64,000 nucleotides of DNA from an uncultured Spirochaetia bacterium (lineage in GTDB: Bacteria; Spirochaetota; Spirochaetia; CAKZLE01). The notes beneath the pieces were generated by a model. The model made no database searches and was not told the DNA's origin. It saw nothing but the letters and a program-made list of their open reading frames with translations. Shown here piece after piece: positions 1 through 64,000 of the stretch (position 1 is the stretch's first letter; every line of letters starts with the position of its first letter). A program made the position numbers and the translations under genes. The stretch spans positions 1-64,000 of the forward strand of contig CAKZLE010000027.1 in assembly GCA_937125225.1 (NCBI GenBank). Reading direction: 5' to 3'.

Positions 1-1
1 G

Positions 2-85
2 AAGTATGTCGGCGATAACCCGAGGATCCTCGCTCTTCCAAGAGCTTTCAGGACCTCCTCTGTACATCTGCATATGAAGGATTGA
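2..85 (+). CDS. 3' end of an upstream CDS (partial), product unknown
   Basis: Open frame from the window edge (KYVGDNPRILALPRAFRTSSVHLHMKD*), stop overlapping the next gene's start region. Confidence 0.35.
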   Translation, partial: KYVGDNPRILALPRAFRTSSVHLHMKD

Positions 86-87
86 TC

Positions 88-1125
88 ATGACAAGTTATG
101 AAATAGTGAAGGCAACAGTAGATTTTACCGGGCCAACACGAATAGCACTGAAATACCCGACTCTTGGAGCAGGAGATATCATGAGACTCTTCTTGCAGAA
201 ACCAATAGCGATTCGAGAAGAGTCGGGAACCCCTGATATGAGAAAGAAGGTCGTCATGGCTCATGGTGAGCGGGATGAATGGGGTACGATCTGGGAGAAT
301 ATGGGAGACGGTGCTCTTGGGCTCGGTCAACCGGTTGAATGTCCCATCAAGGATTGGGAAGAGTCCTATGCGAACTATCAGATGCCAGATCCTCTAGCAG
401 AGGGAAGATTCGATGGTCTTGAAGAGGCTCTTGCGATTGCACAGAAGGAACAGAAATGGGTCCAGCTCAACTCTCAATACTGTATGTTCGAAAGGATGCA
501 CCACATACGGGGCTTCGAGAACACCCTCATGGATCTCTATACCGAGAGGGAACATCTTGAAGAGATGCTTGACAGCCTTCTTGATTACCAGATGAAATTG
601 GCTCAACAGGCTTATGAACTCGGTAGGGGAAGAATCCATGCGATAGAGATCTCCGATGACTGGGGTACGCAGAATAATCTGATGATCTCACCTGTTCTCT
701 GGAGAGAGATCTTCAAACCAAGATACAAGGTGTTGATCGATCAGATTCATGCCTACGGTATGTATGTGGACTTCCACAGTTGTGGTAAGATCAATGACAT
801 CCTGGATGATTTCGTTGAACTCGGTGTTGATATCGTGAACATCCATCAGCCGAATACCCTTGGGATCGATGAGATCGGAGAGAGATATGCTGGTAAGATC
901 GCATTCGATGTTGCAGTCGATATTCAGGAGACCCTACCAACAGGTGATAAGGCGAAGATCGAAAAAGAGGTCATTGACCTCATTACCAAATGGGGAACAC
1001 CGAAAGGGGGGATCATTGCAGCTGAATACCGATTCTTGAAAGCGATAGGGGCTACACAGGAATCCTTTGAATACTCACTGGAATGTTTTCAAAAACATGG
1101 TATATTAGATAAAGATCCCAAGTAG
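88..1125 (+). CDS. Uroporphyrinogen decarboxylase (URO-D) family protein, methyltransferase-like
   Basis: ORF 82..1125; ATG at 88 is more likely than TTG 82; URO-D-like features (GMYVDFHSCGKINDILDDFVELGVDIVNIHQP). Confidence 0.8.
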   Translation: MTSYEIVKATVDFTGPTRIALKYPTLGAGDIMRLFLQKPIAIREESGTPDMRKKVVMAHGERDEWGTIWENMGDGALGLGQPVECPIKDWEESYANYQMPDPLAEGRFDGLEEALAIAQKEQKWVQLNSQYCMFERMHHIRGFENTLMDLYTEREHLEEMLDSLLDYQMKLAQQAYELGRGRIHAIEISDDWGTQNNLMISPVLWREIFKPRYKVLIDQIHAYGMYVDFHSCGKINDILDDFVELGVDIVNIHQPNTLGIDEIGERYAGKIAFDVAVDIQETLPTGDKAKIEKEVIDLITKWGTPKGGIIAAEYRFLKAIGATQESFEYSLECFQKHGILDKDPK

Positions 1126-1144
1126 ATAAAGGTTTGTAACTATT

Positions 1145-1852
1145 ATGATAGAGAGAAAGACTATTGGTGGACAGGTGTTCGATTATCTTCTGGAGCAGAT
1201 CAGCTCTGGAGCACTAAAACCTGGTGAGCGACTCAAAGATGAAAGATCCTTGGCTAGTGACCTCGGTGTGAGTCGAGTCCCTCTTCGTGAAGCTATCAGC
1301 TCTCTTTGTCAGATCGGTATTCTCTCCTCCCGTCAGGGTGAGGGAACCTTCGTAAGTACAGATTATACGGTGATCCTCAAGAAAGCTTTGGGGATCTACG
1401 TACAACTTGAAGATCAGATGGTCAGTGAAGTGATCGAACTCAGGAAGATCATGGAGGTAGAGGCAGCAAGGCTTGCTGCGATCAATGCTACTGATGAAGA
1501 GATCGAAAAGATCAAGAAGATCTCGAAGAAGCGACATGATCTCCTAGATCAGAATCTTGAAGAAGAACAGCTTCATATCCTATTAGATGATTATGATAAG
1601 CAATTTCACCAGTCAATTGCCAAGGCTACTCACAATTCAGTATTCCTCAATTTCATCAATACCATCAGGAACTCTTTGAGTATACACCAGAAGAAGGCTT
1701 CTGAAGCACCAGGAATGATGCATATAGTCTATGCACAGCATAAGAGTATATGTGAGGCTTTGTCGCTAAGAGACTCAGAGAAGGCAGCACAGATGATGAA
1801 AGAACATCTCGAAGCTGTAGAACAGGTCATCAATAAAGATCTTAGTTCCTAA
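1145..1852 (+). CDS. GntR/FadR-family transcriptional regulator
   Basis: N-terminal wHTH (LKPGERLKDERSLASDLGVSRVPLREAISSLCQIGIL) plus FCD-like C-terminal domain. Confidence 0.9.
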   Translation: MIERKTIGGQVFDYLLEQISSGALKPGERLKDERSLASDLGVSRVPLREAISSLCQIGILSSRQGEGTFVSTDYTVILKKALGIYVQLEDQMVSEVIELRKIMEVEAARLAAINATDEEIEKIKKISKKRHDLLDQNLEEEQLHILLDDYDKQFHQSIAKATHNSVFLNFINTIRNSLSIHQKKASEAPGMMHIVYAQHKSICEALSLRDSEKAAQMMKEHLEAVEQVINKDLSS

Positions 1853-1901
1853 AAGAAGAACCGCTAGAAATCAATCTAAACCTCTACTCTCTCACTTTGC
1901 A

Positions 1902-2909
1902 TCAATTGAGATATGCTTTGACTGTCTGTAGCAGGTCTTCGACCTTAAAGGGTTTGAGCAGATACCCACTATAGAGCGAATCGCTCTTATCCTGGTCGTC
2001 CTCTGAGTTCAGAGTGCCTGAGACGATCACGATCGGTACTTGGCTAGTCTCTCGAATAATATGACACAATTGAATACCTGAGATATCAGGGAGCCCTCGG
2101 TCAGCGAGGATGAGTCGAGGATGTATCAGGGAGAGCACCTGTAATGCACTACTACCGTTCGTAGCGGTAAGGACCTCATATTCCTGAGATAGAATAGTCA
2201 CCATGAGTTGGAGCATTATGGTCTGATCATCGATAGTCAGTATGAACGGCTTTCCCGATAGACGATGATCTATTGGACTCGATGCTTTCACTTCATACAT
2301 ATCGAGTAGTGGTTGAAGTTCATCTAACGCAAGATGAAAGAGAAAATCTTTCAATAGACCTTTGAGGTGATCAAGGTGCCTGACAGCAGTTTCAGGAAGT
2401 CCCTTTGCGATGAGTTCTGAGATGACCTCCGCAGAGACTCTAGGACTATGGATCTTAATAGCTCCATACAGTTCTTTCAGTAGACTCTTAACAGTAGTCG
2501 AAGCAAGTGGTGCCTCAACTTCAGCTAGTTCTTCGACCCTCTCTCCGTGTATATAGGTGAGGGTGAGTCTCTTGGAGATTTCCGTCTTCTGGCTAAGGTC
2601 TTTGGTGAGGTCTGCTAGTACCTCAGATTCGATGAGATCACCTTTTAGATAGTCCTCAAGTGTCTGTAGTGCCTCATAGAGGTCTACAAGCCCTAAGATA
2701 CCTGCTGAACCTTTGATTCCATGGATGACTTTTGCAGCATCCTTGTTATTCTTCTCGATCAATACCTTCGTTACGATCTTGGCTATATCGGAGTATTCTC
2801 TGAAATAGATCTTGAGGGTCTTAGTATAGATCTCAGGTTGATTACCGAAACGTTTTAGTCCTTCAGTGAAATCTACAGGGTTCTCAAGGCTCATATTATC
2901 TTTTTTCAT
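1902..2909 (-). CDS. Hpt domain protein with C-terminal response-regulator receiver domain
   Basis: Hpt-like HGIKGSAGILGL motif; C-terminal REC (FILTIDDQTIMLQLM...LILADRGLPDISG...LLKPF). Confidence 0.8.
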   Translation of the reverse strand: MKKDNMSLENPVDFTEGLKRFGNQPEIYTKTLKIYFREYSDIAKIVTKVLIEKNNKDAAKVIHGIKGSAGILGLVDLYEALQTLEDYLKGDLIESEVLADLTKDLSQKTEISKRLTLTYIHGERVEELAEVEAPLASTTVKSLLKELYGAIKIHSPRVSAEVISELIAKGLPETAVRHLDHLKGLLKDFLFHLALDELQPLLDMYEVKASSPIDHRLSGKPFILTIDDQTIMLQLMVTILSQEYEVLTATNGSSALQVLSLIHPRLILADRGLPDISGIQLCHIIRETSQVPIVIVSGTLNSEDDQDKSDSLYSGYLLKPFKVEDLLQTVKAYLN

Positions 2910-2940
2910 AGGTATTCCTTTGAGCTTTCAAGAAGTGAGA

Positions 2941-3609
2941 TCAGGCCTCTTGGACTTGAGTGATGAAACCATTATTCACACCGATGACGATGATATCGAC
3001 TATTGATCTTGCATCTAACTTCTCCATGAGTCGACTCTTATAGGTACTAATGGATTTTCTTGAACAGCCCATCTCGAATGATATCTCTTTTAGGGTAAGT
3101 CCTTCACAGATATAATGGAAGACTAATCGTTCGCGTTCTGAGAGGGGTTCTATGATCGAATTGATGGTTGTGATGTTCTTCTCGATCTTCTTTTTCCCGA
3201 AGTGCAGGAGGTTCGTAGCATTCGGAGTAAGAAAGAGACCTCCATTCATCACAGAGATGATCGCCTGTTTCATGATCTCGATATCAAAAGACTTTGTCAG
3301 AAAGCCTCGGGCACCTTTTCGAATAGCCTTTACTGCATACTCCTCCTCACTGTGAGAGGTGAGGATGATGATCTTTGGTCTACTGAGGTGAGAGTTGAGT
3401 AGCTCGAGTAGTTCAAGATCCTTTACATCAGGTAGTTCGAGGTCTAGTAGGATGAGATCGATGTGTTCTTCGATCTCTTCTAGGTGATCCTTTACCATAC
3501 TAGCATTCTCATATTCCTGTAGGACCTCAATATCATCTTCTTGGGAAAGAAGCGCTTTTAGCCCGATACGGACGATCTCATGATCATCTATGATAGCGAT
3601 CGAAATCAT
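2941..3609 (-). CDS. NarL/FixJ-family response regulator
   Basis: REC domain (IAIIDDHEIVRIGLKALL, DLILLDLELP) and LuxR HTH (LSERERLVFHYICEGLTLKEISFEMGCSRKSISTYKSRLMEKL). Confidence 0.92.
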   Translation of the reverse strand: MISIAIIDDHEIVRIGLKALLSQEDDIEVLQEYENASMVKDHLEEIEEHIDLILLDLELPDVKDLELLELLNSHLSRPKIIILTSHSEEEYAVKAIRKGARGFLTKSFDIEIMKQAIISVMNGGLFLTPNATNLLHFGKKKIEKNITTINSIIEPLSERERLVFHYICEGLTLKEISFEMGCSRKSISTYKSRLMEKLDARSIVDIIVIGVNNGFITQVQEA

Positions 3610-4009
3610 ATCAGAACTCCTGATTATAGTTTTTTATATAGAGTGATAATGAATTTTGATCATGAAATTGAGGCTTGCCCGATAGAGCTACCACTATGCC
3701 TGTTTGTGTAGATAAACTAATACTTTCTCTCATTCTCAACTTTATCTTCTTATTCTCTTTATAATTCTTACTACTTTTTATTAGGAAACTTGATAGTATG
3801 ATACATTTCAATAGGTAAAAAGTCTATATAGTTCTTATCAGATGCCATAAATACAGTAATCTGATTTTACTACCTGTCTATTAGTGGGGAAGGTTGGCTA
3901 CATGCTGTTAACTGAAGAGATCCTCCTATTTGATTGGTAGTGAATAGAGGTACCCAATTACTCGCTAAAGCCTCTTTTCAGGGAAATGACCAGTAAGAGC
4001 CCTATGGAT

Positions 4010-4023
4010 TACCAACGTTGGTA
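4010..4023. promoter_or_regulatory. Perfect 14-bp palindrome TACCAACGTTGGTA upstream of the secreted-protein operon
   Basis: Read directly; overlaps one arm of a wider inverted repeat (atagaggtacc 3944-3954 / ggtacctctat 4020-4030). Confidence 0.5.
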
Positions 4024-4211
4024 CCTCTATATTTTACAATCTCTCATTTTGGAAGTTTGTAGGAAAAAAAGAAGAAGTGGACTACAAAGAGGTAATCAAT
4101 ACCTACAGTTTTTACCATTCCTCTTACAACATGGGTAGAATTATCTCTGATAGACTTGTATTCAGATGAAGAGCATATGAGGCAGCAAGAAATTCAGAGG
4201 AAAGATGGAGT

Positions 4212-4790
4212 ATGCAGAATTTACATTTGTTGTATGGATTGAAACTGATTCTGTTGATCATCATGATCATGTTGTGTTTCAGTGTGGATCAGCTGTTTGC
4301 CCAGCAATTAACTGCTTCGAGCTCCATCTCTGTTGTATTCTCCAATCCAGATGGATTGAGTGAATTGGGACTTGGTGAGAATCCGGTATTATTGATGGTG
4401 CATGAGATCGCCCCAATGGTTGTTCCAGGCGAACCCTATACCCCGATCATTACTTCGGATTCCAAGATAGGTAGTCGTTTACAGTATTCTGTGGTCTCAG
4501 ACCTACAGAATAAGAGGATTGTTGTTTATACAAATGACAATATCCCTTCTGGTCTGTTATTCGTAGAGATCGCCAATGATGATGAATCATTCGGGACTGG
4601 AGATTCTGGCTCTGCGAATCGAAAGAGGATTGGCATCAGTGCTACTCCACAGACAATCGTTGAAGGAATCGGAACTTGCTTCACAGGCACTTCCGAGAAT
4701 GATGGACCATTACTCAAGTACACCTTGAGTGATGAACCTGTCACTGCATACATCACCGTATGCTATGCGATGGTCGATGAAACAAATTAA
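4212..4790 (+). CDS. Secreted protein, putative fibre/pilin-like subunit
   Basis: Signal peptide (LKLILLIIMIMLCFSVDQLFAQ); CFTGTSENDGPLLKYTL motif shared with downstream paralogues. Confidence 0.6.
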   Translation: MQNLHLLYGLKLILLIIMIMLCFSVDQLFAQQLTASSSISVVFSNPDGLSELGLGENPVLLMVHEIAPMVVPGEPYTPIITSDSKIGSRLQYSVVSDLQNKRIVVYTNDNIPSGLLFVEIANDDESFGTGDSGSANRKRIGISATPQTIVEGIGTCFTGTSENDGPLLKYTLSDEPVTAYITVCYAMVDETN

Positions 4791-4797
4791 TAAAAGT

Positions 4798-5475
4798 ATG
4801 ACAATTAAGAGATGGATGAAGATGACGGGATGGATGACGTTGCTGGTACTGGGGACAGTTATCAATGCAGCGGATTCAACAAGTGTCAGTGAGATGATAG
4901 GGGTCGTTGAGTATGAATCCCTAGGATCGATCGTGACTGTTGGATTATCCGATTATAAAGGATCAGTCAATTCGTCAGACATAGAGCAGGTGAATCTGGT
5001 GGATACCATTGGTAATACCCTCATCCTGCATGCACATGAAGGGAGGACCTTTGGGTATGGTGCTCGGTTGCAGTATACATTGTATGGTGCTGATGCTGTA
5101 GCAGATACCTATAAGATCACAGCCCACACCAATGCTAGAGGGGATTCGAAGGTGTTGATCGGGATCTATTCGATCTCGGAACCTCCGAAGGTAGAAGATA
5201 ATGTATCAGGGTATCTTGGAGATATTAACCGGGATAGCTCCTTTTATAACGGAGAGGAGCAAGAAAGTAGAAAGCAGAAGTATGAGGGTTTGTTTCCAGA
5301 TGGAGATGCCCCAGCGATGTTTCTGTTGAAAGAGAAAGAGTCGGTCGACATCATAGTGAATATCAGTGCTGCTGATACTTGGACCGGTTCTTCACCTGCT
5401 GAGGGAGCTTGGGTGTTTTATGAGTTACTTGAACAGGAGACTGTCGAGATCTACTTCACCATCGTTCCTCAGTAG
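4798..5475 (+). CDS. Secreted protein, putative fibre subunit paralogue
   Basis: Inside ORF 4729..5475, ATG 4798 (MTIKRWMKMTG...) preferred; TWTGSSPAEGAWVFYELL motif; RLQYTLYG, PAMFLL. Confidence 0.6.
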   Translation: MTIKRWMKMTGWMTLLVLGTVINAADSTSVSEMIGVVEYESLGSIVTVGLSDYKGSVNSSDIEQVNLVDTIGNTLILHAHEGRTFGYGARLQYTLYGADAVADTYKITAHTNARGDSKVLIGIYSISEPPKVEDNVSGYLGDINRDSSFYNGEEQESRKQKYEGLFPDGDAPAMFLLKEKESVDIIVNISAADTWTGSSPAEGAWVFYELLEQETVEIYFTIVPQ

Positions 5476-5572
5476 CATTTTTGATTTTGGTAACTACGAC
5501 TGATCGAATGACTGTCGTTCTTATATTGAACATGGCTATAGGTCATGAAATTTTCGAACAAGGGGTACTTTT

Positions 5573-6214
5573 ATGAAAAAGAGTATTATGGCAATGTTGG
5601 TTCTGTTAATTTCTTGTGGGATGATCTTCGCTGCAACTTCTGTCCAGGAGCAAGTCGGAACTGCTCAACAGGATGCAGAAGGTGCCGTAGTGACAATCGG
5701 TCTTTCAAACTATGAAGGCGTTCAGTTCGCTCTTTCTGGTGGGTATTACGCTGCCGCTCAACCTGGTGCTAAAGCAGTTGCTGTAGGATCTGGTGGTGGT
5801 AATAAATATGGTCCTGGTGCACGTCTCCAGTATACCTTATTCGGTAGTGGTGGTACTTACAAGATCTCTGCACTTACAGATGAGAGTGGTGATGGAAATA
5901 TTTTCGTTGGTGTGACAGAGGTAACTGATGACCCTGTATCCGGTGAAAGAACATCAGGGTCTATCGGTACTATCAATACAGATACAGATGTTGCTGACTA
6001 TAATGGTGAAAGTGGAATAGCTAGATCCTACGGCCTTGGGAGTGATCCAGCAATGTTCCTGTTGAATTCTGTGACTGCTGACACTCTTATTACCTCGATT
6101 GCAAGTGCTGATACCTGGACAGGTACTACTTCTGATGATGGTCCTCAGCTCTATTATGAACTGACAGATACCATCAGTTGTGTAGTAACTTACACTATCG
6201 CTGCTGAAGTTTAG
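5573..6214 (+). CDS. Secreted protein, putative major fibre subunit paralogue
   Basis: Signal peptide; VVTIGLSNYEGVQFALSGG, TWTGTTSDDGPQLYYEL, C-term VTYTIAAEV shared with the next gene. Confidence 0.65.
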   Translation: MKKSIMAMLVLLISCGMIFAATSVQEQVGTAQQDAEGAVVTIGLSNYEGVQFALSGGYYAAAQPGAKAVAVGSGGGNKYGPGARLQYTLFGSGGTYKISALTDESGDGNIFVGVTEVTDDPVSGERTSGSIGTINTDTDVADYNGESGIARSYGLGSDPAMFLLNSVTADTLITSIASADTWTGTTSDDGPQLYYELTDTISCVVTYTIAAEV

Positions 6215-6225
6215 GAAAAACTGAT

Positions 6226-6259
6226 CATCGGACAGGTCCTGTGGGGGATCTGCCCGATG
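6226..6259 (+). terminator. Intercistronic stem-loop between two subunit genes
   Basis: catcggacaggtcc-tgtggg-ggatctgcccgatg: 14-position stem with one mismatch and one G-U. Confidence 0.45.
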
Positions 6260-6300
6260 CTTCACCTCGAAGAGGCTTCAGGCCGAATGAGAAAAGATTC

Positions 6301-6996
6301 ATGATGAAAGGTAAGAGTGTCCTGATCCTTCTCCTCCATGTTTTTTTTGTAATTAGTGTACTTTCAGCAGGGACGACGGTGACAGAACAGGTAAGTACTG
6401 CACAGTTGGCACCTTTTGGGAAAGTAGTGACGATAGGTCTTTCCGGATATGATGGGATTCATTTCTCCCTATCAGGAGGGATCTATTCTGCATCAAGACC
6501 TGGGGCGATGGCAATCGCTGTTGGTGCCGGTAAAGGGACGAAGTTAGGATATGGTTCAAGGCTTCAGTATTCGACGTATGGGAACGATGGCAGCTATAAG
6601 ATTACGGCTACGACTGACGAAGATGGTTCGAGTCGTATTCTTGTAGGTATCACCGATATCTCAAAGTCCCCATTTTCAGATATGAATGGCAATGGAGATT
6701 ACGAAGCTGAGAGCGATAGATTGTCTGGAAATCTTGGTACCATAGTGAATGATACGAAAAGTGGAGACAGGAATGGAACCGGTAACGATGCGACTACAAA
6801 GATCTATACCGATTATGGGGGAATAACCCCTTCGATGTACAGGCTGTTTATCGATGTAGAGAAGACGATCATAAGTGGGATTGATGGAAATGATGCCTGG
6901 ACTGGCACGACCGTGTCTGAAGGGGCCCAGTTGTTCTATGATATGGCTTTCCCCTGTGTTTGCTGGGTGACCTATACGATTGCAGCAGAGGCCTGA
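6301..6996 (+). CDS. Secreted protein, putative fibre subunit paralogue
   Basis: ORF 6241..6996 with probable start ATG 6301; signal peptide; VVTIGLSGYDGIHFSLSGG, AWTGTTVSEGAQLFYDM, VTYTIAAEA. Confidence 0.65.
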   Translation: MMKGKSVLILLLHVFFVISVLSAGTTVTEQVSTAQLAPFGKVVTIGLSGYDGIHFSLSGGIYSASRPGAMAIAVGAGKGTKLGYGSRLQYSTYGNDGSYKITATTDEDGSSRILVGITDISKSPFSDMNGNGDYEAESDRLSGNLGTIVNDTKSGDRNGTGNDATTKIYTDYGGITPSMYRLFIDVEKTIISGIDGNDAWTGTTVSEGAQLFYDMAFPCVCWVTYTIAAEA

Positions 6997-7010
6997 CAAG
7001 TAGGTGGAAG

Positions 7011-7496
7011 ATGGGATTGAGAAGAAAGATACTAGTTATGAGTTCTCTACTGATTCTAACAGTGGGGTCCCTTATAGCAGCTGATCTGACATTGATTCCA
7101 GAACAGGCAGGAGGCTGGTATATCCAGTTAGATGAGAACATGCTCTCACAAGGAGCCGGTTCAGACTTCTTATCTAGTATTGTAAGTAGTACGAGTTGTG
7201 AACGATTGGCTGTTGATACGGATACACAGGATGATCCCTGGAGTATTCTGGTAATGCTGCAAAGTGATGCAACCCCCTTTATTGTGGAGGTTCTCATCAC
7301 AGACGAAGGAGTTGGGGATCATACGGCCTCCTATAGTGATGATTTTCAAGTCGTATCTACCGAGAGCATGACCATGATAAGTGGGACTGGAGATAGATCA
7401 GATATCACAGTCCAATATCGGTTAACAGGGATTTCGATTGAGACGATATCCAGTACCCAATCAAGCATGGGTTTATTGTATGTATTGAGTCTATAA
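7011..7496 (+). CDS. Secreted protein, divergent putative fibre subunit
   Basis: ORF 6960..7496, ATG 7011 preferred (MGLRRKILVMSSLLILTVGSLIAA signal peptide); collinear with paralogues. Confidence 0.5.
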   Translation: MGLRRKILVMSSLLILTVGSLIAADLTLIPEQAGGWYIQLDENMLSQGAGSDFLSSIVSSTSCERLAVDTDTQDDPWSILVMLQSDATPFIVEVLITDEGVGDHTASYSDDFQVVSTESMTMISGTGDRSDITVQYRLTGISIETISSTQSSMGLLYVLSL

Positions 7497-7524
7497 CTAG
7501 TGAGAGACTAGGTGGGGGTTAGAG

Positions 7525-8337
7525 ATGTTTAGAGAGATTAGATCAGTAGAAAAAGTAGTTTTGATAACCATGATTCTAAGTCTATTCACCGGAAGTATGA
7601 TCTTCGGACAGATTTATATTACCAGTGATTTTATCACCGTCAATACTGTTCAAAAAGGAGATACCTATACTGGTGAAGTTTCAGTCATGAATGTCGGAGA
7701 TCGCGTCGAGCGAGTACGTCTGAGTCAGAATGACTATCTTTTCTATGCTAATGGGCAAGATGTCTATCCTGAGGCCGGCTATCTTGAAAGGTCCAACTCC
7801 TCATGGATCCAGTTTTCCCTCGATGACTTCAGTGTGAATCCAGGAGAAGAGAGAACGGTCTCCTATATCGTACGTGTTCCTTCTGAGAAAGAGTTAATTG
7901 GCTCCTATTGGAGTACTATCATGGTCCAGGCGATCACTGATACTGCCTTGAATGAGGAAAATGAAGGTACCGCTAAGGTGAATACGGCCTTGAGGTTCGC
8001 CTTACAGGTAGTCACCGAAATAGGAGATACCGGAATCGCAACTGTTGAGTTTCAGAATCCAAAGCATAAGGCTAGTGATGGGGAATGCTGCTTCTCAGTC
8101 GATATTGAGAATACAGGAGAGAAACACTTCAAACTTTTCTCTTCAGCAATCGTCTATTCCTCAGTCGGTAGTTATATTGGAACCTTCCCCGGAACAAGAA
8201 AGATCTGTTACCCTGGCTCATCTGTAAAACTCACGGTGGATCTCCCAGAACTAGAGAAGGGTAGTTACCAGATACAGTTCATTGCAGATGGTGGGGAGAA
8301 TGATATATTTGGTGCTCTGTATGGGTTGGAAATCTAG
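7525..8337 (+). CDS. PapD-like periplasmic chaperone-like protein (two Ig-like domains)
   Basis: Signal peptide; pattern SSWIQFSLDDFSVNPGEERTVSYIVRVPSEKELIGSYWSTIMVQA typical of chaperone N-domains. Confidence 0.55.
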   Translation: MFREIRSVEKVVLITMILSLFTGSMIFGQIYITSDFITVNTVQKGDTYTGEVSVMNVGDRVERVRLSQNDYLFYANGQDVYPEAGYLERSNSSWIQFSLDDFSVNPGEERTVSYIVRVPSEKELIGSYWSTIMVQAITDTALNEENEGTAKVNTALRFALQVVTEIGDTGIATVEFQNPKHKASDGECCFSVDIENTGEKHFKLFSSAIVYSSVGSYIGTFPGTRKICYPGSSVKLTVDLPELEKGSYQIQFIADGGENDIFGALYGLEI

Positions 8338-8351
8338 TAAAGAGATAACTT

Positions 8352-11099
8352 ATGCACAATCAGTTAAGGAGATTAACCATTATTCTGGTACTGTTATCTT
8401 GTACCATGATTCTCCTTGCTGAAACCACATTCCCTGTGGTAGAAGAGCAGCTACAAGTCACAGCCTCACAAGATCAGAAAGGAATAAGAATACAGCCAAG
8501 GTCTATCCAGATGGCTGTTTTCTTTATTAATAACATGACAGATCAATCTCAGTTGATTAGACCAGAATTCACTCTTCCAGTTGGATGGAACCCGATCATG
8601 CCCCCCTTTCCGGTAACGATAGCTGCCGGAGAGAGACAGCCTGTCTATTTCAGTTATCAGGTACCTGAGACTGCACTAGGTGGAGAACAGGAGATTATTT
8701 GCTCGATTACTCAACCTGATGGTACTGTCGTAAGCGACTCTCAGATAGTATTTGTTGAGTACCTGTATAAAATCCAACTATCCTTGATGAAATCAGGACT
8801 CTACGTTGAAGCGGGGGAGAGCTATACCTTTGATGTCTTACTTAAGAATGAGAGTAATATTGGAGCTGAGTTCAGCCTGCTCTTTGAGGAAGGATTTGGA
8901 TATGGGATATCACCTGATAAGAATGTTGAATCTCTATTTCTTGAGCCTCAAGAACTTGTTGCTGTCACAATTGAGGTCAAGACATCTAAAGAGATAGAAG
9001 AGATGGTCCTTCATGAGGTACAGGTCTCTGCACAGATCCTAGATCAGAATATTTCAAGAACAGAAAGTACCTCTATGGAGATCATTCCAAGTATACCCGG
9101 AGAGTCTGCCTATCATATGTATCCCATATCGATAAAGATGAGATCATCGGTAGAGATGGGAGATGAACTAAATAATATTAATAGTATATCGATCACAGGA
9201 AGTGGATCTATCCGTGATGATGGCTCTCATGTGATCGATTTCTCTATCAAACCTCCCTCCTTCCCCTTCTTGAGTTTGGATTTAACCGATACATCAGTTT
9301 CTCTCTCCTACGAACATGAGGGACTTTTTCTCTATAGTGGTACCCAAAGATCGTTCCCTATTGTAGGCTTGAGTTTGAGTAGCCTCTCAGGTCTTGGTAT
9401 CGGTACACACTACCAGTTAGATGATCACCTGAGGATCGAAGGAATACTTGTGGATCCCTCTAGTGATGATGATGAGAGTTCCTTTGGATTTGGGATCGAG
9501 AATGTCTTCAGTGATGGAAACAATATCTCTCTTGGGTTTCGTGCACCGATCGATGCTCCTGAAGATGGCTTTCTCGGGATGATGACTCATTTCAAACCTT
9601 ATGGTACTGCAACGATCTCTGGAGCGGCTTTGATGAGTATTGAGGACTCAGCGGCTTTCTCTTATCAAATATCCGCCGCTGATTCTGAACGTCTCTATGA
9701 TTATGCTTTGAGTAGAAGTTTTAAGAGTGCTGCATATGCAGAGAGTGAACAAGGTATCGATACCTATAGCTTGACAGGATCTATGAGGGTGATCCCAAAC
9801 CTGAAAATCTCAGGTAGTTTCGATAGGAATATGAATAATATCTCACTAATACAGAGTGTATCTACTTCTCTTACAACGCAAACAATCAAATTTGGCGTAT
9901 ACTGGTTGCCAGCATCTAATCTATCGATCCAGCTCAACCAGGAGTTCTATCGCCAATGGGACTTGTTAGAACAGGTATCTCTCCAGACCTTGCGGGATAC
10001 GACATCTCTTAGATTTTCCTATCGTAAGAACAAGATCTCATTGACCCCCTCTGTGAGTATCAAGAGTATGAGAAACACGATCACAGGGATGACTTATTCA
10101 AGTATGGTCTCAAGGATCAATTGTGACTATACCCTCAATCCTAGAGCTCGTTTTTCCTCCTCGGTCATCTATGACTCTGGAGCAAATGATCCTGGAATCA
10201 CAGACTCTATCTTGAGTTGGTCGCTTGCAACAGTACTGAATCCTGATATAGCTGTCGGAGTGACCGCCGGTTTCTCCCAAACATACTATCCCTTTGAACC
10301 TGATGATTCTATTAGCAGTCTACGCTTTGGTATGACCTTACAGAAAGAGGCCTTCGGGGCTCTCTCCTTCAATTTCCTTCATACACTAGAACATGAAATT
10401 GGTGCTATTAGTGACGTAACCGTCTCCATAGTCTATGCATTACCCTTGACGATCAATATTCCGGTAAGTCTAAGAACGGACGTTGGCTCTCTAGAAGGTG
10501 TCATCTATCATAAAGACACTAACCTCCCTCTTAAGAGGGTTCTCGTGACTGTTGGTGATATGTCAGTCCTGACTGATGATGAGGGCCGCTACTCCTTTAA
10601 AGCTCTACCACCGGGCGAGGTCACCATAGGTGTCTCTGCACCAGATCATAAGGACTATATCGTCGCTGGGAAATATCCCCTTGAGCTAACTATAGAGAAG
10701 TCAGGATCTCACATAGTAGATATTCCTATGGTAGAGAAAGCGACGATATCTGGTAATGTACTTCGTTTTGAGAAGAAACCTGGGACAGGTTTCTTTATGA
10801 TAGCTCCAGAATATTATAAGGATGGAGGATTCTCCGGGTTAGTAGTAGAACTCACAGGAGAGTTCGGGGTACGACGGGAAGCTACGAAGAACGATGGGAC
10901 CTTCTCCTTCACCTCAGTTGTTCCGGGGGCTGTACAATTGAGAGTCTATACAGAACAGTTACCTGATACTCATGAGTTAGTAGAGAACCTTATTGAATTC
11001 ACATTAGAACCTGGAGAGAGCAGTTCACACGATTTTGAGGTAAAACCTATCGTAAGACTGATACAGTTCGTACAGGAGGGAGTCATTGCAATTGATTAG
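8352..11099 (+). CDS. Usher-like outer-membrane beta-barrel protein with N-terminal Ig-like and C-terminal carboxypeptidase-regulatory-like domains
   Basis: 915 aa, signal peptide; N-term Ig/NEW3-like, central alternating beta-strand region, C-term GVIYHKDTNLPLKRVLVTVGDMSVLTDDEGRYSFKALPPG. Confidence 0.55.
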   Translation: MHNQLRRLTIILVLLSCTMILLAETTFPVVEEQLQVTASQDQKGIRIQPRSIQMAVFFINNMTDQSQLIRPEFTLPVGWNPIMPPFPVTIAAGERQPVYFSYQVPETALGGEQEIICSITQPDGTVVSDSQIVFVEYLYKIQLSLMKSGLYVEAGESYTFDVLLKNESNIGAEFSLLFEEGFGYGISPDKNVESLFLEPQELVAVTIEVKTSKEIEEMVLHEVQVSAQILDQNISRTESTSMEIIPSIPGESAYHMYPISIKMRSSVEMGDELNNINSISITGSGSIRDDGSHVIDFSIKPPSFPFLSLDLTDTSVSLSYEHEGLFLYSGTQRSFPIVGLSLSSLSGLGIGTHYQLDDHLRIEGILVDPSSDDDESSFGFGIENVFSDGNNISLGFRAPIDAPEDGFLGMMTHFKPYGTATISGAALMSIEDSAAFSYQISAADSERLYDYALSRSFKSAAYAESEQGIDTYSLTGSMRVIPNLKISGSFDRNMNNISLIQSVSTSLTTQTIKFGVYWLPASNLSIQLNQEFYRQWDLLEQVSLQTLRDTTSLRFSYRKNKISLTPSVSIKSMRNTITGMTYSSMVSRINCDYTLNPRARFSSSVIYDSGANDPGITDSILSWSLATVLNPDIAVGVTAGFSQTYYPFEPDDSISSLRFGMTLQKEAFGALSFNFLHTLEHEIGAISDVTVSIVYALPLTINIPVSLRTDVGSLEGVIYHKDTNLPLKRVLVTVGDMSVLTDDEGRYSFKALPPGEVTIGVSAPDHKDYIVAGKYPLELTIEKSGSHIVDIPMVEKATISGNVLRFEKKPGTGFFMIAPEYYKDGGFSGLVVELTGEFGVRREATKNDGTFSFTSVVPGAVQLRVYTEQLPDTHELVENLIEFTLEPGESSSHDFEVKPIVRLIQFVQEGVIAID

Positions 11100-11790
11100 A
11101 AATACCCTGATCTTATTCATGCTCCTCTTCTCAATCAGTTCAGTATGTGCTCTTCAGAGTGAATATATTGAGAATAGACAGAGTGGGGCAGGAGTAGTCA
11201 GTTCATTTCATTATTTGAACGGAAGCCCAAAACTGGTTATCGAACCCTCTTATTCGATTGATGGCTATATGGATATCGGGGTATCCGTCGATATCAAGTG
11301 GGGTGAGGATCTTCTTGATACCCCCTCTCGTGAGACAGATGCAACGATCTCTCTCGGTTTCTCAGCTTTCAAACAGGATCAGATCATGCCTGTCTCTGTA
11401 TTGTTGCAGATGGGACTTCATTATCTTTCAGAGATCAGTGATGAATATGAGGATAACGATATCATCTCCTCTGGTACCGGCTTCAGTATCGGAGCAAAGA
11501 TCTTCAGATATGAAGCGTTGATCCCCCGCCTGTATATACGTTTTGGCATCGAGGCGAACCAACGGTTGGATACGATAATCATTGATCAACCCTCAGGTTC
11601 TTCATTGCTCCCTATGAGTACTACGAGGAACACTTTTACTTATGGAGTGTTAACAGGTTTGACTTTGCGACCGAATACTCCGAATAAGGGGGTTGCCACA
11701 TCCTGTGACATCGGCCTGTATCGTAATTCGAACGGGGAATATGGGGTCACAGGTTCTGTAGTGTTTACACTAGTCGAGAATCAATACTGA
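11086..11790 (+). CDS. Outer-membrane-like exported hypothetical protein
   Basis: TTG start overlapping upstream stop; signal peptide; alternating beta-strand composition. Confidence 0.55.
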   Translation: MQLIRNTLILFMLLFSISSVCALQSEYIENRQSGAGVVSSFHYLNGSPKLVIEPSYSIDGYMDIGVSVDIKWGEDLLDTPSRETDATISLGFSAFKQDQIMPVSVLLQMGLHYLSEISDEYEDNDIISSGTGFSIGAKIFRYEALIPRLYIRFGIEANQRLDTIIIDQPSGSSLLPMSTTRNTFTYGVLTGLTLRPNTPNKGVATSCDIGLYRNSNGEYGVTGSVVFTLVENQY

Positions 11791-11804
11791 ATAAGGTGAT
11801 ACAA

Positions 11805-13964
11805 ATGAGTGAAGAGAAAGACAGATCTGAAGAGATCAAAAAGAAAGAAGAGATTCATGTTCCTTTACACCTGAAACATCGACCGATTCTCGGTCTCGAG
11901 CAGTATGAACAGGCAGATGGACATAAAGCGGGTAATTCAGAGGCTAAAGGCCTCTCTATAGGTCTTGCTCAATGGAATTCTGATGAGACAAGTGAAGTCT
12001 CAGCTAAGATCTGGAGACATACTGGAGAGAAATGGTCAAGACAATCAGAAGAGATGGCTCTTCACCGGATCGTAGATCTTACCATTCTGATCGCAAGGAC
12101 CAGACTGCTCTTCAAGCGATTCAAACCAACCAAGCTCAAAGAGAAACCTGGATACCCCTTGATTGATGAACTCAACCTACAGGGTGAGTCACTACCGGTA
12201 AGTGCCTGTGTTGAGAGTGAGACCTTTGAAGATGATGTAGTCCAATTTGAAAAAGCGATGACTAAGGAGGAGATGATCCTTAAAGATCGGTTTTCGGTTC
12301 TTACCGAGATTCTCCTAGAGACTGATAAAGTGATCAGGGAAAAGAGCGAGAAAGACCTAAGATCTGAGACTCAGTTCTTAGGTGAAGAAAGAGTTCACGG
12401 TTCAGAAGAAGTCACAGTCTCTAATGACTTTTCCTCAGGGGGAGAGAGACGTTGGTTCAAAAGGATCTCTCTCAAGGATCTCATCCTTACCTTGATCGCT
12501 TTCATCAGTATAGTGACTGCAATATTCTTTGCGGGTAGGGTTAGGGACTTTCAGGATCTGAGCCTCAACCCAAATGATATCATCATCACCGAGACGTCAG
12601 AGGAGATCGTTGATCTATGGATCAGACAGAAGAACGGAATCGAGTCGGTCATGATCACAAAACAGATCATCGATTATGGAACTGGAACAGGCCACTATAC
12701 CTGCCTAGATCCGGGGGCTCATCTCGCTTTTGAGGGAGAGAAGCGACTCGTAGAGGGTGTCTTCTTCGGCGCAGATGAGATGGGGTATCCTCTTGTGGAT
12801 TCGACGACAGAGAAGCATCCAAGATTGGGAGCGGCCTATCACCTGCGTCTACCAAGAGAGATACTCTATCAGTCAGGGGATGGGGATTATCATGCTCTGT
12901 CTCTCTACCATGGATCACCCTTTACGATCACCTCTTTCAGAGAGGACTTTGCCGATTATACTGGTGACTATCGTATCAATCCTTTCACACTACATGCAGA
13001 GAAATGGACTTCAAAGGAGCCCTTCTATGGGACCTATTCTATGGAAGTCTTGGCCGAACGGCTCAATGAGGATGTGAATGGGCTCGAAGAGAGACTCAGG
13101 GGTGACTTTGAGGTTTACCAGCAGGAACAGGAACTAAGATTGAAGGATCTCAGGACTGAGGGAGTGGTTGTCGCTTCAGATCTGCAAGATAAGATCGAAG
13201 ATCTTGAAAGACGTCTTAGACTTGAGTATGCAGCTGATCTCGATAGATTATATGAAACAGCTGAGACGGTGATAGAGGAACTTCAAGCGGCAGATACCTT
13301 CATGAAAGAGGAGGCTTCACGACTGATGGTAACGTTATATGCTGATCTAGAGACAGCCCTCGGAACACTTGAGACCGCCTTAACTAGTGAGCTTGCAGAG
13401 CTCGATTCCAGTTTCTCAGATGAGCTTGCAGCATATAGAGAGGAGATCTCTACACTCATAGCGAACACTCCAACATCACAGGAAGAGGAATTACCTCTTG
13501 TTGATTTAATTCAGGTAGAAAAGATCGAAGATGAATTAGGAGATCTTCAGAAAGAGCTAGATAGACAAAGAGATAAGCTTGAGGCTCAGTATAACTCCTT
13601 TACCTCCTACTTTGAGACTGTCAACGAGCGGCTTGATACTACTGAAGGAGAGGTAAGTGGTCTTGAGACAGCAGGGAAAGAACAGAAGGACGCCTCTGAT
13701 TCGATGTATATCAAAATCGAAAATGTTACTCAGGAAGTAGCAAGACTCAGGAATGCGGTTATGATGTTCAACAATATGGGAGTCTTCGGATCGATCAGAC
13801 CAATCAATAAGGATGCAGTCAAGATGATCATGGAATATAAGGAAAATAATAACGATCTGACTCAACAAGAGGCATTAGAAGCCCTCCATAAAGATGGATT
13901 CACTATCAGTTCTTATGAAGTATTTCTGATCTTCAGCGTCTATTTCAATGAATACAAACTATAG
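11805..13964 (+). CDS. Coiled-coil protein with a single transmembrane helix, hypothetical
   Basis: ATG 11805 (MSEEKDRSEEIK); TM LKDLILTLIAFISIVTAIFFAG; long C-terminal coiled coil. Confidence 0.6.
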   Translation: MSEEKDRSEEIKKKEEIHVPLHLKHRPILGLEQYEQADGHKAGNSEAKGLSIGLAQWNSDETSEVSAKIWRHTGEKWSRQSEEMALHRIVDLTILIARTRLLFKRFKPTKLKEKPGYPLIDELNLQGESLPVSACVESETFEDDVVQFEKAMTKEEMILKDRFSVLTEILLETDKVIREKSEKDLRSETQFLGEERVHGSEEVTVSNDFSSGGERRWFKRISLKDLILTLIAFISIVTAIFFAGRVRDFQDLSLNPNDIIITETSEEIVDLWIRQKNGIESVMITKQIIDYGTGTGHYTCLDPGAHLAFEGEKRLVEGVFFGADEMGYPLVDSTTEKHPRLGAAYHLRLPREILYQSGDGDYHALSLYHGSPFTITSFREDFADYTGDYRINPFTLHAEKWTSKEPFYGTYSMEVLAERLNEDVNGLEERLRGDFEVYQQEQELRLKDLRTEGVVVASDLQDKIEDLERRLRLEYAADLDRLYETAETVIEELQAADTFMKEEASRLMVTLYADLETALGTLETALTSELAELDSSFSDELAAYREEISTLIANTPTSQEEELPLVDLIQVEKIEDELGDLQKELDRQRDKLEAQYNSFTSYFETVNERLDTTEGEVSGLETAGKEQKDASDSMYIKIENVTQEVARLRNAVMMFNNMGVFGSIRPINKDAVKMIMEYKENNNDLTQQEALEALHKDGFTISSYEVFLIFSVYFNEYKL

Positions 13965-13981
13965 AAGGAGATACGAATTCT

Positions 13982-15139
13982 ATGACAACAGATATATTGA
14001 ATCGGGTCTATTATAATAATACCGTTGGTGACTACCTTTATGCATGTGCTGTCCTGCTTGCAGGAATCCTCCTCTTGCGGATCCTACATATCATCTTCAA
14101 TAGATTATTCATCTGGGAAGAGAAACAGCTCAAAAACCGAGGAAAACCAAAAGATCAGAATACTAACCGGTATAAGAGTTGGTCAGGGATGCATCTTGCA
14201 AGGATCAGTGGGTTGAGGATACATACCCGAAAGCGCCTTCTCAAACAGGTGATCTTTCCACTGGTATTCATGGCCTTCTTCGCCTTTGCCCTTTTTTCTT
14301 TAGAGTTCCCACCATCTGATTTGATCCTCGTGAAGAAGATCTTCTATGCGATCCTTTTTGTCATAGCATTGAGAGCGGCAGTGAATGGGATAGAGATCAG
14401 TTTCTTGCGATTCTCACGGAAAGAGTCACATATGGAACAGACAAAGAGTCTCAAACCACTAGTCTCGATAGTGAAGCTCATCATTTGGATTCTTGGGTTG
14501 ATCTTTCTCATGGGGAATCTCGGTTTTGATGTGACTACTGCTATTGCAGGTCTTGGTATCTCAGGTATCGCTATTGCCATCGCTGCACAGGGGATCTTGG
14601 GTGACCTCTTCGGCTACTTTGTCATCCTCTTTGACAAACCCTTTACCATAGGGGACCTCATAACTGTCAATGATACCTATGGTTGGGTAGAGAAGATCGG
14701 CATCAAGACTACCCATCTGCGTACACTTCAGGGTGAGTTAGTCATCATCTCTAATACGATCCTCTCAAGTGCTAATCTACACAACTATAATCAGATGCAG
14801 CATCGGCGGGTGAGCTTGAAGGTCGGGGTGACCTATTCTACCTCTCAGGAACATGTAGAGGAGATCCCTTCAATCATTCAGCATATCATAGATACCACAG
14901 AAATATTGGAAGGGGTGATTTGTGATCGGTCACATTTTCTTGGATTTGGAGATTCTTCTCTTGATTTCGAAGCGGTATATTTCGTTCCGGTGAATGATTA
15001 TCGACTATTCATGGATGTCCAACAGGATGTGAATACGAGAGTTTACAAAACGTTCAATGAATTAGGAATTGAGTTTGCTTTCCCAACTCAGACCATCCAT
15101 TATCAGAGGGCAGAAACGCTACCGGAGATGAGTCAGTAA
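13982..15139 (+). CDS. MscS-family mechanosensitive ion channel
   Basis: TM helices followed by MscS core (GFDVTTAIAGLGISGIAIAIAAQGILGDLFGYFVILFDKPFTIGDLITV). Confidence 0.92.
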   Translation: MTTDILNRVYYNNTVGDYLYACAVLLAGILLLRILHIIFNRLFIWEEKQLKNRGKPKDQNTNRYKSWSGMHLARISGLRIHTRKRLLKQVIFPLVFMAFFAFALFSLEFPPSDLILVKKIFYAILFVIALRAAVNGIEISFLRFSRKESHMEQTKSLKPLVSIVKLIIWILGLIFLMGNLGFDVTTAIAGLGISGIAIAIAAQGILGDLFGYFVILFDKPFTIGDLITVNDTYGWVEKIGIKTTHLRTLQGELVIISNTILSSANLHNYNQMQHRRVSLKVGVTYSTSQEHVEEIPSIIQHIIDTTEILEGVICDRSHFLGFGDSSLDFEAVYFVPVNDYRLFMDVQQDVNTRVYKTFNELGIEFAFPTQTIHYQRAETLPEMSQ

Positions 15140-15148
15140 GAATCATCT

Positions 15149-15187
15149 AAGAGTCAGTCTCTCCTATTCAGAGGAGGACTGACTCTT
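15149..15187. terminator. Stem-loop between convergent MscS and ribokinase genes
   Basis: aagagtcagtc ... gactgactctt perfect 11-bp inverted repeat. Confidence 0.65.
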
Positions 15188-15222
15188 GATATATGAGATT
15201 GTATGATCTACCAGTGGTTGGA

Positions 15223-16098
15223 TTATACAATCTCAGCAGCGATTGGAATCGAATCCATAGCCCCTGGTCTAGATACCGTGATAGAGGATGCCAGAGTTGC
15301 CTGATACATAGAGTCCTCGATCGACTTTCCCTCGATGAACCCTGCAAGAAAATACCCAAAAAAGGTATCTCCGGCTGCTGTTGTATCGACTACAGGAGAG
15401 TCGATTATCGCTTGGAAATGTCTTTTGAGGTTCTTACCATATTTTGCACCCTCTTTACCTAGAGTGAGTAGTATATGGACATCGGGATAGAGCCGAGTCA
15501 GTTCGTTGAGAATCTCATCATAGGTTCCTGAGATCCCGGCAAGACTCTCTCCCTCTAACTCGTTCACGATCAGGAGTTCCAGCTTCTCTAAAGGCCATTC
15601 TTTCACATTATCAGTGAATGGAGCGGGGTTCAGACAGATCTTCATCCCTCTCTTATGCGCCTCTTCGATGATGAAGGGGGTATCATTGATCTCATTCTGA
15701 AGAACAAGAAAATCTCCTTCACTGAAGTGAGAAAGTACTTCTACGATCTCCTCTTTAGTGTTCTTGGTGTTTCCTCCATTGAATAATATGATCGAGTTCT
15801 GGCCCTGAGGAGTGACTTGGATGATCGTATGACCTGTAGGTCCATCATAGGTATGCATGAATTCGGTATGAACTCCAGCAGCATTGAGGAGCTTCAGGAC
15901 CCAATCGGCATCTTCTCCGACTTTCCCGGCCATCCATATATCTGCTCCGGCCTTTGCGATCGCCACAGATTGATTAGCGCCTTTCCCCCCTGCATGATCT
16001 ACAGGATCACCCCCATGGATAGTCTCGCCTGGTAATACGATATGTGGGACGGGATAGACGTGGTCGATATTGAGGGAACCATAGGTTAAGATCTTCAT
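15223..16098 (-). CDS. rbsK: Ribokinase / PfkB-family sugar kinase
   Basis: GGKGANQSVAIAKAG and DTTAAGDTFFGYFLAG signatures. Confidence 0.88.
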   Translation of the reverse strand: MKILTYGSLNIDHVYPVPHIVLPGETIHGGDPVDHAGGKGANQSVAIAKAGADIWMAGKVGEDADWVLKLLNAAGVHTEFMHTYDGPTGHTIIQVTPQGQNSIILFNGGNTKNTKEEIVEVLSHFSEGDFLVLQNEINDTPFIIEEAHKRGMKICLNPAPFTDNVKEWPLEKLELLIVNELEGESLAGISGTYDEILNELTRLYPDVHILLTLGKEGAKYGKNLKRHFQAIIDSPVVDTTAAGDTFFGYFLAGFIEGKSIEDSMYQATLASSITVSRPGAMDSIPIAAEIV

Positions 16099-16103
16099 GT
16101 TAT

Positions 16104-17131
16104 TTACTCCTGTATTCTTGATCCAAGGCTCTCTCTTTTGATAAGTGAGCCCCCGATGAAGATCTTCTCATAGGGAAGTTCTTCCTGTTTTTCTATTCTT
16201 CTTTGTAACAGCTGAAAAGCTGTCGCACCAATACTTCGCTTTGAGACTTGTACGCTTGATAGAGGAGGGTTGGTTATCTGACTTGAGATGAGATTATCGA
16301 ATCCAATTACCGCTATATCATCTGGAACTACCAAGCCTATCTCACTTAGAGCTTTGAGTGCCCCATAGGCGATGATATCACAGACACAGAAGAGGGCCGT
16401 AGGTAGATGATCTTGTAGCTTCTCGATCTGAGGTCTGATATCCACATAAGACTGTTCTAAGGTAGAATCAGCTGTGATTATCCACCGGTTATCCACAGGT
16501 AACTCAAAATACTGCATAGCATCTAAGAAGTATCTCTTCCTTAGGTTGAAATTCTTGGTCTCCCTTGCAGCTGCTATCAAACCGATCTTCGTATGTCCCT
16601 GTTCGATAAAAGTCTTTACGAGGGAATAGACTGCTCCTTCATTATCCATATCGACAAAGTCAAAGGGGAGTATCGGATGAGAGGTGTCTATGAATACTAC
16701 AGGGAGTTGGACCGTATTGAAATATTCAATATCTGCTGGAGTCAATTCTGTTGCAAGAACGATAAGCCCCTTATATGGGGTATCCTCGAGATCTGCTAGG
16801 ATGTCAGGTATTTCAGTCTTAGTATAGTTTCGCACTTCGAGGGACATCTCAGATGCCCCGGCCTCCTGCTGTATGCCCTCGATGTAGTCAGAGATGAACT
16901 CATTATGATCTCTATTGAGGATATGGCCGTGACGGATGATCTTAAGGAAACAGATGACTTCTCGAGTATCAGAAGGTAATCGCTTCGTGATGATATAACC
17001 CAAAGTCTCAACTGCCTCAAGAACGACTTCTCGAGTCTCTTTACTGATACCAGATCTGTTATTGAGTACTAATGATACGGTAGAAGGGGATACTCCTGCC
17101 TGTCTTGCGACATCTCTGATGGTTGGTTTCA
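16104..17131 (-). CDS. LacI-family transcriptional regulator
   Basis: MKPTIRDVARQAGVSPSTVSLVLNN; ORF 16104..17168, internal ATG preferred. Confidence 0.93.
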
Positions 17132-17169
17132 TAGATGTATCATACCTGAGGTGATCAATACAGGTCAAT

Positions 17170-17197
17170 ATTGTTTAGTAGATATTTATTAAACAAT
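17170..17197. promoter_or_regulatory. Candidate operator for the LacI-family regulator
   Basis: attgtttagta-gatatt-tattaaacaat, 11-bp arms with one mismatch, just upstream of the lacI-type gene. Confidence 0.45.
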
Positions 17198-17225
17198 AAT
17201 GGGTGTGAGGGTTGATCTATAGAAT

Positions 17226-18443
17226 CTAAGAAAGAGTATCTGCAATGAGTTTTGCGGTAGAGAATGCTGCCTGCAGATTATATCCTCCGGTATCTCCATC
17301 GATATCAAGGATCTCTCCTGCAAAATAGAGCTGTGGGACCTTTTTCGATTCCATAGTCTTTCTATTGACCTCGCTTAGGTCGATACCACCTGCTGTGATC
17401 ATGGCAGAGGAGAAATACCCTTTTCGTGATACTTCAAGAGGATATTCCAATAATAGCGTGATCAAAGCTTTCCTCTGTCTCTTCGGAATATTACCACAGG
17501 TGATCTCAGGGGAGATCTCAAGTTCAGCACAGAGAGCATCGATCAATTTACCAAAGAGGCCTGACCTCTTGAGGACCGTTCCGAGCTGTTTCTTTGGTGT
17601 TGAGGTGAGTATGGACAGAAGGTTTTCTCGTGCACTCTCTTTGTTGGTAGTGGGTAGCAGAGAGACTTTGAGTAGATCACCATTATGGATGAATCGTGAA
17701 TTACTGAGGATGACAGGGCCCGAGACTCCTTTATGGGTGAATAGGAGATCCCCTTTTGTCTGTAGGTATCGTTTACTCTCTCCTTTTCGAAAGATCTCGA
17801 CGAATGAATCTCTGATGGCATTCCCGGATAATCCTGAAAGATGGTGATCTTTGATCATGACTCCTACGAGGGCCTGGGTCGGTTCAACGACAGCATGACC
17901 TAGGGACCTTGCTAAAGAATATCCTGAACCATCAGAACCTGTGACTTCATAACTCTTACCGCCAGTAGTGACCACGAGATTCTCAGTAGTGAAGGATCCA
18001 CTCTCAGTAAAGACGGTAAAGATAGCATTATTATGTTCTATATTATGTACGACTTGTGAATAAGAGATCTGGATCTTATTCTTTATCGCACTGGAAACCA
18101 AAGTATCAACCACAGACTGGGCCTTCAAGGTCTTAGGAAAGACCTTGCCATCTTCTCTGATGATAAGAGGGAGTCCTCTTGCTACAAACCACTCTTGGGT
18201 CATCTTGTTTGAGAGGTTCATAAGAGCAGGTTTTAGAAAATTGGCCTTTTTCTTATCACCAAAGTGGGTAAGGAAAGACTCAATATCCTGAGTATTGGTG
18301 ATGTTACACATCCCTCCTCCCGTTATGAGGATCTTCTTTCCCGGGTTCTTCATCTTCTCTAGGAGAAGTACCTTCTTGTTCTGTAGATTGGCTGCTAGGA
18401 AAAGTCCTGCGGCTCCTGCTCCGATAATGATGACGTCATACAT
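17226..18443 (-). CDS. NAD(P)/FAD-dependent oxidoreductase, HI0933/BaiN family
   Basis: MYDVIIIGAGAAGLFLAANL; KILITGGGMCNITN; C-term FAGEILDIDGDTGGYNLQAAFSTA. Confidence 0.9.
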   Translation of the reverse strand: MYDVIIIGAGAAGLFLAANLQNKKVLLLEKMKNPGKKILITGGGMCNITNTQDIESFLTHFGDKKKANFLKPALMNLSNKMTQEWFVARGLPLIIREDGKVFPKTLKAQSVVDTLVSSAIKNKIQISYSQVVHNIEHNNAIFTVFTESGSFTTENLVVTTGGKSYEVTGSDGSGYSLARSLGHAVVEPTQALVGVMIKDHHLSGLSGNAIRDSFVEIFRKGESKRYLQTKGDLLFTHKGVSGPVILSNSRFIHNGDLLKVSLLPTTNKESARENLLSILTSTPKKQLGTVLKRSGLFGKLIDALCAELEISPEITCGNIPKRQRKALITLLLEYPLEVSRKGYFSSAMITAGGIDLSEVNRKTMESKKVPQLYFAGEILDIDGDTGGYNLQAAFSTAKLIADTLS

Positions 18444-18715
18444 AGATGTATCTTATCAGTATGTGGCCGGAAGATGTAAGTAGGTCTTTCGTACCTGTGA
18501 TGAAACTCATGCATTCATTTGTTGGATAATTCCAGATATACAGATTCAAAGAGCGTTTCTACGACTAGATGTGGCTAAATAATGGATAACGTTGACAATT
18601 TCAAATTCTAAATGTATTCTGAATCAAGTTCTTTTCATGACTCATTATCTTATTCTGAATCTATTTAAAGGCTGAGAAAGATGAGCCAAAAATGATTTAA
18701 GGGAAATATATATTT

Positions 18716-19849
18716 ATGTTCAATCTGGAAATCTGTAGTTGGCCACCTGATGATACATTCAAAGCTCAATGGACTGATCTCTTTCAAAAAACATCTTATA
18801 ATTCACCCTTCAACTGTCTAGAATGGATGGAAGCGGGAGTCTCTGTCTATAATGATTCATCTCCGATATATCCAATGCGATTCACTGATGAGAACGGGAA
18901 GCTTTGTGGCTTGGGATTATTGCGGCTTGTTTATGAGACAGGTAGATTTGATACATATCGTTCATTACGAACAGTAGATTTTAATTCACAACGAATAACA
19001 CCATTGTTGACCTATGATCTTGAGACTATGAAAGAGGCAATCAATACACTTACTTTTAAATTTCCCCAAAAAGTCGATTCTTTTGATTTCTATAAACTGG
19101 ATTCTATGGATACCAATCTTGATAATCTAGTGAAGGTCCTTGATAAGATCCAGATTCCTGCCAAAGTTGTTGTTTTTAATGAGCAACCAGTCATCAATCT
19201 TGATACTTCATGGGATGAATATCTTGCTAGAATGAGTCAGGGTCATAGAAAGAGGACAAGACGATATCCCCGAAATATGCTAAAAGCTTTTCCTGATTAT
19301 CGATTCATTCGCCTTAGGGGGCAAGATGACTTTGAAGAGTATGGGAAAGAACTACTGCGTTCACAAATATTCGAGGTCTTCCATAAGAGTTGCCAGACTG
19401 AATATGTTCAAGTTCATGGAATTGATCATATTGAGAAGATGAAAAGTTTTTATGAAAAGATCTTCAATGCCTATATAAGTAAGAATATGATAGATATTTG
19501 TCTTATTTTTGCTGATGAGAAGATCATAGCCTATGATTTCAATCTGATCCAGGATCAAATCCTCTATATGTTTTCGGGTGCCTATGATCCTGACTATTTT
19601 AAATGGTCACCTGGTAGTACACTTCTTTCAGAATCGATCAAGGATAGTTATGAAAGAGGGGACCTCCGCATAGAGATGGGTGGTGATTATCTTGACTATA
19701 AGAGTCTCTGGACAAAAGAGACTATCAACTCATACTCTATGAGACTCTATGGCAATAGTTTTAAAGCTAAGGTGAAAAAATGGATTCAGATGTCGACCTT
19801 CTATCAACAGTTTGTACAACGAAAGAACCAGCAGATATCAGAAAAGTAG
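18716..19849 (+). CDS. GNAT/FemAB-like acetyltransferase (Acetyltransf_6 type)
   Basis: RMSQGHRKRTRRYPRNMLKAF...DEKIIAYDFNLIQDQILYMFSGAYDPDYFKWSPGSTLLSESI. Confidence 0.65.
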   Translation: MFNLEICSWPPDDTFKAQWTDLFQKTSYNSPFNCLEWMEAGVSVYNDSSPIYPMRFTDENGKLCGLGLLRLVYETGRFDTYRSLRTVDFNSQRITPLLTYDLETMKEAINTLTFKFPQKVDSFDFYKLDSMDTNLDNLVKVLDKIQIPAKVVVFNEQPVINLDTSWDEYLARMSQGHRKRTRRYPRNMLKAFPDYRFIRLRGQDDFEEYGKELLRSQIFEVFHKSCQTEYVQVHGIDHIEKMKSFYEKIFNAYISKNMIDICLIFADEKIIAYDFNLIQDQILYMFSGAYDPDYFKWSPGSTLLSESIKDSYERGDLRIEMGGDYLDYKSLWTKETINSYSMRLYGNSFKAKVKKWIQMSTFYQQFVQRKNQQISEK

Positions 19850-21696
19850 TTCGTTTGATAAAGCGGGTGATGCGAAGATTCAATATCCCAAAACGACTTT
19901 TAACTCTTTCTAAGTTCTCTCTCTATACCTTCTCCTTAATGAATGGAGAAGGATCACCACAAGAGATATCTGATTATGATCCCTTCATTGTACAGAGAGC
20001 GTCGAACTCTGATTATCCTGAGATGGCTAGCTGTAGAAGTATGAAACAGCCTGAAAAAGGTATCAGTCTCTTTGAAAGAAGAGAAAAAGACGGTGCTTTC
20101 TGTTTCAAGTTACTTAATGAAGAGTTGGAGATCGTGGGGTATGTATGGGCCTCGTTCGGTGAAAACTTCATGGAAGATATTGACTCCTACCATATGACCT
20201 TACAAGCACATGAAGGATATTTCTTTGACTCGTATATCAATCCTGAGGCCAGAGGGAAGAGGTTATACACCTATCTGATGACTGAAGTCGCTAGATTGTG
20301 TAGAGAACAGGGGATCGATACATGGTATGCTACGATCGACGCAGATAATATAGCGAGTAGAAGAGCTCATAAAAGATTGGGAAGTATCGCACTTGAGGAT
20401 ATATCCTTTCTCTCTATCTTGGGCCTTACTTTCCAGAGGGTGAAGGGCAATGGAATAAGCTCTAAAAGGGTAGAGCGCTATGCTACTCTTGAGAAGAATG
20501 GGCATACAGAATCAGGGTATTGTGAATCACTGGTCCTTCCCCCCTCTGGAGAATCTCCTCTTATCCTGAATATCATAGATCTTTCTGATGAGGGTAATTG
20601 GGAGAATACCCAAAAGATGATAAGGGGTCTAGAAGAGAGCGAGCATAATAATGTCTCCCCCCTGTCCTATTTCGAAATGCTCTACTCCTGGTATAAGAAT
20701 GATATCAAGGGGAGATTCCCCCTCTATCTTATCGCATTGGCTCCAGCCTCTAATCCTTCAGCTATCAAGGCCTATTCCTTGTTCAGGACGTATAAGGATC
20801 ATAAGAGATTTCTAAAACCTTGCACACTTGCCGCTTTCGATGACCAATACTTCATGGATGCACCGTTCTTTGTTCGTAGCTCTGAGATCTCCCAAGAAGC
20901 CATCATGGAGGTGTTCTCTAGAGCTGACACTCAGAAGTCGATAAGGAAACTTACTAGAGCAGATGTCATCATCTGGAAGAGAATCTCTGAACATGAGTCT
21001 GAAGCTACTACACATAGAGCCTCCCTCCAGTGGGTCACGAAGAAGACTGTTGTCTATCCAATTCTCAATATCCCTGCAGATTCAGATTACCTTGATACGA
21101 CCCCCTCGATATTACATGTGAAGAGAGATATCAAGAAGCAGACAAAACGGATCGTGAATAAGTTCGGTGAAGCTCCAACCATAGAGATCTGCAGATTGGG
21201 GGAACTCCCTGATGAAGAGTATCAGAGGGTATTGAATAGATTCTTTGCCGTGCGCAAGAAGACCTGGCAGTTTGAGTGGGAGAGTAAGAATGAGGTCGTG
21301 GATGTTGGGCTGTATGAGGAGAAACTCAAAGCTTATGGTGATGTATGGCGCAGGAAGCATGCTTCTCGTATCTATTTTCTCAAAATAAAAGATGAGGATG
21401 TTGCATTCCTCTATTCGCTACAGACAGAAGACTCCTGTTGGTGTCTCCTCATCGGCTATGATAATAGCTATAAATCCTACAGCCCTGGTAAACAGATCTT
21501 CTTAGGTCTCTTAGAAGATTCCTTTGCTAGAGGGATCACGAACTACCATCTGGGTGGTAATGTGGTAGGGTGGAAGAGTGATTGGCTGTCAGAGACTCAA
21601 TATCTGTACAATATCGAGTTCTGGGTCTCGAAAAGCAAGGTCCGAATCTCAAACCTTCTTAAGAGACTCGTATCCTGTGTAAAACGTAAGAAGTGA
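19780..21696 (+). CDS. Two-domain protein: N-terminal GNAT acetyltransferase, C-terminal FemAB-like/GNAT_6 domain
   Basis: GNAT motif (YINPEARGKRLYTYLMTEVARLCREQGIDTWYATIDADNIASRRAHKRLG); C-term resembles 18716 ORF; RBS-like aaggtg before ATG 19780. Confidence 0.65.
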   Translation: MDSDVDLLSTVCTTKEPADIRKVVRLIKRVMRRFNIPKRLLTLSKFSLYTFSLMNGEGSPQEISDYDPFIVQRASNSDYPEMASCRSMKQPEKGISLFERREKDGAFCFKLLNEELEIVGYVWASFGENFMEDIDSYHMTLQAHEGYFFDSYINPEARGKRLYTYLMTEVARLCREQGIDTWYATIDADNIASRRAHKRLGSIALEDISFLSILGLTFQRVKGNGISSKRVERYATLEKNGHTESGYCESLVLPPSGESPLILNIIDLSDEGNWENTQKMIRGLEESEHNNVSPLSYFEMLYSWYKNDIKGRFPLYLIALAPASNPSAIKAYSLFRTYKDHKRFLKPCTLAAFDDQYFMDAPFFVRSSEISQEAIMEVFSRADTQKSIRKLTRADVIIWKRISEHESEATTHRASLQWVTKKTVVYPILNIPADSDYLDTTPSILHVKRDIKKQTKRIVNKFGEAPTIEICRLGELPDEEYQRVLNRFFAVRKKTWQFEWESKNEVVDVGLYEEKLKAYGDVWRRKHASRIYFLKIKDEDVAFLYSLQTEDSCWCLLIGYDNSYKSYSPGKQIFLGLLEDSFARGITNYHLGGNVVGWKSDWLSETQYLYNIEFWVSKSKVRISNLLKRLVSCVKRKK

Positions 21697-21960
21697 AAGC
21701 ATAAAAAGGTTCTAGAGTACTGACCTCATCAAGATCGATATCTATCCTCAAAGAGTAGTCACTATAAGCCTTCCATGATATCAAGCATGAAAGAGACGAC
21801 TAATTCGCCATAACCTCAGATTCCATCTGGTTTGTAGCCGTAGGTGCAACCGTCAAAGTATCAATGAAGAGAATCATATCTGGTATAGACTCTAAGTATA
21901 TAAAGGAATGTGCTATTGATATCGTTATTTCGATAAGAAACAACAGCTATCGAATGCTCC

Positions 21961-21994
21961 GGCAGTCATCATGAGTATCTTCATGGTGACTGTC
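21961..21994 (-). terminator. Stem-loop downstream of typA
   Basis: ggcagtcatcatga-gtatct-tcatggtgactgtc, 14-position stem with two imperfect pairs, no clear T-run. Confidence 0.4.
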
Positions 21995-22009
21995 GGATTG
22001 TTATCAGAT

Positions 22010-23857
22010 TTATCTGTTGTTTCGTTCGATCTTTCGCTGGAGCTTCTGTAGTGATCTCTTTCTTAATCGTATCGATTTAGGAGTGATCTCTACTAGTTCG
22101 TCATCTCTGATTATGGTCAAAGCTGCTTCAGGTGTGAGCGGGGTGATTGGAGTCAACATGATGTTGTTATCCTTACCTGATGCTCGCATGTTCGATAACT
22201 GCTTCGCACGGGTAGGATTCACATCAAGGTCATTCTCCCTGTTGTGTTCTCCGACGATCATACCTTCATATACCGGATCTCCTGGTACTACGAACATCTT
22301 TCCTCGTGCTTCAAGGCCGAATATACCATAAGCAACAGCAGTACCCTGTCTGTCAGCTACAAGAGAGCCAGTCTTCCTTGTTGGGAAGTCCCCTCTATAG
22401 TGTTCATAACCGAGGCTGTAGGAGTTGATGATTCCAGTTCCCTTGGTATCTGTTAAGAACTGGTCTCGATACCCGATAAGAGCTCTTGAAGGTATAGAGA
22501 ACTCGATCTGAATTCTTCCTGTATGGTGGTTGATATAGTTGGTCATGAGACCTTTCTTCTGAAGAAGAGTATCTGTGACGATACTGGAGAACTCCTCTTC
22601 TATATCCACTATGAGGTTCTCGATAGGTTCGAGCTTCTTACCATTCTTATCGTGTTTGAAGATCACCTGAGGTCTTCCCACGCAGAATTCGAAACCTTCT
22701 CGTCTCATGGTCTCGATGATGATTGCCATCTGGAACTCTCCACGACCATTGACGATAAAACCATCTCCATCAGAAGCTTTATCTATTCTCAAGGCAACAT
22801 TACTCAAGGCCTCTCTCTCAAGTCTTTCGAGGATCCTACTACCCTGTACATACTTCCCCTCTTTCCCGACGAAAGGAGAGTTGCTCGGGGTGAATCTCAT
22901 AGATACTGTAGGGTCATCAACATCAATCCTTGGTAGAACGATCGGCGCTTCTGGAGTACAGATCGTATCTCCTATAGTAATATTATCTACTCCTGAGAGT
23001 ATCACGATATCACCCGGTTCTGCCTGATCGACTACTTCTAGTTTAACACCTCTATAGACCTGGATCTTAGAGACCTTCAAAGGTCTTGGTACTCCATCCA
23101 CTCCGATGCATATCAGTTTGTCACGCATATAGAGTGTTCCACCATGAACTTTACCGATAGCCATCCTTCCTAGGTAATCAGAATAGTCTAGGTCAGATAC
23201 TAATAGGTGAAAAGGAGCCGCTGGATCATAGGTTGGTCCTGGCATATGTTCGATGATCGTATCCATCAGCGGTGCTAAGGTCATCGTGTCATCATCCATC
23301 GCGAACTTTGCAATTCCATCTCGTCCATTTGAATAGATAACAGGACATTCGAGATGGTCATCATCAGCCCCAAGGTCAATGAGAAGTTCAAGCACCTCGT
23401 TATATACCTCTTCAGCACGTGAATCCTGTCTGTCGATCTTGTTGATCAGAATGATGATCTCATGATTCATACTCAGAGCCTTCTGTAGTACGAACCGAGT
23501 CTGGGGTAGGGGCCCTTCAGCTGCATCTACAAGAAGTACGACACCGTCAACCATGGAAAGGGCTCTTTCGACCTCTCCACCAAAGTCGGCGTGGCCTGGG
23601 GTATCAAGAATATTGATTCTGACACCCTTCCATATGACTTCACAGTTCTTTGCAGAGATGGTGATACCTCGTTCTCTCTCGAGGTCACCCGAGTCCATGA
23701 CTCTATCTGTTAATTCTTCATGATTCCCAAACATCCCACTCTGCTTGAACATAGAATCTACTAGGGTAGTCTTCCCATGGTCTACATGTGCGATGATCGC
23801 GATATTTCGGATAGATTCATTCTTCACTAACGATGAATCTGTAGTTTTTTGTTCCAT
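22010..23857 (-). CDS. typA: Translational GTPase TypA/BipA
   Basis: NIAIIAHVDHGKTTLVDSMFKQSG, DSGDLERERGITISAKN, DTPGHADFGGEVERAL, INKIDR. Confidence 0.97.
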   Translation of the reverse strand: MEQKTTDSSLVKNESIRNIAIIAHVDHGKTTLVDSMFKQSGMFGNHEELTDRVMDSGDLERERGITISAKNCEVIWKGVRINILDTPGHADFGGEVERALSMVDGVVLLVDAAEGPLPQTRFVLQKALSMNHEIIILINKIDRQDSRAEEVYNEVLELLIDLGADDDHLECPVIYSNGRDGIAKFAMDDDTMTLAPLMDTIIEHMPGPTYDPAAPFHLLVSDLDYSDYLGRMAIGKVHGGTLYMRDKLICIGVDGVPRPLKVSKIQVYRGVKLEVVDQAEPGDIVILSGVDNITIGDTICTPEAPIVLPRIDVDDPTVSMRFTPSNSPFVGKEGKYVQGSRILERLEREALSNVALRIDKASDGDGFIVNGRGEFQMAIIIETMRREGFEFCVGRPQVIFKHDKNGKKLEPIENLIVDIEEEFSSIVTDTLLQKKGLMTNYINHHTGRIQIEFSIPSRALIGYRDQFLTDTKGTGIINSYSLGYEHYRGDFPTRKTGSLVADRQGTAVAYGIFGLEARGKMFVVPGDPVYEGMIVGEHNRENDLDVNPTRAKQLSNMRASGKDNNIMLTPITPLTPEAALTIIRDDELVEITPKSIRLRKRSLQKLQRKIERNNR

Positions 23858-24151
23858 AATATTTCCTCTTTTGGTTTTTCAATAAAAACCCGATGTGACA
23901 CTATCCTATTGGGTTCTGAATAGCAAGGGGACGGACACATATACGTAGGAGTTTCATGATAAATCCTATGCTAAATACAAAAAGGAAAGTGACTTAGCCT
24001 CAATGTTAGTAAGATGATCTCATAATGATTACAATAATACGGGATTGTTTTACCCCCTGAGCCTCGGGGATCTTTTTGGCTGTCTGACTGAAGAGTTCCT
24101 TACTGGATCTGTATACCATAAGAGGCTTGTTATAAAAAAGGAAAATACCAT

Positions 24152-24181
24152 TTGACAAATAACACTTTAACAATTTAAAAT
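24152..24181 (+). promoter_or_regulatory. Sigma70-like promoter for the Mrp/Mbx operon
   Basis: TTGACA (24152-24157), 18-nt spacer, TAAAAT (24176-24181), about 45 nt before the first ORF. Confidence 0.55.
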
Positions 24182-24225
24182 ATATTGAAATGAAACACTA
24201 AAAGTATCAGTCAACACATGCATTC

Positions 24226-24744
24226 TTGATCTCCAAGGAGAAGAAGATGAAATCGATCTTTTATCGTTTGACGGTCTGGATCCTGCTTCTGGTTGTATGG
24301 TTATTACTTATCTCATCTATCCAATTACAGGAAGTGATCGCAGGAGTGGTGATCTCTCTGCTTATCGTATTGATGCCGCTACCGAACCTCTCAGTTTTCA
24401 GATATATCAGATATACCCCGAAAAGGATTCTCTACTCGATCATTTTCTTAGGGGTCTTCTTGTGGGAGGTCTTCAAATCCAATATTGATGTTGCTCTGCG
24501 TGTCATCAAGCCTATCATCCCGATCAGACCCGGGATAGTGAAGGTAAAGACCCATCTCACATCACCATTTGGCCGTTTAGCTCTCGCTAATGCTATCACT
24601 CTGACCCCTGGTACTATCACCGTCGATATCATAGATGAATATCTCTATATCCATTGGATCTCTGTTGAAGCAGAAGATGTTGATCAGGCAACAGAGAAGA
24701 TCGTATCTAATTTCGAGAAATATCTGGAGGTGATCTTTGGCTGA
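24226..24744 (+). CDS. mnhE: Mrp/Mnh antiporter subunit E homologue (MbhA/MbxA-like)
   Basis: MnhE-type sequence (LANAITLTPGTITVDIIDEYLYIHWI), operon position. Confidence 0.88.
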   Translation: MISKEKKMKSIFYRLTVWILLLVVWLLLISSIQLQEVIAGVVISLLIVLMPLPNLSVFRYIRYTPKRILYSIIFLGVFLWEVFKSNIDVALRVIKPIIPIRPGIVKVKTHLTSPFGRLALANAITLTPGTITVDIIDEYLYIHWISVEAEDVDQATEKIVSNFEKYLEVIFG

Positions 24745-24997
24745 TTTCATCTATTCAATAGCAGGGAGTATAGCATTGCTGGCATTCGTCATCTCATTCT
24801 ATCGAATCATAGCGGGTCCGGAACTTGCTGATCGAGTCGTGGCCCTTGATACGATGACTATCCTCTCCCTATCTGGGATCGTGTTTCTCACACATCTTCT
24901 TGGAAGAATGATCTATATCGATATTGCCTTAGTCTATGGCCTCATGAGTTTTCTCGGGGTGATAGCTGTAGCAAGATATATCGAAAGGGGGTTGTAG
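24737..24997 (+). CDS. mnhF: Mrp/Mnh antiporter subunit F homologue
   Basis: FYRIIAGPELADRVVALDTM; overlaps mnhE. Confidence 0.88.
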   Translation: MADFIYSIAGSIALLAFVISFYRIIAGPELADRVVALDTMTILSLSGIVFLTHLLGRMIYIDIALVYGLMSFLGVIAVARYIERGL

Positions 24998-25342
24998 ATG
25001 GTATTAGAGATCTTAGGTGCATTGATAGCCCTAATCGGATCCCTGTTTCTCCTGTTGGCCTCTATCGGGATCATCAGGATGCCTGATACCTATAATAGGA
25101 TGCAGGCAGGGACAAAGGCTTCGACCCTGGGGAGCCTTCTCTTCTTTTTGGGTATCGGATTAGGCCATTCAGGGCTATGGGGCAAACTGCTCGTCCTTTC
25201 TCTGTTCGTTCTGATTACGAACCCATTATCATCTCACGTTCTCGCTCGAGCTCTTCACTTCATCGGAAAATCTCCTTTATTGGTAGGGTATGACAGTCGT
25301 GATGATCTTGCAGATGATATGAATCAGATGGAGGAACTATGA
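24998..25342 (+). CDS. mnhG: Mrp/Mnh antiporter subunit G homologue
   Basis: ASIGIIRMPDTYNRMQAGTKASTLG. Confidence 0.9.
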   Translation: MVLEILGALIALIGSLFLLLASIGIIRMPDTYNRMQAGTKASTLGSLLFFLGIGLGHSGLWGKLLVLSLFVLITNPLSSHVLARALHFIGKSPLLVGYDSRDDLADDMNQMEEL

Positions 25343-25626
25343 TAGTCGTCTATATCCTATTAGGTCTAATGATGTTGATTGCGGCGGTCGCTGCGATTCA
25401 GATGCGTAATATCGTCTCTGCGATTATCACTGCAGGGGTCGTCTCTCTTATTGGGAGTATCCTCTTCCTCCTTGCCGGAGCTCCTGATGTGGCAATGACT
25501 GAAGCTGCTATTGGCTCTGCTCTAACAACAGTCATCTTCCTCTTTGCCTGGTCTCGGATCACCGAACAGATGAAAACAGATAAGAAGTCCTCTGAACATG
25601 ACAGTGAGGGAGGCAGTAATGATTAA
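25339..25626 (+). CDS. MbhD/MbxD-like subunit (MrpA C-terminal/DUF4040 type)
   Basis: IVSAIITAGVVSLIGSILFLLAGAPDVAMTEAAIGSALTTVIFLFA. Confidence 0.82.
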   Translation: MIVVYILLGLMMLIAAVAAIQMRNIVSAIITAGVVSLIGSILFLLAGAPDVAMTEAAIGSALTTVIFLFAWSRITEQMKTDKKSSEHDSEGGSND

Positions 25627-26320
25627 ACGGATCATCATTATCATCACCCTTATAGGTCTCAGCTTCGTACTTTTGCCGCTTTTTTTGAATATGGAAGATG
25701 CAGAGCGACTCTCTGAACTCTCTCAGACCTATGTGACAGAGGGGGCAGAGGAGCTTGGCACTGCCAATCTGGTGACGGCTGTCGTCGTCAGTTACCGAGG
25801 TTTGGATACTTTGGGTGAGGTAGCAGTCCTCTTTGCAGCTACCGCAGGAGTGACTCTCCTTCTTGGAACAAAGAAAAAGGGGGGTAGCGTGACAGATCTG
25901 CTTGAAGAACGCAGAGGAGGATCAGAACTACTTAATACCGGAGCTGCACTACTCTTTCCTGTCTTACTGCTCTTTGGTGCATATATCTTCGTTCATGGGC
26001 ATCTGACTCCCGGTGGAGGGTTCCAGGGTGGTGTCGTGATCGCTTCTGCATTTGTCCTTCTCCTATTCATCGAGAGTGATAGAGAGTTCAGTCATTCGGT
26101 CCTTCATAGTCTGGAAGCCCTTTCAGGAGCAGCTTATGTATTGATAGGTTTGATAGGGCTCTGGTTTGCTGCCGGCTTTCTCGATCCCCGATTCCTTCCC
26201 TCAGGTGAGATAGGCAGGCTCTTGAGTGCCGGTGCAATTCCTTTGATCTATTCTCTGATCGGTATAAAAGTCGGCTCTGAGTTGATCGGAGTCGTAGACT
26301 CACTGAGGAGGAGATCATGA
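25619..26320 (+). CDS. MbhE-MbhF-like fused subunit (MrpA tail plus MrpB)
   Basis: ATG 25619 (MIKRII); YRGLDTLGEVAVLFAATAGV then MrpB-type FGAYIFVHGHLTPGGGFQGGVVIASAF. Confidence 0.85.
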   Translation: MIKRIIIIITLIGLSFVLLPLFLNMEDAERLSELSQTYVTEGAEELGTANLVTAVVVSYRGLDTLGEVAVLFAATAGVTLLLGTKKKGGSVTDLLEERRGGSELLNTGAALLFPVLLLFGAYIFVHGHLTPGGGFQGGVVIASAFVLLLFIESDREFSHSVLHSLEALSGAAYVLIGLIGLWFAAGFLDPRFLPSGEIGRLLSAGAIPLIYSLIGIKVGSELIGVVDSLRRRS

Positions 26321-26676
26321 TAACACAACTATTGATTATTTTGGGAGCCGCACTGATTCTGGTAGGATTCTGGGGGGTCCTAACACGAAAACATATCGTA
26401 AAGATCATTATCAGTTTCTCTATCCTTGATACCGGAATACACCTGATAATGGTGGGAATCGGATATATAAAGGATGGAAGTGCTCCGATCATAGATCAGG
26501 AGATGCCTGTATCACGATTAGCAGGTAATGTAGTAGATCCCATCCCTTCAGCCTTAGTACTTACTGCAATTGTCATCGGAGTAGCGGTCACTGCATTGAT
26601 GCTCAGTTATGCAGTACAGCTCTATACCTTCTACAAGACGGTATCTATCGAGCAGATAAAGGAGTTGAAATGGTAA
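26317..26676 (+). CDS. mnhC: Mrp/Mnh antiporter subunit C homologue (NuoK-like)
   Basis: NuoK/MrpC-like; DPIPSALVLTAIVIGVAVTALMLSYAVQLY. Confidence 0.88.
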   Translation: MITQLLIILGAALILVGFWGVLTRKHIVKIIISFSILDTGIHLIMVGIGYIKDGSAPIIDQEMPVSRLAGNVVDPIPSALVLTAIVIGVAVTALMLSYAVQLYTFYKTVSIEQIKELKW

Positions 26677-29600
26677 GTCCTCTATATATTCTTGGAATAG
26701 GTCTTGGGATAGCATTCCTACTCCCTTTATTTGAAAAACTCGGGAAGAAGATCCCACGGATTATCACGTTGATCACTCTGATGGTATTCACCCTTATCGC
26801 AGTTTCCTGGGTAGTCATGATCTCAGGAGCAGTTGACAAGTTCCCGGTGATATTCAATACCATCGGTTTTAAAGCTCCCTTTGCGATCAGTCTTCAAGTT
26901 GGTCTTATCGAGGCACTCGTACTTGTCATGATCAATACGGCTGCTCTACTCAGTGGATTATTCCTTAGTCTTCGAAAGGATTCTCATTGGGAAGGGAAGC
27001 AGATAGTACTCTTCTTGACGCTGGTCATCGGAGTGAATGGCCTGGTCCTTACGAGAGACCTGTTCAACCTGTTCGTCTTCCTTGAGATCGTCTCCATCTC
27101 GATGTATGCCCTTATCGCATCGAATGATGAGAAACATGCCTATGAAGCAGGGTTCAAATATCTGATCGCAGGGAGTATTGCCTCTGCCTTCTACCTGATC
27201 GGAGTCATATATCTCTATCGATTCACTGGGACATTGTTTATCGATCAGATCGTAGCGATGGATCTTGCAGCTCTTCAGGCTACCCATCCGGGTCTGGTTT
27301 TTGCCATCGCATTGATCATGCTCGGACTGCTCATTGAATTGAAGCCCTTTCCCTCCAATGGCTGGGCTATCGATGCCTATGAGGCCTCTGATCCCGCTGT
27401 GTCAGCTATGATCAGTGCAGTCGGAGCCTCCGGTGTGGTATTTGCCTTCTATAAGATATCGAGTCTGTTCCCTCCTGAGATGGCTGAGATCGTCGTAGCC
27501 AGTGGTGCTGTGACATTTGTATTCTCACAGCTCGTCGGGTTGAGACAGAAGAGAGTACGAAGGATGCTCGGATACTCCTCAGTCGGACAGATCGGGATCA
27601 TTGTCATGATCATCGGACTGCAGAGGATCCTGAAGATCGATGATGCACAGATGATCATGAGCTCTGCTATCATACTGCTGGGAAACCATATATTCAGTAA
27701 AGCCGGCCTCTTCTGGCTCAGTGATATCTTTGATCAGGAACAGTTGAGAAGAGTCAGAAGAAGACCTCTTATGATAGTCCTCTTTGGAGTATTTCTCGGC
27801 TCTCTGGCAGGATTACCACCATTCCCGGCATTCTGGGCAAAATGGAGGATGATCACCGTACTTGCAGAGAGTGACAAGCTCTTTCTGATCATCATAATAC
27901 TGTTGGGTTCGCTCTTTGAAGCAGGCTATCTTTTCAGATGGTTCACTACTCTGTTGAGAGATGAATCGGATCCCGGGGACATTCATGAAGAACAGATCCC
28001 TGAAGATATTCCTGTCTCCTCCTCTCAGACAGGAGTCGTCAGCTCAACAAGGGCCCTGGCTGCTTTAGCAGAGAATGCAGGATCAGTGGTTGAAGAGCTT
28101 CCCGTCTTGAGTGTTGAAGATCCAACGGCAGCAGAGAAGAGGAATCCTGTCGTTCTTGCGGTCGTAGCTATCTCCTCTGTGATTGTCATCGCAGCAGGAG
28201 TTCTTCTTGGAGCAGAGTTCTTAAGAGCTTCAAATGAGTTACTCCTGCTGATCCCGGTAGCGGTGTTGACTGCAGGGATCCTCTTTGATCTCCTTCACCT
28301 CCCTCATCGAATTCATCTGATCCTGGCCATGGCTGGAATCAGTTTCTACAGTTATCGGATCCTTATGGGGCTTGATGGAATATACCTCGTCTTTGGGATC
28401 CTCTTTCTCACAGGTTCTCTCATTCAGATGATCTCTCTCTATGTGAAGAAAAGTCTTCATTTCGGGCTTATCCCGATGATAACGGCTTTGATCCTCTCTC
28501 TGGGGAACCTGCTCATCAGTACGACCCGATTGGGCTTCTTCTTCTCTTGGGAGATGATGACAGTCCTCTCCTCCCTGTTGATCCTCCGAGGTCGTAAAGC
28601 TTCAGGTGCAGGCTTACGCTATCTGCTCTTCTCCTTAGGCGGAGCCTACAGCATGCTCATAGGTTTGATGCTCTATCCAGATTTCTCTCTGCTTCTGCAG
28701 GGAGTAAGAGATGTGTCGACTCCTCCTGTATTGGCCGTATTTCTGATCTCGATCGGTGCTATGGTGAAGATGGGCTCCCTAGGTCTCCATATCTGGCTGC
28801 CTGGTGCATATGCTGAGGCTGAAAATGAGATATCTTCATTACTCTCCTCTGTAGTCAGTAAAGCTGGATTGTTCCTCCTCTTTGTGACCTCCTCTCTCTA
28901 CCTGATTCCGCTGTTACCCTCAGGGAACATCCCGGTCTCAGTACTCCTTGGATGGATAGGAGCCTTCACCGCACTGGCTGGAGCCTTCTTCGCATTGTTC
29001 CAGGAAGATATCAAATACACTCTGGCCTATTCTTCTATGGGCCAGGTCGGGTATATGCTTCTGGCTTTCTCGCTCATGACCCATCTCGGTTGGGTGACCA
29101 GCCTCTATATGGCAGTGACACATCTGCTCTTCAAGGCCCTACTGTTCCTTGCTGTAGCTGGAGTCCTCTATCGAACTAAGACACGAATGATGTATCAGAT
29201 GGGTGGTCTGATCAAACGGATGCCTATCAGTTTCATCACTGTACTCCTCTCGATCATAGCTTTATCAGGGGTCCCTCCTCTTACAGGTTTCGGCGGGAAG
29301 TGGCTGCTCTATACGGCTCTCATTGAAAAGGGCTGGTATCTCCAGGCTGGTGTAGCTATGTTCGCTTCGGCTATCGCCTTCCTTTATCTGTTCAGGTTGA
29401 TCCATGTGATCTTCCTCGGGCAACTCAAGGATGAACATAGAGCGATGAAAGAGGCTCCGATCGGATTCCTGATACCTCAGGTAGTAGGAATGATCGTGAT
29501 CATGCTCTTCTCTATGTATCCCAGCCTTCTTATAGGACCACTTCAACGGGCAGTAACACCGTTCTTCTCAGAGAGTATCATCTGGGAAGGGTATACCGTA

Positions 29601-29981
29601 TTCTCGACACTCGGCTACTGGAATGGTAATGCAGTGATGTATGTGACGATCGGTGTCTTCATATTCCCATTAGCATGGCTTCTGCTCATGCAGAGAAAAC
29701 ATACAAGAATGGTCGAACAGTTCAATATAGTATTTGCGGCAGAGCGACCTGATAGACCTGAGACTACCCATTTTGGATACAACTTCTTTGCCCACTACCG
29801 TAGGGCTCTAGGGATGTATCTCACCCCATGGGCAACTCGATGGTGGACCGGGGTTGTCACGTTGACAGATTCCCTGGGAGGAACGATGAGAAGGATCTAT
29901 ACCGGAAACGGGCAGACCTATGCATTCCAAATAATCCTCTATGGTACGGTGCTGTTGTTACTACTTAGGGGAGGGTTCTAG
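26670..29981 (+). CDS. Double proton/Na+ antiporter subunit: two MrpD/NuoN-type modules fused (MbxH-MbxH'-like)
   Basis: Two antiporter cores: LKPFPSNGWAIDAYEASDPAVSAMISAVGASG...RRMLGYSSVGQIG and MGSLGLHIWLPGAYAEAENEISSLLSSVVSKAG...IKYTLAYSSMGQVGYM, joined by a hydrophilic linker. Confidence 0.9.
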   Translation: MVSPLYILGIGLGIAFLLPLFEKLGKKIPRIITLITLMVFTLIAVSWVVMISGAVDKFPVIFNTIGFKAPFAISLQVGLIEALVLVMINTAALLSGLFLSLRKDSHWEGKQIVLFLTLVIGVNGLVLTRDLFNLFVFLEIVSISMYALIASNDEKHAYEAGFKYLIAGSIASAFYLIGVIYLYRFTGTLFIDQIVAMDLAALQATHPGLVFAIALIMLGLLIELKPFPSNGWAIDAYEASDPAVSAMISAVGASGVVFAFYKISSLFPPEMAEIVVASGAVTFVFSQLVGLRQKRVRRMLGYSSVGQIGIIVMIIGLQRILKIDDAQMIMSSAIILLGNHIFSKAGLFWLSDIFDQEQLRRVRRRPLMIVLFGVFLGSLAGLPPFPAFWAKWRMITVLAESDKLFLIIIILLGSLFEAGYLFRWFTTLLRDESDPGDIHEEQIPEDIPVSSSQTGVVSSTRALAALAENAGSVVEELPVLSVEDPTAAEKRNPVVLAVVAISSVIVIAAGVLLGAEFLRASNELLLLIPVAVLTAGILFDLLHLPHRIHLILAMAGISFYSYRILMGLDGIYLVFGILFLTGSLIQMISLYVKKSLHFGLIPMITALILSLGNLLISTTRLGFFFSWEMMTVLSSLLILRGRKASGAGLRYLLFSLGGAYSMLIGLMLYPDFSLLLQGVRDVSTPPVLAVFLISIGAMVKMGSLGLHIWLPGAYAEAENEISSLLSSVVSKAGLFLLFVTSSLYLIPLLPSGNIPVSVLLGWIGAFTALAGAFFALFQEDIKYTLAYSSMGQVGYMLLAFSLMTHLGWVTSLYMAVTHLLFKALLFLAVAGVLYRTKTRMMYQMGGLIKRMPISFITVLLSIIALSGVPPLTGFGGKWLLYTALIEKGWYLQAGVAMFASAIAFLYLFRLIHVIFLGQLKDEHRAMKEAPIGFLIPQVVGMIVIMLFSMYPSLLIGPLQRAVTPFFSESIIWEGYTVFSTLGYWNGNAVMYVTIGVFIFPLAWLLLMQRKHTRMVEQFNIVFAAERPDRPETTHFGYNFFAHYRRALGMYLTPWATRWWTGVVTLTDSLGGTMRRIYTGNGQTYAFQIILYGTVLLLLLRGGF

Positions 29982-29982
29982 G

Positions 29983-30897
29983 ATGATGAAAGATATTGCG
30001 ATCAAGGCAGGATATACTCTGATCTCTTTGTTTGTGATCACAAATTATGGATTGCTTCTTGGTGGGACCATGGCAAGAGTACGGGCGAAGGTTCAGGGAA
30101 GGATAGGGCAGCCGGTCTGGCAGCCCTATATCGACATCATAAAGAACAATGTTCTCAGGACAGGGATCTCCCATGGCGTGATGTTCTATCTCGGGCCGGT
30201 CTTCAGACTTGCGGGAGGATTGGGAACCTACCTGTTCATCCCTGCAGTATATGGATCACTCGTCTTCGCTAACTTTGCTTTCTCAGGGGACCTTCTGTTA
30301 GTGATGTATTTCATCTTCTTCGGACAACTGGGTATGGCCTTGGGAGCTGGTCAGAGCGGCCACCCCTATAGCCCTATTGGAGTAGCTAGAGGGCTTGCAC
30401 AGATGTCGGCCTTCGAAGTCCCCTTTGCCCTATCGGTCATAGCGATCGCTGCACAGTATCAGACTCTTTCTGTGACAGAGTTCGTAGCCCTGCAGCAGGG
30501 GGGGATACTGAACTGGATAGTATTCACCAACCCTCTGGCAACTATAGCGGCGATGATCTCGTTTCTCGGTATGTCGATGGGGAACCCTTTCAGTATCGTC
30601 ATCGCTCCTCAGGAGATCCCGATCGGACCTCCTACAGAGATGCAGTCAAGCTTTCTCGGGATGCTTCAGACCAACCGTGCAATCTTCAATGGTGCGAAAC
30701 TGGTATTGTTCATGAATCTCTATTTCGGTGGTGCGACATCGGTTCTCTCTATGGTAGTGAAGACCTTCCTGATCTATCTCTATACCGTTATCGTCGGGGC
30801 CTCCTTTCCGAGATTCAGAGCTGATCAGTCAATCAGGTTCTTCCTGGGGATACCGACTCTTATCGGTATCGCCGCAGTCGTAGTGCAGATGATATAG
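29983..30897 (+). CDS. NuoH/MbhM-like membrane subunit
   Basis: ORF 29941..30897, ATG 29983 or 29986 preferred; NuoH-like RGLAQMSAFEVPFALSVIAIA...EIPIGPPTEMQSSFLG. Confidence 0.85.
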   Translation: MMKDIAIKAGYTLISLFVITNYGLLLGGTMARVRAKVQGRIGQPVWQPYIDIIKNNVLRTGISHGVMFYLGPVFRLAGGLGTYLFIPAVYGSLVFANFAFSGDLLLVMYFIFFGQLGMALGAGQSGHPYSPIGVARGLAQMSAFEVPFALSVIAIAAQYQTLSVTEFVALQQGGILNWIVFTNPLATIAAMISFLGMSMGNPFSIVIAPQEIPIGPPTEMQSSFLGMLQTNRAIFNGAKLVLFMNLYFGGATSVLSMVVKTFLIYLYTVIVGASFPRFRADQSIRFFLGIPTLIGIAAVVVQMI

Positions 30898-30907
30898 AGA
30901 GGATGAG

Positions 30908-31570
30908 GTGAGTGCGATGAAAAAAGATGAGATGAATGAACAGATAGCTCAGATCGATAAAGCAATGAGACTCGGTAATGAGGGATTATCTGATGATCAG
31001 AAGGCCTATTTTTGTGATCAGAGACCTGAAAGGATAGACCCGTATCATGGGATCTTGGAAAGATTTGCCAATTGGGCACGAGCTGAATCCCTTTGGATCC
31101 TCGGTTTCGGTACCGGTTGTGGGGCAATAGAGCTGCGACCATTGATGACCTCTCGATATGATATGTATCGGTATGGGATTCAGCCTCGACCGACACCGAG
31201 ACAGGCTGGAGTGTTCGTGATCGGTGGGTATGCATCGGTGAAGACGATGAAACGTATTGTGAGAAGTTATGAGCAGATGCAGGGACCTAAGTTCGTATTG
31301 GGACTTGGGAGCTGTACGATCAATGGAGGGATGTATTGGGATAGTTACAATACGATCAACCGACTTGATCATTATATCCCTGTAGATATCTATATTGCAG
31401 GGTGTATGCCGAGACCCGAGGCACTACTCGCTGGGTTCAATCGACTCAAAGAGATGATCAAAGCAGGGCAGTGTGATGGGATGAATTCTTATGCTGAGAA
31501 TTTTGATTGGTATAAGAAGAATCAGAAACAGATCATCAAGCATTGGAATATGCCTGATTACAACTGGTAG
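30908..31570 (+). CDS. NuoB/MbhJ-like small subunit
   Basis: GTGCGAIEL, FVLGLGSCTINGGMY, VDIYIAGCMPRPEALLAGFNRLKE. Confidence 0.88.
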   Translation: MSAMKKDEMNEQIAQIDKAMRLGNEGLSDDQKAYFCDQRPERIDPYHGILERFANWARAESLWILGFGTGCGAIELRPLMTSRYDMYRYGIQPRPTPRQAGVFVIGGYASVKTMKRIVRSYEQMQGPKFVLGLGSCTINGGMYWDSYNTINRLDHYIPVDIYIAGCMPRPEALLAGFNRLKEMIKAGQCDGMNSYAENFDWYKKNQKQIIKHWNMPDYNW

Positions 31571-31581
31571 GAGGAGAGAAG

Positions 31582-32130
31582 ATGCGTACACAATTGCAAC
31601 AGGTCTCTACACGTTTCTCGATCACACTCATAGACGAACTGGCTCCCGAAAGGGATGACCTGCTGTTCGTTCAAGTTGAGAAGGATCAGGCAGTCCCTTT
31701 CCTCACCTGGTTGCAGGAGTTGGCGGGGTATACTCATCTGGTATTCTTCACAGCTGTTGATTTCATTGAAGAGGGATATTTTCAATTGACCTATATGGTT
31801 CATGACTATTCTACTCATCAGGATCTCGCTGTGCTCCTAAAACTGGATAGAGAAGATCCTGTAGTTGAATCGATACACCATCTCTGGCCTCATGCTGCTA
31901 CCTATCAGCAGGAGATGTATGAGATGTACGGGATAGAGTTTCCGGGGAGTCCTAGACTCCATGATGACTTTGTCCTGGAGGGTTGGGATGATCTTCCTCC
32001 TATGAGAAGAGATTTTGATACCAGGCAGTATTCTGAGGATACCTACTTCCCTAGAGGGGGGAGAAAGAGCCGTGATACTGCTGAATATATGAAAGAACAG
32101 CTGTATCCCGGGGAGGCTGAGACATGGTAG
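31582..32130 (+). CDS. NuoC/MbhK-like 30-kDa subunit
   Basis: HLWPHAATYQQEMYEMYGIEFPGSPRLHDDFVLEGWDDLPPMRRDF. Confidence 0.88.
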   Translation: MRTQLQQVSTRFSITLIDELAPERDDLLFVQVEKDQAVPFLTWLQELAGYTHLVFFTAVDFIEEGYFQLTYMVHDYSTHQDLAVLLKLDREDPVVESIHHLWPHAATYQQEMYEMYGIEFPGSPRLHDDFVLEGWDDLPPMRRDFDTRQYSEDTYFPRGGRKSRDTAEYMKEQLYPGEAETW

Positions 32131-33302
32131 GTGATAAGGTGAAGAATAGAGACAAGTTCCCTCCTGTATCAGATGGTAAGAGTCAGTATGATCTCTATTC
32201 GGGAAAGTATCTGAAGGTGTGGCAGGGGCCGCAGCATCCCGGGATCACCGGAAATATGTCCCTTGAACTCGTTACCAGTGGCGATCAGGTCGTTGAAGCT
32301 AGAACTCATGTAGGATACCTCCATCGGGGGTTCGAGAAACTGATGGAACGTAGAAAATATATCCAGTGTTTCCCACTCGTTTGCAGAATCTGTGTTCCTG
32401 AACCTGATTTCAATGAGCACCTCTTTGCTGAATGTACTGAGGAGCTCGCAGGGATCACGGTACCGGAGAGGGCTCAGTGGTTGAGAGCCTTGACCCTGGA
32501 GATGGCTCGTCTTACCTCCTTTCTCATGTGGATCGGAGGACAGGCCGGCTCTTTTGGAATGGGGACTCTCGGTCAATGGACCGTAACCATGCGTGATTAT
32601 ATGCTCGATCTGTTCGAAGAGCTCTCAGGTGGCAGGATCTATCATATGTATATCATCCCGGGGGGGGTCAGGTCTGATATCCCGGAGGGGTATTTCTCAC
32701 GTGTCGAAGAGACGTTGCAGAAGGTCGAACATGTTCTTGATGATATCGAGCTGGCACTGTTTCATAATGCAGTCTTCAAGAAACGTGCGAAGGGTCTGGG
32801 GATCATTGATCCTTCCCTCGTTGATCTCTATGGGATCACCGGTCCGAATGCAAGAGCCAGTGGTATTTCGAGGGATGTAAGGAAGGACTCTTCCTATCTC
32901 ATCTATGATCAGCTTGATTTTCAACCGGTGACTGATGTGGGCGGTGATGCCTATGCGAGGACCTGGGTTCGATTTCAGGAGATGTACCAATCGATCGATC
33001 TGATCAGACAGATGATGCACAGGATGCCTGAAAGCGGTCCGTTCTTCACCAAACTACCCAATGTACTCCATTGGAAGATACCTGCCGGTCAGACCTATAA
33101 GCGGGCTGAGTGTACACGTGGGGAGTATGGTTTCTTCATGGTCTCTGATGGTTCAGAGTACCCGAGAAGGGTAGCTGTGAGAGGCCCGAGTTATACCCAT
33201 GCGGTCACTCTCATGGAGAGACTGGCTGTAGGTGCGAATATTGCTGATGTTGCTGGATTGATGGTATCTCTGCATACCTATCCACCAGAGATAGAGAGGT
33301 GA
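32124..33302 (+). CDS. NuoD/MbxL-like large subunit (lacks full NiFe ligand set)
   Basis: GPQHPGITGNMSLELV...THVGYLHRGFEKLMERRKYIQCFPLVCRICVPEPD; no C-terminal DPCxxC. Confidence 0.9.
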   Translation: MVGDKVKNRDKFPPVSDGKSQYDLYSGKYLKVWQGPQHPGITGNMSLELVTSGDQVVEARTHVGYLHRGFEKLMERRKYIQCFPLVCRICVPEPDFNEHLFAECTEELAGITVPERAQWLRALTLEMARLTSFLMWIGGQAGSFGMGTLGQWTVTMRDYMLDLFEELSGGRIYHMYIIPGGVRSDIPEGYFSRVEETLQKVEHVLDDIELALFHNAVFKKRAKGLGIIDPSLVDLYGITGPNARASGISRDVRKDSSYLIYDQLDFQPVTDVGGDAYARTWVRFQEMYQSIDLIRQMMHRMPESGPFFTKLPNVLHWKIPAGQTYKRAECTRGEYGFFMVSDGSEYPRRVAVRGPSYTHAVTLMERLAVGANIADVAGLMVSLHTYPPEIER

Positions 33303-33306
33303 GTCG

Positions 33307-35097
33307 ATGAGTATTAAAGATATCATAGCGCCGTTTTCTGTATGGAAACGTGCGTTTGAGAAACCCTATACATCTAAGAGACCTATTGATGAGAGACCAG
33401 GGGCTGCACGATATAGAGGATTCCATATCAATGATATGGCAACCTGTATAGGCTGCGGTACCTGTGAGGAGATCTGTCAGAACGCTGCGATCGATATGGT
33501 CCCTGTATCAAAGACAAAACATGGTGACTCCGGTTTGAGACCGATGATCGACTATGGTCGATGCTGCTGGTGTGCTCTTTGTGTCGATATCTGCCCGAGT
33601 GGCTCTCTGGGAATGAGCAATGAGTATATCTGGGTCGATAGTGATCCGGAAGTCTTCAGATTCATACCCGGTCAGGATAATAAGAGTTGGAATGATTCAT
33701 CTCTCGGGTATCGTAGAGCTGAGGGCTATGATCTGCTGGAAGGGGAACGGGTGGCGATGCCCATGCTCTCCTTTGAAGAGAGTCAGAAGAGTTTTATCGA
33801 GATGGTCCAGGGATATTCAGAGGAGCAGGCAAAACGTGAAGCTGATCGTTGTGTAGCCTGCGGGATCTGTATCGCAACATGCCCGGCCCATATGAAGGTC
33901 CCCGATTATATCGAAGCGATTCGAGAGGGTGATATGGAAGAGGGACTGCGTATCGTATATCAAGCAAATCCTCTACCGGCATCCTGTGGTCGAGTCTGTT
34001 CTCATGCTTGTGAGTATGTGTGTGCAGTAAAACATAAGGGTGAGGCCCTATCTATCAGATGGCTCAAACGGTATATCATAGATCAGATTTACAAGAATGA
34101 CTATCAGAAGATATTAGATGAGATACCGGAGGAGAATGGGAGACATATCGCTGTCATCGGCTCAGGGCCAGGTGGTCTGAGTGCTGCCTATTATCTGAGA
34201 CTCCTCGGTTATGCGGTGACAGTCTATGATGCGAATGAGAAGGCTGGAGGGATGCTCAGATATGGTATCCCTGAATACCGGCTTCCCTATGAACAGGTAG
34301 ATAAGGATATTATCTATATAGAGGGACTTGGAGTGACGATCGAACAGGATACAAGAATAGGGGTAGACCTCCCACTTACAGATCTCTATAAGAAACATGA
34401 TGCGATCTTCTTCTCAACCGGTCTGACAGACCCCTATGGGTTGAATATAGCTGGAGAAGATCTCAAAGGTGTGATGTCAGGTCTTGGAATGTTAGATGAT
34501 GTCACTCAAGGAAAGACTCCGGAGATAGGCTCCTCTGTCGTCGTCATCGGTGGTGGTAATGTGGCCATGGATGCCGCAAGAACAAGCAGAAGATATGAGG
34601 CGGATGTAACGATCCTCTATAGAAGACGAGAGGCTGATATGCCTGCTGATGAGGAGGAGGTCGAAGAGGCGCAGGGTGAAGGCTGTCAATTGATCACACA
34701 GGCTATCCCCTTACGATTGGAGAAAGGTGACAAGACACGTTTGAGACTCTACTGGGGTAGAGCTGAGATGGTTCCTGATGGCGAGGGAAGAAGACCGAAG
34801 CCTGTTCTCGTTGAAGGATCTGAAGAGCTCATTGAATGTGATACGGTAATCCCTGCTATCGGACAGGCTGCAGATTATTCCTTTATCCCTGAAGAACTCC
34901 TGAGTTCGATCGAATTCACTAGAGGGTATGTAAAGGTGAATGAATTCTACCAGACAGGAGATAAGAAGATCTTTGCCGGTGGCGATATCGCAAATTCTAA
35001 AAGAGATGCTATCAGTGCCATAGCGAATGGTCATTCAGCAGCAAAAGGAATAGATATCTATCTGAAAAATTTCAAAGAGGAAGTCAGTAGGGATTAG
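33307..35097 (+). CDS. NuoI-like diferredoxin fused to GltD/NfnB-like FAD-NADP(H) oxidoreductase
   Basis: CIGCGTCEEIC, CCWCALCVDICP; then CVACGICIATCP, FAD site GSGPGGLSAAYYLRLLGYAVTVYD, NADP site VVIGGGNVAMDAARTSRR. Confidence 0.9.
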   Translation: MSIKDIIAPFSVWKRAFEKPYTSKRPIDERPGAARYRGFHINDMATCIGCGTCEEICQNAAIDMVPVSKTKHGDSGLRPMIDYGRCCWCALCVDICPSGSLGMSNEYIWVDSDPEVFRFIPGQDNKSWNDSSLGYRRAEGYDLLEGERVAMPMLSFEESQKSFIEMVQGYSEEQAKREADRCVACGICIATCPAHMKVPDYIEAIREGDMEEGLRIVYQANPLPASCGRVCSHACEYVCAVKHKGEALSIRWLKRYIIDQIYKNDYQKILDEIPEENGRHIAVIGSGPGGLSAAYYLRLLGYAVTVYDANEKAGGMLRYGIPEYRLPYEQVDKDIIYIEGLGVTIEQDTRIGVDLPLTDLYKKHDAIFFSTGLTDPYGLNIAGEDLKGVMSGLGMLDDVTQGKTPEIGSSVVVIGGGNVAMDAARTSRRYEADVTILYRRREADMPADEEEVEEAQGEGCQLITQAIPLRLEKGDKTRLRLYWGRAEMVPDGEGRRPKPVLVEGSEELIECDTVIPAIGQAADYSFIPEELLSSIEFTRGYVKVNEFYQTGDKKIFAGGDIANSKRDAISAIANGHSAAKGIDIYLKNFKEEVSRD

Positions 35098-35103
35098 AGA
35101 GAA

Positions 35104-35132
35104 AGTACCTGTTCTCAAAGCGGACAGGTACT
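35104..35132 (+). terminator. Stem-loop downstream of the Mrp/Mbx/GltD operon
   Basis: agtacctgt-11 nt-acaggtact perfect 9-bp stem; weak T-tract. Confidence 0.4.
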
Positions 35133-35176
35133 GATATAATTCATTGATTATCAGATGAAAGAAAAGGTTGGAATAT

Positions 35177-35515
35177 ATGGTTGATGGACAGAGACTGGAA
35201 CTGATTGAGAAGATTAAATCAAGATTCTCTGAGGATAGATGCTCTCAGGTAGAGAGAATGATGTCAATCATGTCTAATCAGGTACGTTTCCATATTCTGT
35301 GTGCTCTTAACTTTGAGGCCTTCACGGTGACAGAGCTAGTTGAGATCACAGGGGCTCAGGTATCGAATGTCTCTCAACAATTGAAGATGATGACACTAGC
35401 CGGATATCTTGAGAAAGAGAGAAAAGGGAAGCAGATCTACTATCATCTGAAAGAGAAGAGGATCTCTCAACTGATACATGAATTAGAGGATATGTTTCCC
35501 ATCCAGAACCAGTAG
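35177..35515 (+). CDS. ArsR-family transcriptional regulator
   Basis: wHTH: VRFHILCALNFEAFTVTELVEITGAQVSNVSQQLKMMTLAGYLEKERKGKQIYYHL; ATG 35177 preferred. Confidence 0.88.
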   Translation: MVDGQRLELIEKIKSRFSEDRCSQVERMMSIMSNQVRFHILCALNFEAFTVTELVEITGAQVSNVSQQLKMMTLAGYLEKERKGKQIYYHLKEKRISQLIHELEDMFPIQNQ

Positions 35516-35533
35516 TAATATTTTATGACTGGC

Positions 35534-37042
35534 TTATGATATCTGGTCATAAGGGTCAGATATCATAGACATATTCAATCCTGATTGGTAGGTTCTCAGG
35601 AAGTCCCGAAACTTACCTTCACTTAACGGCTTAAGACAATAGTGTCCCTGGGCGTCTCCTACCCCGATATGTTTTGCACATGATAACTGGTATTTATTCT
35701 CTATTCCTTTTGCTAGGGTCTTGATACTGAGATCATGGGCTATAGAGGCGAATGATGAGTAGAATTTCAGCTGTTTATCTATTGAATCATTGGTCTTGAC
35801 GATAGAGGAGAAGTCTATCTTGATTGTATCGAACTCGCCTAGTAGAAATCATTTAACATCAAAAGCCTCGGTGTTGAAAGCATCGAGAGCTATACGTATG
35901 CCAGCCTCTTGGCACTCCCTGATCTTACCAGTAAGAGTATGATTACTCAGATGCTTGTCTTTTACATCGAATTCGATATATTTTGGATCAATATGATATT
36001 GTTCTGTCAACTCTAAGAATTCTATGACTGTAAAAGAAAAAATAGTCATAGAGCTAATATTCAAGACGATGAAGAAATCATCGGGGACTAGATGTTGAGT
36101 CTTGAGCCTACTGACTGCAGCGAGTGTCTTCTCAATGATCACCCGGTCGATCTTCTCCAGGAGATTCATCTCATATGCGATGTCTTTGAACTTCGCAGCC
36201 TCAATTATCCTGTAGGTATCTTTCTGCCGACGGGCAAAATTCTCACAGCCGATGATGGCCTGTCTCTTCAGATCTATTATAGGCTGGAAGAATGGTGAGA
36301 ACTCTGAAAGTACTTGCTCTTTCTGTAGGGCCGCTCTGAATTCATCGATATCTCTCTTCTTAGCTCTGATCAGTTCATCAGCTATGAGGTAGGGTAGTTT
36401 TCTCTCCTTTGCAGTAAAGGCAGTAACATGTGCGAGTTCTATCAGATCTTCAAACGTATCGGTCTGATAGTGGATACCTGATGTCGCTGTTCCAATGGTT
36501 ACACGTGTAAGAAAGAGATTTGTCGAATCATAGGTGTATATGAGTTCCTGCAGGACATGGGAAAGTGTATTAGTCATCCATTTCTGGTGTGTGATCTTCT
36601 CTAATGGTTCCATAAGTTCGATAGTGGGGAAGTTCTTCAATACGATAAAATAGTTAGGAGCGATACGGCTGACTGCTTTGTCCCCTAGAAGCGAGATGAG
36701 TTCCCGTTCGATGGCCATATAGAGCTCATCGTGTTCTACGGTTTCAAGTAGAGGTCTATAGTCTCCTTTTTGAGTGATCTCAATACACAGGCAGTATTGT
36801 TTAGCCGGATCTTTTGGGAACAGGGAATGAGTTCTTTTCAGGGTATGTTTGATCTCTTTGCTCATGGTGCTTCTCTTCATGATCACATGATTGTTGAATA
36901 GGATGATTAGAATGATGATACCTATGAGAAAAAGAGCCGGGGAGGAAAGAGTGACTCCAAGAAGAGAACACATCAGACTAAAACATAGTGATGTTATTAC
37001 GGTTCCTTTTCTCATCCCGGCTCCTCTATATCTTATACTCAT
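35534..37042 (-). pseudogene. Degenerate EAL-domain membrane protein interrupted by an in-frame TGA (35849-35851)
   Basis: Readthrough gives FLLGEFDTIKIDFSSIVK...LAKGIENKYQ...GVGDAQGHYCLKPLSEGKFRDFLRTY, i.e. the rest of an EAL domain in the same frame. Confidence 0.82.
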
Positions 37043-37046
37043 TACT

Positions 37047-38086
37047 CTATTCTGTTGGTTTCACAAAATAGCTTCCTCGATTCTTAAGAAGGAGTTTCGT
37101 CCCCTCTACGATTGCAGTCAGCGGTTTCTTGGATAGAAAGAAATCAAGACCGATACGTTTGTTCAGGAAATCATCCACTCCGGCGATCAAAGCTCCACCT
37201 CCATTTATGATAATCCCATTGGAGATGATATCTGCTGAAAGTTCTGCCGGTGTATTCTGGAGTACTTTCAGGATCGTATTCGCAATAGTCTCAATGGTTC
37301 GATAAGTACATCACGTATTTCGGATTCAGTTATAAGGATCTTCTTTGGTAATCCGGTAACAACATCCCTGCCGCTTGCAGTTGTGGTATTCTCATCAATG
37401 ATCTCTTCATGAAGAGAACCTACCTCGACTTTGATTCGCTCTGCAGTCATCTTTCCAATGAGTAGACCATGCTCATACTGCATATAGTTGATGATCGCTG
37501 AATCAATATAGTTTCCGGCGATCCTGATGGATTCTGAGACGACGATATCACCAAGAGAGAGGACTCCGATGTCTGTAGACCCTCCACCGATATCGATGAC
37601 CATAGAGCCATTACTGCTGTAGATATCGAGTCCTGCTCCGATACCGCCAGCTTTGACCTCCTCTTCAATGAAGATATCCTTCACTCCAAGTTTTTGAGCC
37701 AGACCGATCAGTGAATCTCTTTCGAGCTGAATCACTTCTGAGGGACAACAGATCAAGACAGTAGAGGCTTCAAGATTGATGGAGATGTTCTCCTCCTTTC
37801 GAAGTGCATGCTCGATGAGTTTCTTTGCTGAATCCATATCAGAGATGACTCCTTGGTTCAGAGGACTGACTATCTTGATGCCATGATGCCCCCTGCCGAT
37901 CATCTTTGCTGCATTATTCCCAATAGCAATGACATTACGTGATTCATAATCAAATGCGATGACTGAAGGTTCATTGAAGACAATACCGTCACCCTCTAAA
38001 TAGACTAGAAGGTTAGCGGTTCCTAGATCGATCCCGATATTCTTAGCTTGTGTCTTTGGTTTTCCCATTTTTAACATATTCATCAT
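37047..38086 (-). pseudogene. MreB-like actin homologue with a frameshift near 37290-37300
   Basis: ORF 37268..38086 ends early; C-terminus continues in another frame: IETIANTILKVLQNTPAEL...GGGALIAGVDDFL...PLTAIVEGTKLLLKNRGSYFVKPTE*. Confidence 0.82.
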
Positions 38087-38094
38087 TCTGTCTC

Positions 38095-39138
38095 CTACAG
38101 CTGCAGTGGGTTGATGAGGTAATCACTCCGATTCTTCAAGAGGTACTTTGATCCTTCGGCTACACAGGTCAGGGGGTTCGATACAACGGTCACGGGGACC
38201 TTTATACGCTCCTTGATGAAATCTTCGATACCTGAGACGAGAGCTCCGCCACCGGTAACGAGGATCCCGTTCTGAAAGATATCTGCTGAAAGTTCAGGGG
38301 AAGTGTCTTTGAGTACCGCGGCAATAAGCTTCACGATCTCTTCAAATACCGGTTCCATGACTTTTCGAACCTCTTCATTGGAGAGTTCCACCCATTTAGG
38401 GACCCCTTTGACCATATCTCTGCCCGCGAACTTACCGATCACATGTTTTGCATTAGGATTCAGATCTGCCAATTCCATCTTACATCGCTCAGCTGTGAGC
38501 TCACTGATCTCGACGCTCCTGGTCTTCTTGATGAACTTCGCGATCTCATCATCCATATAGTTGCCAGCCATCCTGATCGATCGTGAGAGTACGATATCAC
38601 CAAAGGAGATGACACCAACATCGGTGGTACCTCCGCCGATATCTACGACCATGACCCCTTTTGATTTGAATATATCTACACCGGCACCAAGAGCTCCAGA
38701 TTTTATCTCCTCTTCGATGAATACATCGGGAATATTCATCTTCTCTGCCAGATCGATCATGCCATCCCGTTCGCTCTTAGTCACTTCTGAGGGACAGCAG
38801 ATGACACTGGTCGATTTACTCAAATCCTTCTCTGTAAGATTCTCGACCTTTCTCAGCACATATGAGAGAAGCTCTTTTGCTGCACGCATATCTGATATCA
38901 CCCCGTTTCTCAATGGCTTGACGACAGATATCTTGCTATGTACTTTTCCAAGCATCCTGTGCGCATCCTCTCCCGCAGCAACGATCTTGCCGGATTCTCG
39001 ATCGAATGCAATCACTGAAGGCTCATTGAAGATGATTCCCTTCTTCTCTAGAAATACCAAAAGGTTTGCTGTGCCGAGATCAATGCCTAAGCCCAACTTC
39101 TCAGATTCATTATCTATTGCCATACGTTCCTTCCTCAT
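38095..39138 (-). CDS. MreB-like actin homologue (intact)
   Basis: LGIDLGTANLLVFLEKKGIIFNEPSVIAFD; MVVDIGGGTTDVGVISFG; full-length 347 aa. Confidence 0.92.
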   Translation of the reverse strand: MRKERMAIDNESEKLGLGIDLGTANLLVFLEKKGIIFNEPSVIAFDRESGKIVAAGEDAHRMLGKVHSKISVVKPLRNGVISDMRAAKELLSYVLRKVENLTEKDLSKSTSVICCPSEVTKSERDGMIDLAEKMNIPDVFIEEEIKSGALGAGVDIFKSKGVMVVDIGGGTTDVGVISFGDIVLSRSIRMAGNYMDDEIAKFIKKTRSVEISELTAERCKMELADLNPNAKHVIGKFAGRDMVKGVPKWVELSNEEVRKVMEPVFEEIVKLIAAVLKDTSPELSADIFQNGILVTGGGALVSGIEDFIKERIKVPVTVVSNPLTCVAEGSKYLLKNRSDYLINPLQL

Positions 39139-40163
39139 TACAACTCTCCGAAAAAGTGGTTAGTATTCAGTTTAAGTAACTTTTTGCATCCATCGACAAC
39201 TGCTGTCATTAGTGCATCCGAGATCGTTACGGGTACCTGTGCTATCGCTTCAAAATAGTCACATATACCGTCGATCTGAGAATAGCCGCCTCCCAATAGA
39301 ATACCGTTATCAACCAGGTCCCCTGCGAGTTCCGGGGGAGTCTCTTCCAATGTTGAGAGGAGAATAGATTTTATTGCTTCAAAGCAGTAGAGTAATACCT
39401 GTCGGATCTCTTCAGCTCCGATGACTGCCTGTCGAGGAAGACCTGAGACCAGATCCTGCCCCATAGCCGTATGGGTAAGCGCGATACCCTCATCATCTGA
39501 GGGAAGAGGACCGGTGAGCGATGCGAGTTTGATCTTGATGCTCTCGGCAGTCTGTGTTCCTATCTCGAGTTTATGAATGGTCTTCACATGATCAATGATT
39601 TGTCGATCGAAGTAATCGCCTGCGACCTTGATCGATTTTGAAAGGACTACATCTCCTAGAGAGAGAATCCCGAAGTCTGTGGTACCGCCTCCGATGTCGA
39701 TGACCATATGTCCTTTAGGGGCATAGATATCCATACCAGAGCCGATAGCAACGGCTTTGATCTCCTCATCGATGAGGGTGTTGCTGATACCCAGGCTATA
39801 GCCCAGCTCTAAGATAGCACTTCTTTAAGTCTCGGTGATCACAGAAGGGATGCATATTATGAGTTTTGTGATTGAATCGATTCGTGAAAGAAAGATTCTT
39901 TCAAGGGTGTAGAGTAGGATCTGTTTCACCATCTGGATGTCTGAGATGACACCACCTTGAAGAGGGCGTACGACCTCGACTTTGTCATGTGTCTTTCCGA
40001 CAAGTTTAGCGGCCGCATAGCCTACGGATACTACTTTTTGTGATGCTTTGTCGATTGCGATTATTGAGGGTTCATTGAAGAGAGTTCCTTGCCCTTCCAC
40101 ATAGATCAGTAAGTTTGATATGCCGAGATCGACACCTACAGATAGGTTTTTCATTTGACCCAT
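39138..40163 (-). pseudogene. MreB-like actin homologue interrupted by an in-frame TAA (39825-39827)
   Basis: CIPSVITET*RSAILELGYSLGISNTLIDEEIKAVAIGSGMDIYAPKGHMVIDIGGGTTDFG; same frame both sides. Confidence 0.85.
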
Positions 40164-40818
40164 TACGTCACTCCTTGTTGATAAAGCCGGTTAGCAAAAA
40201 CAGTTATCAAAAGGCACAACACGCAAACATGTTGAACAATGGTGAACTAATGAGTTTATATAAAATATATTCCCATCAATACTATTGCAGACCAGCCGGC
40301 ATGAAATTTCTTTTTTAGCCCTGTGACTTTGCGTATACAGATTTCCCTGTACTTGCCCTTTGAATAATACTAATGATACTCGTATCATCACACATCGGAT
40401 TTTAGCTGTCAAGAATAAATACATCATGTATGAGAGAGTGAAACATGCTTTGTATCTAATACAGAGTTTACGGTTTTTTACTTAATGTAGATTCGTCCTA
40501 TCTTTGAGTGCTCCTCAAAAGAAGAGCATTACTGAGTGGTAGGATATGATTGGTTTAAGTCCCCTTTTTCAGTGTTTTATTTGAAAATTAGTCAATAATG
40601 GTCAAATAGTTAGCAAACACTCTATGATCAGAGTCCCTATTCAAAGCACTGTAATAACATGGTGTACTTACAGCTTTATCGTTCCCACTTTGGATTCATA
40701 GTTCATAGATAGCTGATGATTATAAGAGAGAATAACTCAGGATGAAAGAGCAAAAAAATACGATTTATTTTTCTTCCAACGGAAAATATAGGAAAAAATG
40801 GAGAAGGTGCTATAGCAC

Positions 40819-41412
40819 CTATACTGATAGATCAGATTTGAAGCCCTTTTTCATCGTAAGAATATTACTGGTGAAAGCTAATGGGAGCAGTAATATTACC
40901 CCGAAACTATTACAGATATCGACGAAGATGTTTCGATCAGAGACAGATCGTCCTTTGAGTCTGTCCCCCAATGCACCAAATGCGATCCCATTGATATTCC
41001 CGAACATGATCACTCTTGTCGCCGCTAGGATAGCCATCGCTGAGTCTTTCCCATAGACCTCTAGGAGACGATCCCAACTCTTTGAGTCTATCTCTCCGAA
41101 GGTATCTGCATAATGTTGAGAGAATAGGAGACCTGTCGACTCATACTCCTCGACTGCATGATCCTCTAGATCGATCATCGCTTGGATCTGTTCGGGTGAC
41201 ATACCCTGTTCCAAAGCATCTTTAGCATGAAAATAGTTACAGAGTGCACACCCGTTCACCTCAGTCACCACAAGCATGATATGGTTTATGAACTCTTCAG
41301 ATATGAACCCCCTCTTCTTCGATCGTTTCATGATCCTTAGGCTTGGCAGTGCTATGGTGATCGTCTTGAAGAACTGTGAGACGGTGAAGCTTCGAGCTTT
41401 CATCTGTTTCAT
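40819..41412 (-). CDS. Carboxymuconolactone decarboxylase/AhpD-like protein
   Basis: VTEVNGCALCNYFHAKDALEQGMSPEQIQAMI (CxxC...H AhpD core). Confidence 0.82.
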   Translation of the reverse strand: MKQMKARSFTVSQFFKTITIALPSLRIMKRSKKRGFISEEFINHIMLVVTEVNGCALCNYFHAKDALEQGMSPEQIQAMIDLEDHAVEEYESTGLLFSQHYADTFGEIDSKSWDRLLEVYGKDSAMAILAATRVIMFGNINGIAFGALGDRLKGRSVSDRNIFVDICNSFGVILLLPLAFTSNILTMKKGFKSDLSV

Positions 41413-41509
41413 GTGGCATCCTTTTGTTGAGGTATACTATACATACTTATTATTACTCAAAGAATCAAGAAAAGTCCACGATTCAATGTTTTTACAGTAT
41501 ACTTAGCAT

Positions 41510-42757
41510 ATGGCAAGAATAGATGATTCTCAACGGACATACTATGGATTTCTCTGGCATGCGATCTTCTTTTCAATTACCGTGACCTTCACTGAGGTCA
41601 ATACAGTACTTCCTGCACTTATTCTGGATCTTGGTGGGAGTTCTTACCATATTGGTATCATATCTGCGATCATGATCGGTATTCCCCTGATCACCAAACT
41701 GATGTTCACCAGCTTCCTCTCAAAACAGGAGAGAAAACAACCCTATCTTTTATTAGGTATCAATCTACGGGTTATATCGTTACTACTCATAGCCATGACC
41801 TTGATCTATCAGACGAGACTGTCCTTTACTACGGTAATTCTATTGATCTATGGAGAGCTCTTCCTGTTCTCCATCAGTGGGGCCTTTGCCGGATTGCCCT
41901 ATATCCATATAGTCGGGGGGACTCTTTCATCAGATATAAGAAAGAGGTTCTTTACAAGAAAACAGCTGATCTCAAGTCTTGGAATGTTGCTCTCTGTTTT
42001 CGTTGCTCAGAGGATCCTACAGAATGTAGCCTATCCTTCTAGTTATATCTATCTATTCTTCCTTGCGGCCGGGTTCCTTCTCGTAGCCTCTTTTGGCTTT
42101 TGGTCAGTAAAAGAGCGACCTAAGCAACCGGAACATTCCCAAAGTTATATCGGGATCCTTAAGAGTATCCCTTCTGTCTTGAAGCATGATCCTTCGTTTG
42201 CTCGATATATCATCTTCTCGAACATCATGAGTATCAGTATCGCACTTATTCCCTTCTTCATAGGTTATGCTAAGAGCCGTTTTATCATCAGTGAATCAGA
42301 ATTAAGTTATATCCTAGTCGTTCAGATCATGGGTATGATCATCTCAAGTCTGATCTGGCCGAGAGTCGTCTCTCGAGGTGGCTTCAAACAGATCCTGAGA
42401 CTGCGAGTCTGGTTGAGTATCCTGCTCCCTCTTGGAGCAATACTCATGGGGTTATATGGGAACTTCTCTCTGTATCTGGTCATCGTCTTCTTCATTGGCT
42501 TCTCCATCAGCGCCCGAACAGTCAGCGAGGATGCAGTTCTTATTGAGTTGTCAGATGATCAGAGTAGAGTCCTCTATTCGGGGATAATAGGGACGATGAA
42601 TGTGAGTATCATCATCTTCCCGATACTCTTGGGAATACTGATTGCGATAACTGGGTCTGTTCCGATATTCATAGGAGTCAGTATAGTCTCGATATCGGGC
42701 TTCTACTTTCTCAAGCGTATGGTCTGCCCCGTTGATATCAAGAGCTATAACGGTTGA
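41510..42757 (+). CDS. MFS transporter
   Basis: About 12 hydrophobic segments, MFS-type; 415 aa. Confidence 0.8.
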   Translation: MARIDDSQRTYYGFLWHAIFFSITVTFTEVNTVLPALILDLGGSSYHIGIISAIMIGIPLITKLMFTSFLSKQERKQPYLLLGINLRVISLLLIAMTLIYQTRLSFTTVILLIYGELFLFSISGAFAGLPYIHIVGGTLSSDIRKRFFTRKQLISSLGMLLSVFVAQRILQNVAYPSSYIYLFFLAAGFLLVASFGFWSVKERPKQPEHSQSYIGILKSIPSVLKHDPSFARYIIFSNIMSISIALIPFFIGYAKSRFIISESELSYILVVQIMGMIISSLIWPRVVSRGGFKQILRLRVWLSILLPLGAILMGLYGNFSLYLVIVFFIGFSISARTVSEDAVLIELSDDQSRVLYSGIIGTMNVSIIIFPILLGILIAITGSVPIFIGVSIVSISGFYFLKRMVCPVDIKSYNG

Positions 42758-45095
42758 GGACCTCTCTGAGTTCTTTCAATCTGAATGGTTTCACCAACCT
42801 GTCACAGAATCCGTAAGTCTGGTACTTTGCCAGGACCGGATCGGTCGAGTATCCACTGGTCACTATGACTTTGGCATCAGGGGACAACTTCTGCAACTCT
42901 TTTACCAGAAGCTTTCCTCCCATTCCACCAGGTACTGTAAGATCGCTGATCACTAGATCATAGGGTCTGATGAGTGCCCTCTTATAGGCTTCAATCGCCT
43001 CTTCTCCAGTGGATGTACTAACACTACTATGCCCGAGGTGGGTCAGCATGGTGCTAAGGATCTGTCTGATGGACTGTTCATCGTCCATGATCAGGACATG
43101 GAGGGACTTGGATTTCCCCACTGATTGACCTTTTGGGACTTCCTCCTCCTCGATCATCAGCGCATCGATTGCAGGGAGAAGGATGGTGAAGGTTGTTCCA
43201 GATCCTGGTTTTGATTTAACCGAGATAGTACCCCCATGTTTGGTTATGATAGAATAGACAGAGGCCAGTCCCAATCCATTTCCGGTATCTTTGGTGGTAA
43301 AATAGGGATCGAATATCTGGTTAAGGAATCTGGGTTCGATACCAACCCCCTCATCCTTGCAGGTTATCATGATATATCTCTTTCGATATCGTATCTTGTT
43401 CACTGCTGTGAGGGTGATGACACCTCCCATTGACATTGCCTGTGTTGCATTGATAATGAGGTCATTGATCACCTGGTTGAGTTGTCCCCTGTCTGCTAAT
43501 ACATACCAGAGATCTGCTGCGATGCCATTAGGATCAAGTCTCGTATTGCTACCTTTCAACGAGAAGAGTGCAGATTCCTTGAGTAATCTGCCGATTCTTA
43601 AAGGTTCTTTTACCGGGTCTCCACCTTTTGAGAAGGTAAGGAGTTGCTTGGTAAGGTTCGTAGTCTTTTTCATTGATTCCATAGCAGTCGTCAAAAAGGG
43701 CAGAGCTTTGTCCGGTGTTTCAAGATGGGCTTTTGCTAGCTCAATATTACCAAAGATCCCTGTCAGTAGATTGTTGAAATCATGAGCGATTCCACCTGCT
43801 AGAGTGCTGACTGATTCAAGTTTCTGAATCTTGAGATGTTCCTCTTGGGCCTTCTTCTTCTCTGTTATATCGATGAAGAAGGCAAGATAGTTCTGGGAAT
43901 CTATCTGAACAGCCTCAATGGCACAAATGATCTTACTCATATCGTTTAGTAGAAGAGAACATTCCCATGAACCGGTACCCTGTTCTTTGAGAGCCTTGAT
44001 CAGTGAAAGGGGGGTCATCTCTTCATGATCACAGAGTTGATTCAATCCCATGTGTAGTAACTCTTCTCGTGTATATTGGGTAATGGCACATATCTTCGGA
44101 TTGACATCCTGGATCTGTGCCTGCTCATTGAAGGATATGATCCCTGATGGGGCATATTCTATATAATCTCTGAAACGACTCTCCTGCTCCTTGATCTTCT
44201 GTGTAGCCACAGTGACTTTTCGCTTCAGATTGAGGTTCATTATCCAAAGAAGCAGAGCTGTAACAAGAATGATGGCAAGTAGTATACCGAGGATATTGAA
44301 GAACTTCTTTGAAATATTTCTTAGATCCCTTTGGGCCCAATCATTATAGATCTGCTGATGTCTGTCTTGAGATATCTGATCGAGTGCTTTGTTCACTATC
44401 TGGAGGAGTTCAGTATCTCCCTGGGGAACTGCGACTGAGAGTCTGTTCAGATAACCGCTATCTCCTGTTATCTGAAGATTGGTGATTCCCTGGCTGTTGA
44501 TGATATAGGTCGCATACATCTGATTGAGGATCATCGCATCATAGATGCCTGTTGATACATCTCTAAGTCCCTTGAGATTATCCTCTACAGATGTGAGGAG
44601 TAACTCAGGATAGACCTTGGCAAGGTAATCATTGATTGAATAGTTCTCGACCGTACAGATATGGTGCTCCGGAAGATCGTTCGGGCCTACCTTCTCTTCA
44701 CCAATACGCGAGACGACCACGTAGGGTATGGCTATGAAGGAGTTGGTGAAATCTAGATACCTCTCACGGTCTTCAGTCTGAGCTATGCCTACAATGATGA
44801 AATCTTCATGTGTTTGTGCATATTTGATGAGAGCATCCCAGGTCTCGAATCCCTTGAAGGAGAATTCATAGTCAAGATTCTGTTCGATCTCATGGAGATA
44901 ATCTACAAGAAGACCTGTATATTCACCATCATCATAGAAGGCGTTAGGAGGCGCACTATATCCAAAGAGGACTTCGACCTGATCCCTCTCCTCTAACCAG
45001 AGGCGCTCAGGGACTGTAAGTAGAGAGGGTGTACAAGAAAACAGTGGTAGGAATAGAAAAACTATTAGTAGAGAGCTCCAAAACTTGTTCATCAT
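42738..45095 (-). CDS. Hybrid sensor histidine kinase: SBP_bac_3 sensor, PAS, HisKA/HATPase, receiver
   Basis: Lipobox-like LFLPLFSC after ATG 45095; YLDFTNSFIAIPYVVVSR; LAGGIAHDFNNLLTGIFGNIELA; GNGLGLASVYSIITKHGG; C-term REC (VLIMDDEQSIRQIL). Confidence 0.92.
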   Translation of the reverse strand: MMNKFWSSLLIVFLFLPLFSCTPSLLTVPERLWLEERDQVEVLFGYSAPPNAFYDDGEYTGLLVDYLHEIEQNLDYEFSFKGFETWDALIKYAQTHEDFIIVGIAQTEDRERYLDFTNSFIAIPYVVVSRIGEEKVGPNDLPEHHICTVENYSINDYLAKVYPELLLTSVEDNLKGLRDVSTGIYDAMILNQMYATYIINSQGITNLQITGDSGYLNRLSVAVPQGDTELLQIVNKALDQISQDRHQQIYNDWAQRDLRNISKKFFNILGILLAIILVTALLLWIMNLNLKRKVTVATQKIKEQESRFRDYIEYAPSGIISFNEQAQIQDVNPKICAITQYTREELLHMGLNQLCDHEEMTPLSLIKALKEQGTGSWECSLLLNDMSKIICAIEAVQIDSQNYLAFFIDITEKKKAQEEHLKIQKLESVSTLAGGIAHDFNNLLTGIFGNIELAKAHLETPDKALPFLTTAMESMKKTTNLTKQLLTFSKGGDPVKEPLRIGRLLKESALFSLKGSNTRLDPNGIAADLWYVLADRGQLNQVINDLIINATQAMSMGGVITLTAVNKIRYRKRYIMITCKDEGVGIEPRFLNQIFDPYFTTKDTGNGLGLASVYSIITKHGGTISVKSKPGSGTTFTILLPAIDALMIEEEEVPKGQSVGKSKSLHVLIMDDEQSIRQILSTMLTHLGHSSVSTSTGEEAIEAYKRALIRPYDLVISDLTVPGGMGGKLLVKELQKLSPDAKVIVTSGYSTDPVLAKYQTYGFCDRLVKPFRLKELREVLNRYSS

Positions 45096-45303
45096 CAATC
45101 CTTGAATCTCATTACTCATTAAGATACAAAAATGCCAATTACCTGTCTGACCAAGTGTTCTCTCTATTGTGATACTGCCTCTGGAAATTGTCAATAAATA
45201 CAGAGGTCTCTAAAGTATAAATGGGAGAGAATCCCGTGGGAATATCGTATGACCAGTGGCAGCTCTAATAATGGAGTCTATCAGGTCTGCCATGGTTCAC
45301 GAT

Positions 45304-46728
45304 CTAGTCGATCTTTTTTAGGATAAAATCTAGAACATCTTTTGCGGAATAGTCCTTATGTCCCTCAAGAATCGATCTGACACTCTCGAGTGACGATCCT
45401 ATGGTGATAAGAGCCTTCTCGACATATCCGTCTTCATAAACGGTAGGGAATCCGATGGTCGCGAAAAGGGAGTTACAAAGACACTTCTTTCGGGCTGTCG
45501 CCTCTGTGAGCTCTCCACCTTTAGCTTTGAAGGTTGCAGGAGCTTCAGCTGCACAACGGTAACCGACTGTTCCGTCTTCTCTCTTATAGAGGTGCTGGAG
45601 ATATCCAAGATTACAGATTCTCTTTCTCGCTTCGAACACGGTCTTCTCTGAGATCGTCTCTCCTACGTTCATCACCTTGAAGGGAAAGCCAGTTGGTGAT
45701 GCATTCACATCAGTGGAGATCTTCTCATTATCATTTCGGATGACCGAAATGAGTCTGTTACGTAGTTCAGGGAAGATCCCCGACTCTTTGCAGAGGGCGA
45801 AAGGAGACCCTACTTGTATACCCTCAGCTCCATTCGAGAGGGCCTCATCGAGACCTTCAGGAGTCCCATAGGATCCAGCGAGCCAGAAGGGTAGTTTGAG
45901 ATCCCGAAGTTTTCCCATATCTATGATATCTCGTTTTCCGTAGATCGGTTCACCTTGATCATCAAGTGCCATCCTTCCTCGTGGAGGAGCATTATGCCCT
46001 CCTGCAGAGGGCCCTTCCATGATCAGGCCATCGATAGGCCCATTTGCCTTACTCACCATGATCGAAGCAAGAAAGTTCGAGGATACGATTGGTAGGAACT
46101 TCGGTCTCTTTACCTCGGGAAGTCTTCCTGAGAAGAGAGCTTTGGGATTGAAGCGGGAGAAGAAGTTCTCATCCTTATCAGCACCTTCTACCTCGAGTCT
46201 CATTTTCGCCTCACTGTGCTGTGAGAGATCGTTGATGACTCCAGGTATCTCTATCGGGATCCCTGCCCCCATGATGATATAATCGATACCTGCTAGTAGT
46301 GCCCCATAGATGGAGGATAAGGTAGGGAGTTGCAGCTTTGCCAGATAATTGACTCCGATCTCACCGGAATGACCCTCTTTAGCTAGCCATGTCTCAGCGA
46401 AGTTCGCAGCGACATTCAGCTCCTCGAGTCTCTTATCTCCCTTGTAGGTGAAGATCGGGACACGTTTGAAGGGTCTTGACTTTGGTTTCCCATCCTTGAC
46501 GAAATACTCTTCAATGATCCGTTGTGCTATATCTTTGAACGGGAAGGCTTCTAAAGCTCTTCTCATATGACCACCGGGGTCTCCGTTCTGTAATCTTCGA
46601 ACTAACAGTCTATCTAGACCTGTACCGGAAATGACTCCCAGCTGACCATAGGATGATACAGCCTTTGCCAGAGTCCAGTTAGAGACTCCGATTCCCATTC
46701 CGCCTTGTATGACGAGTGGATTACTCAT
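45304..46728 (-). CDS. NAD(P)H-dependent flavin oxidoreductase / nitronate monooxygenase family
   Basis: NPLVIQGGMGIGVSNWTLAKAVSSYGQLGVISG; MEGPSAGGHNAPPRG; LPFWLAGSYGTPEGLDEALSNGAEGIQVGS. Confidence 0.85.
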   Translation of the reverse strand: MSNPLVIQGGMGIGVSNWTLAKAVSSYGQLGVISGTGLDRLLVRRLQNGDPGGHMRRALEAFPFKDIAQRIIEEYFVKDGKPKSRPFKRVPIFTYKGDKRLEELNVAANFAETWLAKEGHSGEIGVNYLAKLQLPTLSSIYGALLAGIDYIIMGAGIPIEIPGVINDLSQHSEAKMRLEVEGADKDENFFSRFNPKALFSGRLPEVKRPKFLPIVSSNFLASIMVSKANGPIDGLIMEGPSAGGHNAPPRGRMALDDQGEPIYGKRDIIDMGKLRDLKLPFWLAGSYGTPEGLDEALSNGAEGIQVGSPFALCKESGIFPELRNRLISVIRNDNEKISTDVNASPTGFPFKVMNVGETISEKTVFEARKRICNLGYLQHLYKREDGTVGYRCAAEAPATFKAKGGELTEATARKKCLCNSLFATIGFPTVYEDGYVEKALITIGSSLESVRSILEGHKDYSAKDVLDFILKKID

Positions 46729-46854
46729 ACTTTCTCCTTTCGAGTGTGATAAGACAAGAATAGGAGATATAGAGGATTAAGTAAATGATTAAACTGACAA
46801 AATAAGAAAAAATGTCAATAATGACATATTTTTTATAAGTGTCTTTTAAGGGTG

Positions 46855-48960
46855 TTAGATCCTTTCCTGAGCACTCTTCTTCTTCCCCTGCATGAACAAC
46901 AAGAAACCATAGAGGACCAAGGCCATCGCACCGATGAGGACAGAGCTACTGTGAGAACCTGCTGTGAACAGGCTATCTGCTGAGTTCAAGAATGGTGTCA
47001 ATACTTTCTCTGCTATGATATTCGGGACAAGTAGCATTCCTGTGATAACGACTAAAAGGATGCTCTCATACCAAGAGACCTTCACTCTCATATAGGAGAG
47101 TGTCAAGGATGCAAAAGCTAGCATAGCTACTAACGAGGTACCGAAGATCCATAGACCATACCAGACACTCGTGACATTATGGAGAATCAGGTCAGTGTTG
47201 AAGATAAACATAAAGGGTAAGATCGCAGTCCTGATATCATACATGAATCCCTGGATTCCTGTCTTGATTGGATTGGACTTAGCAATGGCGGCAGCCGCAT
47301 AGGCGGCTAGCCCTACTGGAGGGGTGTCATCTGCTAAGATACCAAAGAAGAATACGAACAGGTGTGCTGCGATGATCGGGAAAATGACTCCGTTCTGGGC
47401 TCCAAGCTCTACGATCACGGGAGCGGTCAGTGCTGCCATGACGATGTAGGTAGCGGTTGTAGGAAGGCCCATACCTAGGATAAGGCTAGCAATAGCTGTG
47501 ATGATCAGGATGAGGAAAAATCTTCCTCCTGCTAAGAATTCGATTGCTTCGGTGATGATTCCTCCGAGACCGAACGTGACGACACCGACGATGATACCGG
47601 CAGTCGCTACTGCGACACCGATTCCCATCATATTCTTAGCTCCACCAACAAGGGCATCCCAGATTTGTCTTACGGCTCGTAAAAGTGCTTTCTTAATAGA
47701 TTTCCCCTGCTTTCGGGCATGATATACATTCTCTATTGGAATAAGAACTGCTAAGACCATGATAGCTCTGAAAGCAGCCAGAGCGGGGGAGTGTCTCATC
47801 ACGATCAATTCAAAAATGAGCATGATCAGTGGGATCATAAAATGGAGTCCCTTGATGAGTGTTGGGAAGAACTTTGGTAGTTCATCCTTTGGAATCCCTT
47901 TAAGTCCTAATTTAGAGGCCTCAAGATGACTGATATACATCAGTGCTATATAGGAGATGACGGCAGGAATCGCTGCCGCTTTGATTACCTCTACATAGGC
48001 TATATTACAGGTCTCTGCGATGATGAAGGCTGCAGCTCCCATGATCGGCGGCATCAGCTGCCCATTGGTACTGCAGGCGACTTCAACGGCCCCTGCCTTA
48101 TAATCTGGATACCCGACTTTCTTCATAAGAGGAATGGTGAAGGTACCAGTGGTCACCGTGTTTGCGATACTCGAACCTGAGACCATCCCAGTCAATCCAC
48201 TTGCCAGGATAGCTGCCTTTGCAGGTCCCCCCTTATAACCTCCTAAGAGGCTGAAGGCCAAGTCGACGAAATACTTACCGGCTCCTGCCTCATTGAGCAT
48301 GGCTCCGAAGAGGACAAACAGGAATACGATATTTGCAGATACATTGAGTGGGACGCCATAGATTCCCTGTGTCGACATCGTCATCTTGCTGATGAACTTG
48401 GTGATTGAGACACTCTTGAAGCTCAATGCATCGGGCATGTTGGCAGCGTAGAAGCTGTAGAGTATGAAACAGATCGCTACGATCGGCAGCGTCAGCCCTA
48501 AAGATCGCCTTGCAGCCTCTAGAAGGACGATCGTCAAGGTGAGTCCTATGAGGATATCACGAGGTAGTGGGATGCCCTGTCTCATACTGATTCCCTCGTA
48601 ATCGATGATGATGTAGAGGGCAAGCAGGGCAGAGACCACTGCTAAGAGAATATCGAAGACTGTATAGGAGTCCGTCTTGCTTAAATATTTAAGAAGACGG
48701 TTCTTCGGTGTTCTCTTGAACATGGGATTACAGAGGAAGACCAGAGTTATGGCAAAAGCTAGGTGAATAGCTCTTACGATGGTACTGTCAAGCAGGATGA
48801 ATGATGAGATCGCTAATTGGAACAGTGACCAGGAGACAGCAATGATCGGTACAAGGTATTGTGACCAACCAGTAGTGACATGTCTCGTTCCTCCCTCTGC
48901 ATCTTCAGCTATCTGCTGAGCTCTTTGAATGTCCTGATCTAATGTGTCTTCTTCAATCAA
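46855..48960 (-). CDS. TRAP transporter permease, fused 4TM/12TM (TAXI-associated)
   Basis: LVPIIAVSWSLFQL...PRDILIGLTLTIVLLEAARRSLG...GLTGMVSGSSIANTVTTGTFTIPLMKKVGY; TTG at 48960 with CAGGAGAT RBS preferred over ATG 49026. Confidence 0.93.
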   Translation of the reverse strand: MIEEDTLDQDIQRAQQIAEDAEGGTRHVTTGWSQYLVPIIAVSWSLFQLAISSFILLDSTIVRAIHLAFAITLVFLCNPMFKRTPKNRLLKYLSKTDSYTVFDILLAVVSALLALYIIIDYEGISMRQGIPLPRDILIGLTLTIVLLEAARRSLGLTLPIVAICFILYSFYAANMPDALSFKSVSITKFISKMTMSTQGIYGVPLNVSANIVFLFVLFGAMLNEAGAGKYFVDLAFSLLGGYKGGPAKAAILASGLTGMVSGSSIANTVTTGTFTIPLMKKVGYPDYKAGAVEVACSTNGQLMPPIMGAAAFIIAETCNIAYVEVIKAAAIPAVISYIALMYISHLEASKLGLKGIPKDELPKFFPTLIKGLHFMIPLIMLIFELIVMRHSPALAAFRAIMVLAVLIPIENVYHARKQGKSIKKALLRAVRQIWDALVGGAKNMMGIGVAVATAGIIVGVVTFGLGGIITEAIEFLAGGRFFLILIITAIASLILGMGLPTTATYIVMAALTAPVIVELGAQNGVIFPIIAAHLFVFFFGILADDTPPVGLAAYAAAAIAKSNPIKTGIQGFMYDIRTAILPFMFIFNTDLILHNVTSVWYGLWIFGTSLVAMLAFASLTLSYMRVKVSWYESILLVVITGMLLVPNIIAEKVLTPFLNSADSLFTAGSHSSSVLIGAMALVLYGFLLFMQGKKKSAQERI

Positions 48961-48996
48961 CGGAATCTCCTGTGGGGTAAAAAGTATAAAGTGAGA

Positions 48997-49023
48997 AGTC
49001 AGGGAAGGTTCCCTTCCCTGACT
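48997..49023 (-). terminator. Perfect 12-bp stem / 3-nt loop hairpin between TAXI binding protein and TRAP permease
   Basis: agtcagggaagg-ttc-ccttccctgact. Confidence 0.75.
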
Positions 49024-49054
49024 CATGAATCATCGAGAACTACGTGAGAAAGAT

Positions 49055-50068
49055 CTATTTCAGACCAGCCTCTTCATAGTATTTCATCGCACCGGGGTGG
49101 ATAGGCGCTGATAGTCCTGCAAGCAGGTCTGTCTTCTCTAGAGTCGCATAAGCTGGGTGCAGTTTCTTGAAATCTTCAAAGTTCTCGAAGACCTCTTTTG
49201 TGATAGCGTAGACGACTTCGTCTGATACGCTTGCAGAGGTACAAAGAGTCGCTTTGACACCGAATGTAGATACATCTGATGTATTTGATGCATTTGGATA
49301 GTCTTTGATTGCGATAGTTGAATGTGCATAGTAGGGGAGCATCTCGATGAGTGCATCTACTTCAGCTCCGGTGATATTCACGAAGTGTGCCTTCTTAGCT
49401 CCGGCTGTTGCCTCTTTGAATGATCCGTTAGGGTGTCCGACTGTATAGAAATATGCATCGATCTGTCCATCCTGGAGAGCTCCTGCAGCCTCTGCAGCCT
49501 GAAGTCCTTCAGCCTTGAAATCTTTCTCATAATCCATTCCGAAAGCGGTGAATGCATCAATAGCATTTCCTCTCTGTCCTGATCCTGGGTTTCCGATGTT
49601 GATCACCTTTCCCTTCATGTCCATGAGAGAGTCGATACCAGAATCATCAGTAGCAAGTACTGAGATTGATTCAGGATGGATAGAGAAGACTGCTCTGAGG
49701 TCTTCCTGTGGTTTCCCTTCCCATTCAGCTAATCCCTCATAGGCCTGATACTGTCGGTCTGACTGAACGATACCGAACTCAAGGTCACCTGACATGATCG
49801 CGTTGACATTGTATACAGATCCACCAGTCGATTCGACGGTAGCCTTGAGGTTGTATTCATCGCTCTTCTTGTTAACCATCTTACTGATCGCTCCACCAGT
49901 TGGGTAGTAGACACCAGTGACTCCACCTGTTCCGATTGTCACGAATTGTTTAGCTGCAGGTTTATCACCTTCAGCAGAACCACCAGCGAATACTGATCCA
50001 CCAACTAATAGTAGTATGATCGTCAAGGAAACGAGACTTAATAAACTCTTTTTCATATAATCCTCCAA
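49055..50068 (-). CDS. TAXI-family TRAP transporter solute-binding protein
   Basis: TIGTGGVTGVYYPTGGAISKMVNKKSDEYNLKATVESTGGSVYNVNAI; ATG 50056 (MKKSLLSLVSL) is a plausible start. Confidence 0.95.
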   Translation of the reverse strand: MEDYMKKSLLSLVSLTIILLLVGGSVFAGGSAEGDKPAAKQFVTIGTGGVTGVYYPTGGAISKMVNKKSDEYNLKATVESTGGSVYNVNAIMSGDLEFGIVQSDRQYQAYEGLAEWEGKPQEDLRAVFSIHPESISVLATDDSGIDSLMDMKGKVINIGNPGSGQRGNAIDAFTAFGMDYEKDFKAEGLQAAEAAGALQDGQIDAYFYTVGHPNGSFKEATAGAKKAHFVNITGAEVDALIEMLPYYAHSTIAIKDYPNASNTSDVSTFGVKATLCTSASVSDEVVYAITKEVFENFEDFKKLHPAYATLEKTDLLAGLSAPIHPGAMKYYEEAGLK

Positions 50069-50269
50069 AATGTATAGTTACCCGACAATTACATAGAAGA
50101 ATTGTTGGGTTGGTTACAAAAGATGAATATGCAAATTCTGTATGTTTATACCTATAATATACAAAAAACCTAAGGTTTGCAAGCAAGTGCCAAAAGTGGG
50201 CAATAGGGTGGAGTGGTTTTTGTGAGATCTTATGCTAGATACCTGTTAGATTTTTTTTTAAGATATTCC

Positions 50270-51280
50270 CTAAAGTATAAGACCGGCCTCTTTATAGTAT
50301 TTCATAGCCCCAGAATGGATTGGAGCTGTGAGACCTTCAAGAAGATCCTCCTTTTCCAGATCCGCATATGCCGGGTGTAGTGCTTTGAACTCTTCAAAGT
50401 TCTCGAAGACCTCTTTTGTGATCGCATAGACGGTATCGTCAGATTCATCTACCGAGGTACATAATGTCGCTTTTACTGCAAAGGTATTCACATCCCCGGT
50501 ATTCGAGGAATTGAGATAGTGATTCATATTGATCGTCGAATGGGTGAAGTAGGGGTGAGCTTCAATATAGGCATCTATCTGTGGACCTGCTATCTCTACG
50601 AAATGAGAGCTCCTTGCTCCTGACATAGTCTCTTTACAGCAACTGTTCGGATGACCCACGGTAAAGAAATAGGCATCAATAAGGCCATCCTGAAGAGCCT
50701 TTGGAGCATCTTCTGTTGGTAAGCTCTTCTCTTTTATGACAGATCGATAGTCCAAATCAAAAGCTTTGAATGCATCGATAGCATTGCTTCTACTCCCTGA
50801 ACCTGAACTTCCCAAATTGATGATCTGCCCCTCGATATCCTCAATACTATATATTCCCGAATCATCTGCAGCGAGAACCGAGATTGATTCAGAGTGGATA
50901 GAGAACACGGCTCTGAGTTTCTCTTGTGGATCGTCCTGCCACTGATCGAGGCCATGATAGGCCTGGTATTGTTTATCTGATTGAATGATCCCGAAATGAA
51001 TATCCCTTGAGATGATCGCATCTACATTGAATACCGATCCAGAGGTAGATTCCACTGTCACCTTCATCCCATACTCTTCACTATTCTGGTTGATCATCCT
51101 GCTGATAGCACCACCGGTAGAGAAGTAGACTCCTGTGACACTACCGGTCCCGATGGTTATAGGGGTATGTTCATCTTCGGGACTCAAAGAGGTGAGGGCC
51201 TGCTCTATCTTGTCACAACTGGTAAAGAAGATGAGACTTAGCAGTAAAACAGATAATAGCGCGACGAGAATCTTTCTCAT
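50270..51280 (-). CDS. TAXI-family TRAP solute-binding lipoprotein (tandem paralogue)
   Basis: Lipobox LIFFTSC; TIGTGSVTGVYFSTGGAISRMINQNSEEYGMKVTVESTSGSVFNVDAI. Confidence 0.93.
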   Translation of the reverse strand: MRKILVALLSVLLLSLIFFTSCDKIEQALTSLSPEDEHTPITIGTGSVTGVYFSTGGAISRMINQNSEEYGMKVTVESTSGSVFNVDAIISRDIHFGIIQSDKQYQAYHGLDQWQDDPQEKLRAVFSIHSESISVLAADDSGIYSIEDIEGQIINLGSSGSGSRSNAIDAFKAFDLDYRSVIKEKSLPTEDAPKALQDGLIDAYFFTVGHPNSCCKETMSGARSSHFVEIAGPQIDAYIEAHPYFTHSTINMNHYLNSSNTGDVNTFAVKATLCTSVDESDDTVYAITKEVFENFEEFKALHPAYADLEKEDLLEGLTAPIHSGAMKYYKEAGLIL

Positions 51281-51465
51281 GGTATCCCCTCTTTCTCATA
51301 TATTGCATACAAAATAATCGCATTGAACTCGGTAGTCCAAGATGCTGATGATCCCTCTTTATGAGGAGTATATTATCTTATAGAAAAGCTCAGGATGCAA
51401 GAGAGGGTCTTTGATGTTGTATCAGAGAATGATTCACAAAAAATGATCCCGGGGGATTACACAGG

Positions 51466-52365
51466 TCAGATCTCATACGGAGTATCAAGATAGCACTTCT
51501 TGATCCACTGTAGGAAGAACTCCTGACCATGGGATCTCCAGTTGTTCACAGGATGTTCAAGATCGATATTCACCGGGATTGTGACATCGTCTCTCCCCCT
51601 GTTCAGGTCTCTTCTATATTCTTCGACAAGCCGCTGTGTCTGGTATTCAGCATGACCGAGATGCATGAGCATCTTCTCATCACTGCTCTCGAAGATCACA
51701 TAGCCTGCCTCATCGTTATGGGCAAGGAGTCGGATGTTTCCCTTTCGCTCCTCCTCTTCGAGGATATGATCGGGAATTCCTGAATGTCTACTTTGAGGGC
51801 ACCAGAAGATATCATCGAGATCACCGGTCACCCGGTGGTTCCTGTCGATATTCTTCGTAGGATAGAGACCGAAGAGTTTCTTCTCATAGTTCTCCTTCTC
51901 GATCCCGAAGTACTTAGCTAAAGCCAATCCTCCCCAGCAGATCCCAAGAGTAGCGGCGATATGCTCGTGTGCATGATCGAGGATCTCCATGAACTCATCC
52001 CAATAGGTCACCTTCTCGAAGGGGATTGCCTCTACCGGGGCTCCGGTGATGATAAGACCATCGAAACCTTTCTCTTTGATCGCCTCATCGAAGCTGACAT
52101 AATGCTCATCGATATGTGAGAGCTTACTGCTCGAATAGGTATGGGTCTTGAGACGGAGGAATACCGGTTCTATCTGAAGGACAGACCGACCGAGCAGATA
52201 GAGTAGATTGAATTCATAGGTCTCTGCCATCGGCATGATATTGAGGATCCCGATCCTGAGTGGCCGAATATCCTGATGATTCGCCTGTTGTGGAGTGATA
52301 CAGTGGACTCTGTGTTTCTGCAGCTGTTTCTCGATGTGGTACTGATCGGGTATGATTATTGCCAT
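51466..52365 (-). CDS. metA: Homoserine O-acyltransferase, MetA family
   Basis: RPLRIGILNIMPMAETYEFNLLYLLGRSVLQIEPVFLRLKTHTYSS; GLIITGAPVE; LGICWGGLALAKYFG. Confidence 0.93.
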   Translation of the reverse strand: MAIIIPDQYHIEKQLQKHRVHCITPQQANHQDIRPLRIGILNIMPMAETYEFNLLYLLGRSVLQIEPVFLRLKTHTYSSSKLSHIDEHYVSFDEAIKEKGFDGLIITGAPVEAIPFEKVTYWDEFMEILDHAHEHIAATLGICWGGLALAKYFGIEKENYEKKLFGLYPTKNIDRNHRVTGDLDDIFWCPQSRHSGIPDHILEEEERKGNIRLLAHNDEAGYVIFESSDEKMLMHLGHAEYQTQRLVEEYRRDLNRGRDDVTIPVNIDLEHPVNNWRSHGQEFFLQWIKKCYLDTPYEI

Positions 52366-52373
52366 GATACTTC

Positions 52374-53648
52374 CTATATATTGAGTGCCTGATCCAGATC
52401 TTCCAGGATATCATCGATATGTTCGATACCGATAGAGAGTCGGATCAGATCTGGAGTGATTCCCCCTGCAAGCTGCTGTTCTTCAGTAAGCTGCGCATGA
52501 GTCGTGGTCGCAGGATGTACTGCTAGGGTCTTGGCATCACCGACATTCGCAAGGTGAGAAACCAACTTCAACGCGTTGATGAATCTCCCTCCGGCTGCCT
52601 TCCCTCCTTTCACTCCGAATACGACCATACCACCAAAGCCATTCTCGAGGAGTCTCGCTGAGACCTCATGACTCGGATCCTCCGGTAGTCCCGGATAACG
52701 TACCCAAGAGACTTTCGGGTGGTCTTGAAGGAATCTTGCAGCGCTCATCGCATTCTCACAATGTCTTTCCATCCTGAGTGCGAGAGTCTCGATTCCTTGC
52801 AGGAACATCCAGGCGTTATCGGGACTGATACAGGCACCCAGGTTTCGTAACGGTACGAGTCTCATTCTCATGATAAAGGCGATCGGATTCAACTCTCCCA
52901 GATCATGACCATATCTGAGCTCATGATAGGAGGGGTCGGGTTCATTATAGAGAGAGAACTTCTTATCGGTCCAATCGAACTTCCCGCTATCGATTACGAT
53001 CCCTCCAATACTCGTACCATGGCCACCGAGCCATTTGGTGAGCGAGTGGATCACGATGTCTGCCCCGTGTTCGATGGGTCTTATAAGATAGGGGGTAGTG
53101 AAAGTCGAGTCAACAGCAAGTGGTATATGATGTCTTTTAGCAATATCTGCGAAAGCATCGAGTTGTATGACATCAAGTGAGGGATTTCCAATGATCTCAG
53201 TATAGATCAGTCTGGTATGTTCATTGATAGCGGCCTCTAGGGCTGCTAGGTCACTGGGGTCCACAAAACGGACATTGATCCCCATCCCCGGAAGGATGTT
53301 GTTGAACATCGTATAGGTCCCTCCATAGAGGTTCGTCGAAGCGACGACCTCATCTCCACTCTTACAGATGTTGATGACTGTATAGAAGATCGCTGAGGTA
53401 CCTGAGGAGAGTGCAAGAGCTGCTGCCCCATGTTCTAAGGAGGCCATTCTCTTCTCTAGAACATCCTGAGTCGGATTCTGTAGCCGAGTATAGATGTTTC
53501 CCAGCTCTTTCAGTGCGAACAGGTCTGCTGCATGTTCAGTATCCTTGAAGAGGTAGGCACTTGTCCTATGTACCGGGACCCCTCTCGCCCCTGTATGGTC
53601 AGTATCTATCCCCGCGTGTAGTGCATTTGTCTCAAATCTAAAAGCCAT
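52374..53648 (-). CDS. metY: O-acetylhomoserine aminocarboxypropyltransferase/cysteine synthase family
   Basis: RFETNALHAGIDTDHTGARGVPVHRTSAYLFKDTEHAADLFALKE; HSLTKWLGGHGTSIGG. Confidence 0.93.
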   Translation of the reverse strand: MAFRFETNALHAGIDTDHTGARGVPVHRTSAYLFKDTEHAADLFALKELGNIYTRLQNPTQDVLEKRMASLEHGAAALALSSGTSAIFYTVINICKSGDEVVASTNLYGGTYTMFNNILPGMGINVRFVDPSDLAALEAAINEHTRLIYTEIIGNPSLDVIQLDAFADIAKRHHIPLAVDSTFTTPYLIRPIEHGADIVIHSLTKWLGGHGTSIGGIVIDSGKFDWTDKKFSLYNEPDPSYHELRYGHDLGELNPIAFIMRMRLVPLRNLGACISPDNAWMFLQGIETLALRMERHCENAMSAARFLQDHPKVSWVRYPGLPEDPSHEVSARLLENGFGGMVVFGVKGGKAAGGRFINALKLVSHLANVGDAKTLAVHPATTTHAQLTEEQQLAGGITPDLIRLSIGIEHIDDILEDLDQALNI

Positions 53649-53659
53649 AAGTACTCCTC

Positions 53660-54589
53660 CTATTCATTGTCCTGAAAGATCCAGGTCGAAAGATATCTTT
53701 CTCCCGTATCCGGCAGGATCACTACAATTCGTTTTCCTTGATTCGGGATCCTCTTTGAGATCTCTAAGGCAGCTTGAACAGCTGCTCCTGATGAGATCCC
53801 CACTAGAAGTCCCTCGGTCTTTGCAAGTCTCCGTGTCATCTGAGCTGCCTGCTCTGAAGAGATGGTGACCATCTCATCGATAATACCCTTTTTCAGGACT
53901 TCAGGGATGAATCCTGCCCCTATCCCCTGGATCTTGTGAGGTCCTGGTTTTCCACCTGAGATTACAGGCGAACCTTCTGGCTCTACCCCGATGATCTGTA
54001 TGGAGGGGATAGCCTCTTTCAACACCTCCCCATTACCGGTGATGGTACCTCCGGTCCCAATACCTGAGATGAAATAATCAATCTTATGATCGGTATCTCT
54101 CAGGAGTTCCTGAGAGGTCGTTCTTCTATGGGTCGCCGGGTTCGCCGGGTTGTTGAACTGTTGAGGCATGAAGGATCCTGGGTTCTCTGCTACGATCTCC
54201 TCGGCCCTACTGATCGCTGCATTCATCCCGCCTGAAGCAGGGGTGAGTACGAGTTCCGCTCCCAGGGCTTTTAACAGATTCCGTCTCTCCACACTCATGG
54301 ATTCAGGCATGGTGAGGATGATCTTATATCCTCTAGCTGCAGCAATATAGGCAAGTCCTACTCCCGTATTGCCACTCGTGGGTTCTACGATGAGAGAGCC
54401 TCTGTTCAGTAGACCTCTCTCTTCAGCATCCTCGATCATTCCCAATGCTATCCTATCCTTCACCGATGATAGGGGGTTGAAGGACTCGACCTTCGCGACG
54501 ATCTCATTCCCAGTCTCTTCTGAAAGGGTATTCAGTAGCACCAACGGGGTGTTCCCGATGAGCTCTGTTATATTCTTTGCTATATTCAT
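53660..54589 (-). CDS. cysK: Cysteine synthase A
   Basis: ITELIGNTPLVLLN; VESFNPLSSVKDRIALGMIEDAE; EPTSGNTGVGLAYIAAARGYK; LVGISSGAAVQAAL. Confidence 0.96.
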   Translation of the reverse strand: MNIAKNITELIGNTPLVLLNTLSEETGNEIVAKVESFNPLSSVKDRIALGMIEDAEERGLLNRGSLIVEPTSGNTGVGLAYIAAARGYKIILTMPESMSVERRNLLKALGAELVLTPASGGMNAAISRAEEIVAENPGSFMPQQFNNPANPATHRRTTSQELLRDTDHKIDYFISGIGTGGTITGNGEVLKEAIPSIQIIGVEPEGSPVISGGKPGPHKIQGIGAGFIPEVLKKGIIDEMVTISSEQAAQMTRRLAKTEGLLVGISSGAAVQAALEISKRIPNQGKRIVVILPDTGERYLSTWIFQDNE

Positions 54590-54608
54590 ATAATCACCTC
54601 TATTGTCA

Positions 54609-55052
54609 TCAAATGACGTAATCGACTATTCCCTCTGCCTCTTTCTCTTTGGTAAGCAGATCTTCCAATGTATATTTGTTCAAGACCTCTCTCATCGCCT
54701 GGTAGAGTTCATGCCAGATCGGCTGAGTCGTACAGACACCACTTCTTGAACAATTCGAATCCTGTGTCTCTATGCAGTGGACCGGGACGATGGTCCCCTC
54801 AAGTGCCTCTACTACCTGCAGGACGGTGATCGATGATGGTTCACGAGTCAGTTGGTAACCTCCATGGGCTCCCCTGATAGTCAGTATGAGTCCCGCTGCC
54901 TTAAGGGTTATGAGAATGTTCTCAAGATAGGAGTCCGGAATCTTCTGGATCAGGACGATCTCTTTCCGCTTGATCGGCTTCTCTCCATAGTGTTTTGCAA
55001 TCTCTAGTATTGCTCGAGTCCCATATCTTCCCTTTGTCGATAATCTCATCAT
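54609..55052 (-). CDS. Rrf2-family transcriptional regulator
   Basis: MRLSTKGRYGTRAILEIAKHYGEKPIKRKEI...RGAHGGYQLTREPSSITVLQVVEALEG. Confidence 0.94.
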   Translation of the reverse strand: MMRLSTKGRYGTRAILEIAKHYGEKPIKRKEIVLIQKIPDSYLENILITLKAAGLILTIRGAHGGYQLTREPSSITVLQVVEALEGTIVPVHCIETQDSNCSRSGVCTTQPIWHELYQAMREVLNKYTLEDLLTKEKEAEGIVDYVI

Positions 55053-55114
55053 ACTTCCTTAATGTTTATAAAACTAGTGAACATTATGAACAATAAGACA
55101 TATTCTACGAGAAG

Positions 55115-55686
55115 TCAAGGTTCACAAGATGAAATAATCAGATTGGTCAGATATGATAGGGCTTCCCGATAGCCTGAAGAAAAATCTTCACCAGTGTCGA
55201 AGAAGGGTATGGATAGAGCAGTCGCATCTACATACATACGTCTAATCTCATTGGTGAAGTAGATGAGAATCTTTAGAAATCCATCATTAGAAGTCTGTGA
55301 TGACCAGTCTAGCTCTCTTTGATGTTCTCGGATCGATTGCAGTTTCTCTTTAGGGAGTATTTGAAGATACCCAAGATAGATGATTGGGATAGAGAGTCTT
55401 CTCAGGTATCTCTCATGATCAGTAGGATAGAGTTGATAGAGATCTAGGATATAATCGGTCTGTTCATAAGTGATATGGCCCTAGAGGACCTGGATGAAAA
55501 GAGCCAATCTAGGGCTGAATTCTCAATAATCATCACGATGTCCTATCCCCGTCTCAGGATATTATCCTTCAAGAATTTAGATGATACTGTCACAACGGAG
55601 TAAGTAAAAGCTGGGAAGGTCTTTACCTATCTCCTTTTCTAATGATGTCTTACGGAGTTTGTAGAGCCATCGATGATGATGACCAT
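55115..55686 (-). pseudogene. Decayed P-loop kinase (phosphotransferase-like) gene
   Basis: MVIIIDGSTNS/GKTSLEKEIGKDLPSFYLLRCDSII with one-base loss inside the P-loop, several stops, then long open tail HITYEQTDYILDLYQLYPTDHERYLRRL...SYLTNLIISSCEP*. Confidence 0.7.
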
Positions 55687-55716
55687 ACTGAGTCTCCTAA
55701 AAATACATAATAAAAC

Positions 55717-55745
55717 TTGACGAAGATAGAATCATGCTTTAAACT
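55717..55745 (+). promoter_or_regulatory. Sigma70-like promoter for the ROK/sugar operon
   Basis: TTGACG, 17-nt spacer, TAAACT. Confidence 0.55.
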
Positions 55746-55773
55746 TAGTTTGTTCGACGGATAAACAAAGTAA
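55745..55773 (+). promoter_or_regulatory. XylR/ROK-like operator
   Basis: TTAGTTTGTT-cgacggata-AACAAAGTAA; left half equals the classical XylR half-site as I recall it, right half has one difference. Confidence 0.5.
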
Positions 55774-55790
55774 AGAATGCAGGAGTTCAT

Positions 55791-56981
55791 ATGTCAAGAA
55801 CTGGTGATAATGTGTTAATCAAGAATCTCAACTATAAGATCATCCTTGATACCATAAGGAATGCAGGAGCTATCTCAAGAATAGAACTCTCAAGACAGAC
55901 GGGTCTTTCCCGCTCCACCTGTTCGGGGATCTGTGACAGGATGCTCAAGCAGGGGTTGATCCATGAGACGGGTAAGAGTACCTCATCAGGAGGAAGACGG
56001 CCCACCTTATTGGAGATCCAGCAGCGAGCAGGGGTAGTCCTTGGGCTCAAGCTCATGGATGGGGCGATCGATGGGGCGATCGTAGACCTAGGAGGTACTG
56101 TACTGCAACACCGGATCATAACGATTCCTAAGCATCAAGATCCGGATTCATACATCTCATACCTCATAGACTATTATCATGATATCGAGGCAGAACATGC
56201 AAAGGCCTATCCTGAAGTCAAGATCCTTGGGATCGGAGTCGGGGTCGGGGGAAGGATCGATTCCAAGAACGGTATTCTTATTGAGAGTTCTGTTCTGGAA
56301 TGGAAGGACCTGAGACTTCGTGAATTGCTTGAAGAGAAGTTGAGACTTCCGGTATTCCTGGAGAATGACGTCAATTCCTTAGCCTTTGGAGAGCGTTATT
56401 TTGGTAATGGGAGAGATTATGAGAACTTTCTCTGCCTCACTATGGGAGAGGGTATCGGTCTTGGGATCATATATCATGGAAAACTCCTTACCGGGGATCA
56501 TAACTCAGCCGGTGAGATCGGTCATATGAAAGTATCTTTGGATGGAGAAGCACCAGAATGTGCCTGTGGGCGAAAGGGATGTTTAGAAGCCTATGCAGCT
56601 GATAGAGCAGTCATCTCCTGGTATGAAAAACAGACTGGAGAGCTCTGTACCATATCAGAGATCATCATAAGAGCAGATTCACAGGATGCTGTTGCGAAAG
56701 CCTCCTTCGAGCGGGCCGGTTCCTATCTTGGCTTAGCACTCTCTACAACGGTGAACCTCTTCGATCCTCAAGCGGTGATCATCGGGGGGGAACGAGTAGA
56801 TGCCGCACCGCATGTTCTCCCCACAATGAGATCTGTATTCAATGAGAACACTGTCTATAATCTTGCTCAAGAGGTCGAGGTCATCGTGATGGAGCCATCA
56901 AATGATCTGTGGGTTCGAGGAGTCGCGGCTCTGGCTGTTCGTGAGTTCTTCTCAAGAAGTGAAACTTGGGAGGTCCGATAA
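55791..56981 (+). CDS. ROK-family transcriptional regulator (XylR/NagC-like)
   Basis: HTH ISRIELSRQTGLSRSTCSGICDRMLKQGLIHE; ROK domain with CACGRKGCLEAYA zinc motif. Confidence 0.93.
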   Translation: MSRTGDNVLIKNLNYKIILDTIRNAGAISRIELSRQTGLSRSTCSGICDRMLKQGLIHETGKSTSSGGRRPTLLEIQQRAGVVLGLKLMDGAIDGAIVDLGGTVLQHRIITIPKHQDPDSYISYLIDYYHDIEAEHAKAYPEVKILGIGVGVGGRIDSKNGILIESSVLEWKDLRLRELLEEKLRLPVFLENDVNSLAFGERYFGNGRDYENFLCLTMGEGIGLGIIYHGKLLTGDHNSAGEIGHMKVSLDGEAPECACGRKGCLEAYAADRAVISWYEKQTGELCTISEIIIRADSQDAVAKASFERAGSYLGLALSTTVNLFDPQAVIIGGERVDAAPHVLPTMRSVFNENTVYNLAQEVEVIVMEPSNDLWVRGVAALAVREFFSRSETWEVR

Positions 56982-56982
56982 T

Positions 56983-57876
56983 ATGTATACTGGAAGTAGG
57001 CAGCAGACGAGGCGGGCAGTGATCTTTTTCCTGTTACCGGCTACTGTAGCCCTGATTATCTTTTTCCTCTTCCCGATCTTGGTATCAGCGGTCATGTGTT
57101 TTGTGAAATATGATCCTCTGAAAGGTTTTGATGCGATCAAAGTCGTAGGACTCGATAATTTCAAGAGATTGTTCTCAACACAGGATCTCGTCTCACAATT
57201 CAGACATGTGCTCTATTATATGGTGCTCTATATTCCTCTGGTTCTGATCACCTCGATGTCAGAAGCACTTGTATTGAATAAGGATTTCAACGGAAAGAAG
57301 TTCTATAAGATCCTCTTCTATCTTCCTGTCATATCTTCCTGGGTCGCTGTAGCACTTATCTGGAAATGGTTACTCAATGGGAAATATGGATTGGTGAACA
57401 ACTGGCTTCAGCTCATTGGGATCCAGGGGCCGAGCTGGATGACCTCTCAGGTCTGGGCTATGCCGGGGGTGGTGATCGCTGCCGTCTGGAAAGATACCGG
57501 TTATTACGCCCTGATCCTCCTTGCAGCACTCAAAGGTATCAACAAGACCTATTATGAGGCTGCAAAGATCGATGGAGCCTCTCCCTGGCAGAGGTTCAAG
57601 AGTATTACCCTGCCCTTGATCTCTCCAACGATGTTCCTGCTTGTCATCATCAATGTCATCAATGGTTTTCAAGTCTTCGAATCTATCTATATCATGACTG
57701 ATGGAGGACCCGCAGGAGCTACGAAAGTACCGGTAGAACAGATCTACAGGAATGCTTTTACCTATTTTAATATGGGCTATGCTTCCGCGATAGCCTGGGC
57801 ATTAGCTGTAGTGATCTTCGCAGTGACTATCATGCAATTCTCCTTTCAGAAAAAGTGGGTGTCTTATGAAGGCTAA
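56983..57876 (+). CDS. Sugar ABC transporter permease (MalF-type)
   Basis: ATG 56983 (MYTGSRQQTRRAVIFFLLPA); EAAKIDGASPWQRFKSITLPLISPTM. Confidence 0.93.
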   Translation: MYTGSRQQTRRAVIFFLLPATVALIIFFLFPILVSAVMCFVKYDPLKGFDAIKVVGLDNFKRLFSTQDLVSQFRHVLYYMVLYIPLVLITSMSEALVLNKDFNGKKFYKILFYLPVISSWVAVALIWKWLLNGKYGLVNNWLQLIGIQGPSWMTSQVWAMPGVVIAAVWKDTGYYALILLAALKGINKTYYEAAKIDGASPWQRFKSITLPLISPTMFLLVIINVINGFQVFESIYIMTDGGPAGATKVPVEQIYRNAFTYFNMGYASAIAWALAVVIFAVTIMQFSFQKKWVSYEG

Positions 57877-58699
57877 ACGAACAATACGAAAGATTCTCTT
57901 CTATGTCATCATATCGATCATCGCCCTCTCTGCGATAGTGCCCTTTCTCTGGATGCTCAGCACCTCCTTCAAAGCACGAGAGGCTATCCACACGATCCCA
58001 ATCAGATGGATCCCGAAAGAGCCGAGTGTAGAGGCATATACCCAGATCTTCAAACTGAGTAATGTGAACTTCGCAAGAAGTATCATAAACAGCTTCTATG
58101 TCTCGACCCTTTTGACGATAGTTCCCCTTCTTACTGCTGCAATGGCTGCTTTTGCCTTTGCAAAACTGGAATTCAAGGGGAAGAACTTTCTCTTCAGTCT
58201 ATTTCTCTTCACCATGATGCTTCCAGGAACGATAACGATGATACCGAACTTCATAACTTTGAAGACTTTTGGGTTATTGAACAGATACCTTGCGCTCTTA
58301 CTTCCAGCTCTCTGTAATGCCTTTGCGATCTTCTTCATCAGACAGAACATGATGCGGATCAGCAATGTCTATATCGAGGCAGCCATGATGGATGGAGCCT
58401 CTCTGTATCGGGTCTTCTGGACGATCATGCTTCCACTGGCAAAGCCGGTGCTCTTCACCATGGGACTCTTCAATTTCATGGGAGCCTGGAATAGTTTTCT
58501 CTGGCCATTGATCGTCTTATCCAATAGGAGTAAATGGACCTTACAGTTGGGCCTCGGGAACATGGGAACACAATTCGGGAACTACCAGCATTTTCTCATG
58601 GCTGGTTCTCTGATATCGATCGTACCGATCGTTATCGTATATATCATAGCACAGAAATATGTTGAAGAGGGACTTTCCACAGGGGGTCTCAAAGGTTGA
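57866..58699 (+). CDS. Sugar ABC transporter permease (MalG-type)
   Basis: EAAMMDGASLYRVFWTIMLPLAKPVL. Confidence 0.93.
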   Translation: MKAKRTIRKILFYVIISIIALSAIVPFLWMLSTSFKAREAIHTIPIRWIPKEPSVEAYTQIFKLSNVNFARSIINSFYVSTLLTIVPLLTAAMAAFAFAKLEFKGKNFLFSLFLFTMMLPGTITMIPNFITLKTFGLLNRYLALLLPALCNAFAIFFIRQNMMRISNVYIEAAMMDGASLYRVFWTIMLPLAKPVLFTMGLFNFMGAWNSFLWPLIVLSNRSKWTLQLGLGNMGTQFGNYQHFLMAGSLISIVPIVIVYIIAQKYVEEGLSTGGLKG

Positions 58700-58770
58700 C
58701 AGGTTGGCACCGGACCAAGGATTCCGGACTTAGAAATACCCATCAGAAGGTGATGGAAAAGGAGTTTGAA

Positions 58771-60033
58771 ATGAAGAACTGGTATAGCGCACTCATAGTC
58801 ATGGTACTTATGTGTTGTCTAGTAACACCACTGTTCGCATCGGGAGCTGCAGAGGATGATGTTGTAACGATCAAATACAACAACTTCTCCGCTGGAGAGA
58901 CTAATGCTGCAGTATTGCAGGAGATGATCGCACTTTTTGAGGCAGAGAATCCCAATATCAAGATAGAGAATGAGGCCATGGGCTATGGTGATAACTACTG
59001 GACACAGTTAGTCACACGTATTGCCGGTAATGATGCCCCAGATTGTTTTGAATTGAATATGGAGAACTTTCTTGCTCATGCAACAAGAGGGTCACTCAAG
59101 CCATTGGATTCACTTTTCTCCGAGACTGGTCTCGATAAGAATGTTTATAGCGAAGGACTTCTCGATGCAGTGAGCTTTGATGGCTCTCTCCAAGCTATAC
59201 CTCTAATGTTCTCTACTGTAGTCCTTGTCTACAATATGGACCTGTTCGATCAGGCTGGTGTAGCATATCCTACCGAAGATTGGACATGGGCAGATTCTCT
59301 AGAAGCAGGTATGAAGATCTCAGAACTAGGTGATGATATCTGGGGAATGTTCAATCCTATACAGTTCTGGGAATTCTACAAGGTCTCACAGCAGAATGGT
59401 GGTGGACTCATGACTCCTGATGGAAAGACTTTGACTATCAACAGTAAAGAGAATGTTGCGACCCTACAGTATATGCTTGATAGAGTCTATAAATATAAGG
59501 TCATGCCCGATAAAGAGGCTCAAGCAGACAGACCTGAGAGTGATCTCTTCGTAGAGGGAAAACTTGGTATGTGGCTTAATGGTGTATGGGCATTCAATGA
59601 TCTGAAGACACGAGCAGACTTTCCCTGGGGTGTAGAGGTAGAACCTGGAAATATCGCTAAGGCAACGCACTTCTTTGGAAATGTCGGTTGTGTGAGCCAG
59701 AGTACCAATCATCCGGAAGAGGCTTTCATGTTCCTGAACTTCCTTGCTTCTAATCCAAAAGCAGTCGATCTGAGACTCGAAGCACAGTGGGAACTTCCAA
59801 CCGTGAGCGATCCTGAGATCATGAAGAGATATATCGAAGATACCCCTCCAACGAATAAGATCGCAGTAGTGAACTCGTTGAATTATGCGGTAAAACCACC
59901 AGCATTAGAACAGTTCGCGGAATTGACCAATATCGTGAACACAAAGATCGAGATGGCAAGAGACGGTCTACTTTCTGCACAAGATGCATTAGATCAAGCA
60001 CAGAAAGAGGCCGAAGCACAAATCACCCTCTAA
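58771..60033 (+). CDS. Extracellular sugar-binding protein (ABC transporter)
   Basis: ATG 58771; signal peptide MKNWYSALIVMVLMCCLVTPLFASGAAEDD; SBP_bac_1-like. Confidence 0.92.
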   Translation: MKNWYSALIVMVLMCCLVTPLFASGAAEDDVVTIKYNNFSAGETNAAVLQEMIALFEAENPNIKIENEAMGYGDNYWTQLVTRIAGNDAPDCFELNMENFLAHATRGSLKPLDSLFSETGLDKNVYSEGLLDAVSFDGSLQAIPLMFSTVVLVYNMDLFDQAGVAYPTEDWTWADSLEAGMKISELGDDIWGMFNPIQFWEFYKVSQQNGGGLMTPDGKTLTINSKENVATLQYMLDRVYKYKVMPDKEAQADRPESDLFVEGKLGMWLNGVWAFNDLKTRADFPWGVEVEPGNIAKATHFFGNVGCVSQSTNHPEEAFMFLNFLASNPKAVDLRLEAQWELPTVSDPEIMKRYIEDTPPTNKIAVVNSLNYAVKPPALEQFAELTNIVNTKIEMARDGLLSAQDALDQAQKEAEAQITL

Positions 60034-60066
60034 CTGATTGAGATATCAGGTAGAACTTGCACTTTA

Positions 60067-60098
60067 GAGGCACCTGGCCCTCAAGAATCAGGTGCCTC
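60067..60098 (+). terminator. Stem-loop between sugar-binding protein and GH31 genes
   Basis: gaggcacctg-12 nt-caggtgcctc, perfect 10-bp stem. Confidence 0.65.
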
Positions 60099-60111
60099 AT
60101 GTATTATTAAT

Positions 60112-62619
60112 ATGATAAGGAATATTTGTATGGATATCAAGGACCTTCAAATCACTCATAACCCCCTCGGTAATGAGCAACCATATTTTCAACAACCTTT
60201 TGAAAGGTTTCCCCGGTACCCTATGGCAGGTCAGGCTGTTTCAGTCGGTGCCGTGATCATTCCTATGGATGAAGGTGAATATGTGGATCTTCTGTGGAGG
60301 AGCACATCTGAACATGAGGATTTCAATTCGATCCCTGCTATCTGTATCGGGACGAGTGACAGTGTAGGGAATAGTGGATGTGACCGGTATTGGCTTGCTG
60401 TAATTCCCCCCGTAGCCGGTGGTACTGAAGTCGAGTACTGTTTTCAGGTAAGTTCGGGACGGGCAAAGGCCAAGACCGAACTCTTCAAGTACATAGTCGG
60501 TACTGTCACGATCTATGATCGAGTGCTTGAATCGGGTGTGGATGAGGATACCCTCTATATTAAGAGTGAATCGTCTCGGACTCAGGAGAGTCTGCTGTGG
60601 GAGTTCACCTCGTTAGAGAATGAAGTGGTAACCACCTATTCGTTTGATTGCGATTTCCCAAAAGGTGTGACGCGAAATAAACTTCCTGATACGGGAATGA
60701 AGATGACCCTTCCCCATAGTAAGAGTTCTCTGACTCTTATGCCTGATGGAGACTTTCGTCTGCGAGATGCGCAGGCAGGAACGACCACCTCTTTTTCAGG
60801 TAGAATCGAACGATCATCGTGTCTCGTAGGGGGCAACCCTTTTCAGGAGATCTCCTTTACTGTCAATGCAACCCCTGAGGAGAAGTTCTTCGGATTCGGA
60901 GAACGCTACAACAAACTTGACCAGAGAGGGGAAATCATTCAGAACAGAGTCTTTGAACAGTATAAGAATCAGAGATTGAAGACCTATATGCCCATCCCTT
61001 TCTATCAGTCAAACAGAAGGTATGGGTTCTCTATTGATACGAACAGGAATGCTGTTTTTGATATCTGCTCGAAAGACGATAGATATGTGAACATCAAAGC
61101 TGAGATCGGCTCTGATATGAGACTTTCCTGTCACTGGTATTTCGGCTCCCCAAAAGTGATTCAGAGAACCTATTCGCAGAAACAGCTCTCTGAGCTTGAG
61201 ATACCCGATTGGGTATTGGGGCCATGGATGAGTAGTAATGAGTGGAACTCTCAACAAAGAGTCCTCTCAGAGGTGAAAACAGGAAATGACCTCGACATTC
61301 CGGCTACTGTTGTCGTGATAGAGGCCTGGAGTGATGAGGCTACCTTCTATATCTGGAATGATGCAGAATATGAACCGAAAGACTCAGACCAATCAATGAA
61401 ACTAGATGATTTCACCTTCCCAGAAGATGGCCTCTGGCCTGATCCGAAGGGTATGGTCGATCAGTTGCATGCTGAGGGGAAGAGGCTTGTTCTTTGGCAG
61501 ATCCCAGTGGTGAAGGAGTTCGAGAATCCAGAGGAGACTCCATTGCAGCAGAAGATAGATCAAGAATATGTAGAGTCTGCCGGTCTTTGTCTTCGTGAGG
61601 CTGATGGGTCAGCCTATCGAGTGAGACCAGGATGGTTCTCTCATAGCAGGGTTCCCGATCTGGCAGCAAAGAGAGTGAGAGATTGGTGGTTCGATAAGCG
61701 AGCATACCTCATGAACGAGTGTGGTGTAGATGGATTCAAGACTGATGGAGGTGAACACCTCTGGGGTTATGACGTTCAGGCTTCAGCAGCATATGAGAAG
61801 GAGCAGAAGCAGAGTGTTCTTGGTGATCAGATGATCAATACTTTTCCCCTCTCCTATATCTCCTCTTACCATGAAGCTATGAGAACGCATATCCCTGATG
61901 GAGACGGAATCACCTTCAGCCGTTCCGGGTATACCGGTGCGGGAAGTTATCCCTGCCATTGGACAGGTGATCAGGGCTCTACCTGGGATGCCTACAGGGG
62001 AGTCATCAATGCAGTGCTGAATGCGAACATTTCGGGCGTCCCTATCATCGGTTGGGATATCGGAGGGTTCAGTGGTGAGATCCCAACTGCGGAACTCTAT
62101 CTGCGTTCGACAGCGGCTGCGACCTTCTCTCCGATCATGCAGTACCATTCAGAGTATTACGATCATGTAGAACCACATGTGGATCGTACCCCCTGGAACA
62201 TCGCAAGAAGATGTGACGATCCCTCAGTGATCGATATCTATCGGATGTATGCGAAATTGAGAATGGAGATGATCCCCTATATCACCGTTGAGATCGAACA
62301 TACGAAGAATAGTGGGGAACCTCTATTGAGACCTCTCTGGTTGGATTCCCCTGATGATCTTCAATGTTGGGAAGAGGAGACATCCTACCGTTTCGGTCGT
62401 TCTCTCCTCATTGCTCCGGTCATGAATGAAGGGGAGGTCTCTCGAGAGATCTACCTGCCTCCGGGAAGGTGGGAAGATGTTTGGACTGGGAAGACCTTTG
62501 AAGGAGGGCAGATCATAGAGAAGGCCGTTCCCCTCGATACTATTCCGGTATTTAGGGACCTTGAGAGCACCTGGTCCCTCCCTCCAGAACTCTTTAGAGA
62601 AAGTTATAAGGAGTTATAG
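60112..62619 (+). CDS. GH31 family glycosidase, alpha-xylosidase/alpha-glucosidase type
   Basis: DGFKTDGGEHLWGYD (GH31 nucleophile region), FSRSGYTGAGSYPCHWTGDQGSTWDA, GWDIGGFSGE; start could be ATG 60130. Confidence 0.9.
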   Translation: MIRNICMDIKDLQITHNPLGNEQPYFQQPFERFPRYPMAGQAVSVGAVIIPMDEGEYVDLLWRSTSEHEDFNSIPAICIGTSDSVGNSGCDRYWLAVIPPVAGGTEVEYCFQVSSGRAKAKTELFKYIVGTVTIYDRVLESGVDEDTLYIKSESSRTQESLLWEFTSLENEVVTTYSFDCDFPKGVTRNKLPDTGMKMTLPHSKSSLTLMPDGDFRLRDAQAGTTTSFSGRIERSSCLVGGNPFQEISFTVNATPEEKFFGFGERYNKLDQRGEIIQNRVFEQYKNQRLKTYMPIPFYQSNRRYGFSIDTNRNAVFDICSKDDRYVNIKAEIGSDMRLSCHWYFGSPKVIQRTYSQKQLSELEIPDWVLGPWMSSNEWNSQQRVLSEVKTGNDLDIPATVVVIEAWSDEATFYIWNDAEYEPKDSDQSMKLDDFTFPEDGLWPDPKGMVDQLHAEGKRLVLWQIPVVKEFENPEETPLQQKIDQEYVESAGLCLREADGSAYRVRPGWFSHSRVPDLAAKRVRDWWFDKRAYLMNECGVDGFKTDGGEHLWGYDVQASAAYEKEQKQSVLGDQMINTFPLSYISSYHEAMRTHIPDGDGITFSRSGYTGAGSYPCHWTGDQGSTWDAYRGVINAVLNANISGVPIIGWDIGGFSGEIPTAELYLRSTAAATFSPIMQYHSEYYDHVEPHVDRTPWNIARRCDDPSVIDIYRMYAKLRMEMIPYITVEIEHTKNSGEPLLRPLWLDSPDDLQCWEEETSYRFGRSLLIAPVMNEGEVSREIYLPPGRWEDVWTGKTFEGGQIIEKAVPLDTIPVFRDLESTWSLPPELFRESYKEL

Positions 62620-62625
62620 ACACAT

Positions 62626-64000
62626 ATGTATTTTAATAAGATAAACCATCCATTCAACTTCACAGATTGGAAGTTAGATCAATCAAGTTCTTCAATCGAT
62701 ACGGTCGATCTAGGCGATAACATATTCCATGTGACGATCACTGATCGAGAGCGATGGAATACGGTAGTCCCACCGACTCTGATCGATGAAGAGATCATTG
62801 AAAGTAAGAAGGTCTCAGAGGCGACCCTTTCGATCAATGATCAGGGATCCTTGTCCTTTTCCCTCAAAGGGACTCCTCTACTTGTCCCACATGAAACATT
62901 ACCCTTTGGAGTCCTTAAAGATAAATGGGTATGGTGCTTTGATGTAGAGGATACACTGAACTTCTACGGGATGGGGGAGAAGAACGTAGGATTCGAGAAG
63001 TCAGGATTGCGAACAAAATTCTGGAATACCGATGTCTGGGCTGACTTTGCAGATGATGAGATCAATACAGGGATCACTGATCCTATGTATGCATCTTTTC
63101 CGATCCTGATCATACGGAACGGTTCTTACTGGTCTGCAGTGATCCTTCCAACGGCCTCACCAGTCTTTATGGATACTGGAGCAAGACAGGTCATCGAAGG
63201 AGTAGCTGATACAGGTGCTGACGATCAGTTCTTCTACTTGGGGTCACAAGAGAGTCCTCCTGAACTGTATCTCATCGCTGATGAGAATCCATTGTCATTG
63301 GTTGCTAAGATCCAGAGGCTCTGCGGGGTGACTCCTCGTCCCCCATTATGGGCTCTCGGTTACCACCAGTCACGATGGGGGTATTCGACCTGTGAACATC
63401 TTCATAGACTCGATGCATCGTTCAAAGAGTACGACATACCCTGTGATGGTCTGTGGATCGATATCGATTATATGGATGGTTACCGGGTCTTCTCTCTCAA
63501 CGAGCAGGTCTCTTCAGGCCTAGAGGATCACCTTAAGAAGCTGAAAGAACACGGTCGAAGAGTCGTCCCTATCCTTGATCCAGGTGTCAAGGTAGATCAT
63601 GCCTTTGGTCCTTGTAAGGATGGGTTAGTGCAAAATGTCTTCTGTCAGAACCCTGAAGGAAACCCTTTTGTAGGATTCGTCTGGCCTGGTGCCTCCTACT
63701 TCCCTGACTTCTCAACCCAAAAGGGAAGGCATTGGTGGTCCTTCTATACGAAAGAGTTGGCATCGAAGGGTTTCGAAGGCTTCTGGATCGATATGAACGA
63801 TCCCAGTACCGGTTCGGTAGAGTTAGAGGATCTGCTCTTCTCTGATGGGACGATGTCTCATCAATCCTACCACAATGGGTATGGGTTAGGAATGGCACAA
63901 GCTACCTCTGATGGGGTCAAGGCTGCATTCCCAGAACTGCGGCCCTTCACGCTGACGAGAAGCGGGACTATCGGCAGCAGTCGATATGGAGCGATGTGGA
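62626..64000 (+). CDS. GH31 family alpha-glucosidase-like protein (partial at window end)
   Basis: ATG 62626 MYFNKINHPFNFTDWKLDQ; LGYHQSRWGYSTCEHLHRL; GLWIDIDYMDGYRVF; GFWIDMNDPS; runs off the window. Confidence 0.88.
   Translation, partial: MYFNKINHPFNFTDWKLDQSSSSIDTVDLGDNIFHVTITDRERWNTVVPPTLIDEEIIESKKVSEATLSINDQGSLSFSLKGTPLLVPHETLPFGVLKDKWVWCFDVEDTLNFYGMGEKNVGFEKSGLRTKFWNTDVWADFADDEINTGITDPMYASFPILIIRNGSYWSAVILPTASPVFMDTGARQVIEGVADTGADDQFFYLGSQESPPELYLIADENPLSLVAKIQRLCGVTPRPPLWALGYHQSRWGYSTCEHLHRLDASFKEYDIPCDGLWIDIDYMDGYRVFSLNEQVSSGLEDHLKKLKEHGRRVVPILDPGVKVDHAFGPCKDGLVQNVFCQNPEGNPFVGFVWPGASYFPDFSTQKGRHWWSFYTKELASKGFEGFWIDMNDPSTGSVELEDLLFSDGTMSHQSYHNGYGLGMAQATSDGVKAAFPELRPFTLTRSGTIGSSRYGAMW

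Follow-up and report, generated by a model that had tools for sequence, protein, structure and literature searches.

A WxLIP-like two-domain protein and a large outer-membrane-like partner in a candidate chaperone/usher-like surface locus of a probable spirochaete

Small secreted proteins encoded beside a two-domain immunoglobulin-like (two-Ig) protein and a large barrel-like protein raise the question of whether such genes form a fibre or coat assembly system and, if so, to which family it belongs. The locus considered here lies in an uncultured Spirochaetia bacterium (assembly GCA_937125225.1), and the window is the whole stretch of DNA that was analysed (64,000 nt, positions 1-64,000 of contig CAKZLE010000027.1). 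A sequence-only reading of this stretch had proposed a divergent chaperone-usher (CU) system, made of five consecutive small secreted proteins, a PapD-like protein, an usher-like protein of 915 aa and a smaller OMP-like protein. The ORF listing of the window bears out this arrangement: between 4212 and 11790, all of the named ORFs are present, nearly contiguous and on the + strand, in the following order (genes are named by their start positions).

4212..4790, + strand: subunit 1, 192 aa, secreted, C-terminal end ITVCYAMVDETN (ORF; blastp)
4777..5475, + strand: subunit 2, about 219-232 aa, start uncertain (4777, 4798 or 4816) (ORF; blastp)
5573..6214, + strand: subunit 3, 213 aa, secreted, C-terminal end VTYTIAAEV (ORF; blastp)
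6301..6996, + strand: subunit 4, 231 aa, secreted, C-terminal end VTYTIAAEA (ORF; blastp)
7011..7496, + strand: small secreted protein 5, 161 aa (ORF)
7525..8337, + strand: two-Ig WxLIP/DUF916-like protein, 270 aa, apparently soluble; proposed subunit chaperone (homologues, family profiles)
8352..11099, + strand: 915-aa protein; proposed outer-membrane export/assembly platform (Pfam, composition, Deinococcus relatives)
11086..11790, + strand: OMP-like secreted protein, 234 aa; possible accessory barrel (ORF)

Among the small secreted proteins, four (4212, about 4777, 5573 and 6301) of the five are paralogues, with blastp E-values from 5e-5 to 3e-57. The closest are 5573 and 6301 (44% identity, E=3e-57), 4777 is a paralogue of 5573 (E=6e-35), and the C-terminal half of 4212 is related to 5573 (5e-5). 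No blastp link was found between the 7011 protein and the other four. A subunit profile matches 4212 at E=2e-60, a match by construction, as 4212 is itself part of that profile. An AF2 model of 5573 (with four paralogues) has a pLDDT of 50.8, too low to interpret, and its Foldseek matches are generic jelly-rolls. At the other end of the locus, the 11086 protein, for which no Pfam family match was found, is presumably a member of the system, given that the first 14 nt of its gene overlap with the end of 8352. The source genome encodes Omp85 (5e-14), so the host has an outer membrane. The organism is probably a spirochaete, judging from phylum-mates with a likeness to Borrelia-type and Leptospira-type genomes; a FlaA family search was negative, as it also was in every control genome. 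Upstream of the cluster, on the opposite strand (1902-3609), are response regulators, one with Hpt plus receiver and one NarL-like, which might be regulators. Directly 3' of it (11796-13964) is a 722-aa protein with a DUF6530 domain (E=3e-48), a TM segment and a long coiled coil.

The 7525 protein is secreted and consists of two Ig-like halves, and to this extent its description as a PapD-like two-Ig protein stands; assignment to the PapD family does not. Neither the window proteins nor the members of the two-Ig family match the PapD-type chaperone family PF00345, whereas CU chaperones from other genomes of the phylum (phylum-mates) match it at 3e-10. In profile comparisons, the two-Ig family aligns over both domains with actinobacterial DUF916/WxLIP proteins (98.9%, E=1.7e-17), against which control CU chaperones give 28% and 0.3%. 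The family profile also matches the solved EfmWxLIP1 in the PDB (E=1.2e-6), where phylum-mate CU chaperones find CsuC and EcpB instead. Compared directly with CU chaperones, the family aligns over both domains with those of the phylum-mates (86.8%, E=4e-6), and over the first domain with those of E. coli (50%). Altogether, profile comparison places the two-Ig family with DUF916/WxLIP and not with CU chaperones such as PapD/CsuC. Taken alone, 7525 is weakly similar to the WxLIP profile (11%, E=2.8e-3), and the assignment therefore leans on its Deinococcus relatives. WxLIP proteins normally have a C-terminal TM helix. The C-terminal end of 7525 (...GENDIFGALYGLEI) contains no hydrophobic helix of this kind, so the protein looks soluble.

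WxLIP has been described as a stabilising and anchoring partner, and AlphaFold modelling suggests that a hairpin strand of DUF916 fills a gap in the WxL sandwich (PMC10599100). Because this completion of WxL by a lent strand resembles donor-strand complementation, 7525 may still work in a chaperone-usher-like manner, and the mechanistic idea of the sequence-only reading can survive though its family assignment fails. Actinobacterial DUF916 proteins adjoin WxL or WxL-like proteins. Among the window subunits, no match to the WxL domain (PF13731) was found with Pfam, and their profile did not match actinobacterial WxL-like proteins (0.2%). No paper combining DUF916 and Deinococcus was found in the literature library searched.

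The 915-aa protein 8352 consists of an N-terminal Ig/NEW3 region (about 25-250), a barrel-like region (about 255-705) and a C-terminal CarboxypepD_reg region (about 710-905). Pfam matches are NEW3 at 56-118 and two CarboxypepD_reg stretches (E=7.9e-12). In the middle region (255-705), K+E falls to 6.2% compared with 14-15% in the flanks, G+N+S+T reaches 33.5% and aromatics 10.2%, and there is one Cys. This outer-membrane-like composition is found in all six family members (8352 and five relatives). Single-sequence AF2 modelling of 8352 gave a pLDDT of 33, too low to interpret, and the 26 strand-like peaks in its middle carry no evidential weight, since the method calls peaks everywhere and misses the FimD barrel. 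Length and terminal domains agree with what had been proposed for 8352, and its middle is a putative barrel (24 strands in a true usher); homology to ushers was not confirmed. The Usher family PF00577 was not matched in 8352, in its five relatives or anywhere in the whole genome, and the usher plug-type motif PGxYxIxDL was not found in 8352. By hhalign, the 8352 family profile reaches 3.7% against E. coli ushers and 2.5% against phylum-mate ushers, whereas five phylum-mate ushers, combined in an equally shallow control profile, find those of E. coli at 99.1% (E=1.4e-18). Since the comparison fails where a matched control succeeds, the family label of divergent chaperone-usher is unsupported, while the parallel in layout holds. 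The NEW3 and CarboxypepD domains are common, and their presence in 8352 could reflect convergence.

Relatives of the locus were found outside the phylum. No second 8352 and no relative of the whole pair occurred in the 393 other genomes of a 394-genome scan of the phylum, and scans of genome contigs with the two-Ig protein as query gave no relatives; the gene order was found instead on plasmids of five Deinococcus, where a collinear pair of two-Ig protein and large protein has secreted subunits alongside (D. deserti DEIDE_RS15110-15125; D. psychrotolerans; strains D7000, NW-56 and AB2017081). In D. deserti, a full-length homologue of 7525 (4e-20, 28% identity) is directly followed by an 839-aa protein of NEW3, barrel-like and CarboxypepD_reg regions, which matches both ends of 8352 (pairwise 1e-9 and 2e-7), and small secreted proteins flank the pair on either side. 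On the other four plasmids the order is subunit, two-Ig protein, a protein of about 180 aa and one of 1013-1090 aa. The likeness to the window lies in a homologous two-Ig protein and a collinear large protein beside secreted proteins; the differences lie in the subunits, in the extra gene of about 180 aa in four of the five loci, and in SdrD_B and MG2-like C-terminal domains, which several of the Deinococcus large proteins have, unlike 8352. The conserved unit is the pair, and the subunits differ between loci to the point that homology is undetectable. An apparent homology between window and D. deserti subunits (99.5%) was dropped as circular, window 4212 being in both alignments; the comparison free of this circularity gives 0.2%. 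Annotation of the Deinococcus proteins goes no further than hypothetical, FimB/Mfa2 or carboxypeptidase regulatory-like. A Haloarcula match was also among those from the relative searches.

Set beside known systems, the window resembles the WxL/WxLIP (DUF916-DUF3324) clusters of Gram-positives in having small secreted proteins next to a two-Ig WxLIP-matching protein. It differs from them in that the subunits have no detectable WxL domain, 7525 lacks the C-terminal TM helix, the cluster includes a 915-aa barrel-like protein as an extra component, and the host has an outer membrane. With archaic/sigma chaperone-usher pili of the CsuC-CsuD type it shares the gene order of subunits, chaperone and large outer-membrane protein, a two-Ig chaperone candidate, and periplasmic-type domains at both ends of the large protein. 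The differences from these pili are a NEW3 tandem in 8352 in place of the usher N-domain and the missing PF00577, PF00345, usher profile and plug motif matches.

The explanation preferred here, which we hold tentatively, is a diderm variant of the WxL/WxLIP cluster, with an outer-membrane barrel either gained or retained, whose mode of action resembles that of a chaperone-usher pathway. A chaperone/usher-like function would be the most economical reading because the layout parallels that of chaperone-usher loci and conservation of the pair extends to Deinococcota. The five small proteins would be carried into the periplasm by Sec. There, 7525 would bind them, probably by donating an edge strand of the first of its Ig domains; a candidate strand, with polar/hydrophobic alternation, is AKVNTALRFALQVVT. 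The Ig/NEW3 tandem of 8352 would then capture the 7525-subunit complex and the barrel-like region would pass the subunit outward, with the CarboxypepD_reg domains handling subunit hand-over like usher C-terminal domains. Once outside, subunits may polymerise or coat the cell surface. A broader proposal, possible though rather doubtful, is that this probable spirochaete and Deinococcota have in common a second chaperone-usher-like type of assembly, with a WxLIP-family chaperone and a non-usher barrel, bridging Gram-positive WxL anchoring and diderm fibre assembly. If so, real intermediates would join the Gram-positive strand-lending partners to fibre assembly in diderms, and laboratory Deinococcus would offer a way to test an outer-membrane platform that is so far uncharacterised.

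A different role for the same parts is that of a surface anchor, in which 8352 would be an outer-membrane barrel scaffold holding a stable complex of 7525 and the small proteins, as a coat or S-layer-like array, on the model of Gram-positive walls, where WxLIP keeps WxL in place, and with no chaperone-style hand-over or polymerisation. The anchoring role described for the WxLIP family (PMC10599100) speaks for it, as does the fact that all parts are secreted while export and polymerisation are inferred. A series of paralogous subunits ahead of a partner and a large platform is more in keeping with an assembly line, and the apparent solubility of 7525 also argues against anchoring, which is considered unlikely. 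Chance adjacency, with a cluster of secreted proteins lying beside an OMP of other function, would agree with the weak similarity of 8352 to its Deinococcus counterpart and with the undetectable subunit homology across loci. Recurrence of the two-Ig/large-protein adjacency on five Deinococcus plasmids indicates more than chance, and the genes of the locus follow one another closely on a single strand, with 8352 and 11086 overlapping; unrelated neighbours are thus very improbable.

A true chaperone-usher system, with FimC/FimD homologues beyond profile detection, would share the layout and would account for the alignment of the 7525 family with CU chaperones. It would also agree with the CarboxypepD_reg-like domains in which phylum-mate ushers, like 8352, finish. 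Against it stand the lack of an usher profile match in 8352, where a profile of phylum-mate ushers, just as shallow, finds those of E. coli at E=1e-18, the absence of the plug-type motif, and the far greater similarity of the 7525 family to WxLIP than to CU chaperones; this origin is judged improbable. Ordinary-looking chaperone-usher operons, with a PapD_N chaperone, an Usher-type protein and small secreted subunits, occur elsewhere in the phylum, in eight genomes (L047 G295:C8; L048 G337:C5; L049 G131:C1; L050 G255:C68; L051 G374:C8; L052 G393:C6; L053 G227:C6; L054 G304:C9), only two of the eight passing the Usher cut-off. A 2015 paper lists archaic systems for Proteobacteria, Cyanobacteria and Deinococcus-Thermus only (PMC4654587).

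Loci in three further genomes of the phylum (G012, G036 and G025), previously weak matches, match the two-Ig family profile at 1e-7 to 5e-12, and no usher-like gene was found at them. At these loci (L014, L015, L016 and L072), a WxLIP-like two-Ig protein is paired with a secreted protein of 250-300 aa, together with proteins with FlgD/gliding-type C-termini and PorV-like OMPs, a third arrangement. On a 1.6 kb contig (L064, G096:C316), possibly monoderm contamination, a WxLIP-like protein with a C-terminal TM helix adjoins a secreted protein.
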